From a virus: a stretch of DNA of 64,000 bases. Below, in pieces: positions 1-64,000 of this stretch (the first letter of the stretch is position 1; every line of letters begins with the position of its first letter). The notes under the pieces were generated by a model that was not told the DNA's origin, did not search any database, and saw only the letters and a list, made by a program, of their open reading frames with translations. A program made the position numbers and the translations under genes. The DNA lies in IMG/VR virus record IMGVR_UViG_3300040807_001288, positions 1 through 64,000 of that record, one strand, 5' to 3'.

Positions 1-7
1 CCGATCA

Positions 8-232
8 TCACTCGACCTCCTGGATGAAAATGGTCATGTAGTCGCATCCCTGACGCCAGTTGGCAATGGAACCCGTGAGGGCCTCCTCGACCCAATCCAT
101 AGACGGGTGAGCGAGTCGCTCCCTCCTGCCCTCAGCATAGGCCCTAGCCTTCGCCTCGCTGTCGAACAGCTTGAAGCTGCCAAAGCCATAGTTGTCTTCG
201 CCCTCGACCACAGTGTAGACTAGTTCGTTCAT
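8..232 (-). CDS. Hypothetical protein, 74 aa
   Basis: A small soluble acidic protein that I do not recognise. It has no membrane segment or cysteine cluster. A start at 241 (MAHMNEL) is possible, but a perfect TATAAT on the same strand (240-245) would then overlap the start codon. The ATG at 232 (MNEL) sits seven bases after that box and is preferred. No Shine-Dalgarno sequence is visible for either start. It is the last gene of a short minus-strand series reading toward the window edge, downstream of two tiny membrane proteins. Confidence 0.6.
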   Translation of the reverse strand: MNELVYTVVEGEDNYGFGSFKLFDSEAKARAYAEGRRERLAHPSMDWVEEALTGSIANWRQGCDYMTIFIQEVE

Positions 233-239
233 GTGTGCC

Positions 240-245
240 ATTATA
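240..245 (-). promoter_or_regulatory. TATAAT box just before a start codon
   Basis: On the minus strand this reads TATAAT and lies seven bases upstream of the ATG at 232. No -35-like hexamer is visible at normal spacing. It matches the arrangement found before the minus-strand starts at 670 and 18213. It could be a T4-late-type promoter giving a very short or absent leader. This is inferred from position and sequence only. Confidence 0.4.
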
Positions 246-331
246 CTATATTATCGACCATTCAGGGGGCTCTTCTTTAGTTCTCTGTCCGTTCTGAGGT
301 AGTTTTTTTCGTGTGTAAGTGCTGTGCTGAC

Positions 332-363
332 AGGGGGTTATGGCGATGCGCCCGCTGCCCCCT
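332..363. repeat. GC-rich inverted repeat
   Basis: AGGGGG (332-337) pairs with CCCCCT (358-363). Between them, GGCG and CGCC can form an inner stem. It lies downstream of the minus-strand membrane-protein genes and before the gene ending at 8. It could be a weak terminator or an RNA-processing hairpin, but neither strand shows a clean T-run directly after it. The surrounding 242-375 interval holds nothing else I can support. Confidence 0.35.
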
Positions 364-375
364 ATGTGTGTTGTA

Positions 376-486
376 TCAGAAGATGGTGGGGATGCTGCTG
401 AGGATAGCGTACACAATCCTAATGCAGATGAGGATAGCAGGGAGGAACAGCCATGCAACGGCTACGACAGTGAGTGCTTTGATCAT
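376..486 (-). CDS. Tiny membrane protein, 36 aa
   Basis: A 36-residue open frame, starting MIKALTVV, that is almost entirely hydrophobic (A, V, I, L, F, W). It consists of one or two membrane-spanning stretches with a single lysine near the N-terminus and one arginine in the middle. It starts 13 bases after the stop of the upstream membrane protein (500-670) on the same strand, so the two look like an operon. No clear ribosome binding site is seen. Its function is unknown. Small early membrane proteins of this type are common in T4-like phages and often act on the host envelope, but that role is only inference. Confidence 0.5.
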   Translation of the reverse strand: MIKALTVVAVAWLFLPAILICIRIVYAILSSIPTIF

Positions 487-499
487 GGTGTACAGTCTA

Positions 500-670
500 T
501 CAGAAGATGCCAAGGATGGCAAGGGCACCAAGGAGAATACCTTGAGATTTCAGAGCCTTCGGCTTGTCGCTCGGCTTGATCGTCTCTTCCATCAGTCCCT
601 TGGCATCGGCAAGGTAGACAAGGCCAACAATGAGGAAGAGGATGGCGATGGTGATCGTCTTGCTGTTCAT
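500..670 (-). CDS. Small membrane protein, 56 aa
   Basis: An open frame of 56 residues with an N-terminal membrane segment (about residues 5-20, TIAILFLIVGLVYL), a short charged middle rich in K and E (about 25-42), and a second hydrophobic segment (about 45-56) that ends the protein. This gives a two-pass hairpin topology. The ATG lies six bases after a perfect TATAAT (677-682), with TTGCAT 16 bases further upstream, and no Shine-Dalgarno is present. It heads the minus-strand series. Holin-like or envelope-modifying roles are possible but nothing in the sequence proves either. Confidence 0.55.
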   Translation of the reverse strand: MNSKTITIAILFLIVGLVYLADAKGLMEETIKPSDKPKALKSQGILLGALAILGIF

Positions 671-676
671 GCCCCT

Positions 677-704
677 ATTATAACATGCTCTCCAGTATAT
701 GCAA
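677..704 (-). promoter_or_regulatory. Promoter with TATAAT six bases before ATG
   Basis: Reading the minus strand: TTGCAT (699-704), a 16-base spacer, TATAAT (677-682), six bases, then the ATG at 670. A start site seven bases after the -10 box would fall on or next to the ATG, so the transcript would be leaderless or nearly so. The -35 matches the sigma-70 consensus only in part. Confidence 0.5.
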
Positions 705-779
705 GGGGTACATCCAGAAAACGCTCAGAAAATATCGCGTCGTAGGGTCCCATATTCGGACTAGCCGCACCCATGTATA

Positions 780-842
780 GGGACTCCTATTACTTTTAAC
801 GTGTCTCAAAAAATAAAAAGTTTGGGACTCCTAGGGACTCCT
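780..842. repeat. Three copies of GGGACTCCT
   Basis: The nine-base word GGGACTCCT occurs at 780-788, 824-832 and 834-842, the last two almost in tandem. All are in the intergenic region between divergent transcription units (minus-strand genes from 670, plus-strand genes from 875). Spacing and location suggest protein-binding sites such as an operator, but no partner is identified. The rest of 705-779 holds nothing I can support. Confidence 0.4.
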
Positions 843-851
843 GAGCTATCT

Positions 852-869
852 AATAATAGAACTTGGAGT
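852..869 (+). promoter_or_regulatory. AT box and ribosome binding site before the 875 gene
   Basis: TAATAATAG (851-859) resembles the TATAATA boxes elsewhere in this window. GGAG (866-869) lies at Shine-Dalgarno distance from the ATG at 875. This site decides the start: a TTG at 863 in the same frame would put the GGAG inside the gene. Confidence 0.4.
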
Positions 870-874
870 TTGTT

Positions 875-1222
875 ATGAAATACTTGAAACGCTTGGTAGA
901 AGCTAAGAAAAAGAAGGGTCGTTGTTGGAGTGGGTACAAGCCCGCACCAGGATCAACGCCCTATAGCAAGGGTTCCTGTGTAAGGGAAGCTTACAAGCGT
1001 CTTGGATTTGTTATAGCCGAGTATGCTTTAATCAAGCCTGATCAGGATGTATCGGATGCTAGAAAAGAAGTTGAACAGGCTAGAAAGCAGGGCGCGATGG
1101 CGGCTAAAGCAATCCAAACCAATCCTAAGAATCCTAGATACCAAAAAGATTTGATAGCTGCTAACAAAAAGTTGAATCAGAACAAACCAAAAGCTTCGGA
1201 GCCTATGACCCATGAGAAGTGA
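875..1222 (+). CDS. Internal head protein-like, capsid-targeting N-terminus
   Basis: A basic 115-residue protein. It begins M-K-Y-L-K-R-L-V-E followed by Ala-Lys, closely like the T4 capsid-targeting peptide (MKTYQEFIAE followed by Ala) that gp21 removes from internal proteins. A second candidate site, Y-K-R-L-G-F-V-I-A-E then Y, falls at residues 40-50. Between them is a G-Y-K-P-A-P-G-S-type segment with two cysteines (17 and 35). The rest is a K/A/N/Q-rich helix. From the known gp21 rule (I/L-x-E) I infer that it is packed into the prohead and processed. The start is set by GGAG at 866-869. It overlaps the next gene by 11 bases. Confidence 0.6.
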   Translation: MKYLKRLVEAKKKKGRCWSGYKPAPGSTPYSKGSCVREAYKRLGFVIAEYALIKPDQDVSDARKEVEQARKQGAMAAKAIQTNPKNPRYQKDLIAANKKLNQNKPKASEPMTHEK

Positions 1223-1469
1223 ACTGAGAGAATCCTATAAGCGTATCGGCTTTGTTTTAGCTGAGGTTTACCGTAGAGACATGTCGGACACTAAAGCGAC
1301 AGAGCACGCGGTGAAGGCTAAGAAAAAGCTTGATCAGTCTAGATCTGATTTTAGATCTGCGAAGCCTGGGTCAGATGAGCAGAAGAACTCTTTAACGAGG
1401 CAGGGCCGTGCGGTAGCTGTGTACCGAGGGCGTCTAGATCAAACTGATCCAAATGGAGGAAAGACATGA
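1212..1469 (+). CDS. Small basic protein with gp21-type site, 85 aa
   Basis: A lysine- and arginine-rich 85-residue protein. Residues 9-18 read Y-K-R-I-G-F-V-L-A-E, the same motif as residues 40-49 of the preceding protein, and L-A-E fits the T4 gp21 cleavage rule. The remainder is hydrophilic and probably helical or disordered. It overlaps the upstream gene by 11 bases and the downstream gene by 4 (ATGA), so translation is probably coupled. The likely fate is packaging inside the head as a small internal protein. This is inferred from motif and context, not from recognised homology. Confidence 0.5.
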   Translation: MRSELRESYKRIGFVLAEVYRRDMSDTKATEHAVKAKKKLDQSRSDFRSAKPGSDEQKNSLTRQGRAVAVYRGRLDQTDPNGGKT

Positions 1470-2746
1470 GAGATAATGAGAGACAGTGCAGAGCACTAGA
1501 TGATTTGTTAGAACAATATTACGAGAGAGCGCGTGCTATCTTGGAGAGTTGTGAGTATTCAGAGCCTGAGCCTGTGGACCCTGAGCCCATTGAGCCTGAG
1601 CCTGAACCGATTGAGCCTGAGCCGATTGATCCTCCTTCGTATGAGTTCATGGCGCTTCGTTGTGCTCGTAACACGGTAGAGCAGAACAAGGTAGTGGCGT
1701 TGCCCGCGATGAGGGCTAATAGAAAGCCTCGAACCTTGGTTGGAGCGATTGGAGATGTTAGAAGAGGTGATTGGAAGGAGGGTAATCTTCTTAAAGAGAA
1801 CCTTGAGTCTGTTGTTCCCAAGGGCTATAACCAATGGTCTTCTAACCTTCATAAGGAGTTCCCTGAGCGTCCTGGTGTATACACTTGGAAGAACATTGGA
1901 GTATCTCCTGAGCTTCGTCCTGAGTTGGCTAGACAGCTTAAGTGGGGTACGCGGGAGTTCAACGCTTCTATGCGTGAGTTTTTACAATGTGATTTTACTG
2001 ACATTCCTAGAGAGCATGGTCTCTATGTATCGAACTATGAGGGGACGAAGGTAGATGAATGCACGTTCCTACGTTGTGGTTCTCAAGGAGTTCAGTTTGC
2101 TCACCGTGAGCTTCCCTATCAACAGTATGACGCGGACACCCTTCCGTACTCAGCGAAGCCGTACCACAGTTTAAGAGATTGTCACTTCGTTGATAATGCC
2201 TACAAGGGCGACCGTCCCAGCTTCAATGCAACCTACTTCGATGCGGGTACAAGCGAGTTCCCAGGTACGTTGCTGGTTGAGAACTGCTCATTCGTCGCTG
2301 ACTGGCCTGAAGCTCGTTCGGACGGTAAGAAGTCTACTGGTGGTCTGGTTGTGACTCACGCTCAAGGCAACCCCGATCTCAAGGATCAGAACATGATGGA
2401 GCTAGTTCATATTAAGAACTGCCTGTTTGATTTCACGAAAGGTGATAGAGCTATGGCTTCTCTACGCTCTGTGGATGAGATTATCATTGAGGACTCTTGC
2501 TTCATTGCTAGAGACCACACCATGCCTTTTGTTACTATCGACAAAGATTACGGTCAAATGGGTAACACCAAGACCAAGGTTATTCGTCTTCGCAACTGCA
2601 TCGGACTTGGTGGAGTTAAGGTAAATGTTCTTCTACCAAAGATTGACGGTAAGCAGATTTCTAAGAAAATTGATCTTCACTGCCCTGGTGAGGAAGTGGT
2701 TATTGACGGGGTTACTGGTGAGGTTATCCGTAGGGTAGCTCTGTAA
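1466..2746 (+). CDS. Beta-helix surface or fibre protein with PE repeats
   Basis: A 426-residue protein. Residues 1-30 look helical. Residues 33-57 are a Pro-Glu-rich linker of repeated E-P-E-P-I units, and the remainder shows right-handed beta-helix character: repeated rungs such as V-D-E-C-T-F-L-R-C, L-R-D-C-H-F-V-D-N, V-E-N-C-S-F-V-A and I-K-N-C-L-F. Such folds are typical of phage fibres, tailspikes and polysaccharide-binding proteins. The PE linker could project the helix domain from an anchored N-terminus. It overlaps the small basic protein upstream by four bases. Enzymatic activity cannot be assigned. It could be a head-exposed fibre given its neighbours, or a tail fibre. Confidence 0.6.
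   Translation: MRDNERQCRALDDLLEQYYERARAILESCEYSEPEPVDPEPIEPEPEPIEPEPIDPPSYEFMALRCARNTVEQNKVVALPAMRANRKPRTLVGAIGDVRRGDWKEGNLLKENLESVVPKGYNQWSSNLHKEFPERPGVYTWKNIGVSPELRPELARQLKWGTREFNASMREFLQCDFTDIPREHGLYVSNYEGTKVDECTFLRCGSQGVQFAHRELPYQQYDADTLPYSAKPYHSLRDCHFVDNAYKGDRPSFNATYFDAGTSEFPGTLLVENCSFVADWPEARSDGKKSTGGLVVTHAQGNPDLKDQNMMELVHIKNCLFDFTKGDRAMASLRSVDEIIIEDSCFIARDHTMPFVTIDKDYGQMGNTKTKVIRLRNCIGLGGVKVNVLLPKIDGKQISKKIDLHCPGEEVVIDGVTGEVIRRVAL
1562..1632 (+). repeat. Pro-Glu coding repeat
   Basis: Degenerate tandem six- and nine-base units (GAGCCT, GAGCCGATT) encode the Pro-Glu linker of the beta-helix protein. Low-complexity DNA of this kind can expand or contract by slippage, changing linker length. 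Confidence 0.6.
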
Positions 2747-2769
2747 TTTTCCGCGAAAAGCTTAGATAG

Positions 2770-2922
2770 TTGAAAAGAAAGAACAAGGGATTTAGAAACA
2801 AAGACCCTAGATATTTTGAGAAGCTGGCGGAAGCGAAGAAAAAGCTCCGCTGGTTTTTCATCAAAGAATCTAGAAAGAAACTAGGAGTTCAAAATGATTT
2901 CAAAAGAAAAGATAGAGGCTAA
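2770..2922 (+). CDS. Possible small basic protein from TTG start, 50 aa
   Basis: An open frame of 50 codons that is very rich in Lys and Arg. It has the segment Y-F-E-K-L-A-E then A-K-K-K at residues 15-25, another gp21-type site. The only available start is TTG, directly after an in-frame stop, and no Shine-Dalgarno is visible. It overlaps the next gene (2894) in another frame. It may be a further internal head peptide, or the decayed remnant of one. Low certainty. Confidence 0.3.
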   Translation: MKRKNKGFRNKDPRYFEKLAEAKKKLRWFFIKESRKKLGVQNDFKRKDRG

Positions 2923-3100
2923 ACTAGCTGCACTCCCTGCCAAGTCGGGACACGCAAGAGTTCTTCGGAGAAAGCTTGAGAAAAGATTCCCTGTTGAAGT
3001 CCCCGCGCCGCCTGTAGTAGAGAAGGTTGTTGAGCCTGTGGTAGAAGAGGTTGAAGAGAAGCCTAAGAAGCGTACCGTCCGTAAAAAGAAGGAAGACTAA
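2894..3100 (+). CDS. Small Val/Glu/Pro-rich protein, 68 aa
   Basis: A 68-residue protein with a basic helical N-terminal half (to about residue 32), a repetitive middle (P-V-V-E-K-V-V-E-P-V-V-E-E), and a strongly basic C-terminus (K-K-R-T-V-R-K-K-K). A good ribosome binding site (CTAGGAG) lies at 2881-2887. Its last four bases overlap the stop of the convergent gene at 3097. Highly charged and likely disordered, it could bind DNA or join the internal head proteins encoded just upstream. Not recognised by family. Confidence 0.5.
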   Translation: MISKEKIEAKLAALPAKSGHARVLRRKLEKRFPVEVPAPPVVEKVVEPVVEEVEEKPKKRTVRKKKED

Positions 3101-3711
3101 ACCTCTTTTATTACCCATCCGCTAAGATATTGGACACCACCGACACGGTTTGCGAACTCATGTCGGTGGTTTCCGTCTATAAGCTCTAGGAGGCCCTGTG
3201 GCGTCTCGTAAATAAGAACGTCATCCATCTTACTCGGATCCCAATAAGTGTCCTTGATGGGCCTTACAGGCTGCAAATATCGAACGATGTTCTCCAAAGG
3301 GATACTAGCCTTGTACTGCATCTCAAAAATCGGCTTAGAGTACATCCTGGCGAGCTTGTATTGAGCCGTGCAATCATCATCGTCGCGCCAATCTCCAACA
3401 AATAATACAAAGCTGGACTCGCCAATCATTTTTTGACGCTCTTGTTCGCTCTTATTGTAGCCATGAACGATAGAAAGCTTCATGGCTTGGTAGTATTGCT
3501 CGGTATCACGCTTAATTTTGTGATTTATGAGGCCCTGGATGCGCGAGTGCAGGTAATTTTTCGCGTTTTTCAACAGTTCTGAGTCTTCTTTCCTGCCCGC
3601 GCCGTAAATCCTGACCGAATTTCGGATAATTTTGTTGAAATCCTCATTCATCGGGTGCGGCCAACGGTTTTCGCGGGTCACTCCTCCTGTATATCCGATA
3701 ATTTTGTCCAT
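3097..3711 (-). CDS. Two-part protein: Rossmann-like core and ParB-like motif
   Basis: A 204-residue protein I cannot assign to one family. Residues 97-129 (S-S-F-V-L-F-V-G-D-W then A-Q-Y-K-L-A-R-M-Y-S-K-P-I-F) look like the core of the nucleoside 2-deoxyribosyltransferase/SLOG group: a hydrophobic strand, an acidic loop, then a helix leading to K-P. Near the C-terminus (about 178-187) D-G-N-H-R-H-E-F-A resembles the D-G-N-H-R motif of ParB/Srx-type domains. It starts one base beyond the stop of the glycosyltransferase upstream and shares its transcript. A nucleotide-handling or modification role is possible. This is inference from short motifs. Confidence 0.45.
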   Translation of the reverse strand: MDKIIGYTGGVTRENRWPHPMNEDFNKIIRNSVRIYGAGRKEDSELLKNAKNYLHSRIQGLINHKIKRDTEQYYQAMKLSIVHGYNKSEQERQKMIGESSFVLFVGDWRDDDDCTAQYKLARMYSKPIFEMQYKASIPLENIVRYLQPVRPIKDTYWDPSKMDDVLIYETPQGLLELIDGNHRHEFANRVGGVQYLSGWVIKEV

Positions 3712-3712
3712 T

Positions 3713-4405
3713 TTACAGTTCTATCTTGATCGGAAGGTCATTTTTTGAAATAAATGCCTCTCTATTCTTGTGCCAGGAGTCTCTACCCACCAATTCTCCT
3801 CTAGAATTGTGTAGAATGTTCATATCTAGAACTTTGTTGGTGTATCCTTTCAGAAATGCGGAGGTGGTGTAGTGAATATCATAAAAATCCCACTCGCCCT
3901 CGAAGTGGTCTGGCTTTTCTAGCCCCACATCCCTAATTATTTTGGCTTTGGCGGCTAAGAATAGACCATCGAGAGCCACAACATCATCAGGCTCACCATA
4001 GTAGGTCATATATTCTTCTCCTACTTTATTTAGATGATATACTTTGCCCCTGTGCTTGCCTTCTCTCCAAATATCCTGATCCCACCAAACGGCGTTCTCT
4101 GAAAGGTGAGTAGTTCCCGCAGGGCCAACAAAGCCTGTCTCTGGGAGACTACATAAGTTGACTAGCTTCGTTACGAACTCTTCTGGTTCATCTCGTATTA
4201 CGATATCATCATGACAGAAGATTATAATATCTTCATCGTCTGGATTAGCCTGTTCAAACGCTTGCTGGTACGCTTTGAAGATAGATGTAGCTCCAGAGTT
4301 GACAAAAAGGCCGACTCCACAGGATTTCAAGTATTCAACTAAATCAACTGTCGTTTTGGTGACCTTGTTTGCGTCTCGGGTACATAAAATAGCGTATATC
4401 TTCAT
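3713..4405 (-). CDS. Glycosyltransferase (GT-A type)
   Basis: A 230-residue protein. It opens with a nucleotide-sugar-binding strand (M-K-I-Y-A-I-L-C-T-R-D). It then has F-V-N-S-G-A-T-S-I-F-K-A-Y-Q-Q-A, the hydrophobic I-I-I-F-C-H-D-D-I (about residues 60-68, with the metal-binding D-x-D-type acidic pair), and V-A-L-D-G-L-F-L-A-A further on. This pattern matches small phage and bacterial family-2-like glycosyltransferases. The acceptor could be phage DNA, a virion protein or host surface sugar; the sequence does not tell. It starts from a divergent promoter shared with terminase and is followed at once by the two-part protein. Confidence 0.7.
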   Translation of the reverse strand: MKIYAILCTRDANKVTKTTVDLVEYLKSCGVGLFVNSGATSIFKAYQQAFEQANPDDEDIIIFCHDDIVIRDEPEEFVTKLVNLCSLPETGFVGPAGTTHLSENAVWWDQDIWREGKHRGKVYHLNKVGEEYMTYYGEPDDVVALDGLFLAAKAKIIRDVGLEKPDHFEGEWDFYDIHYTTSAFLKGYTNKVLDMNILHNSRGELVGRDSWHKNREAFISKNDLPIKIEL

Positions 4406-4409
4406 ACAC

Positions 4410-4416
4410 TATAATA
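4410..4416. promoter_or_regulatory. Divergent promoter boxes
   Basis: TATAAT on the plus strand (4410-4415) faces the terminase gene with 23 bases to its ATG. The overlapping 4411-4416 reads TATTAT on the minus strand, five bases before the glycosyltransferase ATG at 4405. The one AT box could therefore serve both directions. No ribosome binding site is evident for either gene. Confidence 0.4.
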
Positions 4417-4438
4417 TGATAGTGGTTTTTAGCTGTTT

Positions 4439-5983
4439 ATGGAAAATCAAAAATTATTACAAGAATTTAAGAAGTGTGCGGACGATCCCTCATACTTTAT
4501 CTCCAATTATATCAAGGTAACTCACCCAGTTCGTGGGTTAGTTCCATTCAAGCTGTATCCATTCCAAGAAAGGATACTTGGAGATCTTGAAGAGCATAGA
4601 TTCAATATCCTCCGCAAGTTCCGTCAGGCAGGTTGTACTACGATTGCTGCTGGGTGGTCATTATGGACCATTATCTTTCAGAAGCACAAATCAGTTGTTA
4701 TTCTTTCCAAAGGTGACGCCGAGTCTACCGAGGTACTTGATAGAATCAAACTTATGTATGATGAACTTCCTGAGTTCTTAAAGCCAGGGATTATAGAAGA
4801 TAACAAGCATACACTCAAACTAAAAACTAACTCAATTATTAAATCGAGACCTTCTGGTAAGCAGTCGGGTCGATCACTTGCTGGATCCTTACTAATTATT
4901 GATGAGGCTGCATTCATTGAAAATATTGATACTATTTGGGCTGCTGTTTATCCGATTATTTCTACAGGTGGTCGTGCTTTCGTGCTTTCTACTGTCAACG
5001 GTATCGGTAACTGGTATCATGAAGTTTATCAAAAAGCTCTGGACGGGGAAAACTCCTTCCACCCCATAGACATTCGCTGGCAAGAACACCCAGAGTATAA
5101 CTTTACTCCTGGGTTTGAGCATCTCTATGAGCAGATGGCCGAGAAGGAATTAGACATTCACAAGTGGGAAGAAACCACTAGGGCCAACATGCCCACGAAA
5201 CAATGGTTGCAAGAGTACGAGTGCAGTTTCCTAGGCACGGGTGATACCTTCGTAGAAGGTGAAGTTCTCAAGAATATCTCAGCCCAAACCAGCGAGGAGT
5301 ATTACACTAAGTATAACAACCGAATGCGAGTATGGCAAGACCCTGAGCCTCATTATTCGTACTTAATATCCTGTGATACATCGTTGGGTAGAGATCGAGA
5401 CTACTCTGCGTTCCATGTAATCAACATGTATAACGGTCAGCAGGTGGCTGAGTTCTACTCAAATAAAACTTCTATCAATGATTTTGCAAAGATCATATTT
5501 AACGAAGGTATGGCATACAACGTGGCGACTGTTGTAGCTGAGAGAAACACTATCGGAAACAACCTTATCGACTGGCTGTATAATAACTACGAGTATGAGA
5601 ACTTGTGGTCTGATGATAGGGACGAACTTGGATTTCAGGTAACGGCTAAGAACAGGGAAAGTGTTCTAGCAGAGCTAGAAGAAGCTTTGAGGACTGACGC
5701 TATAAAAGTAAACTCTACCAGGACCTGTGATGAGCTAATGACCTTTATCATTTCAGAGAATGGAAAGGCTCAAGCTGAGAAAAATCATCACGACGATCTG
5801 GTCATGAGTTTGGCTATTGCGGTGCATGTCTACAAAAACTTACTTGATTCGACTCCTATGGAGTTTGTGACAAGGCTAGATAAAAATGAGAGAATGCCTC
5901 TTCCCTCGAAGATGTATAAACATAGATTCAAGACTCCTGCGGGTCATATAGCCGAGGAAGATTACAGATGGCTGATAAAGTAA
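4439..5983 (+). CDS. 17: Terminase large subunit (gp17)
   Basis: The DNA-packaging motor ATPase and headful nuclease, 514 residues. The ATPase domain has a deviant Walker A, R-K-F-R-Q-A-G-C-T-T (residues 59-68), in which Cys stands where T4 gp17 has Lys. It also has Walker B L-L-I-I-D-E (151-156) and a coupling motif S-T-V-N-G (184-188). The nuclease domain has the three expected acidic sites: D313 (S-C-D-T-S-L-G), E368 (V-A-E-R-N) and D452/D453 (H-H-D-D-L). Lys60, before the loop, may take the lysine role as in lambda gpA. It overlaps the portal gene by 16 bases. T4 places genes 18 and 19 between 17 and 20; here they are absent. Confidence 0.95.
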   Translation: MENQKLLQEFKKCADDPSYFISNYIKVTHPVRGLVPFKLYPFQERILGDLEEHRFNILRKFRQAGCTTIAAGWSLWTIIFQKHKSVVILSKGDAESTEVLDRIKLMYDELPEFLKPGIIEDNKHTLKLKTNSIIKSRPSGKQSGRSLAGSLLIIDEAAFIENIDTIWAAVYPIISTGGRAFVLSTVNGIGNWYHEVYQKALDGENSFHPIDIRWQEHPEYNFTPGFEHLYEQMAEKELDIHKWEETTRANMPTKQWLQEYECSFLGTGDTFVEGEVLKNISAQTSEEYYTKYNNRMRVWQDPEPHYSYLISCDTSLGRDRDYSAFHVINMYNGQQVAEFYSNKTSINDFAKIIFNEGMAYNVATVVAERNTIGNNLIDWLYNNYEYENLWSDDRDELGFQVTAKNRESVLAELEEALRTDAIKVNSTRTCDELMTFIISENGKAQAEKNHHDDLVMSLAIAVHVYKNLLDSTPMEFVTRLDKNERMPLPSKMYKHRFKTPAGHIAEEDYRWLIK

Positions 5984-7725
5984 AAGAACAAATAGATGAG
6001 AGCGGGTACACCAATTTTGGTGGTACACAAAATAGGGCGGGGTCCTACTACACTCCTTCAGGCCCAATCGGTAGATTTTTTGCAAAATTCTTTGCAACAA
6101 AAGCTCAGATCCCTGCCGCTGCGGCGATAGACGGAAATGTCACTCCAGAGACAGGTGATACGGTAATATCCACAGAGGTTATTAAAGATCTTTCTGTTGA
6201 TGGTGGGCCAGCAGTTGGTGGAGTTAGCAGAAACCCAATCCTTCCACAACTAGAGCTAAACAGACGCCGTAGATACAAAGAGTACGAGGAGATGGATGAG
6301 TATCCAGAGATTGGTGCTGCTTTCGATATCTACGCTGACGACTCAACTCAAAGAGGCTTACGCGGACAGCGTTGGCAAGTTAAATCCGACAATGAGATGG
6401 TTGTCGATGAGGTAGAGTCGTTCTTTACTCAAATACGTCTGGACAAGTATATTTGGGACATTGTTCGGAACACCGTGAAGTATGGCGACTGCTTTACTGA
6501 ACTTATTTTAGATGTTAATAAGCCTGTAGAAGGTATTAAGAAAATTAAGATCTTGAACCCGAACTGGATCCTAAGAGTTGAGAATGAGTTTGGATACTTA
6601 AAAAAGTTCTTGCAAGAAATACCTAATTCAGAATCACTCTCATATGCGGAAGTCGGCCAGTCCAATCAAAATAGACCTGTCAAGTATATTGAGCTTGACA
6701 AGAATCAGATTGTCCACTTCAGACTTCATACGTCAGATCCTATCTTCTATCCTTACGGAAAAAGCATTGCGGCTCTTTGCCATAGAGTCTTTAGATCCCT
6801 CAAGATGATGGAAGACGCCATGATGATCTACCGCCTGTCTAGAGCACCTGAGCGTAGAATTTTCTACATTGACACAGGAAACCTGCCTACAAGCAAGGCT
6901 GAAATGTTCATCGAGCGTATCAAACAAAAGTTCAAGAAAGAGAAGTTCTACAATAGTCCAAAGGGTACTGTGGATTCTAGATATAACCCAATGTCAATGG
7001 ATGAGGACTTTTTTGTTCCAACCAAGAATGGTCGAGGAACAAAAATTGACACACTCCCAGGGGCTATGAATCTAGGTGAGATTGAAGACGTTAGATACTA
7101 TCGAGATAAGCTTCTAGCGGGACTCAAGATTCCTAAGGATTATATTGTTGAAAAGGAACAGTCTCCAGAGAGAAAAGCCAACCTTTCCCAGCTTGATGTA
7201 AAATTTGCAAGAACCATTCAGCGAGTTCAAGTTGATGTTGAGACTGGGCTTGAGAACATGGCTAAAAGACACCTTCAGCTTAGGGGATTCCCTGCTGGAG
7301 TTATTAAAGAACTAAGAATTAAACTTCCTGAGCCCTCTGAGATTTCTGAGAAGCGCAAGCTAGACATTGATGAGCAAAAGACCAAAGCTGTCAGTGATTT
7401 CATGAACCTTGGATTGTTCTCGAAGGAAAGTATCTACAAAGAGTTCTACGATATGAACGACGAAGAGATTCGTAGAATGAAGGCTGAAGTTGAGAAAGAA
7501 CAGGCAGATGATGCGGCTCAACAGCAAGCTCAAGCTGAAGGAGGAGGGACAGAGCCCACAGGCGCTTCGGGTCAAGAACCTGCGGAAAATACTCCTCCCA
7601 CAGCTAACGAGAGCACCGACTATGGTATAAAGTTTGTCATGGAAGGGACTCAGGACGAAGAGACTAGACAAGTTTTAGCTAGGATTCTAGAAAAACAAAA
7701 GCAAAAATCAAATACAGAGAAATAA
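5968..7725 (+). CDS. 20: Portal protein (gp20)
   Basis: The dodecameric portal vertex protein through which DNA enters and leaves, and the platform for prohead assembly. It is 585 residues, slightly longer than T4 gp20 (524). Recognisable T4-type segments are the Y-P-E-I-G-A-A-F-D-I-Y-A-D-D-S region near residue 110, R-A-P-E-R-R-I-F-Y-I-D-T-G-N-L near 290 and L-L-A-G-L-K-I-P-K-D-Y near 380. The C-terminus carries a Gln/Ala/Gly-rich acidic extension. It overlaps terminase by 16 bases, and terminase docks on this protein. Confidence 0.93.
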   Translation: MADKVKEQIDESGYTNFGGTQNRAGSYYTPSGPIGRFFAKFFATKAQIPAAAAIDGNVTPETGDTVISTEVIKDLSVDGGPAVGGVSRNPILPQLELNRRRRYKEYEEMDEYPEIGAAFDIYADDSTQRGLRGQRWQVKSDNEMVVDEVESFFTQIRLDKYIWDIVRNTVKYGDCFTELILDVNKPVEGIKKIKILNPNWILRVENEFGYLKKFLQEIPNSESLSYAEVGQSNQNRPVKYIELDKNQIVHFRLHTSDPIFYPYGKSIAALCHRVFRSLKMMEDAMMIYRLSRAPERRIFYIDTGNLPTSKAEMFIERIKQKFKKEKFYNSPKGTVDSRYNPMSMDEDFFVPTKNGRGTKIDTLPGAMNLGEIEDVRYYRDKLLAGLKIPKDYIVEKEQSPERKANLSQLDVKFARTIQRVQVDVETGLENMAKRHLQLRGFPAGVIKELRIKLPEPSEISEKRKLDIDEQKTKAVSDFMNLGLFSKESIYKEFYDMNDEEIRRMKAEVEKEQADDAAQQQAQAEGGGTEPTGASGQEPAENTPPTANESTDYGIKFVMEGTQDEETRQVLARILEKQKQKSNTEK

Positions 7726-7732
7726 AAAAGTC

Positions 7733-7739
7733 TATATAA
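7733..7739 (+). promoter_or_regulatory. AT box before the 7767 gene
   Basis: TATATAA lies inside the short palindrome GTCTA...TTAGAC (7730-7745) in the 41-base gap after the portal gene. It is followed by CGGAG (7756-7760) at Shine-Dalgarno distance from the ATG at 7767. It resembles a late-type promoter; no -35 element is seen. Confidence 0.35.
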
Positions 7740-7766
7740 CTTAGACATAGCCTTACGGAGAAAAAT

Positions 7767-9380
7767 ATGTTTTCTAATTTATTCGAAGAGAGAGATAAAA
7801 CAATTACCCACCTTGTAAAATTGGGTGACTGCATTGGCAGATCCTTACGCGAGAATGTTAGTCTATTCTCGATTGATAGTGAAAACTCACAGGTTTCCTA
7901 TCTTACCAAAACCGACAAAGTTATTAGCGGAAAATACAGCATTTCTGAGTCGATTTCATTAGAGAACATCAAGGTTCAAGATTCTTCTATTTTCGAAGAC
8001 GGTGAGCACTTCGATGAGTTTGTTAAAGAGAAGATCAACTCTTTCGTAGAAAGTATTCATTATGGGGAGTATGCTACGGCTGATAGCTCTTTTGAAGATG
8101 TGCTTTCTCTCTGGGAGAACAGGCTCAAGCTTGGTTCGATACAGAGCAGACTTTACGAGCAGAGTGAGCGCCTTAGCCGCATAGAAGACATCCTAAACTC
8201 CGACGAGTTCCGTAATCTACAGGAAGTGTCTCCGCAACTAAAGGACTTCCTCAAAGAGAACATTGATCGAGTTACTAGTGTTCCCGAAGTTAGGAATGCA
8301 GTAAACCTTTCAAACGCTGTATCCACCGCATTTAACTTCCCTAAGCTGACCCTGGAAGAGCTTGAGAAGGGCGGAAGCTACTCTCTTAAAAACGGTGTCA
8401 ATGAGTCCATCTACGAGATGATCTGCCGACAAGAACTAGTGAAGCGTGAGCTTATCGAGTCCAAGAAAAGCTTTGACACCGTATGGGCTGATAATGCGGC
8501 GATCAGAAAACTATCTAGCATGATCTTCGAAAGTGACGAGGCTGTGGTTGGCGCTCTTTCTGAGGCCCTCAAAGAAGTTCCTTATCTCTCACTAGCCTCT
8601 AAGAAGACCCTACACAACACCTTCACTAACTGCCTAGCTCACTCGGACGGCATCGGTGTTTCGGAGAAAGATATTCAGAACTTCTCTTCTCGTATCTTTG
8701 AGTACAAGAAGGAAGTTAAGGAAGTTTTCATTGAAACAATTAACGAGCGTTACGGAGTTAACGTCCAGAACCTTCAGGATCCTGCTACCTTCAAGAGCCT
8801 AGCTAACACTCAAGTAGTAATCTTCGAAGCATTATCGAGACTTGCTCCGAAAGGCAGTGTCCTCAAAGGCGTGCTCTCGGAAATGGCCTCTTGCCTTAAA
8901 GGCAAATCGGGTGTTGAGTGCATTGATGTGAATGATTTCCTCATGGAAACATTTGTTTCGGTAGGCTTCGACCAGCTTATCGAAGAGGCTGAAGCGGGTT
9001 CTCTTCCAAAGGTTAACTTCAAAAGAGTTAGCAAGGACCTCGTAGACATTCAAGATCTGATGATGACTCTCAAGTCTAAGGTTCAGGATCAAGAGTACGC
9101 TAGTGACGAGAACCTAGCTCCTCAAAAGGAAAAAGAAGAAGCTCCTAAAGCGGAAGCTCCTGCTCCAAAGCCTGAGCCCGCTCCTGAGCCCGCGCCAGAA
9201 GAAGCTCAAGAGGAGGTGCCTTCCCCAGAAGAAGCCGCCCCTGAGCAGCCTCAGCCTGAAGGAGAGCCTCTCCCAGAGCCTGTAACTAAGCAGGATGCGA
9301 TTGATGATCTAGCCAACATGGAAAACATGGTAGCGGACATTGCCGCCGAGATGGGTATGGACCAAGAGGATGAAAAATGA
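7767..9380 (+). CDS. Unknown head-module protein, 537 aa
   Basis: A large, mostly helical, acidic protein with no family I recognise. Residues 1-435 are rich in helix formers. From about 455 to 510 there is a long Pro-Glu-Ala repeat linker (P-A-P-K-P-E-P-A-P-E-P-A-P-E-E), followed by a short helical tail that ends acidic. The segment Q-L-I-E-E then A-E-A near residue 405 fits the gp21 cleavage rule. Its place after portal and terminase suggests a head role such as core or scaffold component. It overlaps the next gene by four bases, with an ATGA junction. Confidence 0.5.
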   Translation: MFSNLFEERDKTITHLVKLGDCIGRSLRENVSLFSIDSENSQVSYLTKTDKVISGKYSISESISLENIKVQDSSIFEDGEHFDEFVKEKINSFVESIHYGEYATADSSFEDVLSLWENRLKLGSIQSRLYEQSERLSRIEDILNSDEFRNLQEVSPQLKDFLKENIDRVTSVPEVRNAVNLSNAVSTAFNFPKLTLEELEKGGSYSLKNGVNESIYEMICRQELVKRELIESKKSFDTVWADNAAIRKLSSMIFESDEAVVGALSEALKEVPYLSLASKKTLHNTFTNCLAHSDGIGVSEKDIQNFSSRIFEYKKEVKEVFIETINERYGVNVQNLQDPATFKSLANTQVVIFEALSRLAPKGSVLKGVLSEMASCLKGKSGVECIDVNDFLMETFVSVGFDQLIEEAEAGSLPKVNFKRVSKDLVDIQDLMMTLKSKVQDQEYASDENLAPQKEKEEAPKAEAPAPKPEPAPEPAPEEAQEEVPSPEEAAPEQPQPEGEPLPEPVTKQDAIDDLANMENMVADIAAEMGMDQEDEK

Positions 9381-9820
9381 TAGATACTAGTCAAGCCATA
9401 AAATCTTTTTGTAAAGTCGTCTCAGTGGCACCTTCCAGCCCTTTTGGGACCGTGCTATCGAAAATAGAACTTAAAGACACTCAAGGAGACATTAAAATAA
9501 AATGCAACTACGCGGAAGTAGCATGTTTAGGAAACGCCTCTGGAGTAGTTCATTTAGTTCCAAGCTCAACTACTTATGCGTATGATCAAGTGACAAATCC
9601 TGTCGCGCTCGCGGGCAGTGATGGTGCAGGGGGTACATTATGTACAGTTGGAAAATATTCACCCAATCCTCAAGTGATTCGCACTAGCGGTTCTGAGTTT
9701 TTTGATATTATTCAAGTAGAAAATCGCACGACAGCAGATGTCGAAGTTGTTATAAATTACGGGGTTGTTTACACCGCAAATCCTTTGGATACACTAAAGG
9801 TTCCTAGTAGAGGTTTATGA
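9377..9820 (+). CDS. Unknown beta-rich virion protein, 147 aa
   Basis: A 147-residue protein made of alternating short beta strands and Gly/Ser/Thr turns, with no membrane segment. It has cysteines at about residues 12, 43, 50 and 93. Size, composition and position (between a head-module gene and large fibre genes) suggest a capsid decoration or fibre-base protein. I do not recognise the family. It is translationally coupled to the gene before it and lies one base from the next. Confidence 0.5.
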   Translation: MIDTSQAIKSFCKVVSVAPSSPFGTVLSKIELKDTQGDIKIKCNYAEVACLGNASGVVHLVPSSTTYAYDQVTNPVALAGSDGAGGTLCTVGKYSPNPQVIRTSGSEFFDIIQVENRTTADVEVVINYGVVYTANPLDTLKVPSRGL

Positions 9821-9821
9821 T

Positions 9822-12410
9822 ATGAAAGTATATAATGTAACAATTGATCCTAGCAGGGAAACTATAAAATTCACAAACTATGAGAGTATTCGTGAGTTCT
9901 TAGAGGACTTAAATGCTGACCCAGTAACCGATGATTATGGACAAGAGACTGATTCTAGATCATGGGAGCGATTAGTCGGATCTAAAAGTCTCCATGTGTC
10001 GGATGTCAGGATTAATGTCAAGATAAAAGGAAACCCTTTTGATTCTGCTTATCATAGAACTTTCGATTGGGAGCATAAGTTTCACTGCTACGGGGATAAC
10101 AACATTTTTGTCACCTGTGATTCTAATGTTGGAGAGACTCTTTCTGATAAATTATATAATTCTCCTGGAGTTTTTGAAAACTTTACAGTAGAAGACATCA
10201 GCCTTCGAGGTGACTGGGGGGCTGGGGATAGGTGTCATTCTATAAAATTTAAGAATTGTCACATACGGGGAGAAGTTAAGGCTGGGGCGAGCGTGGGGTT
10301 CAATACACCTCAATCTTGGCCTGGTTACAGTTTGCTCGCTGATGATATGAACTCGTCTAATGCTAATAAGTGCTTCGTTGTTGGAGGAACGAAACTAAGT
10401 GTTGCCTCCACAGCAAAAAGAATGAACCTGGGTCCCGTAGAGTTCGTCAATTGCATTTTTAAAAAGCCGACATATACCCGCTACAGCCCAGCATTTGTGT
10501 ATGAGCCTGGAATGTCGATGACGTACGGCTCCCCAGATTCCTCTAAAGATGAACTAGGAGGCCCTAGCATTTCTCCATCGTTCAATGTAAAATTTATACA
10601 TTGCGATCTTGGTAATGGTAGAGGGCCTTTCAACCCAACAGATTATGATAATAATGATAATACTGTAAACTACAACTCTCTTATTTCTTTAGCAGGTGTT
10701 GGCAACTCTACTGGGTATCAAAAAGGTATTCTTGATCTAACAGCGGAACAGCAAATGATTGATGAGGTTCAACGTTGGGCAAATACGCACATTACCCAAT
10801 ACTATGATTCGAATGGACTTAAAGCTTTTTACAAAGACTACGTTGATGATGATGACCTAGGTGGTCCTTTTAAGCTAGAGCTTATAAACTGTGTCGGTGG
10901 TAACGGATTAAGTGAGCGATCATTCCAAGGAGGCACCACATGGCTAACCACTGCGATTGCGGGATTCAATAGCGCCGCCCAAATAAATAGAGCAATGTCT
11001 TTCCGATGGGACACTCCTCAAAATTACTTCCTATCTGGAGCAGACAACACCTTATACTCCTGGAATATTGGTGGAGAAGGAAATCTACAAACCAGATATC
11101 CTCTAGATGATACTCAGTGGGATTATAACTCTGGAACTTTTGATTATTTCGAAATAGGGTATACTCGGCGCGGAATGTTCTATAATCCAAGAAACTATTA
11201 CTCAGATCAACAGCATCAGCCCGCAAACCTTGGACCCTTCTTTGTTTCTCGGGGAAGTGAGGCTATTTTCTCCTACCCATATGCTCCCGAAATAGAAACT
11301 GTTAGGTTCCCTAATCACCCACAAAACGATCTAGCCAGACAAACTTGGAATAGCTGGGATAACCCTGCTGGATACCGAGACAGAAATGTAGTTACTGGGG
11401 CCGAAAAGGATATCTTTGGAACAACTCGATCAAAGGATGTTCTCCCAGGTCCTATTCAAACAATGTCTGTTTGGGCAGAGCCTCTTCAGTTGACCGTTAA
11501 TAGCTCTTATCCTGCCAATCATGGGACTAAGAGTAGAACCAATCAAAATTTCTACTACACCCTTGGATGCACTAACAAGCCCAGAGGTTTTGAGAGTGAA
11601 ATTTCTGAGACCATTCTATACATGGTTCCAAATGAAAACAAGACTCCTGTTAGATCTCTTACTGAGGCAGCGGATAGTAACTTAAAGATTTCAGATACTT
11701 CGGCTCAAAGTGAGTTTGGATTTGACATGGATAATGGATTGCTGTTTCAGCAACCAGGGTCATTCCTGGTGCAAGTTCAAAACTCTGATCTAGACTCTGG
11801 TGTGCTTATGAATATAGACCATAAGCACCTTATAGATGATAGTTTCACTCAAAAAGAGAAATTTAAGCTAGACTTCGGTAAGCTTGATCATGGTGGATCG
11901 GATGGCACCCCCACGATTCTACCTTCGGACACAAACTTCTCTTGGTTCATAATGGCTAAGACAAAGGGTGGTCCCGTAGGAACATCGGACTTCTTCTTCA
12001 CTACTGAGCCCGCACGAACTATCTCTACAAACACGCCTGACCCTCTTGCTGGAGTCACCTCTGAAGTAGTAGAGTATAAGCAAGTGGCTGTCAAGAGAAA
12101 AACCGAATCCTTCACCGTGTTTGCTGATGACGCTAGTGGAATGGCTACTGATCACTATGTTGTATTCGCAGATGGGAGCGCGGTCTCTGCGACACTGCCT
12201 GAGGCGTCCGCTCAGTCCATGCGAGCCGTAACTGTAACAAAATCTACAGGAGCCTCCCCCGTAGGTATCCTTGCGGCTGCGGGAGACACGGTGCATGATC
12301 AAGAGTCCATATCTCTCACCACTGAGGGGGAATCATTAGTCCTTGTTAGCGATGGAAATAATTGGGTTAAGTTACCAGTAGACTATCTACAAATAGAAAG
12401 AGGTAGTTAA
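9822..12410 (+). CDS. Large beta-helix fibre or adhesin
   Basis: An 862-residue protein. The N-terminal ~60 residues include a helical segment (Y-E-S-I-R-E-F-L-E-D-L) that may anchor it. The middle, about residues 80-400, has beta-helix-like rungs such as I-S-L-R-G-D-W, I-K-F-K-N-C-H-I and F-V-N-C-I-F, as in phage tailspikes. The last ~100 residues form a separate Gly/Ser/Thr/Val beta domain common at phage fibre tips (Y-V-V-F-A-D-G-S-A-V-S-A-T-L-P; G-E-S-L-V-L-V-S-D-G-N-N-W). It probably binds a host surface sugar or protein. It sits in a compact operon with the 1118-residue fibre. Confidence 0.6.
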   Translation: MKVYNVTIDPSRETIKFTNYESIREFLEDLNADPVTDDYGQETDSRSWERLVGSKSLHVSDVRINVKIKGNPFDSAYHRTFDWEHKFHCYGDNNIFVTCDSNVGETLSDKLYNSPGVFENFTVEDISLRGDWGAGDRCHSIKFKNCHIRGEVKAGASVGFNTPQSWPGYSLLADDMNSSNANKCFVVGGTKLSVASTAKRMNLGPVEFVNCIFKKPTYTRYSPAFVYEPGMSMTYGSPDSSKDELGGPSISPSFNVKFIHCDLGNGRGPFNPTDYDNNDNTVNYNSLISLAGVGNSTGYQKGILDLTAEQQMIDEVQRWANTHITQYYDSNGLKAFYKDYVDDDDLGGPFKLELINCVGGNGLSERSFQGGTTWLTTAIAGFNSAAQINRAMSFRWDTPQNYFLSGADNTLYSWNIGGEGNLQTRYPLDDTQWDYNSGTFDYFEIGYTRRGMFYNPRNYYSDQQHQPANLGPFFVSRGSEAIFSYPYAPEIETVRFPNHPQNDLARQTWNSWDNPAGYRDRNVVTGAEKDIFGTTRSKDVLPGPIQTMSVWAEPLQLTVNSSYPANHGTKSRTNQNFYYTLGCTNKPRGFESEISETILYMVPNENKTPVRSLTEAADSNLKISDTSAQSEFGFDMDNGLLFQQPGSFLVQVQNSDLDSGVLMNIDHKHLIDDSFTQKEKFKLDFGKLDHGGSDGTPTILPSDTNFSWFIMAKTKGGPVGTSDFFFTTEPARTISTNTPDPLAGVTSEVVEYKQVAVKRKTESFTVFADDASGMATDHYVVFADGSAVSATLPEASAQSMRAVTVTKSTGASPVGILAAAGDTVHDQESISLTTEGESLVLVSDGNNWVKLPVDYLQIERGS

Positions 12411-12415
12411 ACCGT

Positions 12416-15400
12416 ATGACTGAGTATAGTGCAGTAATAGTTGTCCAGTCGAACGAGGCTGGACAACCTACAAACCTGTTGGCTTTAGGGGATCAGGACA
12501 CTCTTGCAAAGGATGTCCTCCCTCCTGATATACAAAGCCTTCCTGGAGACGTTACTGCTATCTCTACCGCTACAGGATCTCTAAACCCTTTACTTCCTCT
12601 TACTGCCAATGTAGAAGAAATTCTGGATCTAACTGCTGATGTAATTTCTATTACTGACGCTACGGGAGCACTTAACCCATTAGTGCCCATTACGGGAACG
12701 CTCACGGCGCTTGATGTTATTGTAACTGGCGAGGGTGGAGTTCTTGACGATATTGAAGATCTTTTTCAAGCTACAGGCACTAATTATGTAAACATTACGT
12801 CGATCAACGAAGCTACAGGAGTTTTAGATCCTCTAACTGGTGCAGGAATTGTAGACGCAGTTTTGGATGTTACATCCGATGTCATCGACTTGTTTGAGGC
12901 AACAGGAAATAACTTCCATGACATTACTGGTCTTAATACTGCTACAGGATTGTTAGAAGGTGATGTAACTGCTCTTTATGCAGGAACGGGAGTCATTGTT
13001 GACGCTACAGGCCCGTTAGATACAATCGCAAATGCTGGTGATGTTGTTAAGTTAGAAGGTCTTGTCTCTAGATCAGATGGTCTAGCTGATATTGCTCAGG
13101 ATTATGATGACGCTGGTGGAGATGGAACTCTTTTTCAGGCCCTAGATGCCACAGCCAATCAGTTAGGTCCATTAACTGGCATTACTGTTGGCACGGGGAG
13201 TTTAGTTGATATTCATGAAGATTACAACATTGCTAGGGGTGGGGGAGGTGCTACAGTTCTCAACGATATTAAGGATGGTACTGGCACCAACTTTCATAAC
13301 CTAACAGGTATTGCTGAAGCTACAGGAACGCTAGAACCCCTTACGTCAGTTCTTCCTCTAACTGGTCCAGGGATTGTAGATGAGCTTTTAGATGTCACAG
13401 CCGATGTCCTCACCTTGTTTGATCAAACTGGTGTTAACTATGATAATATCACGGGGATTGCTGAAGCTACAGGAACGCTAAACACCCTGACTGGAGTTTT
13501 ACCTCTAACTGCTACCGATGTCATACCTTACATTCAAGACCTAACAGGTATCAAGACTGAGTTAGTTGAGATTGAAGGTGGTATTTCTTATGCGGGCGGC
13601 AGCTTGAGCGTGACTGGAACTTTGAACATTGCTGATGGAAATCTAGACTTTCCATCTACTGGGGGGGACATCGACAATGTTAAGCGTATTGATGGAAGAA
13701 CCAATACTGATCTAACTATTGACAGTGCGAACAACAGAAACTTAATTATTCGCTCTGCTGGAACTGGCGAACTAAAATTGGGGCACGTCGGCAACGGAAC
13801 ATTCGCCACCAATAATTTCGCACTCTCTGCGAATAATTGGACATCAACTCATGAAAGGTTAAAAGACCCTATCCTGGGATCAGCGGGTATGTTCGCAGGA
13901 ACAGGCACCAACTTTAATAACATAACAGGTATTGCTGAAGCTACAGGGACATTAAACACGCTGACTGGGGTTCTTCCCCTAACAGCCACCGACGTAGTAC
14001 CGTACATTCAAGACCTGACGGGTATCAAGACCGAGTTAGTTGCGATTGAATCTGATTACTCTGAGGTAGGAGGCACAACGGTTCTTCAAGATCTAGATGC
14101 TACAGCCACTCAGCTAGGTCCACTAACTGGTATAGATCTGCTTAACCTCACTGCGATAAATGAATTACTAGACGTTACTTCTGTTCAAGGGTTAGCTGCT
14201 ATACAAACTGACAGTGTAGGCTTCCTATTCCCAGGAGGGGGTGTGCTTTCTGGGGCGAATACCTTTCGACCAACGATAGGCAGTGAACTAAAAATTCTAG
14301 GCGCTGTAGACAATAATCTACAGATTAGAAATAAATCAGGACAACAGCTAATTATAGGTCTAGATGGAGCAAACAATGGTTTTAGTTCAAACGACTTCGC
14401 TGCTTCTGCTGCTAATTGGAGTGAGGTGTACGATGCGTGTGTTGCAGGTGACATTGGTGGAGGAGGAGGGGCTACAAGTATTGCCAGTGCCATACATTAC
14501 AACCCAACTACAGACATCCCAATTGTATCCGATGGCACAGGGCTTCCTGTAAATAACGCAGTTCTTAGATATAATAATACAGTCACTGCGTTTGAGTTTA
14601 GAAAAGGACAGAATCCGTTTGCTTTAGTCGAAGGAGATACAGTAACCCTAGACCCAACGGTGGTCAATTTATTTAATCTTGGCGATGCCAATATTGGTGG
14701 TGGTAATTCCCTAGATTTCTCAGCAAGTTTTACAACTTCAGGAAACACAAAAACCCTCCTAGAATTTGATGGCAAGAGTCGAGTCGCACTAGGAAGAAAC
14801 TCAGTCCCACTAGAGATTAGTGCTAATGGTGAGTCTGATGTAAGGCTTGAAGATGATGGAACTGATGGTGCGTTTGTACTAATTAAGGGAACTAAGGTTG
14901 GGGATTCTCCAAGTATCAGTCAGGTTCACCTGCAATCTGCGGACCTAAGTGCTGACACTTATTCTTTAGCAACTTTCGATTCCCCTATAGCCACCAATAA
15001 CACAATAGAGGCTAACGGCGGTAAGGGATCTTCTCACCCCACAGCGGGAGGTCAGGTCCTTCAAAGTAGAGGATCCTCTACGGCGGTTACTTGGGGTAAC
15101 AAGAAGAAGCTCAGGTGGTATGAGAGTGATTTCCACTCAGCAGATGTTAGAATTAATGGACCTTGGCTTGGGGCTGCGGTAAATGCGGGAACCACTGGTG
15201 CTGGTGTCAGTCCTACATCTCTATGGTCAGAAATGATCGGAGCGGTTCTGCTTAAATCTAGTACCACAGCAGATTCAGGGTATCGTTGGGATTCACAAGC
15301 TATGGACAGGATAGCCCCCAGAAAAAACTTATTCTTTGAGTGCATCTTCGCTGTTCCCGATGACTTCACAAATAAAACAGCTAAGTTTGGGTTTTACGAT

Positions 15401-15772
15401 GATGCAACCAATGCCACAGCGGCGGTGGATGGAACTTATTTCCTAATCGACAATAGCGGAAATATAACACCAGAAACAGCAAATAATAGCACTCGAACAA
15501 CTGGGGCTACTTATGCCTTATCCGTGGACACTGTGTATAAAGCTCAAATTTGGTGGAGCACTAGCACCACGGCAATATTTAAATTAACAGATATGGATGA
15601 GTCTACTGTTCATCAAACCTGGACAATTTCTACTAATCTCCCCTCTGGAACTGCGCGCAGATTTGGTGCGGGTGCAGTTGCAAAAAGTTCAGGGACGGCT
15701 GTAGATGGGTTATTTGTTTTAGATTATATGGGTTGGGGACTCTATCCATATAGAGAGGATGACTCAATTTAG
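12416..15772 (+). CDS. Repetitive tail fibre with jelly-roll-like tip
   Basis: An 1118-residue fibre. Residues 1-700 consist of degenerate repeats built on A-T-G-x-L-x-x-L-T-G and V-L-D-V-T-x-D-V, including two near-identical 40-residue units (DNA 13457-13576 and 13931-14050). Each is followed by a shared shaft module ending N-F-A-x-S-A-N-N-W or D-F-A-A-S-A-A-N-W. The C-terminal ~220 residues (from about 15100) form a distinct beta-sandwich-like domain rich in aromatics, a plausible carbohydrate-binding tip. Repeats of this kind build trimeric shafts. It follows the 862-residue fibre by five bases. Confidence 0.65.
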   Translation: MTEYSAVIVVQSNEAGQPTNLLALGDQDTLAKDVLPPDIQSLPGDVTAISTATGSLNPLLPLTANVEEILDLTADVISITDATGALNPLVPITGTLTALDVIVTGEGGVLDDIEDLFQATGTNYVNITSINEATGVLDPLTGAGIVDAVLDVTSDVIDLFEATGNNFHDITGLNTATGLLEGDVTALYAGTGVIVDATGPLDTIANAGDVVKLEGLVSRSDGLADIAQDYDDAGGDGTLFQALDATANQLGPLTGITVGTGSLVDIHEDYNIARGGGGATVLNDIKDGTGTNFHNLTGIAEATGTLEPLTSVLPLTGPGIVDELLDVTADVLTLFDQTGVNYDNITGIAEATGTLNTLTGVLPLTATDVIPYIQDLTGIKTELVEIEGGISYAGGSLSVTGTLNIADGNLDFPSTGGDIDNVKRIDGRTNTDLTIDSANNRNLIIRSAGTGELKLGHVGNGTFATNNFALSANNWTSTHERLKDPILGSAGMFAGTGTNFNNITGIAEATGTLNTLTGVLPLTATDVVPYIQDLTGIKTELVAIESDYSEVGGTTVLQDLDATATQLGPLTGIDLLNLTAINELLDVTSVQGLAAIQTDSVGFLFPGGGVLSGANTFRPTIGSELKILGAVDNNLQIRNKSGQQLIIGLDGANNGFSSNDFAASAANWSEVYDACVAGDIGGGGGATSIASAIHYNPTTDIPIVSDGTGLPVNNAVLRYNNTVTAFEFRKGQNPFALVEGDTVTLDPTVVNLFNLGDANIGGGNSLDFSASFTTSGNTKTLLEFDGKSRVALGRNSVPLEISANGESDVRLEDDGTDGAFVLIKGTKVGDSPSISQVHLQSADLSADTYSLATFDSPIATNNTIEANGGKGSSHPTAGGQVLQSRGSSTAVTWGNKKKLRWYESDFHSADVRINGPWLGAAVNAGTTGAGVSPTSLWSEMIGAVLLKSSTTADSGYRWDSQAMDRIAPRKNLFFECIFAVPDDFTNKTAKFGFYDDATNATAAVDGTYFLIDNSGNITPETANNSTRTTGATYALSVDTVYKAQIWWSTSTTAIFKLTDMDESTVHQTWTISTNLPSGTARRFGAGAVAKSSGTAVDGLFVLDYMGWGLYPYREDDSI
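13457..14050 (+). repeat. Two 120-bp fibre repeats
   Basis: The 120-base unit at 13457-13576 recurs at 13931-14050 with synonymous and few amino-acid changes. It encodes A-T-G-T-L-N-T-L-T-G-V-L-P-L-T-A and then Y-I-Q-D-L-T-G-I-K-T-E-L-V. A partial third copy begins near 13307. The pattern looks like duplication within a fibre shaft. Confidence 0.7.
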
Positions 15773-15798
15773 CGGGGTAATTATTGGAGACTAACGAT

Positions 15799-16029
15799 AT
15801 GGAAAGAAGAAATCTCATAAATAAAGATACCATGTTACCCTTGGGTATGGTTATATCAATTTGTGCTGGCGTTGTGTGGATCAGCACAGAGCTAAACCAT
15901 ATAAACTACAAACTAGATATACTTGAAGGCAAGTTAGAAGATCAGTGGACCAAGCGAGACATGGAGAACTGGGGGCTTCGGTTACGAATGGAGAATCCAG
16001 AAATCGTCATACCTCCAATGGACGATTAA
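15799..16029 (+). CDS. Small membrane protein with coiled tail, 76 aa
   Basis: One membrane segment (about residues 12-31, M-L-P-L-G-M-V-I-S-I-C-A-G-V-V-W) is followed by a charged helical tail (Y-K-L-D-I-L-E-G-K-L-E-D-Q-W) and an acidic proline end. GGAG (15786-15789) sets the start at the ATG of 15799 rather than the in-frame TTG at 15784. It follows the fibre genes and ends four bases into the convergent gene at 16026. Holin- or lysis-related and fibre-associated roles are both possible. I cannot decide between them. Confidence 0.55.
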   Translation: MERRNLINKDTMLPLGMVISICAGVVWISTELNHINYKLDILEGKLEDQWTKRDMENWGLRLRMENPEIVIPPMDD

Positions 16030-16253
16030 TTTAGCATGTGATTCTGCTTCGCTGCTCGCAATAACCTCCATAAATGATTGTCTTTTATGGAGGTTATAGT
16101 AGTGATAGAATTTTCCAATCTACGGATTTCATCCTCAGAAATTGTGGGAGTAGTAAGGACCTTTTTAATATCCTCTACTACCTCTAACAAGTTTCTTTTG
16201 TCAGCCTCCGATATTTGAAATATCTCTTTTTCAATTGTCTGTTTAGCTTTCAT
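16026..16253 (-). CDS. Small helical protein, 75 aa
   Basis: A 75-residue charged protein predicted to be two helices (A-D-K-R-N-L-L-E-V-V-E-D-I-K-K and E-D-E-I-R-R-L-E-N-S-I). It is the last gene of the minus-strand UvsW operon and is coupled to the oxygenase by an ATGA overlap. Not recognised. Its 3' end overlaps the convergent membrane-protein gene by four bases. Confidence 0.5.
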   Translation of the reverse strand: MKAKQTIEKEIFQISEADKRNLLEVVEDIKKVLTTPTISEDEIRRLENSITTITSIKDNHLWRLLRAAKQNHMLN

Positions 16254-16843
16254 CGCATTATCTCAATCTTCTTGTCCCAGCAGCTAATCATTAAGCTTAT
16301 TCTGGATGTTCCTTGTTGCAGATGCTTTATGGGTAAAACACCGTGAGCCATATTCCCTTCGAAGATAACCAGTCTGTTAGGTTTGTATGGTATCTTGAGC
16401 CAGTCCTCGGCTTCCGATCTATCTTTTAGATCGTAAATGTTTGTCTCAAACTTGTAGCCTGGGTGATAACCGTTTGTGTCCATCACAAGCTCGCCGCCTT
16501 CCATACCATCATCACCCCCCAAGAATATAACGGCAGTCTTTTTGGCTGTCTCTATATCTTCTGCTGCTTCATCACAATCCACATGATGGCTTAGGTGGTT
16601 CACTTCTTTGTCTAAGGAGTTAACCCATACTTCAAATCCATTGCTATTGAAGGCGGGATCAATAGTAGGCAAAGCTCTAATTATTTTGCATATATATTTT
16701 TCTGTATGATCCTTATGTTTGTTCCCCCAAACGTACTTGCTAGTGAAAAAATCAAACTGCCAGGAGCCAGCGTAGTGAAAGAACCTATAAAGTTCTTCTA
16801 ATATGTTATCTTCGGAAAGGAAATCATCTATTATCTTAATCAC
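16250..16843 (-). CDS. 2-oxoglutarate/Fe(II)-dependent oxygenase
   Basis: A 197-residue enzyme of the prolyl-hydroxylase-like 2OG-Fe(II) superfamily. The iron ligands are H87-V-D89 (S-H-H-V-D-C-D) and H167 (E-G-N-M-A-H-G-V). R181 (T-S-R-I-S-L) is the expected 2-oxoglutarate binder, spaced 14 residues after the distal His. It starts with GTG, overlapping the UvsW stop (GTGA), so it is translated with the helicase. Such enzymes are frequent in aquatic T4-like phages, and the substrate (protein, nucleic acid or small molecule) is usually unknown. Here too it cannot be read. Confidence 0.85.
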   Translation of the reverse strand: MIKIIDDFLSEDNILEELYRFFHYAGSWQFDFFTSKYVWGNKHKDHTEKYICKIIRALPTIDPAFNSNGFEVWVNSLDKEVNHLSHHVDCDEAAEDIETAKKTAVIFLGGDDGMEGGELVMDTNGYHPGYKFETNIYDLKDRSEAEDWLKIPYKPNRLVIFEGNMAHGVLPIKHLQQGTSRISLMISCWDKKIEIMR

Positions 16844-18213
16844 AGAATGTTGACCGTATGGCCCTCTCTTTCGTAGTGGCGCTTCCTATTAGAAGAATGC
16901 TCGATCAAGTATTTCTCCTTGTCTAGGAAATCATAAATATATACTACGCTTTTGCTTTCATGCCTTCTTAATGCTCGACCAAGTGCTTGTAGTGTAGCAA
17001 TCTCGGACTTCATCCCCCTGGCATTAATGAAGTGAGTGATCTCTTCAATGTTCACTCCTGTTTGCAATATTTTGGTTCCAATAAGCACGCTAGATTCTTC
17101 ACATCCTCGGAATCTAGAAATACAGTCATACCGCTCTGTGATGGAATTAGCCCCTTCCAGGAACTCGACGGATCCTCCAACCAGCTTTTCCAGGGATCTT
17201 CCATGATCAAGTGATTGGGTAAGAATAAGTATGCGGGCTTTTTCATTGTCTTCTCTGATAGCATCTACTACACCTTTTATAATATTGTTTCTAGATTTGT
17301 TATTTACTATGTAATTTTCGTACACAGTTAGATATCCTTGATCCTCATCCAAGCCACTAGCATCATAAGGTCTATCAATAAGCTGAATGATTGGTTTGGT
17401 TAACTTACCCTCCTCTACCAAGGAGGCGGTGTCCACCTGCTGTATAACCCCTCCCAGAGCGCCTTCAAGGTTATATCTAGGAATGTCATCATTGGGAGGG
17501 GTAGCGGTAAATCCGAAGCGATACCGAGCCTTAGGGAAGCTTCTGATGGCAGCTAAGGTCGTCTTGCCGTTAGAAAACTCATGACACTCATCCACCATGA
17601 GGACTTCTGCTTCGTCGAGGTGTGTGTCAAGTATTCGTTCAATACTTTGAACAGTACATAACATGATATCACCCTGAACAAAACCCTCACCGTAACAAAG
17701 ACCAACATTATCAAAGCCGCAAGCTTCAGTGAGGAAATCATAAGACTGAGTTAGTAGTTGTTTGGCGTTGAATAGGATTACCATTTTCCTACCCTCTAAA
17801 GCTTTGATTAGCCCCGCCATAATCAATGTTTTTCCCGAACCCGTGGGGGACTTGATTATCCCTCTCTTATTATGTAGCCCTTGTGAGATTAGTTCCTCTT
17901 GATAGTCATAATACTTAAAGCCATGAATTTGCTTAGTGTTTAGAGGCTTGTTCTCTACTGGAGGGAGGTTGTACACGATCTCTGGCGTACAGTTAATTTT
18001 CTTGAGGTCTTCTAGTAGCCTAGATAATAAGCCAGTCCTTAAAACTCCTCCCTTTGTAATGAAGTGAGTTTTGCCATCCCACTGCCTCCTCTTGTAAACG
18101 GCAGAGTATGCAGCACCTGGAACCTTAAACGAGTACATGTCGTACAAGGCTTTCAAGAGTTCGGGATTGTCCGTCTCGATTCGTGAATTTATATTATCTA
18201 CATGAATCTTCAT
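16840..18213 (-). CDS. uvsW: UvsW-type superfamily 2 helicase
   Basis: A recombination and origin-clearing helicase, 457 residues from the chosen start (T4 UvsW has 503). Motifs seen: Walker A S-P-T-G-S-G-K-T (122-129), D-E-C-H box (208-211), motif III F-T-A-T-P-P (235-240) and motif VI Q-A-L-G-R-A-L-R-R. The N-terminal ~95 residues match the small UvsW N-domain in length. A longer frame begins at 18267, but it would run through a promoter region. The ATG at 18213 (M-K-I-H-V-D-N) lies six bases after TATAAT. It heads an operon with the oxygenase and a small protein. Confidence 0.9.
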   Translation of the reverse strand: MKIHVDNINSRIETDNPELLKALYDMYSFKVPGAAYSAVYKRRQWDGKTHFITKGGVLRTGLLSRLLEDLKKINCTPEIVYNLPPVENKPLNTKQIHGFKYYDYQEELISQGLHNKRGIIKSPTGSGKTLIMAGLIKALEGRKMVILFNAKQLLTQSYDFLTEACGFDNVGLCYGEGFVQGDIMLCTVQSIERILDTHLDEAEVLMVDECHEFSNGKTTLAAIRSFPKARYRFGFTATPPNDDIPRYNLEGALGGVIQQVDTASLVEEGKLTKPIIQLIDRPYDASGLDEDQGYLTVYENYIVNNKSRNNIIKGVVDAIREDNEKARILILTQSLDHGRSLEKLVGGSVEFLEGANSITERYDCISRFRGCEESSVLIGTKILQTGVNIEEITHFINARGMKSEIATLQALGRALRRHESKSVVYIYDFLDKEKYLIEHSSNRKRHYEREGHTVNIL

Positions 18214-18219
18214 CAAACT

Positions 18220-18245
18220 ATTATAGAGTATATAATACTCTACTA
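18220..18245. promoter_or_regulatory. Back-to-back promoters for uvsW and gene 26
   Basis: ATTATA (18220-18225) reads TATAAT on the minus strand, six bases from the uvsW ATG. TATAAT (18231-18236) on the plus strand is followed by AGGAG (18245-18249) and the gene 26 ATG at 18257. The two boxes are separated by only five bases, so polymerase binding in the two directions should be mutually exclusive. There is no good -35 element on either side. Confidence 0.5.
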
Positions 18246-18256
18246 GGAGTCTATTT

Positions 18257-19000
18257 ATGCTGAACAATCAAGTAAATGATCCTGCCAAGCAGGAGGTCAT
18301 CGAAGACCTTTTAAAAGATCTTCCTTCAGATACCGCTATAGAGTTGGAGCTTCCCTCAGAAAACAGAGTGTACGCTTTGGAAGATCCAGGGGCACCTATA
18401 ACCCTAAGGCCCATGACCTTCGAGGATGAAAAAGCTTTAGTGAGTGCTAAGAAGACTGAGGATCCCGTCAACATGATTTTACAGAGGTGTGCCACTAATG
18501 TAAAAATTCCAGACCTCCTCTCAATGGATAAGCTCTACATGATCATGAAGCTTAGAGAAATCTCCTACGGAGATGACTACAACACTCTGCTAGTCTGCAC
18601 TCATTGCAAGGCGGAAAACCCTACAACGGTAAAGCTCTCCACGCTCAACATAAATCCAGTTCCTGACGATTTTGCAGACCCAGTAACTGTCATGTTGCCC
18701 ACTTTGAAGAAGGAAGCAAAGGTGAGATTGCCTAGAGTTAGAGATGAGCGAATGATGTCGGATACCGAGACTGCTTTAGATCAGCTATGGAGATTCGTGG
18801 TCGAGATCGCTGGTCATACTGACAAGTCCATCATTGCCCCTGTAATAGACAAGCTGCCCCTAAAGGATGTCAGAACTATCCTAAACGCTATTAAGAGCGA
18901 CTACGGCGTTGATACTAAGGTCAAGTTCCAGTGCAACGAATGCGGAGGGGTGTCTATTGTAGACCTACCAATAGATGCAAATTTTTTCGATGTGAACTAG
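18257..19000 (+). CDS. 26: Baseplate hub protein gp26 (zero-frame product)
   Basis: A 247-residue protein of the T4-type baseplate hub assembly family. It has a zinc-ribbon-like pair of C-x-x-C knuckles, C-T-H-C (about residue 115) and C-N-E-C-G-G (about 227). The segment I-T-L-R-P-M-T-F-E-D-E-K-A-L near residue 45 is typical. The last codons run over a T6 tract, and a frameshift signal there would replace the final three residues with a 63-residue extension. T4 has gene 51 next to 26, and the extension occupies that position. A clear AGGAG ribosome binding site precedes the ATG. Confidence 0.8.
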   Translation: MLNNQVNDPAKQEVIEDLLKDLPSDTAIELELPSENRVYALEDPGAPITLRPMTFEDEKALVSAKKTEDPVNMILQRCATNVKIPDLLSMDKLYMIMKLREISYGDDYNTLLVCTHCKAENPTTVKLSTLNINPVPDDFADPVTVMLPTLKKEAKVRLPRVRDERMMSDTETALDQLWRFVVEIAGHTDKSIIAPVIDKLPLKDVRTILNAIKSDYGVDTKVKFQCNECGGVSIVDLPIDANFFDVN

Positions 19001-19033
19001 AAGAAGTAATTGATGTAGACAATCTTCTTCTAG
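18982..19033 (+). promoter_or_regulatory. Programmed -1 ribosomal frameshift signal
   Basis: The heptamer T-TTT-TTC (18982-18988) is in the exact phase needed for tandem -1 slippage in gene 26. An overlapping A-AAT-TTT heptamer precedes it. Eight bases later a perfect 10-bp stem begins: CTAGAAGAAG (18997-19006) pairs with CTTCTTCTAG (19024-19033) around a 17-base loop. The zero-frame stop TAG lies at 18998-19000, inside the first arm. The -1 frame stays open to 19179. Confidence 0.75.
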
Positions 19034-19179
19034 AAGCCTATATACTTGTAAAACGAGCTAGGTTCACTTATGCGGATGTAAAGGGTATGACTCGCATGGA
19101 GAGGACCATATTCATAAAACTTCTTAAAGAGGACTTGGAGAGAGAAAGCGATGCAATTAAACGGAACTCAGGTAGTTGA
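18988..19179 (+). CDS. gp26 -1 frame extension (gp51 position)
   Basis: This is the part of the -1 frame that adds 63 residues to the first 244 of gp26, giving a 307-residue product. The added piece begins R-C-E-L-E-E-V-I-D-V-D-N and is strongly helical (L-L-L-E-A-Y-I-L-V-K-R-A-R; M-T-R-M-E-R-T-I-F-I-K-L-L). Between the gene 26 stop and the ATG at 19087 there is no ATG, GTG or TTG in this frame. The upstream ATGs at 18931 and 18940 lack ribosome binding sites. By analogy with lambda gpG/gpGT, short and long forms may be made in a fixed ratio. The link to T4 gp51 rests on position only. Confidence 0.65.
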   Translation, partial: RCELEEVIDVDNLLLEAYILVKRARFTYADVKGMTRMERTIFIKLLKEDLERESDAIKRNSGS

Positions 19180-20104
19180 TAGGCATAACAGACCCACTGT
19201 GATTCAGAAGGTCGCCCTGAGGGCGTTCTTCATCAATGATGGTCAGTATTACGACCCTTATGACATTAGTGGTGTAACTATTTTTCAAAAGGCTTCTAAC
19301 TTTACGCCGAGTAGCCTTCTAGCAACTGATAACGTACTAGTTTCTAGTATACCTGGGGACATCATCCAGATGCACTTCACTCCGTCAGGGAACGATGGAG
19401 GTACTCCTGCTCAGGATCCTAGTGGCTATAACCCAGGGACTGACATTAGATCAACCAGCGGTGTCTATCGAGTACAACAAGGGGAGTATATGGTCGTTCT
19501 TGATGGGACTCAAGACACCTCAGGAATCTATAACTTCTATGGATCCTCGCTAGTTGTGGAAAATGCGGCGAGCGCGGTAAACGATTACATCGACTGCTGG
19601 ACCATCAAATTTGCAGAAGGCTCAGACTATCAGACATTAATCAGTGATTTCCATCTGTACGATGACACGTTCTTCACGATAACTCAGCCACTACTTCTCA
19701 AGACAAGGAACAAGTTACTGAACAAACATGTTACCCTAAGTTCTATAGAGAACATGACCGTCACCACTGAGATCACTATTCAAAACAAAGACATAGATAG
19801 CAGCGTGAAGAACATTTTTAAGGACTCCGCTATCACTAGTGCAATGATGCAAATAGAGAAGGTCAACGAGGATTCCACCACACTTCCAGCCACAGTGGTA
19901 GTTTCTAGCTTCGCTGATACTCAGTCCGTTATGGACATAACTTCAGACAATACAATATTATTTAGATTCGACACGACAACCTTGGCAACACATCCCAGAG
20001 TCGCAGACTTTGGAGGACTTACTGGAACTTACAGGGCAACCGTAAAGTATAACCTGCTCAACGAGAGCATCATATCGCCCCCTTACTATTTCACAATAAG
20101 CTAA
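19151..20104 (+). CDS. Unknown virion or tail protein, 317 aa
   Basis: A 317-residue beta-rich protein with many Thr, Ser, Val and Tyr residues and no membrane segment. Its ATG has an upstream GGAGAGAGAAAGCG tract and overlaps the frameshifted gp26 product by 29 bases, tying it to the hub operon. The family is not recognised; the composition is that of a structural tail component. Its end overlaps the convergent primase gene by 14 bases with no terminator between them. Confidence 0.55.
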   Translation: MQLNGTQVVDRHNRPTVIQKVALRAFFINDGQYYDPYDISGVTIFQKASNFTPSSLLATDNVLVSSIPGDIIQMHFTPSGNDGGTPAQDPSGYNPGTDIRSTSGVYRVQQGEYMVVLDGTQDTSGIYNFYGSSLVVENAASAVNDYIDCWTIKFAEGSDYQTLISDFHLYDDTFFTITQPLLLKTRNKLLNKHVTLSSIENMTVTTEITIQNKDIDSSVKNIFKDSAITSAMMQIEKVNEDSTTLPATVVVSSFADTQSVMDITSDNTILFRFDTTTLATHPRVADFGGLTGTYRATVKYNLLNESIISPPYYFTIS

Positions 20105-21086
20105 CTTCGTTAAACATTTTATATTCAAAATTGTACAGTGAGCTTTCCTGATCAATCCAGTCGGGGAGGCTCACTCCCTTTATATGGCACTCGTTCCAAT
20201 CCTTGTAGGGATCGGGAGGTGAGCAGACATAAAACTCATCCATAAGGCGTTCCCTTCGCAGCCTGTCAAAAGCTTCGCAGCCACGCTCCCCCGCTGCATC
20301 ATTATCAAACCCTAGAATGATCCTTCCCTGAAATGTGGATAGAATATCCGCCTGTCTTGGGCTGATGATATTCTTCATGGTAGCTGTTGCATTTACGCCC
20401 TGAAGCTGAAGAGACTTAGCATCTAGAGGTCCTTCGCAGACGACAACATAGTCAGCCTCCTCATCGTAAGGGTACAGCACATCTGATGACGGAGGCGCAA
20501 TCTCGATGGACGGGTTTAGATACTTAGGCTGCTGATCTCCAAGAGCCCTGCCCTGAAAGTAATAAACAACACCATCCTTCTCAAAAGGGATGATGATTCG
20601 ATTAGCGAACTTACCCTCAACACACAGGTAGTATTCAGCCTCTGGGTAGCCTTCATCCTCAGTCAGTAGATGCCTATCCCAAAGCTGCTTCCACGCATTC
20701 AGTAGCTTAGGGTCATCAGAGTAACCTGTCTCAATATTGATAGGAAGTAGCTTGCTGGTGTCTAGCTCAAGCTGCTGAACCTTTTTAAACTCTTGAGGCG
20801 GTTCCTGTCCAAGGAACTCAAAGTTCTTAATCATCAGGTCACGTTGGGCGCGAAAGTACGGAAGCTCCTCCACCTCTGAGTACAGGCGCGTGAAGTTACC
20901 TGTCCTTCCTGTCTTGAAGCACTGCCACAGCCCACTAACTATATTGACGCTCATGTGCTTCTTCCAATCATTCTTCACAAAGACAGACTCCATGATGAAT
21001 TCTTCCCCATTAGAAGATAAGCGGCCTTTATCTCCAAAGTTCCTGGTGATATACTCTTTAATAAATTGAGGTGCTATGATGTACAT
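20091..21086 (-). CDS. 61: DNA primase, gp61-like
   Basis: A DnaG-type primase, 331 residues (T4 gp61 has 342). The TOPRIM domain is clear: V-V-C-E-G-P-L-D (215-222) supplies the catalytic Glu, and G-F-D-N-D-A-A-G (259-266) the metal-binding D-x-D. The N-terminal region has the usual W-Q-C-F-K-T-G-R-T-G-N-F (54-65), but Thr occupies the place of the second zinc cysteine and no other ligand cysteines are near. The zinc site may be lost. It would make RNA primers for lagging-strand synthesis with the phage helicase. It starts head-to-head with the nuclease gene, overlapping it by 11 bases. Confidence 0.82.
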   Translation of the reverse strand: MYIIAPQFIKEYITRNFGDKGRLSSNGEEFIMESVFVKNDWKKHMSVNIVSGLWQCFKTGRTGNFTRLYSEVEELPYFRAQRDLMIKNFEFLGQEPPQEFKKVQQLELDTSKLLPINIETGYSDDPKLLNAWKQLWDRHLLTEDEGYPEAEYYLCVEGKFANRIIIPFEKDGVVYYFQGRALGDQQPKYLNPSIEIAPPSSDVLYPYDEEADYVVVCEGPLDAKSLQLQGVNATATMKNIISPRQADILSTFQGRIILGFDNDAAGERGCEAFDRLRRERLMDEFYVCSPPDPYKDWNECHIKGVSLPDWIDQESSLYNFEYKMFNEVSLL

Positions 21087-21861
21087 AAAAACTATTTCCG
21101 AATCTAAATACCAGACGTTTAAGCAGTGTAAGCTGAAGTATCGTTATCGCTATGTTGACCGACTCCCCGAACCCGAAGAATCGAATACTGAGGCTCTACA
21201 CTTCGGATCCTATATCCACAAGATCCTTGAGGACGGAGTAAACTGCACCACAGAGGGTGAGCTAGTTCAGATCGCTGAAGAGGTGAAGGGCACATACAAG
21301 ATATCAGAGAAGTACAACGGCAAGGATTTAAAATGCATTCAAAATTTTCTAGACTTCAACTCCAACCTTTCAGGAACAATAGCAACAGAGCTTGTATTTG
21401 AGGTTCCCGTAAAAGACGATATCACACTAAACGGAATCATCGACCGTGTGATCAAGGGTAAGGATGGTGGATTCCTCATCATTGACTATAAGACTTCAAA
21501 AAGAGAGAAGACCAAAGTGGACCTATACCAGGACACTCAGTTGAAGGGATACGTCTACGCGATTAGTAAGCTGTACGATGTTCCTATTAAGAACATTGTG
21601 GCGGCTCATTACTACCCTCTGACGAATAACTTTGTCCACGTTACCTACTCGGTTCCTCAGATCACGGCTCATGCGAGAAAGATTGTCGATGAGGTCTGGA
21701 AGATTCGTAAGAGCAAGAAGGACGATATGAGGCCCAGCAGAAATGATTTCTGTAACTGGTGTGCCTACAAGACTGCCTGTCCTGAGTTCTGTACCATGCA
21801 TGAAGTGCAGAACAAGATAGAAGAGCTAAAGTCTAAAAAGAAACCTAGGAAGAAATCCTAG
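21076..21861 (+). CDS. RecB/Cas4-family PD-(D/E)XK nuclease with Fe-S site
   Basis: A 261-residue nuclease. The catalytic core is G-I-I-D-R-V (D123) and I-I-D-Y-K-T-S-K (D137, K139), with the RecB motif Q-L-K-G-Y-V-Y at about 155-161. Four cysteines, C18 plus C225, C228 and C234/C238 (C-N-W-C-A-Y-K-T-A-C-P-E-F-C), fit the iron-sulphur clamp of Cas4/AddB-type nucleases. GAGG lies at 21068-21071. It probably trims DNA ends in recombination or degrades host DNA. There is no CRISPR array here, so it is not an adaptation gene. It is divergent from primase and overlaps its start. Confidence 0.85.
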   Translation: MMYIKTISESKYQTFKQCKLKYRYRYVDRLPEPEESNTEALHFGSYIHKILEDGVNCTTEGELVQIAEEVKGTYKISEKYNGKDLKCIQNFLDFNSNLSGTIATELVFEVPVKDDITLNGIIDRVIKGKDGGFLIIDYKTSKREKTKVDLYQDTQLKGYVYAISKLYDVPIKNIVAAHYYPLTNNFVHVTYSVPQITAHARKIVDEVWKIRKSKKDDMRPSRNDFCNWCAYKTACPEFCTMHEVQNKIEELKSKKKPRKKS

Positions 21862-22144
21862 GATACGTTCCGTGAATGAACGGAGCATAGATATCTATTT
21901 GTATAGAGACAAAGAAGTTATGTACCTGCTCTGGTGAGTATTTGCATTTCTTGGTTAGATAGTTAAACAGCATCTCCAGCTTAATAGGCTTCTGCTTGTT
22001 CATTGCATCCAGAACCTTGAACTGGAAATGCTTGATGAACTTTTCGCTGTACTTGTGCCGCCATTTCTCCACAAAGGAGTAACTTAAAGTATCATTTATT
22101 AAATCAAGAAAATCAATAATCTCTATATCTAGGTTATAACTCAT
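21845..22144 (-). CDS. Small unknown protein, possibly gp33-like, 99 aa
   Basis: A 99-residue, helix-rich protein. The N-terminus is hydrophobic-acidic (I-E-I-I-D-F-L-D-L-I). The second half (M-L-F-N-Y-L-T-K-K-C-K-Y-S-P-E-Q-V-H-N-F-F) loosely echoes the helix of T4 gp33, the late-transcription co-activator, which has a similar size. The resemblance is weak and I offer it only as a suggestion. It is transcribed from an extremely AT-rich divergent region and overlaps the convergent nuclease gene by 17 bases. Confidence 0.45.
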   Translation of the reverse strand: MSYNLDIEIIDFLDLINDTLSYSFVEKWRHKYSEKFIKHFQFKVLDAMNKQKPIKLEMLFNYLTKKCKYSPEQVHNFFVSIQIDIYAPFIHGTYPRISS

Positions 22145-22219
22145 TTAAATAGTAAATATATAATACATATTATTTAATTTAGTATATTATTTAATATATA
22201 TTAGTTAATATATAATAAG
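22145..22219. promoter_or_regulatory. Extremely AT-rich divergent promoter region
   Basis: Of these 75 bases I count only about five G or C. It contains several TATAAT/TATTAT-like boxes on both strands. TATAAT at 22211-22216 is followed by AAGAAGCG and the ATG at 22225, giving start of the long tail operon. The easy melting could also serve as a DNA-unwinding element, but nothing else marks an origin. Confidence 0.45.
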
Positions 22220-22224
22220 AAGCG

Positions 22225-22611
22225 ATGGGACAATTTTCAAAAGGAATTCAGAATTTTTTAGCTCAAGTCGGAGCAGACGAGAACAGAAGTGTGTCTAAGG
22301 TTCCTAAGAGCGACTCTTGTGCAAAGGTTGGTGAAGTCGTGTTCTTCAGGTACAAGTTAGGAACAGGTAAGGGCAGCAGATCATTCAGGATAGTTCTAAT
22401 GACAGAGCCTATCACCAGAGACGCTAAAACGGGTAACAAATTGTTAACTGGATTCAAGGTTCCTGAGGATGGTGAATATACCCCAGATTCTTTAGAAACT
22501 CTATATAACAATAAAGAACTTCCTGAGCCAGAGTTCAGAACATACATAATGTCTAATATTTTTGGATCTCTGTATAAGGTAGTTAAATTAGACTCCAAGG
22601 ATCAAGAATAA
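22225..22611 (+). CDS. Unknown protein before the tape measure, 128 aa
   Basis: A 128-residue basic, soluble protein with a small beta-barrel look (V-G-E-V-V-F-F-R-Y-K-L-G; S-R-S-F-R-I-V-L-M-T). The family is not recognised. It is the first gene of the 27-kb tail/baseplate operon and its stop shares a base with the ATG of the tape-measure gene (TAATG). A chaperone or small tail component is plausible by position only. Confidence 0.5.
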   Translation: MGQFSKGIQNFLAQVGADENRSVSKVPKSDSCAKVGEVVFFRYKLGTGKGSRSFRIVLMTEPITRDAKTGNKLLTGFKVPEDGEYTPDSLETLYNNKELPEPEFRTYIMSNIFGSLYKVVKLDSKDQE

Positions 22612-24395
22612 TGGTATTAACTGATGTTGCAATAGGTGGGCTAACCAAGGCTATGGATACGCTCACCAGCCAGCTTAGGGAGGCTATGGGCTTTGCAGAA
22701 AATGCTCAGAGAGCGTCATTAGCTCTAGGTACGACCTTTGAAAGCACCAACTCACAACTTGGTGGGACCATGGAGGGTCTTCGTGGAGATATTACGCAAA
22801 AGTTTGGAGCAGCTATTGCGGGGATGGAAGCGGGTTTACAAGGTAATACTGCTGGCGTAGCCAAGTTAATAAACCAGCAGCAACTTACTAATACTAACTC
22901 GGCTAAGACTGCGGCTGCTTTTGCGGGCCTAGAGGCGTCTCTAGGAACCTCCAGACAACAGACCAATGAGCTTTCAGAAAGCTTAATTCAGACAGGCGCT
23001 GAGTACCAGATAAGCACAGACAAGCTGGTAGACGCCATAGATGCCCTAAAATCTACGTTCCCAGCACAGGCGTTAGCTGGAATGGGTGATAAGGTTATGG
23101 GAGCCGTGACGATGCTACAGGGGGAGCTAGGCCCTCAGTTGGCAGGACCTCTAAACAACGTCATGAAGATGGTTATGGATACAAGCATGGAAGGCTACGA
23201 AAGGTTGACCAAGCTTGGAATCTCGGATGTTAGAGAAAGATTAGCCGCAGCAAAGGACGCTGCTGACGCACAACAAATACTTAAGGATGCTTTTGTCACT
23301 GCTTCGGATAGGTTTAAAAGCGTGGCAGGTGACGCCAGCGATGGATTCTTCAAAATAGGGGTTGCATCTGAGATCTTTGGAGAGCAGACGATTCAACTAA
23401 CCACCGTAGCAGACAATTTAGGGAAGAGAGTAAAGCAAGAGATAGATGATTCCGTTGATTTTGGGAATACACTAGCAAACTTAAAAAATGAGATTCTAAC
23501 ACCCTTAACGGAGGCTCTAGCTAAGTTTTATCCAATTATATTGAAGTCTTTTGACGCCTTGTCTTTAGTTGCTAGACGGGTGGTAGAAAGGTTTTCAGTC
23601 TTTCTTGAAGGCACTCTACCCAAAGCGGATAAAGTGTTTCAGATGGTTACCTTAAAGCTAGTTGAATTTGCTATCACAGGACTGAACGCTTTTGATAAAT
23701 TAAGAAAGCGAGTGCTGTTGGTAGTTGAAGATGTTTGGCCTAAACTTACAGAGTCCTTGATGTCTGCCAAAGAGGCTTTTCATTATGCAATAATTATTCC
23801 ACTAGAACTAGTTAAGATAACTTTTACTTCTTTTGTGAATGGTTTAGATACAGCGTATGGAGCAGTCCTTCTTTTGATAAAAGGATTCTACATCGCAACA
23901 GAAAAACTGACATTTGGAGCCCTCACTTTTACGGATGAGATGGACTTCGTTAATGATCAGTTAGAGGGGGTCGGACAAAGAATGCTCGACCGTGCAGAAG
24001 ATGTGAAAAAAAGTATTTCCACCATAACGCAGGACCCTGCTGAATCGGCAAGACAATTTTCTGAAAAACTTAGAGAGATAAATGAGGATCCTAATTTACT
24101 TGGCAATAAGTATCTTTCTGATATTAAGGATAGCTTGTTAAAAGGAGAGGAGCTACAAAGAAAAACCAGTAAGAGCGTAGCTAGTGTAGATGAAAAAACT
24201 CCAGAGCCTGAGACTAAATCAGCTTTTGTCGATGAGTCCACGATAATCCTCAGCCAAGCCCTAGAGACTATGTTAGGTGTGGGTCAGAATACGACTGCTG
24301 AGGAGATGTTAGAGGAGCTTAGAGTTGCTAATATGCAGCGAGCACAACAGGAAACAGGCGGGGCACTGGCTTACCAAAGAGGAGGGTTAGACTAA
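22611..24395 (+). CDS. 29: Tail tape measure / baseplate hub protein gp29
   Basis: A 594-residue protein, essentially the length of T4 gp29 (590), which sets tail tube length and forms part of the hub. The N-terminal 300 residues are Ala/Gly/Gln-rich helices. Residues about 395-445 form hydrophobic segments (H-Y-A-I-I-I-P-L-E-L-V-K-I; A-V-L-L-L-I-K-G-F-Y-I-A), as in tape measures that insert into the host membrane. The C-terminus is charged. Position directly before gp48/54-like and gp53 genes fits the T4 order 29-48-54. Confidence 0.75.
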   Translation: MVLTDVAIGGLTKAMDTLTSQLREAMGFAENAQRASLALGTTFESTNSQLGGTMEGLRGDITQKFGAAIAGMEAGLQGNTAGVAKLINQQQLTNTNSAKTAAAFAGLEASLGTSRQQTNELSESLIQTGAEYQISTDKLVDAIDALKSTFPAQALAGMGDKVMGAVTMLQGELGPQLAGPLNNVMKMVMDTSMEGYERLTKLGISDVRERLAAAKDAADAQQILKDAFVTASDRFKSVAGDASDGFFKIGVASEIFGEQTIQLTTVADNLGKRVKQEIDDSVDFGNTLANLKNEILTPLTEALAKFYPIILKSFDALSLVARRVVERFSVFLEGTLPKADKVFQMVTLKLVEFAITGLNAFDKLRKRVLLVVEDVWPKLTESLMSAKEAFHYAIIIPLELVKITFTSFVNGLDTAYGAVLLLIKGFYIATEKLTFGALTFTDEMDFVNDQLEGVGQRMLDRAEDVKKSISTITQDPAESARQFSEKLREINEDPNLLGNKYLSDIKDSLLKGEELQRKTSKSVASVDEKTPEPETKSAFVDESTIILSQALETMLGVGQNTTAEEMLEELRVANMQRAQQETGGALAYQRGGLD

Positions 24396-25390
24396 TGACA
24401 AACAGACACATTGTAGACAGGGCGCTTCCAGAGAGGACTAATCTAAAGTTCTATTTTCCCATGCCTTCCCCAGGAGGTGACTACTATGTCGTTGAGCTAC
24501 CCTTCTTTGAGAACGTAGCAATAAGTGAAAATAAGAAAGCTAGGTATCATAAGTATTCTCTAATATCCAGATCGAGTAATCTTTATAGCTACTTGGGTGC
24601 GGACTCTAGAACTCTAAATGTTCAATTTAGCTTAACTCTACCTCACCTTCTAGAGGAGCACCCAGAGATAAATCTAGATAAGTACGTTAGTTATCAGATG
24701 GACAAAGATAACATGGATCTAGAAAGAAAAAAGTTCACTGAACCCTACAAAACACAATCAGTACCGGATGGTATGGCCTTTAAGTTGGGAACAGAATACA
24801 CTAAGGAATTAGCTCAGGACTCAGCCAACCAAGTTCTCATCAGCTTAGAGTCTACTCTGTCTGGAATGTTCAACCCTGACGAGAAGGCTTACCTAGGTGC
24901 AAGGTATGGTCTTCAAGACAAGGCTTTACAGCAGAACATAGATTCCCTGACACAGCAGAATTTTTTTACAAAGCTCGCCGCTCAAACTGTTTCCAATCAA
25001 CAGTTTATAGAAAACAACGAAGCGAATCAACTGAAATATAGAATAATAGATCTGATTATTTACTGGACAAATATAATCAGGTCTAGCGTGGTGAATTATT
25101 CCAAGAATCCAATATACGGTCCTCCCGTAATTAGACTAAATCACGGCATACTGTATCAGGACATTCCGTGCATCTGCACTGACTACTCCATACAGTACGA
25201 GGAGCAAGCAGGATATGACATGGACACTTTGCTACCTAGAAAGATAAAAGTATCTCTGAAGCTTGAGGAGATGCGTACTGGAGACTTTGGTGAGTTTGAG
25301 CCAAAAGGCAATCCCATAAAAAGAGACAACCTAGCTGGATGGGAAGCGGTTGTTCTTGGAGAGACTAACAGCATGGACCCAGGATACTGA
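24395..25390 (+). CDS. Baseplate tail-tube initiator, gp48/gp54-like
   Basis: A 331-residue protein. The segment F-F-E-N-V-A-I-S-E-N-K-K-A-R-Y (about 33-47), followed by R-T-L-N-V-Q-F-S-L-T-L-P-H-L, resembles the tube-like beta-domain of the T4 gp48/gp54 group that caps the baseplate and starts tube polymerisation. T4 gp54 has 320 and gp48 has 364 residues. Whether this is the 48 or the 54 equivalent cannot be told, and only one copy is in this stretch. It overlaps gp29 by one base. Confidence 0.6.
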   Translation: MTNRHIVDRALPERTNLKFYFPMPSPGGDYYVVELPFFENVAISENKKARYHKYSLISRSSNLYSYLGADSRTLNVQFSLTLPHLLEEHPEINLDKYVSYQMDKDNMDLERKKFTEPYKTQSVPDGMAFKLGTEYTKELAQDSANQVLISLESTLSGMFNPDEKAYLGARYGLQDKALQQNIDSLTQQNFFTKLAAQTVSNQQFIENNEANQLKYRIIDLIIYWTNIIRSSVVNYSKNPIYGPPVIRLNHGILYQDIPCICTDYSIQYEEQAGYDMDTLLPRKIKVSLKLEEMRTGDFGEFEPKGNPIKRDNLAGWEAVVLGETNSMDPGY

Positions 25391-25391
25391 T

Positions 25392-25694
25392 ATGGCTAAC
25401 ACAGACAAAGGACCCTACAGCCTAGACGAGCTAAGGGTGGCACACAGACAGGTAACTACTAACACTATAGTAAACACCTCTCGTTTTGATTCTATGTTGG
25501 AAGATTTGGATAATGCTTTTGATTACGAAGTGGGGTATGTTCCCGCTGGGTATGAGCACCGTCCAGACTTAATCTCTAATGTATTTTACGGAACTCCAAA
25601 AAATTGGTGGCTTTTGATGTTGGTTAATAACATTGACGATCCTTTCGAGGGCTTTAATACTCAGGATAGAATACTTATTCCCAAAATCAAATGA
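25392..25694 (+). CDS. 53: Baseplate wedge protein gp53
   Basis: A 100-residue wedge protein. The diagnostic block is R-P-D-L-I-S-N-V-F-Y-G-T-P-K-N-W-W (about 57-73), then D-P-F-E-G-F and R-I-L-I-P, the LysM-like end of T4 gp53. It is shorter than T4 gp53 (196). The ATG at 25392 is preferred to an upstream in-frame start at 25350, which would lie inside the previous gene. It overlaps the next gene by four bases. Confidence 0.82.
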   Translation: MANTDKGPYSLDELRVAHRQVTTNTIVNTSRFDSMLEDLDNAFDYEVGYVPAGYEHRPDLISNVFYGTPKNWWLLMLVNNIDDPFEGFNTQDRILIPKIK

Positions 25695-28189
25695 AGATCC
25701 CAACAGCAAACGTACTGGTGGCTTTTGATAAGGCTGTCATGGAGAGGCTATTCTCAGCAGGAGCTACTTACAAAAGTTTAGTAGCCAGCCTAGCTGATGG
25801 AGAAGAGAATGCTTTGCTGTTTGATAATGTAGCTAACCCAAATTTTATTTCTTTCGAACATACTCTTGGAGCAGGAAGCTCCATGAAGATGAAGCTATCC
25901 TTCATAGATCCAAAGAAGGAGTTTGAGCGCCGCTTCTTTACAGCAAACCCCTCCAGACTGATCGAAGGTTTTTCTTATACCCCCACGGGAGAATCAAAGG
26001 GATTTACAACTACTAAACCTGATGATGTGAAGCAGAGTCAGTCTGAGTACGAGAAAGAGTACATCTCCGAGTTCACCGAGCAGCTATCCAAGAACATAGG
26101 AGAGCGAGTCATTTATGTTGCGTATGGACTGGGTAATAACCTAGATTTGTGGTCGGGGCCTCATAGAACCATTTTAACCAATGCTAATGTTGATGTAAAG
26201 GGTTCTAGAAAGATTTCTTTGGATCTAGTGCCTACCGCACAAGACATTGATATGACTCAAAGAAAGGGCGCTTACAACGAACCAGCGAACATAAACCTTA
26301 TGGGTTTGACCATGCGTTTCGCGGGGGAATCGCAAGAAATAAAATACAAGGAAGTTCCTGGGTATGATCCTACTGAGTATCTTCAATTAGGTGATGGAGC
26401 TAGTGATGTTAGGTACGAAAGAAAAAAACAAAGCAGAGCACTGAGCCAGATTGGATACGAAGACCTTTCTAAGAAGATAGATAAGTACGATTTTCACTGC
26501 ATTGTGGTAGACGCTTTGAGGAGTTACATACAAAAAGCTACAAACAATCCTAATGTTATTGTTCTTCTGCCAAACTTAAATATAATTTGTAGACAGGCTA
26601 TCAATGACGAGGCTAGAAAGTATAAGATCTTAACAGGACAGGAAATTGTAACTTTTGCCCCTCCTGGAGGTAGGCTGTCTAGGATAAAAGATCTTTTCAA
26701 TGCTACTCAAACAAACTTAGGGAGGGAGAAAAATTTCGTTGATTCAACTTTGAAATCTTTTGGCATTAGAGTTCATACGGAGAAAAAAGATATTCCTCTG
26801 AATAGAGAGGTAATACCCTCTTCTGAGATTTCTAAGTTTTCAGAAAATGAACGAGCTAACGATCCTGAACAGGCAGTTGATAAGTTCATAGATAGTAGAG
26901 TTTTTATTGGGGTCATAGATAAGACCGACAAAAAGATTCCAGACCACATGCAAGTTATTAATTCTGTTTTAGATAGAATAAAAAAAATGTGTAAGGGGTC
27001 GTATGTATTCTCTAGAGTTTCTGCGTTCACAGAAACAGACGTTAACATACTTAAAATTTGGAAAGAGTATTCTGACAAAGAATTTTCTTACACGTTTGCT
27101 GGGTATGATACATTTCACCCCGATAGAGAAGCCATCATAGTTGGAGATTCAGCCATGATAAAAGACTATCTATATGCTAATATAGACGTTAAGGCTGTTG
27201 ATAGAAATGCTAAGTCTCTAAGAACTAAATCTAAGCAGTTTGAGAAAGGTAGTGATGAGTATAATAACTTAAGATTCTCGGCTGACATGCAGCACCCGCT
27301 TCACCCACTAGATTTGCCTATATTAACCGCGATAAATTACAGTAAGAGAGTAAAAGAGATAACTCAACCGAACATCAACGCAGACGCAGGGTTTGGAGAT
27401 ATTTCATATATCCCTGATGAGTTTTCTTACAGAGATTCGGAGTTGTCGCCTGATGCGGCCAATCTTGTAAAGGAAAAAAACATCCCTGTGTTCAGATACA
27501 ATACACAGAATCCAAATGTTTTGGACATGAAATTCAAATTCGGAGCAGTGTATTTTGCTGCACTGAAGACTGGATATCAAAAAGAAATATCTAAGCTGGC
27601 TTCCGCAGTAGCTAATGGATCCCTTCCTACAGGCGTAGGAACATTCCCGATCACTACCAGAGAAAGAGCCATCGAGTACCTACGAATGAAACAATATTCT
27701 TCTGGAATGGGAGATGACGAGCAGAAGGAGATCTTAAAAGACTTGGCTGCGAAGTTGTCGCCTACCTTGGTGGAGGATCTAAAGGAGTCCTCCCCAGATC
27801 GTGCAGCAGATGCCTTAGCGGCTGTTATAAAAACCGCAGAGCTAGATAACAAGAAGGGATTGATTCTATTTGATCAACATCTCCCAGGAAATCCTAACGA
27901 CATTATAGCCGATCTATCTGAAAGAATGTTTAGAGATGGCTTGCAGATGAGCATAACTACCCTTCCCACATTTCATTTATCTAAAATAGCTTCTATAAAT
28001 ACTGCTTGTATAGTTTTCGCTCAGGATCAACCTATAACACAAACCCAAATCCCCCGCACAGACCTGCTCAATAAGTTTTTTAGCGGTTTGTATAAGATCA
28101 TAGGGTTTAAGCATGTCATAGATAGCAAATCAGCTACATCGGAGTTTAGATTGGTAAAGAACGCTCCCAAGTATAAAGAGGAAAGTTAA
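25691..28189 (+). CDS. Large baseplate hub protein, gp27-like position
   Basis: An 832-residue protein. The N-terminal half has tube/hub-like beta segments (F-I-S-F-E-H-T-L-G-A-G-S-S-M-K-M-K-L-S-F, then D-P-K-K-E-F-E-R-R-F). It lies directly before the gp5-like spike, where a gp27-type hub that joins spike to tube is expected. T4 gp27 is only 391 residues, so this version would carry large additions. The assignment is by position and general composition. Confidence 0.5.
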   Translation: MKIPTANVLVAFDKAVMERLFSAGATYKSLVASLADGEENALLFDNVANPNFISFEHTLGAGSSMKMKLSFIDPKKEFERRFFTANPSRLIEGFSYTPTGESKGFTTTKPDDVKQSQSEYEKEYISEFTEQLSKNIGERVIYVAYGLGNNLDLWSGPHRTILTNANVDVKGSRKISLDLVPTAQDIDMTQRKGAYNEPANINLMGLTMRFAGESQEIKYKEVPGYDPTEYLQLGDGASDVRYERKKQSRALSQIGYEDLSKKIDKYDFHCIVVDALRSYIQKATNNPNVIVLLPNLNIICRQAINDEARKYKILTGQEIVTFAPPGGRLSRIKDLFNATQTNLGREKNFVDSTLKSFGIRVHTEKKDIPLNREVIPSSEISKFSENERANDPEQAVDKFIDSRVFIGVIDKTDKKIPDHMQVINSVLDRIKKMCKGSYVFSRVSAFTETDVNILKIWKEYSDKEFSYTFAGYDTFHPDREAIIVGDSAMIKDYLYANIDVKAVDRNAKSLRTKSKQFEKGSDEYNNLRFSADMQHPLHPLDLPILTAINYSKRVKEITQPNINADAGFGDISYIPDEFSYRDSELSPDAANLVKEKNIPVFRYNTQNPNVLDMKFKFGAVYFAALKTGYQKEISKLASAVANGSLPTGVGTFPITTRERAIEYLRMKQYSSGMGDDEQKEILKDLAAKLSPTLVEDLKESSPDRAADALAAVIKTAELDNKKGLILFDQHLPGNPNDIIADLSERMFRDGLQMSITTLPTFHLSKIASINTACIVFAQDQPITQTQIPRTDLLNKFFSGLYKIIGFKHVIDSKSATSEFRLVKNAPKYKEES

Positions 28190-28190
28190 G

Positions 28191-29303
28191 ATGCAAGAGA
28201 GCAATAATCAAGGAGCCATATCCTTAGCGGAAGTTAGAAGTAGGGTAGACCCTGGGCGGGGTGGAACTTTTCTGGCAAATGTCGCTGCTGAGGGAAATAC
28301 AGAACAAGAAGTATACTATGTTAGCCCCTATGGATCTAACGATTCTGGTGCATTTGTTGCCGTACCTGAAGTGGGCACTGAGATTCTAGTTTGTCGCCCT
28401 ACAGGAGGAGTTAGTTGGTATTACATGGGAACTACGTTCGCTCCAGAGCCTAGAGAGACTACAGGATTCCCTCTAAAAGATTCTGAGATCATGCCTTTAG
28501 AGCGCGTAGACCCTGAGATATACAAGGCTAGGGGCGCTCCTTTAAAGTATCTGTTCAAGAGCCCTCAGAACGCAGGACTAACTATTTCTGATGAGTACAA
28601 TCCTGGGTTCTTCAACAGATATGTTAGGCTACACTCGTCTAGAAGTAAGAAGGTAGAGCTTCATGATGCTCCTACCATTGATTCCATTATCTTAGACACA
28701 GGTAATGGAAGTAGAATAACGCTGACTGACGACCCGCAGACTCAAGGCATTCCCGCTAGAGCCATTCAGGTCGAGACTGTAGGACCTCAAAAGTATATTA
28801 ACACCGAGTCTCAGACTGACATCGTGGTTCATGAGGCGGGCAGGGAGCTTCAGCTACTTAACCTAGCTAACGGAGTTCCCTTTGAGAGCGATGAAGAGAT
28901 CAATGCTGGAAATGTAAATATTCAAAGCAAGTGGAAGGATGTGAACGTATTCACTCAAGCGGAGGAGGGTAGGATATTTATTGAGTGCCTGAATGAGTCG
29001 GGGAGAAACCAGCAAATAGTTATAGAGACGAACGGTGATGGGACAGACGGCATTACAATTAAGACCACAGGCAGCGTAAATATCTCTGCGGATAGAGACA
29101 TAAATATGCGAGCAGGTGGGAACATGAACCTTCAGTGCCAAAAATATAGCGTTAATTGCTCAAAAGTTGATATAGAAAGCTCTGGACAGGTAGATATAGA
29201 TGGGTCGAAGATTTACCTAGCAAGTGAGACTGCCTCACCCACTGCTCCCAACATTCCGAACCCTCAGAGCACTTACGACAATACAGGAGTAACCACATAC
29301 TAA
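28191..29303 (+). CDS. 5: Central spike protein gp5-like, without lysozyme
   Basis: A 370-residue spike. Residues about 15-90 match the OB-fold start of gp5/VgrG/gpV proteins (E-V-R-S-R-V-D-P-G-R-G-G; V-S-P-Y-G-S-N-D-S-G-A-F-V-A-V-P-E-V-G-T). From about 200 to 345 the repeating D-I-N-M-R-A-G-G-N-M-N-L and V-D-I-E-S-S-G-Q-V-D-I-D-G form the beta-helical needle. The lysozyme domain that T4 gp5 inserts between these parts is absent, so wall digestion must come from elsewhere. A separate PAAR-type tip is not seen in this gene. Confidence 0.8.
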   Translation: MQESNNQGAISLAEVRSRVDPGRGGTFLANVAAEGNTEQEVYYVSPYGSNDSGAFVAVPEVGTEILVCRPTGGVSWYYMGTTFAPEPRETTGFPLKDSEIMPLERVDPEIYKARGAPLKYLFKSPQNAGLTISDEYNPGFFNRYVRLHSSRSKKVELHDAPTIDSIILDTGNGSRITLTDDPQTQGIPARAIQVETVGPQKYINTESQTDIVVHEAGRELQLLNLANGVPFESDEEINAGNVNIQSKWKDVNVFTQAEEGRIFIECLNESGRNQQIVIETNGDGTDGITIKTTGSVNISADRDINMRAGGNMNLQCQKYSVNCSKVDIESSGQVDIDGSKIYLASETASPTAPNIPNPQSTYDNTGVTTY

Positions 29304-29304
29304 G

Positions 29305-32022
29305 ATGGCGTCATTCGATTTAGATACGTTCCTAAAGGTACAGGGACAAACCGGAACAGGAGCTATTCAGGCTTTAGGCATGTCTTTTGGTATGCCTAGT
29401 TGTATGCTAAATCTAGCTAATCAAGCCTTGGGTCTATTACCTAGCTCCATACTCACAGACATTAGGTCACAAATCTCCTCAGGCAAAGCTAAGGCTAACG
29501 AGGTAACTAAGGAAGTGTTCAAGAAGATGATGCTAAACACAGGCATTATTGAATTTAACACAGAAACGGGGACGTTTAAATTTAGATCAGACTCCGCTTG
29601 GATGGGGATCGACAACGATGACAACCAGACTAAAAATAACTTAGCAGGAGCTTTGGGCGCTTTTCAGTATGCAGCCTCTTTCGGAGCACAGCTTTATCAA
29701 AACTACAACAACGTAATGAATGAGATAAACGCTATCACCGACTGCTTGGATAAGTTTAGCACTCTACAATCATATCAGTCAGGAAACTCCTCCACTCAAA
29801 GAGCCACGCTTTCTCAACAAGAAATAAATGAAGCTTTTGAGACGATGTACGCTGGGGATAAGGCTCGTATAGATAAAGCTTCTTCTTTTATAAAGCAAGC
29901 TGATAAAAAGATCAAGGACATAGACACAATACTTCTTGCCCGAGCCAATGACCCCTCTTTAGAGCCTAAGTTTTTAGACTCAGGAGAGTTGGATCCCTTC
30001 CTTTCTGGAACTGATTTCGAGAGAGTCGCTCAAGATGACCCAGGGTTAGTGGATGATGATCCTGTATTCAGACTAACCTATGGACCACCGATAACGACTG
30101 AGGGTTCTTACGTCCTAACGAACGATGGTTTATACTACGACTCTTACGACGGCGGACTCGATCCCGTATACCTAGCTATTTCGGGAATGGTTCCTGTTGG
30201 TGATGCTTGGAAATATGATTATGACCCTAACCTGGGTGGAAAGGGTCAAGCGATCTCTATAGAATCTTTAAATAAGTTTACGAATAACATCTTTGATCCG
30301 AATAGGATAGACGATAGCGCGGGACTTCAGCACTACTACAACCAAGATCACTTTCTTGCCGTAATCAAGCAGCAGAGAGATAAGCATGTATACGATTTGT
30401 CTTCAGACCTTCGAGGCTTTATTGACGAGTACGGCGACGGCACTGCAATTGTAACTAATCAGCGAAATCTTATCATGTCTGAGATTGCAAATCATAACAG
30501 CAAGATCAACAGAAGGAAGAAGCAGATCGAGGTTGCTGTTAAGGCTGGACAAGTCTACGGAGATCTTAGTGGGCCTGAGTTCGGGCCTGGAGATATTCCT
30601 ATAAATGATTTTTCCTTCCTTGAGAAGTACAACTTGTCCGTGGACTTGGAAAAACAGAAGGCGCTCGTATTCAAACAAGCAGATGTTGATGGTATTGTCC
30701 TTCCTCTAGAAACAAAGTTCGTTCGCCCAGCAAGACCTAAGGTGGCCTCAATATCGTTCGATCAGCTTGCGGTGCCCACAGTAGGAAAGGGGAGTATTTT
30801 GTATAGCCCATCAGGAGAGACTTCGGGAACTGTTCTGTCCCTAACTGATCAGATTGTTTATGAAGACCTGTTCGCAATTTATAACTTCTTAGACACAGGA
30901 TTAGAGTTGCCTTCGTCAACTAACTTTAATGTCACAAATTGTGCGACTGATAATATGTATAACAACGCACAGTTACTAGGCACTAACAGGCAGTCGGTCT
31001 TCTTTTCTGGGATAGCCATCCCGTACCTAGAAGGTATAACTAAGAACAAGAGCACTGACCCAGAGGCAGCGTCCGCCATGGGGTCTTTTGTACGGCTCCC
31101 CGATACGGCTGAATTCCGAGATCTAACTTATTCGTCAAATGGGTTTACTATTGAGTGCTGGGCTCATGTTCCTAATATTACGGATGGGGAGATTGGGTGG
31201 CTTAGTGGTGATGGGGGTCCTGCGGCGTCCTCGTTGACCAAGGTTCTCTTTGGATCGGAGAATGTGGGACACAACCCCAATGCCTCTGCCATTGACCACA
31301 CAGGGGCCTACAGAGACCTAGACTTCCTAAGACCTGAACGTGGTGGGGAGTTTGTTCGAGGGATGCTTTGCGGCTTCACAAGAGATAGAAGAATCACCCA
31401 GGCGAGCGCAGGATATAGTAACGAGCAAACTCTGAACGACCCCGTTTCTTCTCTGAGCTTCTTCATAGCGCCCACACAAGCTAGAGACTTCTCCTCTATG
31501 TCATTTGTTAATAATGATGAGTGTCAGGACTACGAAACATTCTACAAGATGAAAGTGGACCTGTCTGCAAGCGATTTTGGTAATGTATCTTCGCAGTTTG
31601 TTCTGATAGACATTACATGTGATCCACGAACAGATACCATTAAAATGTTCGCTGACGGTGAGGAGGTGGCTACGTCATCTATTAGTCAGGTATTTGGTGT
31701 TGACGTAAATAAAACAGTATCCTTACCCTCATTCAAGAAAGATAATAGCTTTCAATATTCTTCCACCACGGTTGATGGCCCAACGACTATCAAGCAAGGA
31801 CCCTTACTCAACCCGTTCTACACTCCTTGGCTCGTTGGGGGCGGATATACGGACGGAATGCATGAGTACGGCAACTTCATGGGAGGTGATAGAGGAGGTA
31901 CAATAAGTGGTCTTCGCGGGCATGTAGGAAGTCTAAAGTTTTATTCAAGGCCCCTAGATAATCTAGAAGTTAAAAAGAACTACGATGCTCAGAGAGGCTT
32001 CTTCAAAAACATTAAGATATAA
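29305..32022 (+). CDS. Baseplate-associated protein with LamG-like domain
   Basis: A 905-residue protein I cannot name. The N-terminal 150 residues are helical (L-G-M-S-F-G-M-P-S-C-M-L-N-L-A-N-Q-A-L) and probably anchor it in the baseplate. The middle is charged. From about residue 605 to the end is a concanavalin/LamG-type domain (G-F-T-I-E-C-W-A-H-V-P; F-V-L-I-D-I-T-C-D-P; G-H-V-G-S-L-K-F-Y-S-R-P-L), a common sugar-binding fold. It lies between spike and gp25. Confidence 0.6.
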   Translation: MASFDLDTFLKVQGQTGTGAIQALGMSFGMPSCMLNLANQALGLLPSSILTDIRSQISSGKAKANEVTKEVFKKMMLNTGIIEFNTETGTFKFRSDSAWMGIDNDDNQTKNNLAGALGAFQYAASFGAQLYQNYNNVMNEINAITDCLDKFSTLQSYQSGNSSTQRATLSQQEINEAFETMYAGDKARIDKASSFIKQADKKIKDIDTILLARANDPSLEPKFLDSGELDPFLSGTDFERVAQDDPGLVDDDPVFRLTYGPPITTEGSYVLTNDGLYYDSYDGGLDPVYLAISGMVPVGDAWKYDYDPNLGGKGQAISIESLNKFTNNIFDPNRIDDSAGLQHYYNQDHFLAVIKQQRDKHVYDLSSDLRGFIDEYGDGTAIVTNQRNLIMSEIANHNSKINRRKKQIEVAVKAGQVYGDLSGPEFGPGDIPINDFSFLEKYNLSVDLEKQKALVFKQADVDGIVLPLETKFVRPARPKVASISFDQLAVPTVGKGSILYSPSGETSGTVLSLTDQIVYEDLFAIYNFLDTGLELPSSTNFNVTNCATDNMYNNAQLLGTNRQSVFFSGIAIPYLEGITKNKSTDPEAASAMGSFVRLPDTAEFRDLTYSSNGFTIECWAHVPNITDGEIGWLSGDGGPAASSLTKVLFGSENVGHNPNASAIDHTGAYRDLDFLRPERGGEFVRGMLCGFTRDRRITQASAGYSNEQTLNDPVSSLSFFIAPTQARDFSSMSFVNNDECQDYETFYKMKVDLSASDFGNVSSQFVLIDITCDPRTDTIKMFADGEEVATSSISQVFGVDVNKTVSLPSFKKDNSFQYSSTTVDGPTTIKQGPLLNPFYTPWLVGGGYTDGMHEYGNFMGGDRGGTISGLRGHVGSLKFYSRPLDNLEVKKNYDAQRGFFKNIKI

Positions 32023-32486
32023 TGGCTGCTAATCTAGAAACCAACGTGTACGGATCCATTCAGGGCCGATACAATATGCAAGCTCCAAAGTCTCAAAGAA
32101 AAGAGATTTTTGGGCTGACCTTTCCGTTGGGCTCTAGAAAAGCTGGGGGATTTTTCTCTAAATCTTCTGGCATCAACATGATTAAAGATGCCGTAGAGCA
32201 GCTTCTACTAACTGAGCGCGGTGAGCGTCTGATGCTCCCTAACTACGGATGTAACCTTAGACGTTACCTATTCCAACCTCTGGACCAGACTACCTTCTCC
32301 AGCATTAAGAGAGAAATACAAACTTCGTTTAGAAATTATATAGTTGGAGCTACGATACAAAAGATAGGGGTATTTCCTACGGGAGATTCAGGACCCGCTG
32401 GAGGAAACTCTTTGAGAGTTATATTAACACTAAAGTTAGACACTGCTGACTTGGAAGTCTTTGATGTCGGAGTAACTATATCATGA
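32022..32486 (+). CDS. 25: Baseplate wedge protein gp25
   Basis: A 154-residue wedge/sheath-initiator protein of the gp25/GpW family. The signature A-V-E-Q-L-L-L-T-E-R-G-E-R-L-M then P-N-Y-G-C-N-L-R-R-Y-L-F-Q-P-L (about 62-93) includes the conserved E-R-x-x-x-P-x-x-G core. T4 gp25 has 132 residues. It joins the inner baseplate to the first ring of the tail sheath. It overlaps both neighbours by one to four bases. Confidence 0.92.
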   Translation: MAANLETNVYGSIQGRYNMQAPKSQRKEIFGLTFPLGSRKAGGFFSKSSGINMIKDAVEQLLLTERGERLMLPNYGCNLRRYLFQPLDQTTFSSIKREIQTSFRNYIVGATIQKIGVFPTGDSGPAGGNSLRVILTLKLDTADLEVFDVGVTIS

Positions 32487-34066
32487 ATTTTTCTGGAACA
32501 ATATCCTCGGACTTTATGAAGCTGGCTAATATACCAGTATCTAAAAGACCTACGCTTATAAACTTCGCAGCCACGGATTTCTTAACACTGAGGCAGTCGC
32601 TCATAGATTATGCCAAGGTGGTATATCCCGACGATTACAAGTATTTTGTGGAGTCTGATTTGGGGATGATGTTTCTGGAATTAGCAGCATACATGGGTGC
32701 AGTAATGTCCATGAAGGCTGACATGCTTGCTAATGAGAACTTCTTGGCTACGGCACAACAAAGGTCTAGTGTTAAAAAGCTACTAGAACTAATTGGAATC
32801 AGTATGAAAGGCCCCTTGTCTTCAGCGGCTGATGCTAAAATAACATTTAATTCTGCCGCAGAGAGTCATGTGATCTTTCCTGCGGATAGAGTTATTACAA
32901 TTAACTCCCCAGAGGATGGGGGTAGTCTGAGCTTTACTTTGTATAAAGTAGTAAACGGTTTGGTGGATATCGTAAACTCTACTGGAAGAATATCCTTAGA
33001 TCATCAAGAGTCTGATGACGATACTGGATCAGCGGGGTCTGTGTGGAGTAACTTAGTTATTCAAGAGGGTGCTCTAGTTTCTGAATCAGGCGAGTTTGCC
33101 GCGACAGACGGAATAAAAACAATTCCATTGACTCAAGGACCTGTAGTGGAAGGTAGTATTGGTGTGTGGGTGAATTCTCCTAATGCGGACACTCAAGGAG
33201 CTTTCGTAGAAGTGCCTAACGTATATTATGCGTCGGGCTCTTCTGACAAAATCTTTGAGGTGGTTTATGATGACGATTATAACGCTACCGTAGTATTTGG
33301 TGATGGCACTGCGGGCATATCTCCAGAGGATACGGCATCCTTCAGAGTAGAATATCGAGTTGGTGGAGGAACCCGAGGAAACATAGGGAAGGATGTTATA
33401 AACACCAATGTAACTACCGGAAATCGTGATAGCGGCACGCTGACTAATACTAGTAAAGCAACGGGGGGCTCTAACGCAGAGACTATAGAGCACGCAAAGA
33501 AATACGCTCCGCTTAACTTTAGAAGACAGGATCGCCTTGTTACTCTTGAGGATTATACAGTCTTTGCCAACACTTTTATCAGCAATTTTGGAACTGTAGG
33601 CAAAGCAAAAGCGGCTACGAGAAAAGCCTACGCTTCGGCAAACGTGATCGACATTTATGTACTAGAGAAGGCTTCAGAGCTACAGCTACAAAGGGCTACA
33701 ACCAATTTTAAGACTCAGTTACTAGCAGCCATTAATCCCAAGAGGATGGCTACTGATGATGTAGTTATTGTAGATGGGCTTATCAGGACTCTAGATCTAG
33801 GAGTCACTATCAGAATTGATAGAGAGGAGGAAGAGAATCAAGACTCAATCAAGAATAAGGTGAGGGGTAAGCTTCTTAACTACATGAATGCAGACAATAG
33901 GGATTTTGGAGAAGACCTTAATATAGCGGAGCTAAACCGACAGATTTTTGAGGTGGAGGAGGTTAGATACTCTAGCATAGATAACCTCGATCAGGATGTG
34001 ACGCTAGACTTCAATGAGATTGCACAACTAAACAATCTTACAATTAACGTAGTTCTACTAGACTGA
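32483..34066 (+). CDS. 6: Baseplate wedge protein gp6 (BaseplateJ-like)
   Basis: A 527-residue protein of the gp6/gpJ family that forms the inner baseplate ring. Typical features: F-V-E-S-D-L-G-M-M-F-L-E-L-A-A-Y (about 56-71), the R-V-E-Y-R-V-G-G-G-T-R-G-N turn (about 290) and R-Q-D-R-L-V-T-L-E-D-Y-T-V-F (about 350). T4 gp6 has 660 residues. Coupled to gp25 by an ATGA overlap. Confidence 0.9.
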   Translation: MNFSGTISSDFMKLANIPVSKRPTLINFAATDFLTLRQSLIDYAKVVYPDDYKYFVESDLGMMFLELAAYMGAVMSMKADMLANENFLATAQQRSSVKKLLELIGISMKGPLSSAADAKITFNSAAESHVIFPADRVITINSPEDGGSLSFTLYKVVNGLVDIVNSTGRISLDHQESDDDTGSAGSVWSNLVIQEGALVSESGEFAATDGIKTIPLTQGPVVEGSIGVWVNSPNADTQGAFVEVPNVYYASGSSDKIFEVVYDDDYNATVVFGDGTAGISPEDTASFRVEYRVGGGTRGNIGKDVINTNVTTGNRDSGTLTNTSKATGGSNAETIEHAKKYAPLNFRRQDRLVTLEDYTVFANTFISNFGTVGKAKAATRKAYASANVIDIYVLEKASELQLQRATTNFKTQLLAAINPKRMATDDVVIVDGLIRTLDLGVTIRIDREEEENQDSIKNKVRGKLLNYMNADNRDFGEDLNIAELNRQIFEVEEVRYSSIDNLDQDVTLDFNEIAQLNNLTINVVLLD

Positions 34067-37000
34067 TGGGCGTCAACAAGAATACACCGAAGAAAAGAAA
34101 TTATACAAAAACTAACTTCGTAGAGTTGGTTGAGTTAATTACGCCTGAGGTGTATCAACAAAAAGATCTGGAGCTTAGTGGTACAGAGTTAGATCCTATT
34201 TCTGATCTAATAAACAGGCACGTTCAGTGCGCGGATAATGTAGCTACAACTCTATCTATTTCGGGGGTAGAGAACACTCAGACTAGCTCCTTGGAGAACA
34301 TTAGTGGCATCTCTCAATACTTTGTAAAACAAAATGAGCTTACGAAGATAAATCCGTTTACGTTCGAAACGAAGATCCTTCAGCCACTAGGTAAAAGCTT
34401 CATAGACTTCTCAACTTCTTCAGCATTTTCTTCATACTTATCTTCTGTTCTTTTACCAATACTAGTCCCTGCCACCCAGACGGAGACAGGATCCCTTGAA
34501 GAGAATATAACAACTCTTTCTGCGCTCACAGGAAACGCTGACGCCAGTTCAGTTCACAATTATCTGGTTGATTCTCTGGGCTGGTTTTATTTCCTAAACA
34601 CCTCAGCCGATGGTGGTCTGACATACTCTCCATCTAGCTATGTACTAGACTCTATTAATTCTCTGTACGTTGGAAAGTCCTTAACTACCGTTGATGGGGT
34701 GAAAGGGTTAACTGAGTATTTGTGGAGAAATAATGAGACCTGCTCCTTCGGACAGTATCTACCCACTAGTTTTGTTTCTGGAGCGGCAGACGCTATTGTG
34801 GATTCTAGTGCTGGAGTAGTAGCCACTTATACGAGCGGGACTCAGAAGCTGGATAACCTAAAGACGCTGGTTGACATTGCTTACTCTCCTCTCTACATAG
34901 ATGAGAGAGACTATAGAGTTAAGGACGCTTTTACTAGTTATATCGACTCTCAACTAGAGTTGCAGGACTTGGTGTCAAAAGGGCCTCATAGGAAGTTTTC
35001 TAATATTCTGGGGTATCATTTTGCTGACATCTCTGATCAGATTGAAAACATATCTCTGATCTACGATATAGAAAATTGTAGAGACGAGCAGATTCAGTAC
35101 ATTGCGGATCTTATTGGCTTTAAGCTAAGAGGGAACTCTCCCACCAAGTGGAGACATCAACTTAGATTAGCCATAGATCTTTACAAGAAATCAGGAACTT
35201 TGGAGGCCATACAGTCGGCTCTAAATGCCTTAATTATTGATTCTGTCTTTGATGTTTCTGGTCAGGTTCAGGAGCTTTGGGAATCTTACTTACCAAACCT
35301 TATCTGGTATGCTTTAGTGACCGAATCTCCCTTGTTCAAAAATCTAGAGACCTGGACGAGGGCTCTTGCTGTCGAGGGTGGAGTTTACAACTATAGCACA
35401 AGCAGTCTAGAAGAGAATCTACAGCTAGTGACAGATAGTATCCTACTGGACATGTATAAGAGGTTTCCAGAGAACTTCTTATTCCACGGCAGTCCCTTCC
35501 CTGTTCCTCAGTTCTGGGAGTTAGACTCAGAGGGTTGTGAGACTAAGAGGTACACAACAATAGGAGAGCCCTCTATGCGAGGCTTTCATATTCATAAGAT
35601 CACCGACCCAGGTTTCCAGGCGTATAAGCAGGATGCTAAACTATTTGGAGAGAGTAAAGCTTGGGACGCTGCTTACGGGTTCGGACCTCTTGGTGAGGGA
35701 GTCTATATGGCTGGAGTTGAGCATCCTACAACGGGGCAGCGTCCAACCTACCTAAAGTTTAAAGGCGACTTAGAGTTCTTGTTTAATTATAGGGGAAGAA
35801 GAAACTTCCCACTGCCTCCCTTTGAGGAGGTAAAATACTATAGAGATTGTTCTGTGACAAAGCCTATGGTAGAGTTTCTAGTGGAGAGACTTAAGTGCTT
35901 CAAGGTCACAGAGAGCTTTGCGGAAGAGACAGGTAATTTTATAGTCAGTAGCGCAGTAACTGATGAGTCTGATCTCGGAGCTTTGAATGAGTTCTTAATG
36001 TTCTTTAGTTCAACGCAAACACCTTCCAACTTTGATAGCGTGATGTTGAGCATTTCTGACTATGAGAAGAATGCTCTGAGCCTTTGGAATGGTAAATCTT
36101 CCCACCTGTTTGTTAACTTCGATGAGACAGATTTTGATTTCTCAAAATCTACTTTGGAGGGGGATGGCAAGTATGCACTATACGAAGCTGCTCGCGTATC
36201 TAGGGAGTTCTCTCCCGCACATGCCATCACCCGAGTTAATCTGACTGCAAGTGCTCAAGATGATTTTGAAATGTCTTCCACAGCTTTCGAGTATCTTGGT
36301 CTAGATCACGATGATAATCGGGTGGGGTACACCTCAGGCTCCGTACTAGGAAACTTTGAGTATAGTGGAGTCGCCATGTCCTTTGCTACAGGAGGAGGTG
36401 ACTCCAACTTAGACTCTGACTCAGGAAGAGGCGGATTAAATACATTCAAAAGAGCCGCAGTAGATGACGTTACTGATCCTCTGCTTTCAGGAACGGCAGT
36501 TATCACACCGCTCGATAGTGTTCCTAGACGAGCTATTAGGAGAAGAAATCTTAAGTACCTACTGCCTTTAGAGGGGTACTACGATAGGACTGGCTTTAAT
36601 GGACCTGTGAGCTACGACCCCTCCACATTGGAGCACTCCTTAGCATCCTCATTAGGTGAGCTTACGCTTGGGTACGTTGCTTCTGCTGGCAAGTTTCACC
36701 CAGTGGTTGACCCCATTAATCCTTCTGGGATCTGGGACGAATGTGAGGGCCTAATGTCAACCAGAACATTCTCAGGTATAGATACTAGCACCACTTTCCC
36801 GTATAGAGGTTTGTCTGCACTAGGATCAAACGCCAAGATGCCAGAGAAATTAGCGGCTACAGCTAGGTACGTTGATCGAGGGCAGTTACCTGAGCTATAC
36901 AACACGATGCATGAGCTTTTCGAATCGAAGGCGCTCGACAATGGGAAGCAAATTCTACTCTCTACAAGCGCATATGACTCAGATGCTTATTGGAAAAACA

Positions 37001-38475
37001 ATGCTCAGAGTCTAGCAAACGAGGCTATCGCTAGTGGTTATGTCCTCAACTCTTTTGCTGATTACGAGAACTTTGCGTTCGGTAAAGGGCTGCATGTACT
37101 GCACCGTGAATATTCTAAGTATTTTGCCAAGCACGCATTGGGCGGAAACTCCCTAGAAGAGTCTGGAGGTAATATATTCGGTCAAGTATTTGGTCTCGGA
37201 CTTTTCAATTGTGATTTAGAGCTTGATGGTGAGTTTGTTGGAGACTTTGTGGCATCAAGTGTTAGATCCGCAGAGCCGATAAACACCGTATCCGTGTGGA
37301 ACGAGTCTGCTGATGGAACATTTGTTGCTGATACCACTGGGCAGAGTGTAATCCCCTTGTCTGGAACTTTTGTCTCTGGCAATGTTTATAATGCGGAGTT
37401 TAGGAATGCTAAAATTCTTAGCGGTATTGAGTTTTGTGATATCTCTGGGGCTCCCTCAGCTAATCAATTCTCTATCTTTGATATAGATAACTCTTTCGCA
37501 GTTCCTGGAGAGGAGAATGATCTCATAGCCAATCGCGTTATAAAGTGTAAGTCTCTTGGGGGTCTTCCTAGAATGAGGTTTGACCTATCCTCCTATGGAG
37601 ATAGGAGAAACTACTTCATCAAGGATCACACATTCAACCTAAAGATAAAATCTCTAGTAGCTGAGGAGTTTTCCGAGATACTGGGTGGCGGTCAGCTTGG
37701 TGTGTGGGTTCATACTGAGCCCGTAGATGGTCTGATGTGGGTATGGACGCCATTAAATAAGTGGCAACCAGTCAATGAGAGTAGGATCTCCAAAGAGTTA
37801 GTTCTAAATACTCTTTCTCATAAGTATAACTTTGATATAAAGCTTCCTGATCCGTCAGAGCGTGTCAACTGCCTTGCAAATGTGTCGCAAACGGATTCTG
37901 TCATTAACAATGTTTCTCTTAACAATATTAAGGATTCTTACTTCGAAACTTTCTCGATAGACTTCGACACCAGGAACTTTACCATACATAATAACTACGA
38001 GTATCTTGATATTATTCCTATTGAAGAAGAGCAGTATAAGATTACTGAACAAGTAAATAGAGATGACACCAACTATATTGTAGAAATATTCTTTGTTCCT
38101 ACCTTAAATGATAAAAAGTATTGGTTGTTAGACTCGATTGAGCTTCAAGATAAGACCCTTAGGGATAGAGCTTCTATTGGCACAGGGCATGGGGTAGAGA
38201 CTAAGGGTATTCCATTCACTCCGTTCGTAAAAGAGGATCGTTTGGAGCTATCAAAAGATCAGCTTCGTGATGTATTAAAGTTCTATAATGGATTGATGGG
38301 ACAAGGTATAGGACAGTACGCAACCAACCTAGCGTCTAGAGATGCGGCTATTACTGAGGATTATCTAGAGCTTAGTGGAGGCAGCAGACTCAACTATAAA
38401 GTCCAACCGGATTGGGTGCAACACACTAAAAACGGAACCTATCAAAATTATACACTAGTGGAGTTCGACAACTGA
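34066..38475 (+). CDS. 7: Very large baseplate wedge protein, gp7-like
   Basis: A 1469-residue protein in the gp7 place after gp6. Residues about 310-400 contain a P2 gpI-like block (I-A-D-L-I-G-F-K-L-R-G-N; W-R-H-Q-L-R-L-A-I-D-L-Y-K-K-S-G-T-L-E-A-I), the wedge core. The rest is a long set of beta-rich domains without recognisable family. T4 gp7 has 1032 residues, so this one has large extra domains. It overlaps both neighbours by one base. Confidence 0.7.
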   Translation: MGVNKNTPKKRNYTKTNFVELVELITPEVYQQKDLELSGTELDPISDLINRHVQCADNVATTLSISGVENTQTSSLENISGISQYFVKQNELTKINPFTFETKILQPLGKSFIDFSTSSAFSSYLSSVLLPILVPATQTETGSLEENITTLSALTGNADASSVHNYLVDSLGWFYFLNTSADGGLTYSPSSYVLDSINSLYVGKSLTTVDGVKGLTEYLWRNNETCSFGQYLPTSFVSGAADAIVDSSAGVVATYTSGTQKLDNLKTLVDIAYSPLYIDERDYRVKDAFTSYIDSQLELQDLVSKGPHRKFSNILGYHFADISDQIENISLIYDIENCRDEQIQYIADLIGFKLRGNSPTKWRHQLRLAIDLYKKSGTLEAIQSALNALIIDSVFDVSGQVQELWESYLPNLIWYALVTESPLFKNLETWTRALAVEGGVYNYSTSSLEENLQLVTDSILLDMYKRFPENFLFHGSPFPVPQFWELDSEGCETKRYTTIGEPSMRGFHIHKITDPGFQAYKQDAKLFGESKAWDAAYGFGPLGEGVYMAGVEHPTTGQRPTYLKFKGDLEFLFNYRGRRNFPLPPFEEVKYYRDCSVTKPMVEFLVERLKCFKVTESFAEETGNFIVSSAVTDESDLGALNEFLMFFSSTQTPSNFDSVMLSISDYEKNALSLWNGKSSHLFVNFDETDFDFSKSTLEGDGKYALYEAARVSREFSPAHAITRVNLTASAQDDFEMSSTAFEYLGLDHDDNRVGYTSGSVLGNFEYSGVAMSFATGGGDSNLDSDSGRGGLNTFKRAAVDDVTDPLLSGTAVITPLDSVPRRAIRRRNLKYLLPLEGYYDRTGFNGPVSYDPSTLEHSLASSLGELTLGYVASAGKFHPVVDPINPSGIWDECEGLMSTRTFSGIDTSTTFPYRGLSALGSNAKMPEKLAATARYVDRGQLPELYNTMHELFESKALDNGKQILLSTSAYDSDAYWKNNAQSLANEAIASGYVLNSFADYENFAFGKGLHVLHREYSKYFAKHALGGNSLEESGGNIFGQVFGLGLFNCDLELDGEFVGDFVASSVRSAEPINTVSVWNESADGTFVADTTGQSVIPLSGTFVSGNVYNAEFRNAKILSGIEFCDISGAPSANQFSIFDIDNSFAVPGEENDLIANRVIKCKSLGGLPRMRFDLSSYGDRRNYFIKDHTFNLKIKSLVAEEFSEILGGGQLGVWVHTEPVDGLMWVWTPLNKWQPVNESRISKELVLNTLSHKYNFDIKLPDPSERVNCLANVSQTDSVINNVSLNNIKDSYFETFSIDFDTRNFTIHNNYEYLDIIPIEEEQYKITEQVNRDDTNYIVEIFFVPTLNDKKYWLLDSIELQDKTLRDRASIGTGHGVETKGIPFTPFVKEDRLELSKDQLRDVLKFYNGLMGQGIGQYATNLASRDAAITEDYLELSGGSRLNYKVQPDWVQHTKNGTYQNYTLVEFDN

Positions 38476-39548
38476 TGAGAGGCGAAGTAGAAGTTTGGAG
38501 TGGAGATAAGTTAGTTCTTCAAGAACCCAACATGTTAGTTGATGGGGCTGGAGAGTTATTAGCTGATATTATGACGGTATCCCCCTCTCTATCGGGTGTG
38601 GAGGATTTTGCCACTTCCTCAATTGTTGATGCATCGAACTATACGATTCAGGCCATTTCTTTCGGAACAGGATCAGAAGCCTTTAGAAGAATGGGCAGGA
38701 CAATGGACTCTGGGATACTTACTCAGATGACGGCAAATATTGTTTTAGTACAGCGGGCCAATGATGTCAACTCTCTTGCAATAACTAGCGGAGTTGATGC
38801 AACCACTCCATTACTAGGAGGGTTTACTGTAGAAGCTCCTAATCCCGCAGGTAGGGTGTTGTCAGAAAACTCTGATGTATCCTCTGCTATAGAAATTGAT
38901 AGTAGGGATACGGATATAAGTGGATTTTTCCCAGGCAACGGGCAACATGTCAACTTTATGCCGTCTGCTATTAGAAATCATATTACGCAAGGAACGGACT
39001 TCGATACCTCTGCTGAATTCGTAGGAAACTTGATGGGTAGCTATCCCGCTGGATTCAATGAGCGGGGGACAAACTCTACGGGAAGGATCCTGTACAGATA
39101 CCCAGGAGCTACTACGGTTGAGGATTTGCTTGTGGGTAGTTATCCTAATCAAGCAAGCTCAATGGATATTAGTGGATTCATGACCATGATAATGAGTTCC
39201 GTTCCTAATCCTGGTTATCCCTTTGCTGACACTCAAAACGGGCTTTGCATATCAGCTAATTCAGAGTTTGCCACTAACGGAACTGTTGAGTATTCTACTA
39301 AATTATCTAAGGATGATGTTAAATCACTTCAGGCTTTTGGTGGTATTTACCAGATGGGTTTGTGGACAATAGATATGAAGCAATCTCTTCTAAATGGAAA
39401 TACACCACCTTTTGAGTTTAGGGTACTAGATAATCCTAGAAAGTATAAACTGTTCTGTAGAAAAACTGTGTCAAAAGATTTGACATTTATTACTGATTAC
39501 ACTCAGTACGCCGACTTAACAATCAAGTGGAGGCTCCACTTCCTATGA
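38475..39548 (+). CDS. Baseplate or fibre adaptor, 357 aa
   Basis: A 357-residue protein, unrecognised. It opens E-V-E-V-W-S-G-D-K-L-V-L-Q-E-P-N-M-L-V-D-G and then G-E-L-L-A-D-I-M, a plan repeated in the following 202-residue protein. The C-termini also agree (D-L-T-I-K-W-R-L-H-F versus D-F-S-L-I-F-R-W-T-L-N-F). The two therefore look like paralogues, this one with an extra central insert. Probably a peripheral wedge component to which fibres attach. Confidence 0.55.
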   Translation: MRGEVEVWSGDKLVLQEPNMLVDGAGELLADIMTVSPSLSGVEDFATSSIVDASNYTIQAISFGTGSEAFRRMGRTMDSGILTQMTANIVLVQRANDVNSLAITSGVDATTPLLGGFTVEAPNPAGRVLSENSDVSSAIEIDSRDTDISGFFPGNGQHVNFMPSAIRNHITQGTDFDTSAEFVGNLMGSYPAGFNERGTNSTGRILYRYPGATTVEDLLVGSYPNQASSMDISGFMTMIMSSVPNPGYPFADTQNGLCISANSEFATNGTVEYSTKLSKDDVKSLQAFGGIYQMGLWTIDMKQSLLNGNTPPFEFRVLDNPRKYKLFCRKTVSKDLTFITDYTQYADLTIKWRLHFL

Positions 39549-40153
39549 AAAACTTTACTGACGAATTAGGCATTAACGGACACCTGACCATCATCAAAAG
39601 ATACTCTGATGGTCAGGAGGAAGTGGTTTTAGATGACAGCAACGTCATCGTATCGGGAATGGGCGTGGGCCTTTCCTACCTTTTCACTGGGTCTGGCTCG
39701 AATGAGATCTTAGATTATCAGATTGAAAGATTCCAAGTTGGGGTATCTGGGCCTCATGAAGCCTATTCAACTGTCCCTAGCTCTATTTTTGCATTGTCAG
39801 GAGACCTAACTAAGGCCGAGTATGGTGGTGGAAGCAACCTATTCATCAAAGAGGCAACTCAAATAGAGAACGGTGTTGACATCCTTAATCAAGCATTTCC
39901 CTTGATTCCCAAAAACAAAATCACAAGGATATCCGATTCCTCCGTGAGGTACACCTTGGTTCTAGATGAGGAAGCGTGTAATGGACTTGAACGAGATAGC
40001 TCGCCAGCTAACATAAATGAAGTGGGTATGTTCATGAAAAACCCAACGGGAGCTACCGACGACAAATCCTTGTTAGTTTGCTACAGAACCTTTAGTAATA
40101 TAAGAAAGACTAGCGATTTTAGTCTCATCTTCAGATGGACCTTGAACTTCTAA
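39545..40153 (+). CDS. Baseplate or fibre adaptor paralogue, 202 aa
   Basis: A 202-residue protein sharing its start (H-L-T-I-I-K-R-Y-S-D-G-Q-E-E-V-V-L) and end pattern with the preceding protein. The chosen ATG at 39545 overlaps the upstream stop (ATGA) and has GGAGG at 39529-39533; the longer frame from 39527 would start with a non-ATG codon. Unrecognised family. Probably works beside its paralogue in the outer baseplate. Confidence 0.55.
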   Translation: MKNFTDELGINGHLTIIKRYSDGQEEVVLDDSNVIVSGMGVGLSYLFTGSGSNEILDYQIERFQVGVSGPHEAYSTVPSSIFALSGDLTKAEYGGGSNLFIKEATQIENGVDILNQAFPLIPKNKITRISDSSVRYTLVLDEEACNGLERDSSPANINEVGMFMKNPTGATDDKSLLVCYRTFSNIRKTSDFSLIFRWTLNF

Positions 40154-40154
40154 A

Positions 40155-43100
40155 ATGCCATTTAATCAAAACGACATCTACACCAGTAGCGGCACAGTCC
40201 AGCTATTTAATGCGTGGACGCCTTATGTGTCGAAGTTCGACACTAGCTCTTTCTACAACTGGGAGCAGGATAACCTTCCTCTCTACGATCTAGAGGAGAG
40301 GACATACGCTCTTTGGGAACAGCAAGGGTTCGCAACCTCCGCAGGAGTTCCTGGGTTCGCATTATCTGTTTCCGCCAACGCCGACCCAGCAGTCTTAGCA
40401 GCGGATAGAACAGTATTCACTGAACTTAGCTCCTGTATCGCAGCTATTCCCAAAGTAGTTAGATTTCCTGTTCTGGTTGAGGTTGGGACAATTGGAGACT
40501 TAGGTGATTTAGAACTACATAACTTCCGAATTGAGGAGGGGGGTTCTATAGAGATCATCAACCGAGCTTTTGGTAGAGCTTATGATGCTTCTTCCGAGTG
40601 CGATGGTCTAAATCTACCAACACAAAACTCATCTCACAGAATGTGCTTCCGACTTAGTTCTATAGATCTGAGTAATGCAATTTCTGATGCTTCGTGCCTT
40701 TCTCTTAGCACGCCTGTCTTGGATGGTGTTTCGAATACTGATGTTAATAATAACACTCACAGAGTAATTTATCCTAGACACACCCTAAGGAAAGCACCGC
40801 TTGCAGTGGCTGTAGATAGAAATTTATTTCAAAATGGCAACGCTGATTTGTTTGATTTGGGTCCTTACGAAAACACGGTAAACACTAGCTTTGACAATAC
40901 CTTACAGTCACTAGATATTAGTGCTCAAAATCAAAGAACTTCCGCAAACATATACCGAGACACCATTGCTGATGGTGATGTTGGGGTTGGTGGCAACACT
41001 TACCTTAATAAGTTAGGAAAAATTACCGTTAAGAATTGTGATGGACCCATCTACATTAGAAACTTTTTTGTAGATGCGGCCAAGAATACAGCAGCCGTTA
41101 ATGATTATGCTATTGAGATCGTAAACTCCAAGGTCGTTCTAGAGAATTGTGCGGGTATGAGGGCTAAAAACTCTGGTTGGAAATTCCTTAACTCAGGAGT
41201 CACTCTCTCCAGGTCTGCGTTTGCGTATAGAAACTATCACTTAGACAGCACCACTACCCGAGTAGCTGAAAAAGGCTACGGGTTCCATGCGGTTAATAGT
41301 GAGGTTCTTGTAAGCTCACTTCCTCTTGGTTTGGACTTCGAATCCGTTGGTGACAACGGTGCCTCTGGCTCTGACTGCAAGGTAATTTCCTCTAGAAATT
41401 ATGCAGGGTTTGTATTAGATAACTCTAAGCTTTTTGGAGGAGTCCAACGGTCAATAGCGACTGACCCCTTACGGGGGAGTATTTTAGGATTGGAACTCAA
41501 CACGGGTTATGGAATGATTATCAATAACTCTGAGGTGAATGTAAAGGGCCTAATTGATTTTTATGGAAATGATCAAGGAGTGCAAGCGGATTCTTCTAAA
41601 TTCGTTTACGAAAACCTTTGCCTTGACGCTCATAGCAGCCAAGCTATTAGATCTAGAAACTCGGAGTTTATTTTTGATTCCCTGACCACTCCAACCGATG
41701 CGGGGCAGGCTGATAGACATCAGCTAGATATGTCGGCAAATGGACAGCATATTGACCTTAGAGGCAATAGTGTATTTTCTTTCAGAAGAAAGAACAACAT
41801 GCCTACGACCTACGGTAACTCAAAGTTCTTAGAAGAGCATGGTGCTATTCTTTGGGACGGTAATGTGAATGCCCCGCTACCAGCCATCTCAGTAAATGAT
41901 GGTTCTATGCTAGATCTAATTCACCCCAACATACAAGTTAGTGGTGTTGCTTCTAGACCAAATTACGGAAGTGCTATTAAAGCTGTAAACTCCTCAAAAG
42001 TATCCCTCTTCGGTAGTAATACTGGGTGCAACTTCGTTTATGGTCCAGCGGGAATTTCATATCAACAGCGTATGGCTGGAATTTACGCGGGAAATAATTC
42101 TACTATTAATCTTCATGGACCCACTGCTATGGGACAGTTTGGTGTAGATGTTCTAGTTGAGGATAACTCGGTCTTGAACATCGAACCAGCCAGAGCGCGA
42201 GACGAGTTTGGGCTTGAGGTTAGCGGTTTTGATCTTAGTTCTAAGCTAAACCATACCTCTGTGGAGCTTCATGCTACCAGGGCGTGCTTGGTTGCTAATA
42301 GGAATTCCACCATAAACTTAAAAGACATGGGCTCTTTCCCAGCGAATTGGGGAAGAACCGCACTGGGAGAGGGGCTTCTAGAGGCTGGCTCAGATTATCT
42401 GATAGGTGATTTTGAAACAAGTGCATATACTTCCTCAGGCTCCTTGCAGTTTTACGCCAACCCTCAAGACTCTTCGGCTATAAACTTCTACAACTTAGAT
42501 AACTTGGCTGCGGGGCTTGGGTTTACCATACCTTCCTTCCCTAGGTTTATTGATACGGGAGCGACAAACGGTTTCTTTGTTACGGACTCTCCTATTCTAG
42601 GCTCACCTAGCTGGCCTGATCGCGCTAAAATAACTCAAGGTGGGGTAGCGTTGCGAGCCACAGAGGACAGTGTGGTAAATGTTAAAAATGTTCACTTCCC
42701 ACTAGGCACTAATGATAGTCCTTTGGACGGATTTTATTATACTACTAGTGGAACAGATTGTGATAAGTTCATGATCTGGAACATAGCGGACACCTCCAGG
42801 CTTAACGCTTCTTACTTATCTGTAAGTGGTATGCACCCTGCAAGCACTCAGTATCATGGTCCTAGTGCTATTTGGGCTTCTTCCGTGGACGGAAACAATG
42901 CTGGGAGTAATTATGACATTCCTGCCTATGGAGCACCTTCGGGGACCCCAGGAACGGGACCGCTTAGTGTGTTTGATGTGTTCGGAGCAGGAAGCTCTGT
43001 TTGGGTTCCCGCTTCAGGAACAGATTTAAATTCTACTTTCCATAGATTCTTCCCGATAGAAGATAATACCACCCATGATGCAAAAGAGAAGTTGGGTGGC

Positions 43101-43700
43101 GCTGGAGTAATTGTTAGTGGCTCTGTAGACAATTACATGATTGGCGCAGGTCCACACGCTAGTAAAAACCAAGGTCCCTTTAGAATCTATTGGACACCCA
43201 AATCAAGTGCGCGAGTATTGCAAACAGATCTTAGTGGTTATTACAGGGGAGGATATCCTCACGCTGGAGCCTTTAGTGGAACAGTCGGCCCCGCTTATCA
43301 ATTGTTTGCTCAAGGGTACAATTGCTCCGCTCCGCTATCAGCTATTTTTATTGATGATGGTGTGGGTAATAATATAACAAGTGGAACATTCCCAGACTTA
43401 CTTAGGATGTCTAGAGACACCAACGGCGATGGTATCCCTGATCAATTATATACTTCTGGATTTTACTACTGCTCCGAGATGTTGGAGGAAAATCCAACTC
43501 AATGTATACTAGACGAATCGGCTGCTAGAACTTTTGCCAATGCACAGAATGCTAGTGTAAATATTGGAGGCACTCCAATAAAAGTAACGCTCGTAAGAGC
43601 TAGAGAAAATGACCGAGGGTCCGAAGCCTATGTTGGAGATGCATCAGGCTCATTAGGATTTAAATCCGCTGCAATCTTCGATCTTTCGAGGGATAACTGA
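40155..43700 (+). CDS. Large beta-helix baseplate or fibre protein
   Basis: An 1181-residue protein. Residues about 25-60 (F-Y-N-W-E-Q-D-N-L-P-L-Y-D-L-E-E-R) form a docking-like segment that is also found in the next protein (Y-Y-Y-E-V-D-N-I-P-L-K-Q-L-Q-E-N). From about 290 to 850 it is a long beta-helix with rungs such as I-V-N-S-K-V-V-L-E-N-C-A and L-D-N-S-K-L-F-G-G. Likely a tailspike or fibre-like part attached to the wedge. Confidence 0.6.
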   Translation: MPFNQNDIYTSSGTVQLFNAWTPYVSKFDTSSFYNWEQDNLPLYDLEERTYALWEQQGFATSAGVPGFALSVSANADPAVLAADRTVFTELSSCIAAIPKVVRFPVLVEVGTIGDLGDLELHNFRIEEGGSIEIINRAFGRAYDASSECDGLNLPTQNSSHRMCFRLSSIDLSNAISDASCLSLSTPVLDGVSNTDVNNNTHRVIYPRHTLRKAPLAVAVDRNLFQNGNADLFDLGPYENTVNTSFDNTLQSLDISAQNQRTSANIYRDTIADGDVGVGGNTYLNKLGKITVKNCDGPIYIRNFFVDAAKNTAAVNDYAIEIVNSKVVLENCAGMRAKNSGWKFLNSGVTLSRSAFAYRNYHLDSTTTRVAEKGYGFHAVNSEVLVSSLPLGLDFESVGDNGASGSDCKVISSRNYAGFVLDNSKLFGGVQRSIATDPLRGSILGLELNTGYGMIINNSEVNVKGLIDFYGNDQGVQADSSKFVYENLCLDAHSSQAIRSRNSEFIFDSLTTPTDAGQADRHQLDMSANGQHIDLRGNSVFSFRRKNNMPTTYGNSKFLEEHGAILWDGNVNAPLPAISVNDGSMLDLIHPNIQVSGVASRPNYGSAIKAVNSSKVSLFGSNTGCNFVYGPAGISYQQRMAGIYAGNNSTINLHGPTAMGQFGVDVLVEDNSVLNIEPARARDEFGLEVSGFDLSSKLNHTSVELHATRACLVANRNSTINLKDMGSFPANWGRTALGEGLLEAGSDYLIGDFETSAYTSSGSLQFYANPQDSSAINFYNLDNLAAGLGFTIPSFPRFIDTGATNGFFVTDSPILGSPSWPDRAKITQGGVALRATEDSVVNVKNVHFPLGTNDSPLDGFYYTTSGTDCDKFMIWNIADTSRLNASYLSVSGMHPASTQYHGPSAIWASSVDGNNAGSNYDIPAYGAPSGTPGTGPLSVFDVFGAGSSVWVPASGTDLNSTFHRFFPIEDNTTHDAKEKLGGAGVIVSGSVDNYMIGAGPHASKNQGPFRIYWTPKSSARVLQTDLSGYYRGGYPHAGAFSGTVGPAYQLFAQGYNCSAPLSAIFIDDGVGNNITSGTFPDLLRMSRDTNGDGIPDQLYTSGFYYCSEMLEENPTQCILDESAARTFANAQNASVNIGGTPIKVTLVRARENDRGSEAYVGDASGSLGFKSAAIFDLSRDN

Positions 43701-46195
43701 TGGCTGAACAACAATATCAAGAAAGTAATTACAGGTTCTCTGACCCTATTCGTCTATTCAAGGCTAATGATCCTTACTACTATGAGGTCGATAATATCCC
43801 TCTCAAGCAGTTGCAGGAGAATTGCTTGTGGCTAAAGGATCAAGTTAGGAAGAACGCAAACAAACTCCTAGGTGTAAAACGGTCTGATATTGACGAGCTT
43901 CGTCCTTACGCAACGGGAGCCGACAGGCTGATTAGAGTTAAGCCAGGAAGGTATACAGCCAGGATTAATGACGCCTCTAATCGAACACCTTTGGCTTACT
44001 TGAGAAAGGTCATGGGTGAGGCTCTAGGAGATGTTGATGCTTGGTCAGCATTAGCACCTAACCAAGGCAGCGATCCAAAGAATGTTGTCTTAGAGGAAGC
44101 TCTTAACACCTTTAAAGAAGCTGTTTCCGAAACTGCTTTGGGAATGAATGGTTTGGTAGAGAGAGCTTTCACTAGACCAATCGTGGACATTGATCGGGTA
44201 ATTGATGTCGATGGTGCGGATTTAGCTCCTGGCACTTCGTGGCTATCTTACGGAGGCTATGATGAGAACATTCCAGGTGGTGGAGCAGCACTCTCTCCCT
44301 TCATTGTTACTGAAGCCATTGTCTGGGCAAGGTCTCAAGGCTCAGAGCTAGGTAGTTTTACTCTTCCTACTTACGAAATAACAAACCCTAACAACGGTTT
44401 TGCCAAGCTCCCACTCACAGAGAGTTACTTTGTGAAAGCCTGGAGAGGGGTATCCCGTCTAGCCGTGGTGGATATTGATGACGAGCTTACCATAGAAGTT
44501 CCTCAGTTCGACGCAGAGGATTTTTATTATACAAATGAGCGAGGAGATCGCACTGAGGTTGATAACGTACAACAAAGAGTGGATCTAGTATTCATTTATA
44601 GTAAGCCGATTGACACCAGCGCCACTACAATTATTAGAGGAGGGACCACAGAAACCATCACCAAGCCCGCTCTTGGTATTGTTAAGGGGGCAGGTATTAG
44701 AGCAACCTTCTTTGAGAAAAACACTGAGTTGGCTGCGGGTAATAAAGTAGACAGTAGAGACTCCATCCTTGCATCTCCTAGCGATCAGCTAAACGATAGC
44801 ATGGGTTTCACCAGCACCTCGGCTAACGACATTGCTACGTCGGTTAGGGGCAGTTTCCCCGCCCCAGACGACCTAATGAACCTAGCTCCTCTGATCTCTG
44901 AGAAGCTAGAGGATAACGCCTACGAGCTTTTAGGTCAGTCCATTCTTCCTGTAGCCTATGTTTTTGTTCAAGGCGGATCTCAGGTGGTTCTGAGCACTGA
45001 CGTTATTGACATCAGACCGCTATTCAGAACAGCAGAGCTTGCATACAACGAACGGGCAGGAATCGGAGCAGCGTTCCCACAATTGTCTCTAGCTAATCCC
45101 GCTGTAGGAAAAGGCCAGCTAGACTTTGAGATCAAGCGTCTTTATGATAGTTTAGACAACAGGATAAACGTAGTCGCTGGGCAAAGTGACGCTGGGAGTC
45201 AGATGAATGTTCTGGCTGTTGGCTATGTTTTTGGCGGCTGGAACTTCGGGCCAGAGGGAGCTTTGTACGATTACTACAAAAGCACTTTCGCTGAAAATCA
45301 AAATGCAAATGATGATAGCGAAGCATATATTAAACAATATATCATAGGAAAGTATGGCATCGGTGACACGGGCACAGCTATAAAGGTCCCTTCGTACCCC
45401 GATTGGGACCTAGCTCAGTGGTGTGTTGAGCAGTCCATAGAAGATAAGGGGCTGTATCCTAACGATTACATTAACACATTCTTCTCGCTAACCTCCGCAG
45501 AAGGGTCTGATGCTACTATTGATGCGGGCAGCTTCGCTGACGGCATCAGACCTGACGGAACCTCAATAGCGGGTAACGATCCTCCCGAAAGGCTTAAAAA
45601 CTTTAGTAACACGCAAACCAGACCAGGGGATGGCGAGTCTTTAATTAACTTCCATTACATTTCTAAAAAGATAAAGTTTCAAAGACCCGCTTGGCTTGCA
45701 GACTACTCCATAGACACTACTCTTATTAATTCTTTAGCTCAGAATAATACTGGCACTGGGCCTGACTCCAACTTTGCTGGATCTTACTTTGGTTGCTGGG
45801 TGGAGAAAGGTTTTGACGAGTTCACTATCTATGTTGCTTTCTCGGCAGACACTAACAATAACTATGGAAACAGCGAAGCGCCTAGATTCCCCGCTCCTCA
45901 CTCGTTAGTATACACTTCGGGAGGAAAAAAGAAAAAGACTACCAGCACGCTTAACATATCTCAAAGAGATGGAGACAGATTTAGTGGCTTCGTAGTTCCT
46001 GTAAGTGATATTCTGTACTCTAACACAGAGCCCGTGTCCACATCAAATGGGTTTGGTTATGTAGGTAACCCCCGTATAGGTAAGTGTACTTATCCCACAG
46101 TCATGTGGAAATTCACTGGAGTTCCCAACGGAGATGCAGGGTTCTTGTATGGGAACTTGAACGGAACTAACCCGACAATAGCTCTTAAGAACTAA
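43700..46195 (+). CDS. Large baseplate or fibre-docking protein, 831 aa
   Basis: An 831-residue, mixed alpha/beta protein. It shares the N-terminal docking-like segment (residues about 20-55) with the protein before it. No beta-helix pattern and no enzyme motif are seen. It overlaps the upstream stop by one base and the next start by one (TAATG). Probably a structural outer-baseplate component in the position where T4 has genes 8-10. Confidence 0.5.
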   Translation: MAEQQYQESNYRFSDPIRLFKANDPYYYEVDNIPLKQLQENCLWLKDQVRKNANKLLGVKRSDIDELRPYATGADRLIRVKPGRYTARINDASNRTPLAYLRKVMGEALGDVDAWSALAPNQGSDPKNVVLEEALNTFKEAVSETALGMNGLVERAFTRPIVDIDRVIDVDGADLAPGTSWLSYGGYDENIPGGGAALSPFIVTEAIVWARSQGSELGSFTLPTYEITNPNNGFAKLPLTESYFVKAWRGVSRLAVVDIDDELTIEVPQFDAEDFYYTNERGDRTEVDNVQQRVDLVFIYSKPIDTSATTIIRGGTTETITKPALGIVKGAGIRATFFEKNTELAAGNKVDSRDSILASPSDQLNDSMGFTSTSANDIATSVRGSFPAPDDLMNLAPLISEKLEDNAYELLGQSILPVAYVFVQGGSQVVLSTDVIDIRPLFRTAELAYNERAGIGAAFPQLSLANPAVGKGQLDFEIKRLYDSLDNRINVVAGQSDAGSQMNVLAVGYVFGGWNFGPEGALYDYYKSTFAENQNANDDSEAYIKQYIIGKYGIGDTGTAIKVPSYPDWDLAQWCVEQSIEDKGLYPNDYINTFFSLTSAEGSDATIDAGSFADGIRPDGTSIAGNDPPERLKNFSNTQTRPGDGESLINFHYISKKIKFQRPAWLADYSIDTTLINSLAQNNTGTGPDSNFAGSYFGCWVEKGFDEFTIYVAFSADTNNNYGNSEAPRFPAPHSLVYTSGGKKKKTTSTLNISQRDGDRFSGFVVPVSDILYSNTEPVSTSNGFGYVGNPRIGKCTYPTVMWKFTGVPNGDAGFLYGNLNGTNPTIALKN

Positions 46196-49100
46196 TGCCA
46201 GATAATGGCGCAACATTTGGTTGCGGGACACTTCTTCCTGGAGTTGGTCCTGGAAATCTTCCTGGCTTCGATGGCGGTGGTGTTATCGAAGGTGGGGGCG
46301 GTGGAAATGGTGGTAATAATAATAATGGTGGTGGAACAAGAATTGATACTGTTCCTCCTATAGGTCCCGATCCGTACGAAGGGGGTCCTCCCGCTCCAGG
46401 TCCACCTGACATTGGCCCCCCTGTTTCAGCGGGGCCTACTGGTCCTGGAATTCCTGATAGAGGAACTCCCGTTCCAGGTCCGACCTCTCCAGGGCCTCCT
46501 CCTCCTCAGCCGCCTGTGGCACCTAGGCTTTCTTTCTGTAAGATTAGTGGTCCATTCACTGGTGCTCCACAAAGTGGCGGTCCTCCTCCTCCTGGAGTCT
46601 ATGTTAGGGTTTACACTGCGCCACAAACATGCAGTCCCGATGATTTTAGCGTTACTGATGCTCACAATCAATCTGCTGCTGCGACTAGAATTAATCAGCT
46701 ACAAACACTCCTTACTAGCCCTCCCTATCCAACTGGAACAACTGTTACTTTTACTACTGGAGGGTTTACATTTCCTTGCGACTTAGCTGCGGGTGCTGGA
46801 TGTGGCACAGCAACAATTACTGCTACTATAACTATTCCAGACACGGAGGGTACTGCGATCCCTCCAGGGCCACCACCGCCTCCACCAACTGCTGACCCTG
46901 ATCTTGTTCCTGAAGGACCTCCACCGCCACCTCCAGTAGAGCCTGATGGCCCCTTCGTATTGCCCGACGATGATCCCGACCCTCCACCACCTACGGTTGA
47001 TCCTGATCCAGTAGGAAATGAAGATCCCGACCCTCCACCACCTACGGTTGATCCTGATCCAGTAGGAAATGAAGATCCTGATGATCCACCACCTACGGTT
47101 GATCCTGATCCAGTAGGAAACGAAGAACCTCCTTGGACTCCTATTGGAAATCAGGAGCCTATAGGGGGCGTGTTAGTAGACCCAGGCGAAGATCCTAGGC
47201 CAAATGTCACTAGGATAAATGATGTCGCTCTTTCAGATCCTCCAACCGCAGGAAATAATATAGTAAGTAATTATTCTTTCGATAGAGGTGCTTTACTTAA
47301 TCAAGCTATACAGTCTAGAGAAATTGACCTCAATGACCCAGCGATAAAGGATGCTATCCTTAGAAAGAAACCCTTTGGTATTCAAGATAGCTCAATATCT
47401 TTTGATACTGTTCCACTACCATCTGAGATGGTCAAAAACGATACTGGATTCCTTGAGTTATTTGCCGAAACAATAGACAGTAACCTTCATTACGTCCTGT
47501 CAAATCAAAGAAACTCAGGGAACTGGGACAGTAGACGAGCCGCAGGGGTCACTAATGAAGTTATCTTCAATAGCCTTAACGACCTTACTAAGAAGGTTGT
47601 TGGTAGGATCAAAAATTACGATGGAACAAGATTATCTCTAGGACAGATTTTTAATTTGATCGGATCCAGAGTGCTTGATGGAACGATTTCTAAAGTAACC
47701 CTCAGGTTCTTACAGAGCATGGCTGAGGACAGCGCAAAGAGGGATCCTGTTACTATTGTACGAAGCACCAATCCAAAGGTAAACGAAGTTGCTGCTCTCG
47801 CTCTGATTGATCAAAACAAAGTTGCTTTAGATCCTGCTCGCAGAGACGATAAAGAAAAGAATCTTTTCAAGAATTGGAAGGTTCTATCCTCTGACATCGA
47901 CAAATACCTTCCCGTAACTATTAATGGAGAGTCTAGAAGATACTACATTAATGATGACGACACTTTCATAAATAGAAACACCTTATCCATACAAGACGGA
48001 GATTACTTCGATGTAACCATAGGAGGAAGAACTCAGAGGCTGTTCGCTGATTCAGAAAAAGATCATGCGTATCTTGTACCAGAAAAGATTAGACAGAGGG
48101 CTGTCAGTCTCCTTGGTGGAACTCCTGGGAGAACTCTTGACGTTAGTGCTGAGGCGGCAACAGCAGCTTCAATAGAGTTTGATTCATCCCTAACATCTGA
48201 CAGGCAACCCTTCTACGTTCTGAGTTGTGTGCTAGACACCTTGAACACTCGACCATCGGAGGCTGAATCCTTTTTGCTAAAGGATACCACAGCAAAGTAT
48301 CAACTTATGGACACAACCACACCAGAAGGGCTGGCTGAGGTTAACGAGTTTATAAAATACAAAGCAAACAAAAGAATATTTATACTGGATGATGAGGATC
48401 TAATTTTAGATTACGTAGAACAAACTTCACATTTACATCTTACTCAGACAGATATTCTTTTTGATTCGCCAAAGACCAATAAAACACTACCCCTTCTGGT
48501 CAGGCAGTTACCGTTCTACATTATGTTGTACCCTACTAACAGACCAGACTACAACATATTTAATGATAAATCTCAGATAACAGAGATCAGTAGAGATGGC
48601 GGCGTCAGTAGGAGGCTGGTATGTGCGCCTGTACTAAACCCTGAGTTCACCAAGCCTCAGACTAATAAGTTTATTCGCTACACTACTGCGGGAAGAAGCG
48701 CGACTGATATCCTGGGTAACCCAGACACACAAGCTAGGCAAAGCATTATTGATCCTAATGATGAAGTTTTCCGAACAGCGTATCGGAGGGAGGGCCAATA
48801 CGTTTCAGCTAGTCAGTACCCCACCAACAGACAAAAGACAGGATTCAGACTAGTAAAGGAAATTGTCAGCGAGTTAGATACGAACTATGAACTGTCTATA
48901 AATGGTGTGGGAAAAACTTTGACTGAGTTTGATGTGTTTAGTCGTCTCAACCTCAAGCAGTTTAGTATCCTCTCTGTCTTAGAAAACTTTAACGAAATCA
49001 GTAAATCTGTGCGTAATGGTTTAATTAACGATGTAAAACTAATACCTCCAGTCAGCAGAGCCGACAATAGATTAGTTATAAATAAAACACAATTAGTGCA

Positions 49101-49218
49101 GAGAAAGACCACCGCTGGGGCGGATACTTTTAAGCAAGTAAAGGCCACCAACGATGGTCAGAACATCATTAGCCCCAATGAAGAGGGGAAAGGTGGTCTC
49201 GCTCCTGCGGGAGGCTAG
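46195..49218 (+). CDS. Pro/Gly-rich structural protein, 1007 aa
   Basis: A 1007-residue protein. Residues 1-120 are Gly- and Pro-rich. About 120-220 is a small Cys-containing beta domain. About 220-330 is an extended proline linker with three exact or near-exact 17-residue repeats (D-P-D-P-P-P-P-T-V-D-P-D-P-V-G-N-E). The remaining ~670 residues are a globular alpha/beta part without recognised family. It ends G-G-L-A-P-A-G-G. The linker could let the N-terminal domain reach out from the tail. It is the last gene of the tail operon. Confidence 0.5.
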   Translation: MPDNGATFGCGTLLPGVGPGNLPGFDGGGVIEGGGGGNGGNNNNGGGTRIDTVPPIGPDPYEGGPPAPGPPDIGPPVSAGPTGPGIPDRGTPVPGPTSPGPPPPQPPVAPRLSFCKISGPFTGAPQSGGPPPPGVYVRVYTAPQTCSPDDFSVTDAHNQSAAATRINQLQTLLTSPPYPTGTTVTFTTGGFTFPCDLAAGAGCGTATITATITIPDTEGTAIPPGPPPPPPTADPDLVPEGPPPPPPVEPDGPFVLPDDDPDPPPPTVDPDPVGNEDPDPPPPTVDPDPVGNEDPDDPPPTVDPDPVGNEEPPWTPIGNQEPIGGVLVDPGEDPRPNVTRINDVALSDPPTAGNNIVSNYSFDRGALLNQAIQSREIDLNDPAIKDAILRKKPFGIQDSSISFDTVPLPSEMVKNDTGFLELFAETIDSNLHYVLSNQRNSGNWDSRRAAGVTNEVIFNSLNDLTKKVVGRIKNYDGTRLSLGQIFNLIGSRVLDGTISKVTLRFLQSMAEDSAKRDPVTIVRSTNPKVNEVAALALIDQNKVALDPARRDDKEKNLFKNWKVLSSDIDKYLPVTINGESRRYYINDDDTFINRNTLSIQDGDYFDVTIGGRTQRLFADSEKDHAYLVPEKIRQRAVSLLGGTPGRTLDVSAEAATAASIEFDSSLTSDRQPFYVLSCVLDTLNTRPSEAESFLLKDTTAKYQLMDTTTPEGLAEVNEFIKYKANKRIFILDDEDLILDYVEQTSHLHLTQTDILFDSPKTNKTLPLLVRQLPFYIMLYPTNRPDYNIFNDKSQITEISRDGGVSRRLVCAPVLNPEFTKPQTNKFIRYTTAGRSATDILGNPDTQARQSIIDPNDEVFRTAYRREGQYVSASQYPTNRQKTGFRLVKEIVSELDTNYELSINGVGKTLTEFDVFSRLNLKQFSILSVLENFNEISKSVRNGLINDVKLIPPVSRADNRLVINKTQLVQRKTTAGADTFKQVKATNDGQNIISPNEEGKGGLAPAGG
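46972..47124 (+). repeat. Three tandem 51-bp repeats
   Basis: Copies at 46972-47022, 47023-47073 and 47074-47124. The first two are identical and the third differs at a few positions near its start and end. Each encodes 17 residues of the proline linker. Near identity suggests recent expansion. Confidence 0.85.
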
Positions 49219-49313
49219 TTCACAAAAAATAAAATAAATTGCACAATCCAGCGAATCTTCGCTAGATATGTTTAGAGATGAAAATCTTAACCTTTCGTTT
49301 TATGAGATAAAAA

Positions 49314-49724
49314 ATGGATCATTACAGACTAAGCGACGAACTTCGTCAGCAACTACTAGAGAACGCCGCCTGGGGTAAGGCGGATATCACACCTCGCCTC
49401 GATGAGGAGTCTTCCTGCGATTCTAAGGGCGCAGACAAGAAGAAGAAGAAGGCCGAGAAGCCTGAGAAGGACATGGATTACGCTCACTCTGAGTATGAGG
49501 ACGGCGAAGAGGCTGAAGAGCTTGCGGAAGACGTTCACGTTTGCCCACTTTGCACTTCACAACTTGCTGAGGCCATCGACGAGGAGTCTCTTCTTGAGCA
49601 CCTTGACATGGTAACTGCTCTTATTGATCGCCTTTCCCAGCTTAACGAGGGTGATGAGGATATCGAGGACATTATCGACCAGACCATCACTGCCGTAGCT
49701 ACGCAAGATTTAGAGGAAGAGTGA
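49314..49724 (+). CDS. Acidic prohead-operon protein, 136 aa
   Basis: A 136-residue, very acidic protein with a lysine-rich patch (K-K-K-K-K-A-E-K-P, about 43-51) and one C-P-L-C pair (about 77-80). T-S-Q-L-A-E then A-I (about 82-88) fits the gp21 cleavage rule. First gene of the prohead operon, where T4 has small core proteins 67 and 68. I infer a core or internal protein. The 95-base gap upstream holds a short hairpin (AGCGA-ATCT-TCGCT) and AT-rich sequence that may be the promoter. Confidence 0.5.
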   Translation: MDHYRLSDELRQQLLENAAWGKADITPRLDEESSCDSKGADKKKKKAEKPEKDMDYAHSEYEDGEEAEELAEDVHVCPLCTSQLAEAIDEESLLEHLDMVTALIDRLSQLNEGDEDIEDIIDQTITAVATQDLEEE

Positions 49725-49743
49725 GGCTCTAGGGGAACCACAG

Positions 49744-50238
49744 ATGAAAAGCATCGGAGACTTCGCAGAAAACCTAATTCTAAACCAAACTCAAAACATC
49801 AAAGAGGGGAAAGAGAGTTCCCCTCAGATGAGGGCTAATGGTTTAGCTCCTGCGGGTAAAGATATTTCTAATGTTGAAGTCCCTGACACCTTCATGCAAC
49901 AGGTTCTGGGTGAAAGTTTTCACCCGCAAGAAACTCCCGCTGCTGAAACTATTCCTGAGATCGTTTGGAATGAAGAGGAGCCAAAGCAGTCTGTACAGTC
50001 TCTCACAGAAGAGACCGCGCAGCACCTTGTCCCTCTTTTAGAGGAGGTTCGAGATCTTCTTAAAGAGATGTGTTGTGGAACCTCTTCGGGCCAGCTTGGT
50101 ATAAATCTGGCTGGGCCTCAGAGGGATATGCCTACAGACGCTATTGAGAAGAAGTACGGCTACATTTCTGCTAGACCAGTAAAATCAAAAAAAGATATTC
50201 TTAGAAAATCTATACAAGGGCGACTGAAGAGAAGATGA
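49744..50238 (+). CDS. Prohead-operon protein, 164 aa
   Basis: A 164-residue protein, unrecognised. The N-terminal half is likely disordered, the middle is an acidic helix (E-T-A-Q-H-L-V-P-L-L-E-E-V-R-D-L-L), and the C-terminus is strongly basic (S-K-K-D-I-L-R-K-S-I-Q-G-R-L-K-R-R). Placed among core and protease genes, it may be a scaffold or head-core component. It overlaps the next gene by four bases (ATGA). Confidence 0.5.
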   Translation: MKSIGDFAENLILNQTQNIKEGKESSPQMRANGLAPAGKDISNVEVPDTFMQQVLGESFHPQETPAAETIPEIVWNEEEPKQSVQSLTEETAQHLVPLLEEVRDLLKEMCCGTSSGQLGINLAGPQRDMPTDAIEKKYGYISARPVKSKKDILRKSIQGRLKRR

Positions 50239-50654
50239 AACTAACTGAAGCTATTGACGGTATTGAAGAAGCGAAGGGTTCTAAGGAGGGTCGAAAGACA
50301 TATACCTCCAAGAAAGGGACCACTCGCGATGTCAAAAAATCTGTCAAGAGTCGAGTTAGAGTTTTCCCTAGCATCAAAGCTGCGCTTGCTAACGCGAACT
50401 ATGGACAAATCTTCAGCACGAAAGCTGCCGGAAGATTGTATGTAGTTTCTAAGGGTAAGTGGGGAGCCAAGAGTGGTCGAGGAAAGATCGCGAAAGGCTT
50501 CACCAAGGGTAGCGCAACTCCATCCGCAGAGTGGGGTAGCGTCAAAAAACATGCTGCGCGTACCATGCTTCGGCATGGCAAGGCTTCTGATAAACTGGCT
50601 CAAAAGTATGGCAGTCGATCTATCAAGAAAGAAAGAGGATTAAAGTACAAATGA
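50235..50654 (+). CDS. Basic internal head protein-like, 139 aa
   Basis: A 139-residue, strongly basic protein. It begins M-K-L-T-E-A-I-D-G-I-E-E then A-K-G, where I-E-E before Ala (and L-T-E before Ala) match the gp21 rule at the same N-terminal place as T4 capsid-targeting peptides. The remainder is Lys/Arg/Gly/Ser-rich and suited to DNA contact. It sits directly before and is coupled to the protease gene. I infer an internal or core protein trimmed in the prohead. Confidence 0.55.
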   Translation: MKLTEAIDGIEEAKGSKEGRKTYTSKKGTTRDVKKSVKSRVRVFPSIKAALANANYGQIFSTKAAGRLYVVSKGKWGAKSGRGKIAKGFTKGSATPSAEWGSVKKHAARTMLRHGKASDKLAQKYGSRSIKKERGLKYK

Positions 50655-52420
50655 CACAACTACTCCAAGACGTATTTATTGTAGAGAACCTTCAAGTTCT
50701 TACTGAAGGAAAAAATAATGACACCATGAAAATTAAGGGTGTCTTTGGCCGTTGCAATGAAAAGAACAATAATGGTCGCATCTATCCTACAGCGGTTCTA
50801 GAAGGTCAGTTGAATAAAGTTCAGCCTCTTATCTTAGAGCGTCGGCTTTGTGGGGAGCTAGATCACCCTCAGAACGATACTGTTAAGTTATCAAACGCCT
50901 CACACCTAATCACTAAACTTGAAATGAAAGGTAACGAGCTTATTGGTGAGGCCGAAATTCTTAAGACTCCTGCTGGACTAACTGCTAAAGCATTGGTTGA
51001 GGGTGGAGTAAAGATTGGTATCTCTTCTAGAGGTATGGGTACGCTATCGGAGGATGATAAAGGAGACAAGATTGTTAATGAGGACTTCCGCCTAGTAACT
51101 TTCGACCTTGTAGCTGACCCCTCTACTCGTGGAGCTTTCCCTGGACTTTCAGAGTCTACAGAGTCTCAGTTTGTTCGTGAGAGCCAGACAAAGTTAGAGA
51201 AAGAGCAAAACTTTGTAACACTTCTTCAATCTAAGCTTAGAGAGTCCTACGATCCTTGGATTGAAGAGGCTAAGACAAAGAAGAAGAAGAAGAGTGCCTT
51301 GGATCCTGTAGGTCAGGAAGATGGTGATGTTGATAACGACGGTGATACAGATTCCAGCGATGCCTATCTTGCAAAGCGTAGAAAAGCTATTGGTAAGGCT
51401 ATGAAAGCTGAGGGTACTTATTATCGCTTGGGTAACCTAATTGCTGAAGCTTTTGCTGATGAGTTAGAGAGAACTAGGGTTTCTAAAGCTGACGCAGAAG
51501 GAGATACTAAAGGCCCATCCTTTATGGACAGACGGCGCGTAGCTGCTGGTAAAAAATCTGCTGCGCGGGCTGATGTAAAGGCTGCTAAAATTAGACAAAG
51601 TGGTGAAATTAGTCTAGCTCGTAGAATGGAAAAAGCTAAAGAGCGGGCCGCTGCTGGTAAGCCAGTAACAGGTGGTGAAAGGGCTGCTGATCTAGCAAAG
51701 AAGGCGTGGGGCACGGCGAAGAAACTCGGAGGAGCAGCTAAAGATTATGTTACAGATAAGGAGAGCGAAGCAGCAAAGGCCGCAAAAAGTAGACTAGCCG
51801 ATAGAAGGAAAAAGAGGATTTCGGATCGCCTATCAGGTGCTTCTTCAACCAAGCCAACCCCTGAGCAGGGCAAAGGCGAAACCCCAAAGAAAAAATCAAT
51901 TTCTCCTGAGGAGAAAGCTGCTAAAGAAAAAGCAGGTAGGGCGAAAATGGCTGCTGACACTGCCGATGTTAAGCGTAGAGCGGGTAACAAATCTGCAACC
52001 TCAGCAAGCATGGGTAGAGAAGGTTCTTTCGGTGCTGGTGTAGGTGCTAAATCTTCGGAAGATGAAGCTTCTCGCGAAGCCACTAGGAGGGCTATCGCGC
52101 GACGAGAGCGCAAGACTGGCAAAAAGGTCAAGCTTACTCCGCAACAAGCAGCGCAATTAGAAAGAAAGCTTTATCGTCAGATTGGTTTCCATCTAGCTGA
52201 AGCTATGGGTCTTACTGAGATGCAGGTCGGACATACTGATGTCTCCAATGCTGAAAAAAAAGCCCGAAAGACAGCCAATAACAATAAACAAGAGGGCAAG
52301 CCAGCAAAAACTCCCATGCAGATTACCAAACAAGCTGGTAGAGTTCACGATAAAGTTACCGCAAGACAGAAGGAGGGTAAAACACCTCCAGGGATTAACA
52401 GTCACAGACAGCCTAAGTGA
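50651..52420 (+). CDS. 21: Prohead protease gp21 fused to basic tail
   Basis: A 589-residue protein. Residues 1-190 are the T4-type prohead serine protease: N-N-G-R-I-Y-P (40-46), G-E-L-D-H-P with catalytic His72, G-I-S-S-R-G (123-128) with the catalytic Ser, and D-L-V-A-D-P-S (152-158). T4 gp21 stops at 212 residues. Here ~390 more follow: an I-E-E/A site (204-207), a dockerin-like calcium loop (226-237), and two Y-x-x-x-G-type motifs ending I-A-E/A (266) and L-A-E/A (517), set in Lys/Arg/Ala-rich sequence. The tail probably is internal-protein cargo released by the protease itself. Confidence 0.88.
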   Translation: MTQLLQDVFIVENLQVLTEGKNNDTMKIKGVFGRCNEKNNNGRIYPTAVLEGQLNKVQPLILERRLCGELDHPQNDTVKLSNASHLITKLEMKGNELIGEAEILKTPAGLTAKALVEGGVKIGISSRGMGTLSEDDKGDKIVNEDFRLVTFDLVADPSTRGAFPGLSESTESQFVRESQTKLEKEQNFVTLLQSKLRESYDPWIEEAKTKKKKKSALDPVGQEDGDVDNDGDTDSSDAYLAKRRKAIGKAMKAEGTYYRLGNLIAEAFADELERTRVSKADAEGDTKGPSFMDRRRVAAGKKSAARADVKAAKIRQSGEISLARRMEKAKERAAAGKPVTGGERAADLAKKAWGTAKKLGGAAKDYVTDKESEAAKAAKSRLADRRKKRISDRLSGASSTKPTPEQGKGETPKKKSISPEEKAAKEKAGRAKMAADTADVKRRAGNKSATSASMGREGSFGAGVGAKSSEDEASREATRRAIARRERKTGKKVKLTPQQAAQLERKLYRQIGFHLAEAMGLTEMQVGHTDVSNAEKKARKTANNNKQEGKPAKTPMQITKQAGRVHDKVTARQKEGKTPPGINSHRQPK

Positions 52421-52427
52421 TCGCATA

Positions 52428-52460
52428 CATTTTCTAAAAAAAATCACATTTTAGAAAATG
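52428..52460 (+). repeat. 12-bp hairpin between protease and scaffold genes
   Basis: CATTTTCTAAAA (52428-52439) pairs perfectly with TTTTAGAAAATG (52449-52460) around nine bases. No T-run follows, so it is not a classic terminator. It could mark an RNA-processing point or partial attenuator that lets scaffold and capsid be expressed apart from the protease. GATAATA at 52462-52468 and AGGAG at 52484-52488 follow. Confidence 0.55.
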
Positions 52461-52496
52461 AGATAATACATAACATAGAATCCAGGAGATCTATTC

Positions 52497-53141
52497 ATGA
52501 GTAATTTAAAGAATATTGCCGATATTCTTCCCGAAGGACTTGACGAATCCACCGTTCATGCTGTTTTTGAACTGGTGGATTCTACTATCAACGAGCAAGT
52601 CGCTGAGAAGGTTGGTTTACTTGAGGCCAAAGTAAACGCCTATCTCAGAACAAAGGTTGATCGGCTAAAAGAACAAGCTCTCGCTGAACTTAGCGAAGAG
52701 AACGAGGTTTTCCGTAACGCTCGCCTCTTTGAATCAGTGAGAACTCTAATGGCTCTAGAGCTAAACGGCTCTGATGAAGACAACGCTCTTTCTGAAATGA
52801 CATCCCATCATGGTGAGCTTCAGGAAGAGTTCGACGTTCTAAGTGAGCAGGTTAATAGCCTTGCCATTGAGAATGAAAAGCTTCAGGGCACCATCAAGGT
52901 CCTTAACGACAAGGTTTCTCTACAGGAGAGCGAAGTTGAAGAGCTTGAAGGTCACAAATCACAGCTTCTCGAAGAGGTCGAGAATCTGGTCGCTGCGCGG
53001 GATGAGGCATTTGCATCCTCTGAACAGGCAGTTGTTGTTTCTCAAGCGGATATTGAGATCAACGAATCGAAAACTCAAACTGGTAATGAGTTTTTAACTG
53101 ATGAGGTCATGAAGTTCATGCCCTTCTCTCCCCAAAACTAA
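52497..53141 (+). CDS. 22: Prohead core scaffold protein gp22
   Basis: A 214-residue acidic coiled-coil protein between protease and major capsid genes, the T4 gene 22 position (T4 gp22 269 residues). Heptad-like repeats run from about residue 95 to 175 (L-Q-E-E-F-D-V-L-S-E-Q-V-N-S-L). Several I/L-x-E sites (L-L-E/A near 42, L-A-E/L near 63) would let gp21 destroy the core. The C-terminal F-L-T-D-E-V-M-K-F-M-P-F resembles the capsid-contacting end of phage scaffolds. AGGAG gives a strong ribosome site. Confidence 0.85.
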   Translation: MSNLKNIADILPEGLDESTVHAVFELVDSTINEQVAEKVGLLEAKVNAYLRTKVDRLKEQALAELSEENEVFRNARLFESVRTLMALELNGSDEDNALSEMTSHHGELQEEFDVLSEQVNSLAIENEKLQGTIKVLNDKVSLQESEVEELEGHKSQLLEEVENLVAARDEAFASSEQAVVVSQADIEINESKTQTGNEFLTDEVMKFMPFSPQN

Positions 53142-53155
53142 TAGGATTTATTAAA

Positions 53156-54808
53156 ATGGAAATGATGCATCAAACTGATGATACTCTGGTCCAGAAGTGG
53201 GAGCCTGTCCTTGAGGGCATCGACACAGACTACACTCGTCGCGTCACCGCTCAACTTCTTGAGAACCAAGCTAAGTCCATCGTCGAGGAGCGCCTTTCGG
53301 AAGATATTACCGCTGGCGCTACCACTACGGGACAGCTTGGCACCTTCCAGAAGTTCGCCTTCCCTCTCGTTCGTCGGGTTTATCCCCAACTAATTGCCAA
53401 CAGCCTTGTTGGTGTTCAGCCCATGCAGGGTCCCGTCTCTCAGGTCTTCTACCTTGGTAACGACCGCGTTAAGAGAGGTGGTGAGACCCCTGCTACCGAC
53501 ATTCAAACGGTCTACAGCAAGTTCAACATGACCTACAGAGGTCTTACGCCACAGCGTATTGGTTCTACTGCTTCTGGTAATATCGTTGGTGGCGGTACGT
53601 TCCTCAACGCCGATGGCACTAGACAGAACGCTGCTGGCATTGGTCTTGATGGTGATAATGCTCAGAGTGGCTTCGACGCTTCCAACGTCCTTGCTGGCTC
53701 TGGTACTCAAATCGACGGCGCTGGTGCTGCCTCAGGCAGCATGGGTGGTCAGATCGCTGCTTGGCCGAACCAAAACGCCGTCATGGGCTTCACCCTTTCT
53801 GCTGGTGAGCGTCTAACTGGTACGGGCATCCCTGAGATGACCTTCCACATCGAGCAGGAGGCGGTCGTCGCCAACACTCGTAAGATGCGTGCGCTTTGGA
53901 CTCTTGAGGCTTCTCAGGACCTTAAGGCTTACCACAACCTTGACCTTGAGCGGGAGCTTACTGACCTTCTCTCGAAGGAGCTTCAGCTTGAGATCGACCG
54001 TGAGCTTGTCGAGGATCTTCGCATGATCGCTTATGGTTTCACTGACCTTGCTGGCAAGGGCGGTGTTAACCAGAACCTCATGGACGCCAGCTACATCAAC
54101 CTAGGTGGTGATGGTAAGTTCCCAGGCATTAAGGATGATGCCACTGTTGAGAACTTTGTTCCTGCTCAGTTCACCTACGACTTCAGTGGGGGTACTGGGG
54201 GTACTGCGCTTGGCTCTAGAGACCCGCTCTCTAACATCTTCGTGATTGATTTCAGTCAGGAGACCCTTAACCTTTACCCACGCCACGTTGGCGAGGTCTA
54301 CGCGAACCTTCTCGCGCTAATCAACCTCGCTTCTCAGGACATCTACCGCACCACGATGCGCGGTCCTGGCAACTGGCTTCTTACCTCTCCGCTCGTCGCC
54401 TCTCTTCTTGAGAGTGCCGCCAAGCTTGAGGGTGGTGTTCAACCTGCTGATGGCCCGACCAACATTGGTGCCAACAGCATTGAGTACAAGGGTAAGTTCA
54501 TGGGCCGCTACGACCTCTATGTCGATCCCATGTACCCCACCGATGAGATCCTTGTTGGCTACAAGGGCGCGAACGCTATGGACGCTGGTTATATCTACGC
54601 TCCGTACATTCCGCTCCAGCAGCTTCCGACTATCACGGATCCCGAGTCCTTCCAGCCCAGGAAGGGCATCCTTACCCGCTACGGTAAGGTCCACATTGAG
54701 CCTTACAACAGGTTCTACCGCGTGATTCGTATCATCGGCCCGACTGAGAACTATCTCTTCAGCCCATTCTCCAGAAACACCGCTCTTAACGGTACTCCGG
54801 TAAGCTGA
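53156..54808 (+). CDS. 23: Major capsid protein gp23
   Basis: A 550-residue T4-type HK97-fold capsid protein (T4 gp23 521). The N-terminus W-E-P-V-L-E-G-I (15-22) and the block G-T-F-Q-K-F-A-F-P-L-V-R-R-V-Y-P (about 62-77) are standard for the family. A likely maturation site is R-L-S-E49/D50, fitting the I/L-x-E rule, to leave about 501 residues. Codon use is clearly shifted to C-ending codons (AAC, GAC, TTC, ACC, TAC) compared with neighbours, as expected for the most abundant virion protein. A strong terminator follows. Confidence 0.95.
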   Translation: MEMMHQTDDTLVQKWEPVLEGIDTDYTRRVTAQLLENQAKSIVEERLSEDITAGATTTGQLGTFQKFAFPLVRRVYPQLIANSLVGVQPMQGPVSQVFYLGNDRVKRGGETPATDIQTVYSKFNMTYRGLTPQRIGSTASGNIVGGGTFLNADGTRQNAAGIGLDGDNAQSGFDASNVLAGSGTQIDGAGAASGSMGGQIAAWPNQNAVMGFTLSAGERLTGTGIPEMTFHIEQEAVVANTRKMRALWTLEASQDLKAYHNLDLERELTDLLSKELQLEIDRELVEDLRMIAYGFTDLAGKGGVNQNLMDASYINLGGDGKFPGIKDDATVENFVPAQFTYDFSGGTGGTALGSRDPLSNIFVIDFSQETLNLYPRHVGEVYANLLALINLASQDIYRTTMRGPGNWLLTSPLVASLLESAAKLEGGVQPADGPTNIGANSIEYKGKFMGRYDLYVDPMYPTDEILVGYKGANAMDAGYIYAPYIPLQQLPTITDPESFQPRKGILTRYGKVHIEPYNRFYRVIRIIGPTENYLFSPFSRNTALNGTPVS

Positions 54809-54830
54809 TCTGAATAGATAACAAACTATT

Positions 54831-54870
54831 GAGGGCCAGAGGTTTTTTGTGCCTCTGGCCCTCTTTCTTT
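54831..54870 (+). terminator. Strong intrinsic terminator after the capsid gene
   Basis: GAGGGCCAGAGG (54831-54842) pairs perfectly with CCTCTGGCCCTC (54852-54863): a 12-bp GC-rich stem with a nine-base loop and then TTTCTTT. It ends the head operon after gene 23. It is the only clear intrinsic terminator I see in the window. Confidence 0.9.
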
Positions 54871-54872
54871 CC

Positions 54873-54879
54873 TATATAT
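54873..54879 (+). promoter_or_regulatory. AT box before the neck operon
   Basis: TATATAT directly follows the terminator T-run and lies ten bases before the ATG at 54890. Its place suggests a late-type promoter that restarts transcription for the neck genes. No -35 is seen. Confidence 0.3.
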
Positions 54880-54889
54880 TCTAGAAGTT

Positions 54890-55099
54890 ATGTACAAGTA
54901 CAGAAGTAAATGCAGGTGGAATATGCTTCTTCACATCGACGGTAAAGTTGTTGAGATCAGGCCCTCCGAACTATTCGAGTCTAGATCAGAAGTAAGTTCT
55001 AGATACCTTGAGTTGGTCAAAGCACCAATCAAACAAGAGCAAAAGCCAAGAAGAAAGAAAACCTTCAAATTAGATGTCAGCAGCAGCCCCGAAAGTTGA
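54890..55099 (+). CDS. Small unknown protein, 69 aa
   Basis: A 69-residue protein: a compact N-terminal part (W-N-M-L-L-H-I-D-G-K-V-V-E-I-R-P-S-E-L-F) and a basic tail (K-P-R-R-K-K-T-F-K-L). Its 3' end overlaps gene 13 by 26 bases. Not recognised. The ordered N-terminal beta pattern and the position make it credible as a gene. Confidence 0.5.
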   Translation: MYKYRSKCRWNMLLHIDGKVVEIRPSELFESRSEVSSRYLELVKAPIKQEQKPRRKKTFKLDVSSSPES

Positions 55100-55955
55100 T
55101 CCTAGGTTACTAGGTTATGGAGACACCTTTGGTACTTACGCAGGTAGGAACCTTGGTGATACTGATATCTACTCAACGGCTGTAGACACCTCGAAGTTGA
55201 ACACAGGCGTCCTGGCAGAGGGTGTTGAACTAAATCAATTCGAGCAAACAATCAAGGATTTCATCCTCGCTAGACTGGGCTACCCAGTCGTTCGCGTAGA
55301 GCTTACAGACTTCCAAATCAAGTCGGCTATTGATGAGTCCATCACACACTTAGACTACCACGCACCTTTCTGGTGTACTCAAATGGCAGCGTTTGAGACC
55401 TCGGCTGGCGTCAATGCCTACATGCTACCTCTGCATATTGCTCATGGTCTCTCTTACTGCGCCTACAAAAAATCTCTGCTAAGTATTCAAAACATGGCAG
55501 GGTCTTTGGAGTTTGATTTCTTTATTAAATACTTCCAAGACAACTTCTTATTCAGTAACTTCTCTGTATCAGACTTCTACCTTCTTCAGACTCATCTGGA
55601 GATGGTTAGAAAGATACTGAGTCAGGAAGGGTCCTGGGATATTATCAACGGCAATATCCTTCAACTGTACCCAACACCTACTTATACAGGAGAAACTGTT
55701 ATTCTGGTCTTTAGGGGCTTGGATACTGCTACCATGCATCCATACTACAAGAACTGGATACAACGATACGCTCTTGCCGTGTCCAAGGGAATCCTTGGTG
55801 AGGTTAGAGGTAAGTATTCTTCTCTCCCTTCGCCAGGGGGTGGAGCTAGTTTAAATGGCGCTGCTCTGAGCCAGCAAAGCGAGCAGGAAAAAGAAAAGCT
55901 CAAAGAAGAGCTTCTATCTGAAATTGAAGAACCACCGACGTTCACATTATTCTAA
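55074..55955 (+). CDS. 13: Neck protein gp13
   Basis: A 293-residue head-completion (neck) protein (T4 gp13 309). Typical blocks: I-K-D-F-I-L-A-R-L-G-Y-P-V-V-R-V-E-L (about 62-79), and near the C-terminus K-N-W-I-Q-R-Y-A-L-A-V-S-K-G-I-L-G-E-V-R-G-K-Y-style sequence followed by P-S-P-G-G-G-A-S-L-N-G, a hallmark of this family. It closes the portal after packaging together with gp14. It overlaps the next gene by one base. Confidence 0.85.
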   Translation: MSAAAPKVDPRLLGYGDTFGTYAGRNLGDTDIYSTAVDTSKLNTGVLAEGVELNQFEQTIKDFILARLGYPVVRVELTDFQIKSAIDESITHLDYHAPFWCTQMAAFETSAGVNAYMLPLHIAHGLSYCAYKKSLLSIQNMAGSLEFDFFIKYFQDNFLFSNFSVSDFYLLQTHLEMVRKILSQEGSWDIINGNILQLYPTPTYTGETVILVFRGLDTATMHPYYKNWIQRYALAVSKGILGEVRGKYSSLPSPGGGASLNGAALSQQSEQEKEKLKEELLSEIEEPPTFTLF

Positions 55956-56368
55956 TGAAATATATCAAAAAACTATTATCTGAGCAGACGCGCACCACTG
56001 AGCGCGGAGAGAAGACCAAAGGAATGCCTCGCCCTGCCCAGCAGCCTAACTCTACTAGGACTAAGCCTGACATCAAAAAAAAGGTTGAAATGGCTAGAGA
56101 AGTCGGCCCTAAGAAAGGACAACTTCCTGGTTCCAAGCCAGAGCGGGAAGATTCTCACACAGTCTACAAGCAAATGGGTATGCTTATGGCTGAAGCTCTT
56201 GGCCTTGTCTCAGAGGAAGTAAAGCAAATGCCCCCAGTGGGCAAGTGGAAAAAGCCTGGGGACCTTAGCAAAGAGGCAGAGGAAGCTAGAGCAGCAGGAA
56301 AGAAACCAGCAAAATCTGTGCGGCGTAATCCGAATTCCATTGATTACCCGAAAGGTGGCCGTCCCTGA
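55955..56368 (+). CDS. Internal head protein-like with capsid-targeting start
   Basis: A 137-residue basic protein. It begins M-K-Y-I-K-K-L-L-S-E then Q, very close to the start of the 875 protein (M-K-Y-L-K-R-L-V-E then A) and to the T4 capsid-targeting peptide. Residues 71-81, Y-K-Q-M-G-M-L-M-A-E then A, repeat the second motif of that family. The rest is Lys/Pro/Glu-rich and disordered. It lies between the two neck genes. The order motif-linker-motif shows that it is a paralogue of the 875 protein. Confidence 0.55.
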   Translation: MKYIKKLLSEQTRTTERGEKTKGMPRPAQQPNSTRTKPDIKKKVEMAREVGPKKGQLPGSKPEREDSHTVYKQMGMLMAEALGLVSEEVKQMPPVGKWKKPGDLSKEAEEARAAGKKPAKSVRRNPNSIDYPKGGRP

Positions 56369-56946
56369 TGAGCAACAAGAACTACAAGGTAACAACGAAG
56401 CTTCCCGAACTCCCTGATCTGGATGAGGGTGAGGGGCTTCTGAACCTATTTGATCAGGATAACCCCGACATCAATCTGTTCAACCTTGTAGATGATGAGA
56501 TGATTCGTCTTGCTGGCTCAAAGTTTCACTTTTATAAATACTATCAAACTGATGAGTACGATGAGGTTTATATGGAGTCTAGGAATAAGCCTGTATCGAA
56601 AACTCCCATCATGGTTCACGGTCATTATGATCCTGTGGCTATGAGTGAGGAGCTTACTCAGTTTGGTATTGAATTAAACAACGATCAACTCTTTACTTTT
56701 AATAAGAGCTATATAGAGAGGAAGCTAGGTAGATCTGTCATCCCTGGAGATGTCATCAAGCCTGTCTTCCAAAATCAAAAATACGAGATCTTTGAGGTGG
56801 TAGAGGATAGCTTTGAATCTTATGGAGTTTATCACTTAGTATGCTCTGCCAAGCTCCTCAGAGATTCCGATGACGTTCAAGACACCCCACTTACAAAGGT
56901 CAGCGATGACCTTGGCGGCTACGGGGGCGACATAGTAGAAATATAA
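56368..56946 (+). CDS. 14: Neck protein gp14
   Basis: A 192-residue head-closure protein (T4 gp14 256). The core F-G-I-E-L-N-N-D-Q-L-F-T-F-N-K (about 94-108), followed by R-S-V-I-P-G-D-V-I-K-P and Y-E-I-F-E-V-V-E-D-S-F-E, is typical of the family. It overlaps the preceding small gene by one base. Partner of gp13 in sealing the filled head and making the tail-attachment site. Confidence 0.78.
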   Translation: MSNKNYKVTTKLPELPDLDEGEGLLNLFDQDNPDINLFNLVDDEMIRLAGSKFHFYKYYQTDEYDEVYMESRNKPVSKTPIMVHGHYDPVAMSEELTQFGIELNNDQLFTFNKSYIERKLGRSVIPGDVIKPVFQNQKYEIFEVVEDSFESYGVYHLVCSAKLLRDSDDVQDTPLTKVSDDLGGYGGDIVEI

Positions 56947-56956
56947 GGAGATAGTT

Positions 56957-57334
56957 ATGGCAGTTTTACTTGTAGTTTGTAGACCAGATACTCTGGTAAG
57001 TTATGATGACAACGATATCATTCAGGCACTTGATGCAGAGCAAAGCCCAGGAACAGTTGTGGAGCAGAACGCCCCCACTAGGTTCGAGTTTTGTTACATC
57101 ACGGATAGAGAGGTGATTGACTCAGAGATCATGAACTTGATGGTTCCCCTTGAGGAGGAGGATCCTTTGGATCCTTCTGGGCTACCTATCATGGTTGAGA
57201 AGCGTAGGTACGGTGTGGATCTGTCGTATGATCCAGCGTTCCTAACTTATGCACCTTATGCTACAGCACCAGAAGACATCAAATTTACTTGGGCTGAGTT
57301 TGAGCCAAAAATCATAGACAAAGCGCCAGAGTAG
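56957..57334 (+). CDS. Unknown neck-operon protein, 125 aa
   Basis: A 125-residue acidic protein with no membrane segment. AAGGAG (56945-56950) gives a good ribosome site. It contains an N-terminal beta-alpha unit (V-L-L-V-V-C-R-P-D-T-L) and a C-terminal W-A-E-F-E-P region. Not recognised. It could be a neck, collar or tail-completion component by position between gp14 and the giant fibre. Confidence 0.5.
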   Translation: MAVLLVVCRPDTLVSYDDNDIIQALDAEQSPGTVVEQNAPTRFEFCYITDREVIDSEIMNLMVPLEEEDPLDPSGLPIMVEKRRYGVDLSYDPAFLTYAPYATAPEDIKFTWAEFEPKIIDKAPE

Positions 57335-57343
57335 TATATAAGG
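57335..57343 (+). promoter_or_regulatory. TATATAAGG directly before the giant fibre start
   Basis: TATATA lies five bases before the ATG at 57345 and starts right after the stop codon of the previous gene. AAGG is too close to the ATG for an ideal Shine-Dalgarno. The arrangement resembles the TATAAT-then-ATG starts elsewhere in the window. Confidence 0.25.
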
Positions 57344-57344
57344 T

Positions 57345-60300
57345 ATGGCGTTTGTTTATACAAAAACTATAGGTGTAGGTAAAGACTACACTACGTTTAC
57401 CCTGGCTGAAGGAGATATAGTAAATATTCCTACATCTCCTGATTTAGTTGCCGAAGACGAGGCTATAGTTTTTGAAGTAGACGCGGGAACCTACAGTGAG
57501 TCCACAGTATTTTTTGATGCTGCGGTCAGTGGAGACGCTGATCACCAAGTAACTTTCAAGCCCGCTCCAGGCAGTGAGCATAATGGTGAGTTCGGCACAG
57601 GTGTAATTAGAGAGTTTACTGGTGGAGGCACTTACTCATTCGTCACTCAAATGAGTGATCTAGTATTTTCTGGTTTAACCTTCTCTCTGCCTGACAATAC
57701 TACCTATCTTCGCAGCTTGCTGATAGGTGAAGGTTCGGGTGTCTTTATTGATTCTTGTTTGTTTGATAATAAAAATAATAGAAACAGCTCAGAAACAGTT
57801 ACTAATGCGAATTGGGGAGTAACCTTTAGGAACTGTGTATTCAAGAAGCTGGAAAAGTATTCAGATGTTATAACTTTTACCGCAGGGGCAACTTACGAAG
57901 GAAACGCTAAAGTTATAAACTGTTCTTTCTTGGGAGAGTACATAGGAGAGAGGGCTTTTGCTGTAAACTTTGCTGGCGACCTTACGCTGGAGGTCACCAA
58001 CTGTATAGGTGCGATTGATCACGCATGGTATCAGACCGGAACCGGGACGCTTTCACTAACTGGAGGATTTAATTACTTCGGTCATAGTCAAGAAATTCCT
58101 GAGGCTATTCGAGGTCCTCTGCGTAGAATTTTTGCTACTCCTGCGATAACTTGTGAAGATTTCAACGCGATGATTCACAATGTTAGCTCTATGCAGTTAT
58201 TCGATGTTAGTGGGCAAAAGATTACTGAGACTTCAGGCGCAGGTCCCTCTGTATCTTCTCTTTCTGTTCCAACCACTGACCTCGTAGGCAATCCGAGATC
58301 TGGTGCCACCACCCTTCCTGGAGCCTGGGCTACGCTAACTTCTTCTTTAGGTGAGTACAACAATCCTACGGAGGTAATAAAATCCATAGGAACAAATAGT
58401 AGAGACTATGCTACCATAGAACTTGCTGTTGCTGACATAACAAACGTCGCTGTGGCAGAGTTTGGTGGGCATAGTTTTGCTGGTTACAACGGAAAACTAA
58501 TTTTTGAACTATACAATGACTCTGTTTTTCAGTTAGCTTCGAATATTACTGTGTTTAATAGCACTAGACCTTTTCAGTGTGATCAGACAAGAAATATAAC
58601 TTTTAGGCCAGCCGTAGGAGATCAGCACACAGGTATTGGTGGTACAGGTGTGCGGATAATTAATCCTAATTCCCAAAATTCGACGGGCATAACTGCGGGA
58701 GAAAACTTTATGATTTTCTCTGGGTTGTCATTTGATTCTAATGACAACGGCTTCTCTTTTAATGCGCTTCCTTCTTATTTAAGTCTGATTCATAATTTCC
58801 GCTATAATGTTCACTTACCAATAGCCACCCAAGGAGTTACTTTTGTTAACTGTTTCTTTAATCTTCCTGAGTCTATTGCATCAACTCAATCTAATCTTAA
58901 TGCACTTCAACTAGGGTCTATAGGAAACTTAAGTGATGAGTACCGTAAATATGCTAAGGTAGGCACTGAAACGTACCCAATCATAATAAAAAATAATGTA
59001 TTTCATAGGTGTGCTTGTGGATTAAACTCACCTAATTATGACACCGGACCCGATGTTCAGGCGCACTACCATTTAGTTAATAATACGTTAATTAATGATG
59101 GAAACATTTCGACTCAATCTCCGTTAAGAATCGGTGCTGGAGCGTTAGGCAACACTTACGCTCTTACTGCTGTAAATAATTTTATTCTTGTTGGAGAATC
59201 GGAGCGGCCCATAGGTGGATATGGTCCGTCAGCTATTTGCACTTTTGTAGGTTCAAACAATTACGCTTCTAATCCAACCAATAGACCTGCTCTTCCATTA
59301 CCCCCCTTCAACGGCACTTATACATGGCCCACTTCACTTCAAGGTAGTCCAAACCCAATACAAAAAACTACTCTCTACGATCCCTCCTCTGTTTCTGGCG
59401 CGGGTGACTACGGGATCTATGTCAAGAGCCGTGGTATTCTATTAGACAGCCCCCAGAACTCCCTTGTAAGCGGTGGAGTGGGTCCTGACGTAAGTTCTAT
59501 AGTTCCCACGACGGATATCCTAGGCAACCCAAGAACAGGCTCCTCCGTGAACCCAGGGGCGTATGCGAACACTAGTGAGACTGTTAGAGTTGTTAGAAGT
59601 TTAGGGCACGAAAAAAATTACAGCACATGGAACCTGGGCATAGCTGATATTAGTGACATTTTATTATCTGACACAGAAACTTCAGCTTATGGAACGGACA
59701 GCTTACTAGAAGCTAACTGTGAGTTAGTTTTTGAGGCTTTTAGTTCTACGCCCAGTCAATACGGGGCATACACAAGATTAGATTTACCTTTTTACGACAC
59801 AGATAAAACACGTCGGCTTCAGCTAAGTGCCACAGCTTCGCAAAGGCATCGAGGTAGGTTTAATACTGGAGTGAGTTTTTATGTAACAAGTAGTCCAGCC
59901 ATTAGATGCCGAGGATCAAACTGGACTGTTGATGGTATTTTTATAAATAATGGCACTCCTATTGGAGATGGTTCTGTAGAGCCTACTGCTTTTGCTCCTG
60001 GAGATAAATGGTTTGAAACATACCCTTACGATAGCGTTGCTTCTGGCGGTCTTTTTGGGATACATTTAAAAAATATATTTGTTAGCAATCCTTATCAAGT
60101 CTATTTTAACACTGACAATAGGACCGGGGCAAAACGAGCAACTTTTGTTAACTTAAATAATTTAGGTTCAAGAAGCAATCCCATAGTTGTAGAAAATTGT
60201 GATTTTTTAGGAAATTCTCAGGCTGTTGATATTGTTAACAGTCCCACAGGATCAGGCAAAGAAACTCACGTTAGGATTGTTAATTGTAATTTTAATTCTC

Positions 60301-63300
60301 AGTGGAGAGGAGGTCCACACGGACAAACTTTAAGATTCATTGGACGTAATAATATCTATCCTTGTGTTACTTATGCTGATATAGTAAACTGCACTCATAC
60401 AACAAATACAACAAATTCCGTTCCTAGGCCCGACGGATATAATGAAGGGAACGGCACGACACAGGTTCTGGGTGGAGGGGGCGCGGACATATACTACGTC
60501 ATGAACTCTGCTACCGAAGAAGAACTTCAAATAACTGGTGGAGGAAACTTGGGGCGATACCTAAGTCCCTCTTCTACCTTACTTAGAAGTTTTGGTGATT
60601 ACGGTATTGGAGAAGCGATTCAGCCATCGAATGAATTCGATGGATCTAGTGCGGTATATAGACAACTTCAAGAAAACAACTGGCTTCGTTACTCTCCAAG
60701 TTTATATGAGCCATCAGCAGGGCAGTATCTCGCTGCGGAACGTGCTGAGGAATTATACGATACTGGGGGAGGATTGCTAATAAGCAATACAATGACACTG
60801 TTGTCGGGGACAGGCAGATCGTTAGCCTCACCACACAATAATGCTGTAGGGAAAGGGCTATCTCATGAGGTTTGCTCTATTGTTCCCACCACAGATATGC
60901 TGGGCAACCCAAGAGATGCGTCTAGTATTTTAGTTGGGCCTTATTCCGTAGGCGAAGAAACGGTAGAAATTGTCCGCACAGTTGGCCCAGGACAGCAATA
61001 CTCTACGATGCCACTAGCAACAGGGGATATTGTAAACATCTGTACCAGTGCCGTTGAGCTATCCGCACAACCAGAACGGTTGGGAACTAATCTTTTCATG
61101 ACAAACAAAAGATTAGTCTTTGCTCTTTCAGGAGAGCTTGGACATCTTGACAGTGCAGTCAACACCTATAAAGGTACAGTAGTCACTGATCCAACTAGAA
61201 ATATAGTTTTCAGTGGAGTTGATAATCATAACGGTTATCGAGATCAAGGGTCTGTCCTGGCTGGAAGCGGATTCATAGTAAACAACAATATTGAACATAC
61301 ACTCTTTAAAAATATCCAATTTAAAGACTTAAGGGGCACAGGTGGTGGCTATCAGCTTTTCACCTCCAATCAATTTGAAGAAGAGGGAACGATAGGAACA
61401 ACATTAGATGGTTGTTTGTTTGTTCTTTCTGGAACTTCTAACCCTAGAATTATATCTCAAGGGTACAGGACAAAAGACTGCGGAACATACAGATATCCTT
61501 TCACCATTAAAAATTGTGTCCTAAGGACTGACCCCACACAAAATGTTCAGGGGGGTGTTTTGTATGGGAGCAATGCGGCTAGTGGTCACTTCTTTCATAT
61601 AGAGCTTATTAACAACACGTTTGATATAAAATCTAACGCTTATGCTGTTGGAACTACTTCATTTACAAACTATGATAAAGCCTTAATACGAACAATAAAT
61701 AATTATAGTTTTGGTCATGGTAACAGTAACTCTCCAAACTCAAATACCTCTAATGTTTACTATCCAACAACGTCTGGAAACTGGATTAACGGCTATCTAC
61801 CTGATAGGACTTTTGGTGCTGGGACCACAGTTTATGGAGAATCTAGTAATGATAGATGGTCCCTCTCTGCGCTAGAGCCAAGTGCTACAGATAATCCTTA
61901 CTACTCAGTGAGGACATCAAACTTTGTAGATTATAAAAACAATCTAATTAATGAAACAAAAGGCGTTGGTCCTGCTTCTAGCACATACATGGGAGTTCTA
62001 GTTCCCTCGGAAGATATTTTAGGTAATCCAAGAACAGGCACCACAACTCTTCCTGGAGCTTATTCCGTTCCCGAATTAAATACTATCAGCAGGAGAATAT
62101 CAAAAACGGACACAGGGCCTGACGTTTATAGTACATTCACGTTGGCTGAGGCCGATATTGTAAACATAGCTACAAGTGCTGTAATAAACGATGAGGTAGT
62201 TAATAAAGATCTCATTTATCATAACGCTGAAATTGTTTTTGATGTTGATGCTGGCGAGTATGTAGAAGATTTCCGAATAGATCACAGCACCGATATACCA
62301 CAAAAAGACTATGCTCGTAGGATAACCTATACAGCAGCCAGCGATAGCGGACATCAGGGGTACGACAACAGTGGTGTTAGGATTGTGTCTGTTGCTGGTG
62401 CGGTTGGAAATCACGTTGAAATAAAGGACAGTTATACTACGTTTGATAATTTTGTTATCCATAACATAAATGAATCTCTCACTCAAACAAAAGTTAACTT
62501 TACTGTTAAGTCAGGTCCTGTAGGTGTTATAGTAAAAAATAACATTATAGAAACATTTAATAACAGGCAAGCAGTTAGATTAGGGCAAGACTTTGCGGGC
62601 TCTGAGTATGAGCCTATAGAAGTTTTTAATAACGTAATCCGAGCAGACAGAAGTAATAATCAATACGCCATATACATATACAATAATAGCAGCGGAGATC
62701 TATACACTAGGTTGTTAAACAACACTGTACTTGGTAACGTAAATATCCCTGCAATAGGCACTGCCGCAGCAACTATAGGAACTTCAGTTGCTCATGAAAT
62801 GAGTAACAACCTCGTTCTAAGTGATCGAGCGACTGCCTTCAACGTCATCCCTACAGGAGAAAACAACTTTGGACCCTCTGTTCAAGCATGGCCCGTTGCC
62901 ATTCAAGGATCTCCCTATCCAATAACACCAACCTTCTCAATCACCGACCCCTCATCCAGCCCATCAACGGACTTTGCGGTGTACATGGGGGTAACTAAAG
63001 CTTTAATAGATATGTCAGGCAACGCTGTGTGGCAGAAAGGTATGGGACCAGCTTCCAGTACCCTCGTACCTACTACTGACATCTTAGGCAACCCTAGGAG
63101 TGGCCTTACTGCAAACCCAGGAGCGTTTGAACTAGACGGAAACTTCCCTGTTATAGAGGTTCTAAGAACAATTGGACCGAGTAGAGATTATTCTACGTTT
63201 AGTTTGGCTGAGTCGGATGTTGTAGATATTGCTACTAGCGCCATTGGTGGCGAGGATCTAAGATACTACAACGGAAAAATAAAATTTGAGGCGGACGCGG

Positions 63301-64000
63301 GGACGTATGCGGAGAGCGTGAGCTTCAACAGCTCGTTGACGACGGACGCGACTCGCAACGTCACCTATCGTCCAGCAAGCGGCAGCGAGCACGGGGGGAG
63401 CCTTAGCTCGGGCGTGATTGTGAGTGGCTCCAGTGGAAACACGGCAGGGCTCTACGACGACTTTATCCACTTCGAGGGCATCGTCCTCAAGAGTTCCGCG
63501 TCCTACGCCCTCGCAATCGGCGCGGATGGAGTCACCGTGGACGGTCTAGTTCTGGCAAACACGAACTCGGACGTCGCGATCTTTCAGAATGGCACGGCTC
63601 TGAACCCCGTGCGCTGTCTGAATTGCGTCGCGCACGCGACCAACGGATACGGGTTCTATATCTTCGGGACGAGCACAGCGGCTCACGTTCATCTGGTCAA
63701 CAGCACGGCGATCGTCTCCTCCGGCAGCTATGCAATTCGCAACTATGGCAGCGCCGCGAACCTGACGCTAATCAATCACCTCGGGCTCGTGACAAGCGGC
63801 GCGGCTTATCAAGCAGTCGCAAGCCCGACGATCACGGGGAGCAATTGCTTCTCAACGGGAACTGGCCCTTTCCCCGCCGCCATCCAAGGCTCCCCTTATC
63901 CAGTTACTACTACGACCAGACTTGATCCTTCTTCTGTTTCTGGTGCTGATGATTATGCAATCTTCCTACCAAGAACAGGTCAGTTGGCTGACGCTGAACA
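57345..64000 (+). CDS. Giant modular beta-helix fibre (partial)
   Basis: An open frame running off the window: at least 2218 residues. It is built of modules of about 350-460 residues starting near 57345, 58383, 59583, 60951, 62097 and 63147. Each opens with a version of G-x-x-x-D-Y-S-T-F-x-L-A-E-x-D-I-V-N-I and ends with V-P-T-T-D-x-L-G-N-P-R (at about 58264, 59502, 60882, 62001 and 63066). Between lie beta-helix rungs (F-V-N-C-F-F; L-V-N-N-T-L) typical of adhesins. There is no enzyme motif. A part of the last module (63291-63895) has very different base composition. Likely a long receptor-binding fibre. Confidence 0.8.
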   Translation, partial: MAFVYTKTIGVGKDYTTFTLAEGDIVNIPTSPDLVAEDEAIVFEVDAGTYSESTVFFDAAVSGDADHQVTFKPAPGSEHNGEFGTGVIREFTGGGTYSFVTQMSDLVFSGLTFSLPDNTTYLRSLLIGEGSGVFIDSCLFDNKNNRNSSETVTNANWGVTFRNCVFKKLEKYSDVITFTAGATYEGNAKVINCSFLGEYIGERAFAVNFAGDLTLEVTNCIGAIDHAWYQTGTGTLSLTGGFNYFGHSQEIPEAIRGPLRRIFATPAITCEDFNAMIHNVSSMQLFDVSGQKITETSGAGPSVSSLSVPTTDLVGNPRSGATTLPGAWATLTSSLGEYNNPTEVIKSIGTNSRDYATIELAVADITNVAVAEFGGHSFAGYNGKLIFELYNDSVFQLASNITVFNSTRPFQCDQTRNITFRPAVGDQHTGIGGTGVRIINPNSQNSTGITAGENFMIFSGLSFDSNDNGFSFNALPSYLSLIHNFRYNVHLPIATQGVTFVNCFFNLPESIASTQSNLNALQLGSIGNLSDEYRKYAKVGTETYPIIIKNNVFHRCACGLNSPNYDTGPDVQAHYHLVNNTLINDGNISTQSPLRIGAGALGNTYALTAVNNFILVGESERPIGGYGPSAICTFVGSNNYASNPTNRPALPLPPFNGTYTWPTSLQGSPNPIQKTTLYDPSSVSGAGDYGIYVKSRGILLDSPQNSLVSGGVGPDVSSIVPTTDILGNPRTGSSVNPGAYANTSETVRVVRSLGHEKNYSTWNLGIADISDILLSDTETSAYGTDSLLEANCELVFEAFSSTPSQYGAYTRLDLPFYDTDKTRRLQLSATASQRHRGRFNTGVSFYVTSSPAIRCRGSNWTVDGIFINNGTPIGDGSVEPTAFAPGDKWFETYPYDSVASGGLFGIHLKNIFVSNPYQVYFNTDNRTGAKRATFVNLNNLGSRSNPIVVENCDFLGNSQAVDIVNSPTGSGKETHVRIVNCNFNSQWRGGPHGQTLRFIGRNNIYPCVTYADIVNCTHTTNTTNSVPRPDGYNEGNGTTQVLGGGGADIYYVMNSATEEELQITGGGNLGRYLSPSSTLLRSFGDYGIGEAIQPSNEFDGSSAVYRQLQENNWLRYSPSLYEPSAGQYLAAERAEELYDTGGGLLISNTMTLLSGTGRSLASPHNNAVGKGLSHEVCSIVPTTDMLGNPRDASSILVGPYSVGEETVEIVRTVGPGQQYSTMPLATGDIVNICTSAVELSAQPERLGTNLFMTNKRLVFALSGELGHLDSAVNTYKGTVVTDPTRNIVFSGVDNHNGYRDQGSVLAGSGFIVNNNIEHTLFKNIQFKDLRGTGGGYQLFTSNQFEEEGTIGTTLDGCLFVLSGTSNPRIISQGYRTKDCGTYRYPFTIKNCVLRTDPTQNVQGGVLYGSNAASGHFFHIELINNTFDIKSNAYAVGTTSFTNYDKALIRTINNYSFGHGNSNSPNSNTSNVYYPTTSGNWINGYLPDRTFGAGTTVYGESSNDRWSLSALEPSATDNPYYSVRTSNFVDYKNNLINETKGVGPASSTYMGVLVPSEDILGNPRTGTTTLPGAYSVPELNTISRRISKTDTGPDVYSTFTLAEADIVNIATSAVINDEVVNKDLIYHNAEIVFDVDAGEYVEDFRIDHSTDIPQKDYARRITYTAASDSGHQGYDNSGVRIVSVAGAVGNHVEIKDSYTTFDNFVIHNINESLTQTKVNFTVKSGPVGVIVKNNIIETFNNRQAVRLGQDFAGSEYEPIEVFNNVIRADRSNNQYAIYIYNNSSGDLYTRLLNNTVLGNVNIPAIGTAAATIGTSVAHEMSNNLVLSDRATAFNVIPTGENNFGPSVQAWPVAIQGSPYPITPTFSITDPSSSPSTDFAVYMGVTKALIDMSGNAVWQKGMGPASSTLVPTTDILGNPRSGLTANPGAFELDGNFPVIEVLRTIGPSRDYSTFSLAESDVVDIATSAIGGEDLRYYNGKIKFEADAGTYAESVSFNSSLTTDATRNVTYRPASGSEHGGSLSSGVIVSGSSGNTAGLYDDFIHFEGIVLKSSASYALAIGADGVTVDGLVLANTNSDVAIFQNGTALNPVRCLNCVAHATNGYGFYIFGTSTAAHVHLVNSTAIVSSGSYAIRNYGSAANLTLINHLGLVTSGAAYQAVASPTITGSNCFSTGTGPFPAAIQGSPYPVTTTTRLDPSSVSGADDYAIFLPRTGQLADAE
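63291..63895 (+). other. GC-rich block within a fibre module
   Basis: In frame with the giant fibre, about 600 bases change to GC-rich sequence and GC-ending codons. By hand count 63301-63360 has 37 of 60 G+C and 63541-63600 has 33 of 60, against 20 of 60 at 62401-62460. The protein remains an in-frame beta-helix (A-D-A-G-T-Y-A-E-S-V matches A-G-T-Y-S-E-S-T in module one). It looks like a recombined segment from a GC-richer source. Confidence 0.7.

Follow-up and report, generated by a model that had tools for sequence, protein, structure and literature searches.

A conserved −1 frameshift signal at the end of a gp26-type gene predicts paired tail assembly chaperones in a marine T4-like myovirus

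The gp26 locus and its overlapping reading frame

The window analyzed here is a 64,000-nt stretch of viral DNA (IMG/VR record IMGVR_UViG_3300040807_001288, positions 1 to 64,000). A homolog of T4 gp26, the short form or TAC-N, lies on its plus strand at 18257-19000 and encodes 247 amino acids with two CxxC pairs, ending in the codons GCA AAT TTT TTC GAT GTG AAC TAG. Within these last codons is the heptamer T_TTT_TTC (18982-18988, plus strand), read from the gp26 frame in the classical X_XXY_YYZ phase and placed 16 nt ahead of the TAG stop (18998-19000). The heptamer is followed on the same strand by a spacer of 8 nt (18989-18996) and a stem of 10 perfect pairs, whose 5′ arm CTAGAAGAAG (18997-19006) includes the stop codon and whose 3′ arm CTTCTTCTAG (19024-19033) closes a 17-nt loop (19007-19023).

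A −1 slip on T_TTT_TTC would yield ANFFRCELEEVIDVDNLLLEAYILVK... and lead into an extension (TAC-C, FFRCELEEV...; 18982-19179, plus strand) that stays open for 63 codons past the two Phe codons, until a TGA at 19177-19179. The predicted long form has 307 amino acids, comprising residues 1-242 of the short form and the extension. The sole ATG, GTG, or TTG codons in the −1 frame are GTG at 18931 and ATG at 18940, both within gp26 and 5′ of the heptamer, and then ATG at 19087 or later, which is too deep in the extension domain to serve as a start. The next gene on the plus strand (19151-20104), to which no function is assigned, begins within the end of the extension. Direct reading thus bears out what a sequence-only reading of this DNA had described: a heptamer in the correct phase, an eight-base spacer, and a −1 frame open for 63 further codons that has no usable start of its own.

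Conservation and selection among relatives

Scanning IMG/VR with the short form recovered 65 relatives at 100% to 36% identity, giving 66 loci with the window included. The heptamer occurs in the gp26 frame at every one of them, as T_TTT_TTC in 52 and as T_TTT_TTT in 14, and the −1 frame is open for about 60 codons at all 66. The distance from heptamer to stop is 16 nt at 61 of the 66 loci. In 46 of the 66 loci, the −1 frame contains no ATG, GTG, or TTG between the preceding stop and a point 45 nt beyond the heptamer start. Of the observations that the sequence-only reading had held to be at odds with a frameshift, loss of the heptamer in relatives with the frames still open was found nowhere, and most close relatives lack a separate downstream start.

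The extension is under purifying selection, with a median dN/dS of 0.17-0.22, compared with 0.14 for the short form. Over the same stretch, the zero frame carries at least five stops and the +1 frame at least three.

RNA-level constraint after the slip site

Observed codon identity was compared with expectation over 35 representatives, which are interrelated, so that the counts below are not fully independent. Excess identity is −0.02 to 0.03 in the body of gp26, rises to 0.21-0.28 between the slip site and codon +21 inclusive, falls to 0.009 in codons +26 to +45, and reaches a second peak of 0.18 at the end of the extension, where the next gene begins. At the slip site itself, the Asn that precedes it is always AAT (27/27) and the first Phe always TTT (35/35); the second Phe codon is free. 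Codons +19 to +21 are GCC TAT ATA in nearly all representatives, and the constrained RNA, which runs beyond the 10-bp stem to 19044, ends in a synonymously frozen segment, GAAGCCTATATA (19033-19044, plus strand; GAA 29/29, GCC 30/33, TAT 33/35, ATA 32/32).

The 10-bp stem with its 17-base loop is present as the sequence-only reading had described it, but as a conserved stimulator it does not hold up. The stem is perfect in close relatives, and distant relatives have other hairpins or none. No covariation beyond shuffles was found for it, RNAalifold returned no consensus structure after the slip site, and no positionally fixed helix was common to the 34 representatives searched. Folding energy after the slip site is nevertheless lower than that of synonymous shuffles (mean z of −1.06, compared with −0.15 in control stretches; Wilcoxon p = 0.002). 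A putative stimulatory RNA element after the slip site is supported, and the 10-bp stem is rejected as its conserved form.

The last nine nucleotides of the frozen segment, GCCTATATA (19036-19044), are almost invariant at synonymous sites across the 35 lineages. Searches for a pairing partner or a promoter role for GCCTATATA found neither; a repeated promoter was rejected in view of its single exact copy within the window. A long-range helix between GAAGCC and a GGAGGTTTC-like sequence, some 33 nt 5′ of the heptamer end, pairs well in a few loci, but its position is not kept among 34 representatives, and this candidate was also rejected. A G-rich, Shine-Dalgarno-like GGAGGG stretch lies about 35 nt 5′ of the heptamer (18941-18952 in the window and at homologous positions elsewhere), with GGG used in 15 of 15 cases where that Gly occurs; it probably lies too far 5′ to affect the slip site.

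Identity of the short and long forms

The short form matches the Pfam family T4_baseplate (PF12322) with E = 3.6e-17 and 63.2 bits, against a gathering cut-off of 24.5, and phrog_150 with E = 2.4e-23. The extension has a weak match to phrog_634, 'baseplate hub assembly catalyst' (E = 0.0011), and aligns by hhalign with the C-terminus of T4 gp51 over 45 columns (probability 91.6, E = 8.3e-7). T4 gp51 itself consists of a PF12322 protein (residues 1-201) and about 45 further residues, and in T4 the extension occurs only fused to a gp26 domain, so that the whole frameshift product, rather than the extension alone, corresponds to gp51. The sequence-only reading had assigned the function of T4 gene 51 to the long form; the homology of the extension to the gp51 C-terminus agrees with this, but the extension does not by itself equal T4 gp51. 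That reading had also spoken of a T4-type hub gene, and here the gp26 homology stands, while 'hub' is an old name for what has the anatomy of a tail assembly chaperone pair: a gp26-type short form with a gp51-tail extension therefore points to short and long tail assembly chaperones from one gene. A 2010 review of T4 tail assembly counts both gp26 and gp51 among the chaperones of hub assembly, and gp51 as absent from the particle (PMC3004832).

An AlphaFold2 model of the short form (pLDDT 88) matches other phage gp26-type proteins. Searches of solved structures by sequence and by fold gave nothing significant; with the model, no PDB entry matched at E ≤ 0.001, the best TAC-like entry being 3klu (YqbN, a TAC-family protein; E = 3.6, not significant).

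In phages SP-15, LIS04, and immuto, the gp26-family gene sits between the tail tube and tape measure genes, which is the usual position of a tail assembly chaperone gene. In the window, no tape measure gene directly follows the gp26/extension gene. A 594-aa ORF at 22611-24395, 3.4 kb downstream and with no library match, is a candidate tape measure protein; its length is near that of T4 gp29 and it lies upstream of other baseplate genes. Elsewhere in the window, a 589-aa protein (50651-52420) has an N-terminal T4-type head maturation protease (phrog_207) followed by a weak cytidyltransferase match (phrog_764), and is possibly a protease-cytidyltransferase fusion.

Comparison with known frameshifted chaperones

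T4 gp26 and gp51 share with the window the PF12322 short form, the gp51 C-terminal extension, and a long form made of a gp26-like domain and this extension, but in T4 they are two divergently oriented genes with no slip site, whereas the window has one gene with a −1 overlap. The gpG/gpGT pair of lambda and E/E+E′ of P2 likewise use overlapping frames and a slippery heptamer to make a short form and a rarer −1 long form. No sequence relation between these proteins and those of the window was found, the lambda heptamer differs from T_TTT_TTC, and, in contrast to these systems, the window gene does not adjoin a recognized tape measure gene. In the TAC of Pseudomonas phage Adele and of Vandenendeviridae and Andersonviridae, TAC-N ends with a poly-T slip (GTTTTT), and the −1 frame is open and lacks its own start, as inferred from conservation (PMC12846349); this TAC belongs to a different family.

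The sequence-only reading knew of no frameshift described at a T4-type gene of this kind, but there is precedent for one. T4-like tail assembly chaperones were named by Vladimirov, Gautam and Davidson (2022, Virology 566:9), as cited in PMC10885494 and PMC12846349. As that work is credited by others, the PRFect paper attributes to it T4-like phages with a short chaperone gene and a fused long gene, made with no frameshift (PMC10885494), and the Adele paper attributes to it slip sequences of the poly-T kind in the TAC-N genes of T4-like phages (PMC12846349). On these attributions, the principle was already known; what the window adds is a further clade, strong conservation evidence, and a codon-level map of the signal.

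The wider PF12322 family

Representative PF12322 genes of other groups, including cyanophages, a pelagiphage, jumbo phages, and a Schizotequatrovirus, were examined singly; the P-SSM4 stretches examined had no annotated gp26, and P-RSM4 and HTVC008M were used in their place. Both a T_TTT_TTN slip and a −1 extension were seen in the huge phage LR756511, XacN1, RAS14, PA5oct, Atu_ph07, 121Q, CBB, Vibrio 2.275.O, Kyanoviridae C48C1, P-RSM4, HTVC008M, phiM12, phi-ST2, and ACP17, with 7 to 70 nt between heptamer and stop among the wider-family representatives. In P-RSM4, HTVC008M, and C48C1, T_TTT_TT(C/T) lies 7-10 nt ahead of the gp26 stop and the −1 extension ends in the same motif as in the window, but in the deposited records all or part of the extension is entered as a gene of its own. 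More generally, where the annotation of cyanophage-type and related phages sets gp51 apart as a gene (L170:2277-2381, L171:1923-2105, L172:1953-2090, L173:1914-2075, and L174:2019-2186), that gene is a fragment of a −1 extension whose open frame reaches back to the T_TTT_TT(C/T) of gp26.

Such records bear on the possibility that the extension is a small gp51 in its own right, translated from an internal start or after re-initiation at the stop of gp26. Small separate gp51 genes are annotated in cyanophage, phiM12, and phi-ST2 records, some of which have an ATG at or just past the gp26 stop. Against this, the 46 loci described above offer no start in the −1 frame before the heptamer or close to it, HTVC008M has none before +53 and C48C1 none before +77, and the T4 extension exists solely as a fusion. 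Re-initiation, moreover, requires neither an invariant T6 nor a frame open back to it, and we consider a separately initiated gp51 very unlikely.

Slippage of the polymerase at the T run, rather than of the ribosome, is less probable still as the source of the second frame. The element is indeed a T run, lengthened to T7 or T8 in some relatives, but at 52 of the 66 loci it is only T6 followed by C. Six T residues are short for polymerase slippage. The heptamer phase is also kept, and synonymous constraint runs about 50 nt downstream, which is explained by ribosomal stimulators and not by polymerase slippage. A single gene split by a sequencing or assembly error, for which the homopolymer at the junction might speak, is in practice refuted, as the same frame change recurs in a further 65 contigs and in many genomes of named isolates, and the inspected relatives never fuse the frames without a shift, except in the full-length gp51 paralog.

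In a further set of phages, namely SP-15, LIS04, GXN1, LR756508, Mel-JY01, and immuto, a comparable extension at the 3′ end of the PF12322 gene occupies the +1 (or −2) frame (loci L070, L069, L075, L073, L163, and L164). The likely slip point is CCCGATT or a near match in SP-15, LIS04, and GXN1, and TTTGGCCT in Mel-JY01 and immuto; in Slickus01, the +1 extension is short and doubtful. Gene 26 of T4, Aeromonas phage 31, phiP4-3, and PhT2 has no heptamer, and these phages have a separate long gp51; T4 gene 26 retains the two Phe residues as TTC TTT. The absence of the heptamer together with a separate long gp51 is a correlation among these phages that may reflect a second gene having taken over from the frameshift in the T4 branch.

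A broader reading, offered tentatively and rated somewhat below an even chance as a whole, is that single-gene chaperones made by frameshifting are ancestral across PF12322, that a sister set (SP-15, LIS04, GXN1, Mel-JY01, and immuto) switched to +1, and that the T4 26/51 pair is derived and freed the slip site. It would further hold that the small gp51 of cyanophages is the tail of a frameshift product, and that slippage in the window clade is stimulated not by the simple stem but by an unusual element, about 65 nt long, with the almost invariant GCCTATATA at its end.

Proposed mechanism and significance

Judged from comparative sequence evidence, one gene very probably encodes both tail assembly chaperones of this marine T4-like myovirus by way of a −1 frameshift. 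The short and long gp26 forms that the sequence-only reading had proposed are supported to this extent by the heptamer and open frame at all 66 loci. Most ribosomes would terminate at the TAG at 18998-19000 and release the 247-aa short form, the equivalent of T4 gp26. Slippage is taken to occur at an efficiency that lets a minority shift −1 on T_TTT_TTC and produce the predicted 307-aa long form (TAC-NC), whose gp26-like domain and roughly 60 further residues would make it the equivalent of T4 gp51. By analogy with lambda gpG/gpGT, from which the chaperone role and its partners are presumed, the short form would coat the tape measure protein, to which the long form, the rarer of the two, would carry tail tube subunits. 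Neither form is expected in the virion.

These results tie T4 genes 26 and 51, which are old and poorly understood, to the frameshifted chaperones of the lambda type. What annotations of cyanophage-type genomes list as small gp51 genes are probably not genes in their own right, and the conserved RNA stretch after the slip site is marked as a putative stimulator that can be assayed directly. As there are relatives that keep the 26/51 pair as one frameshifted gene, the order of events, frameshift first and duplication afterward, becomes testable.
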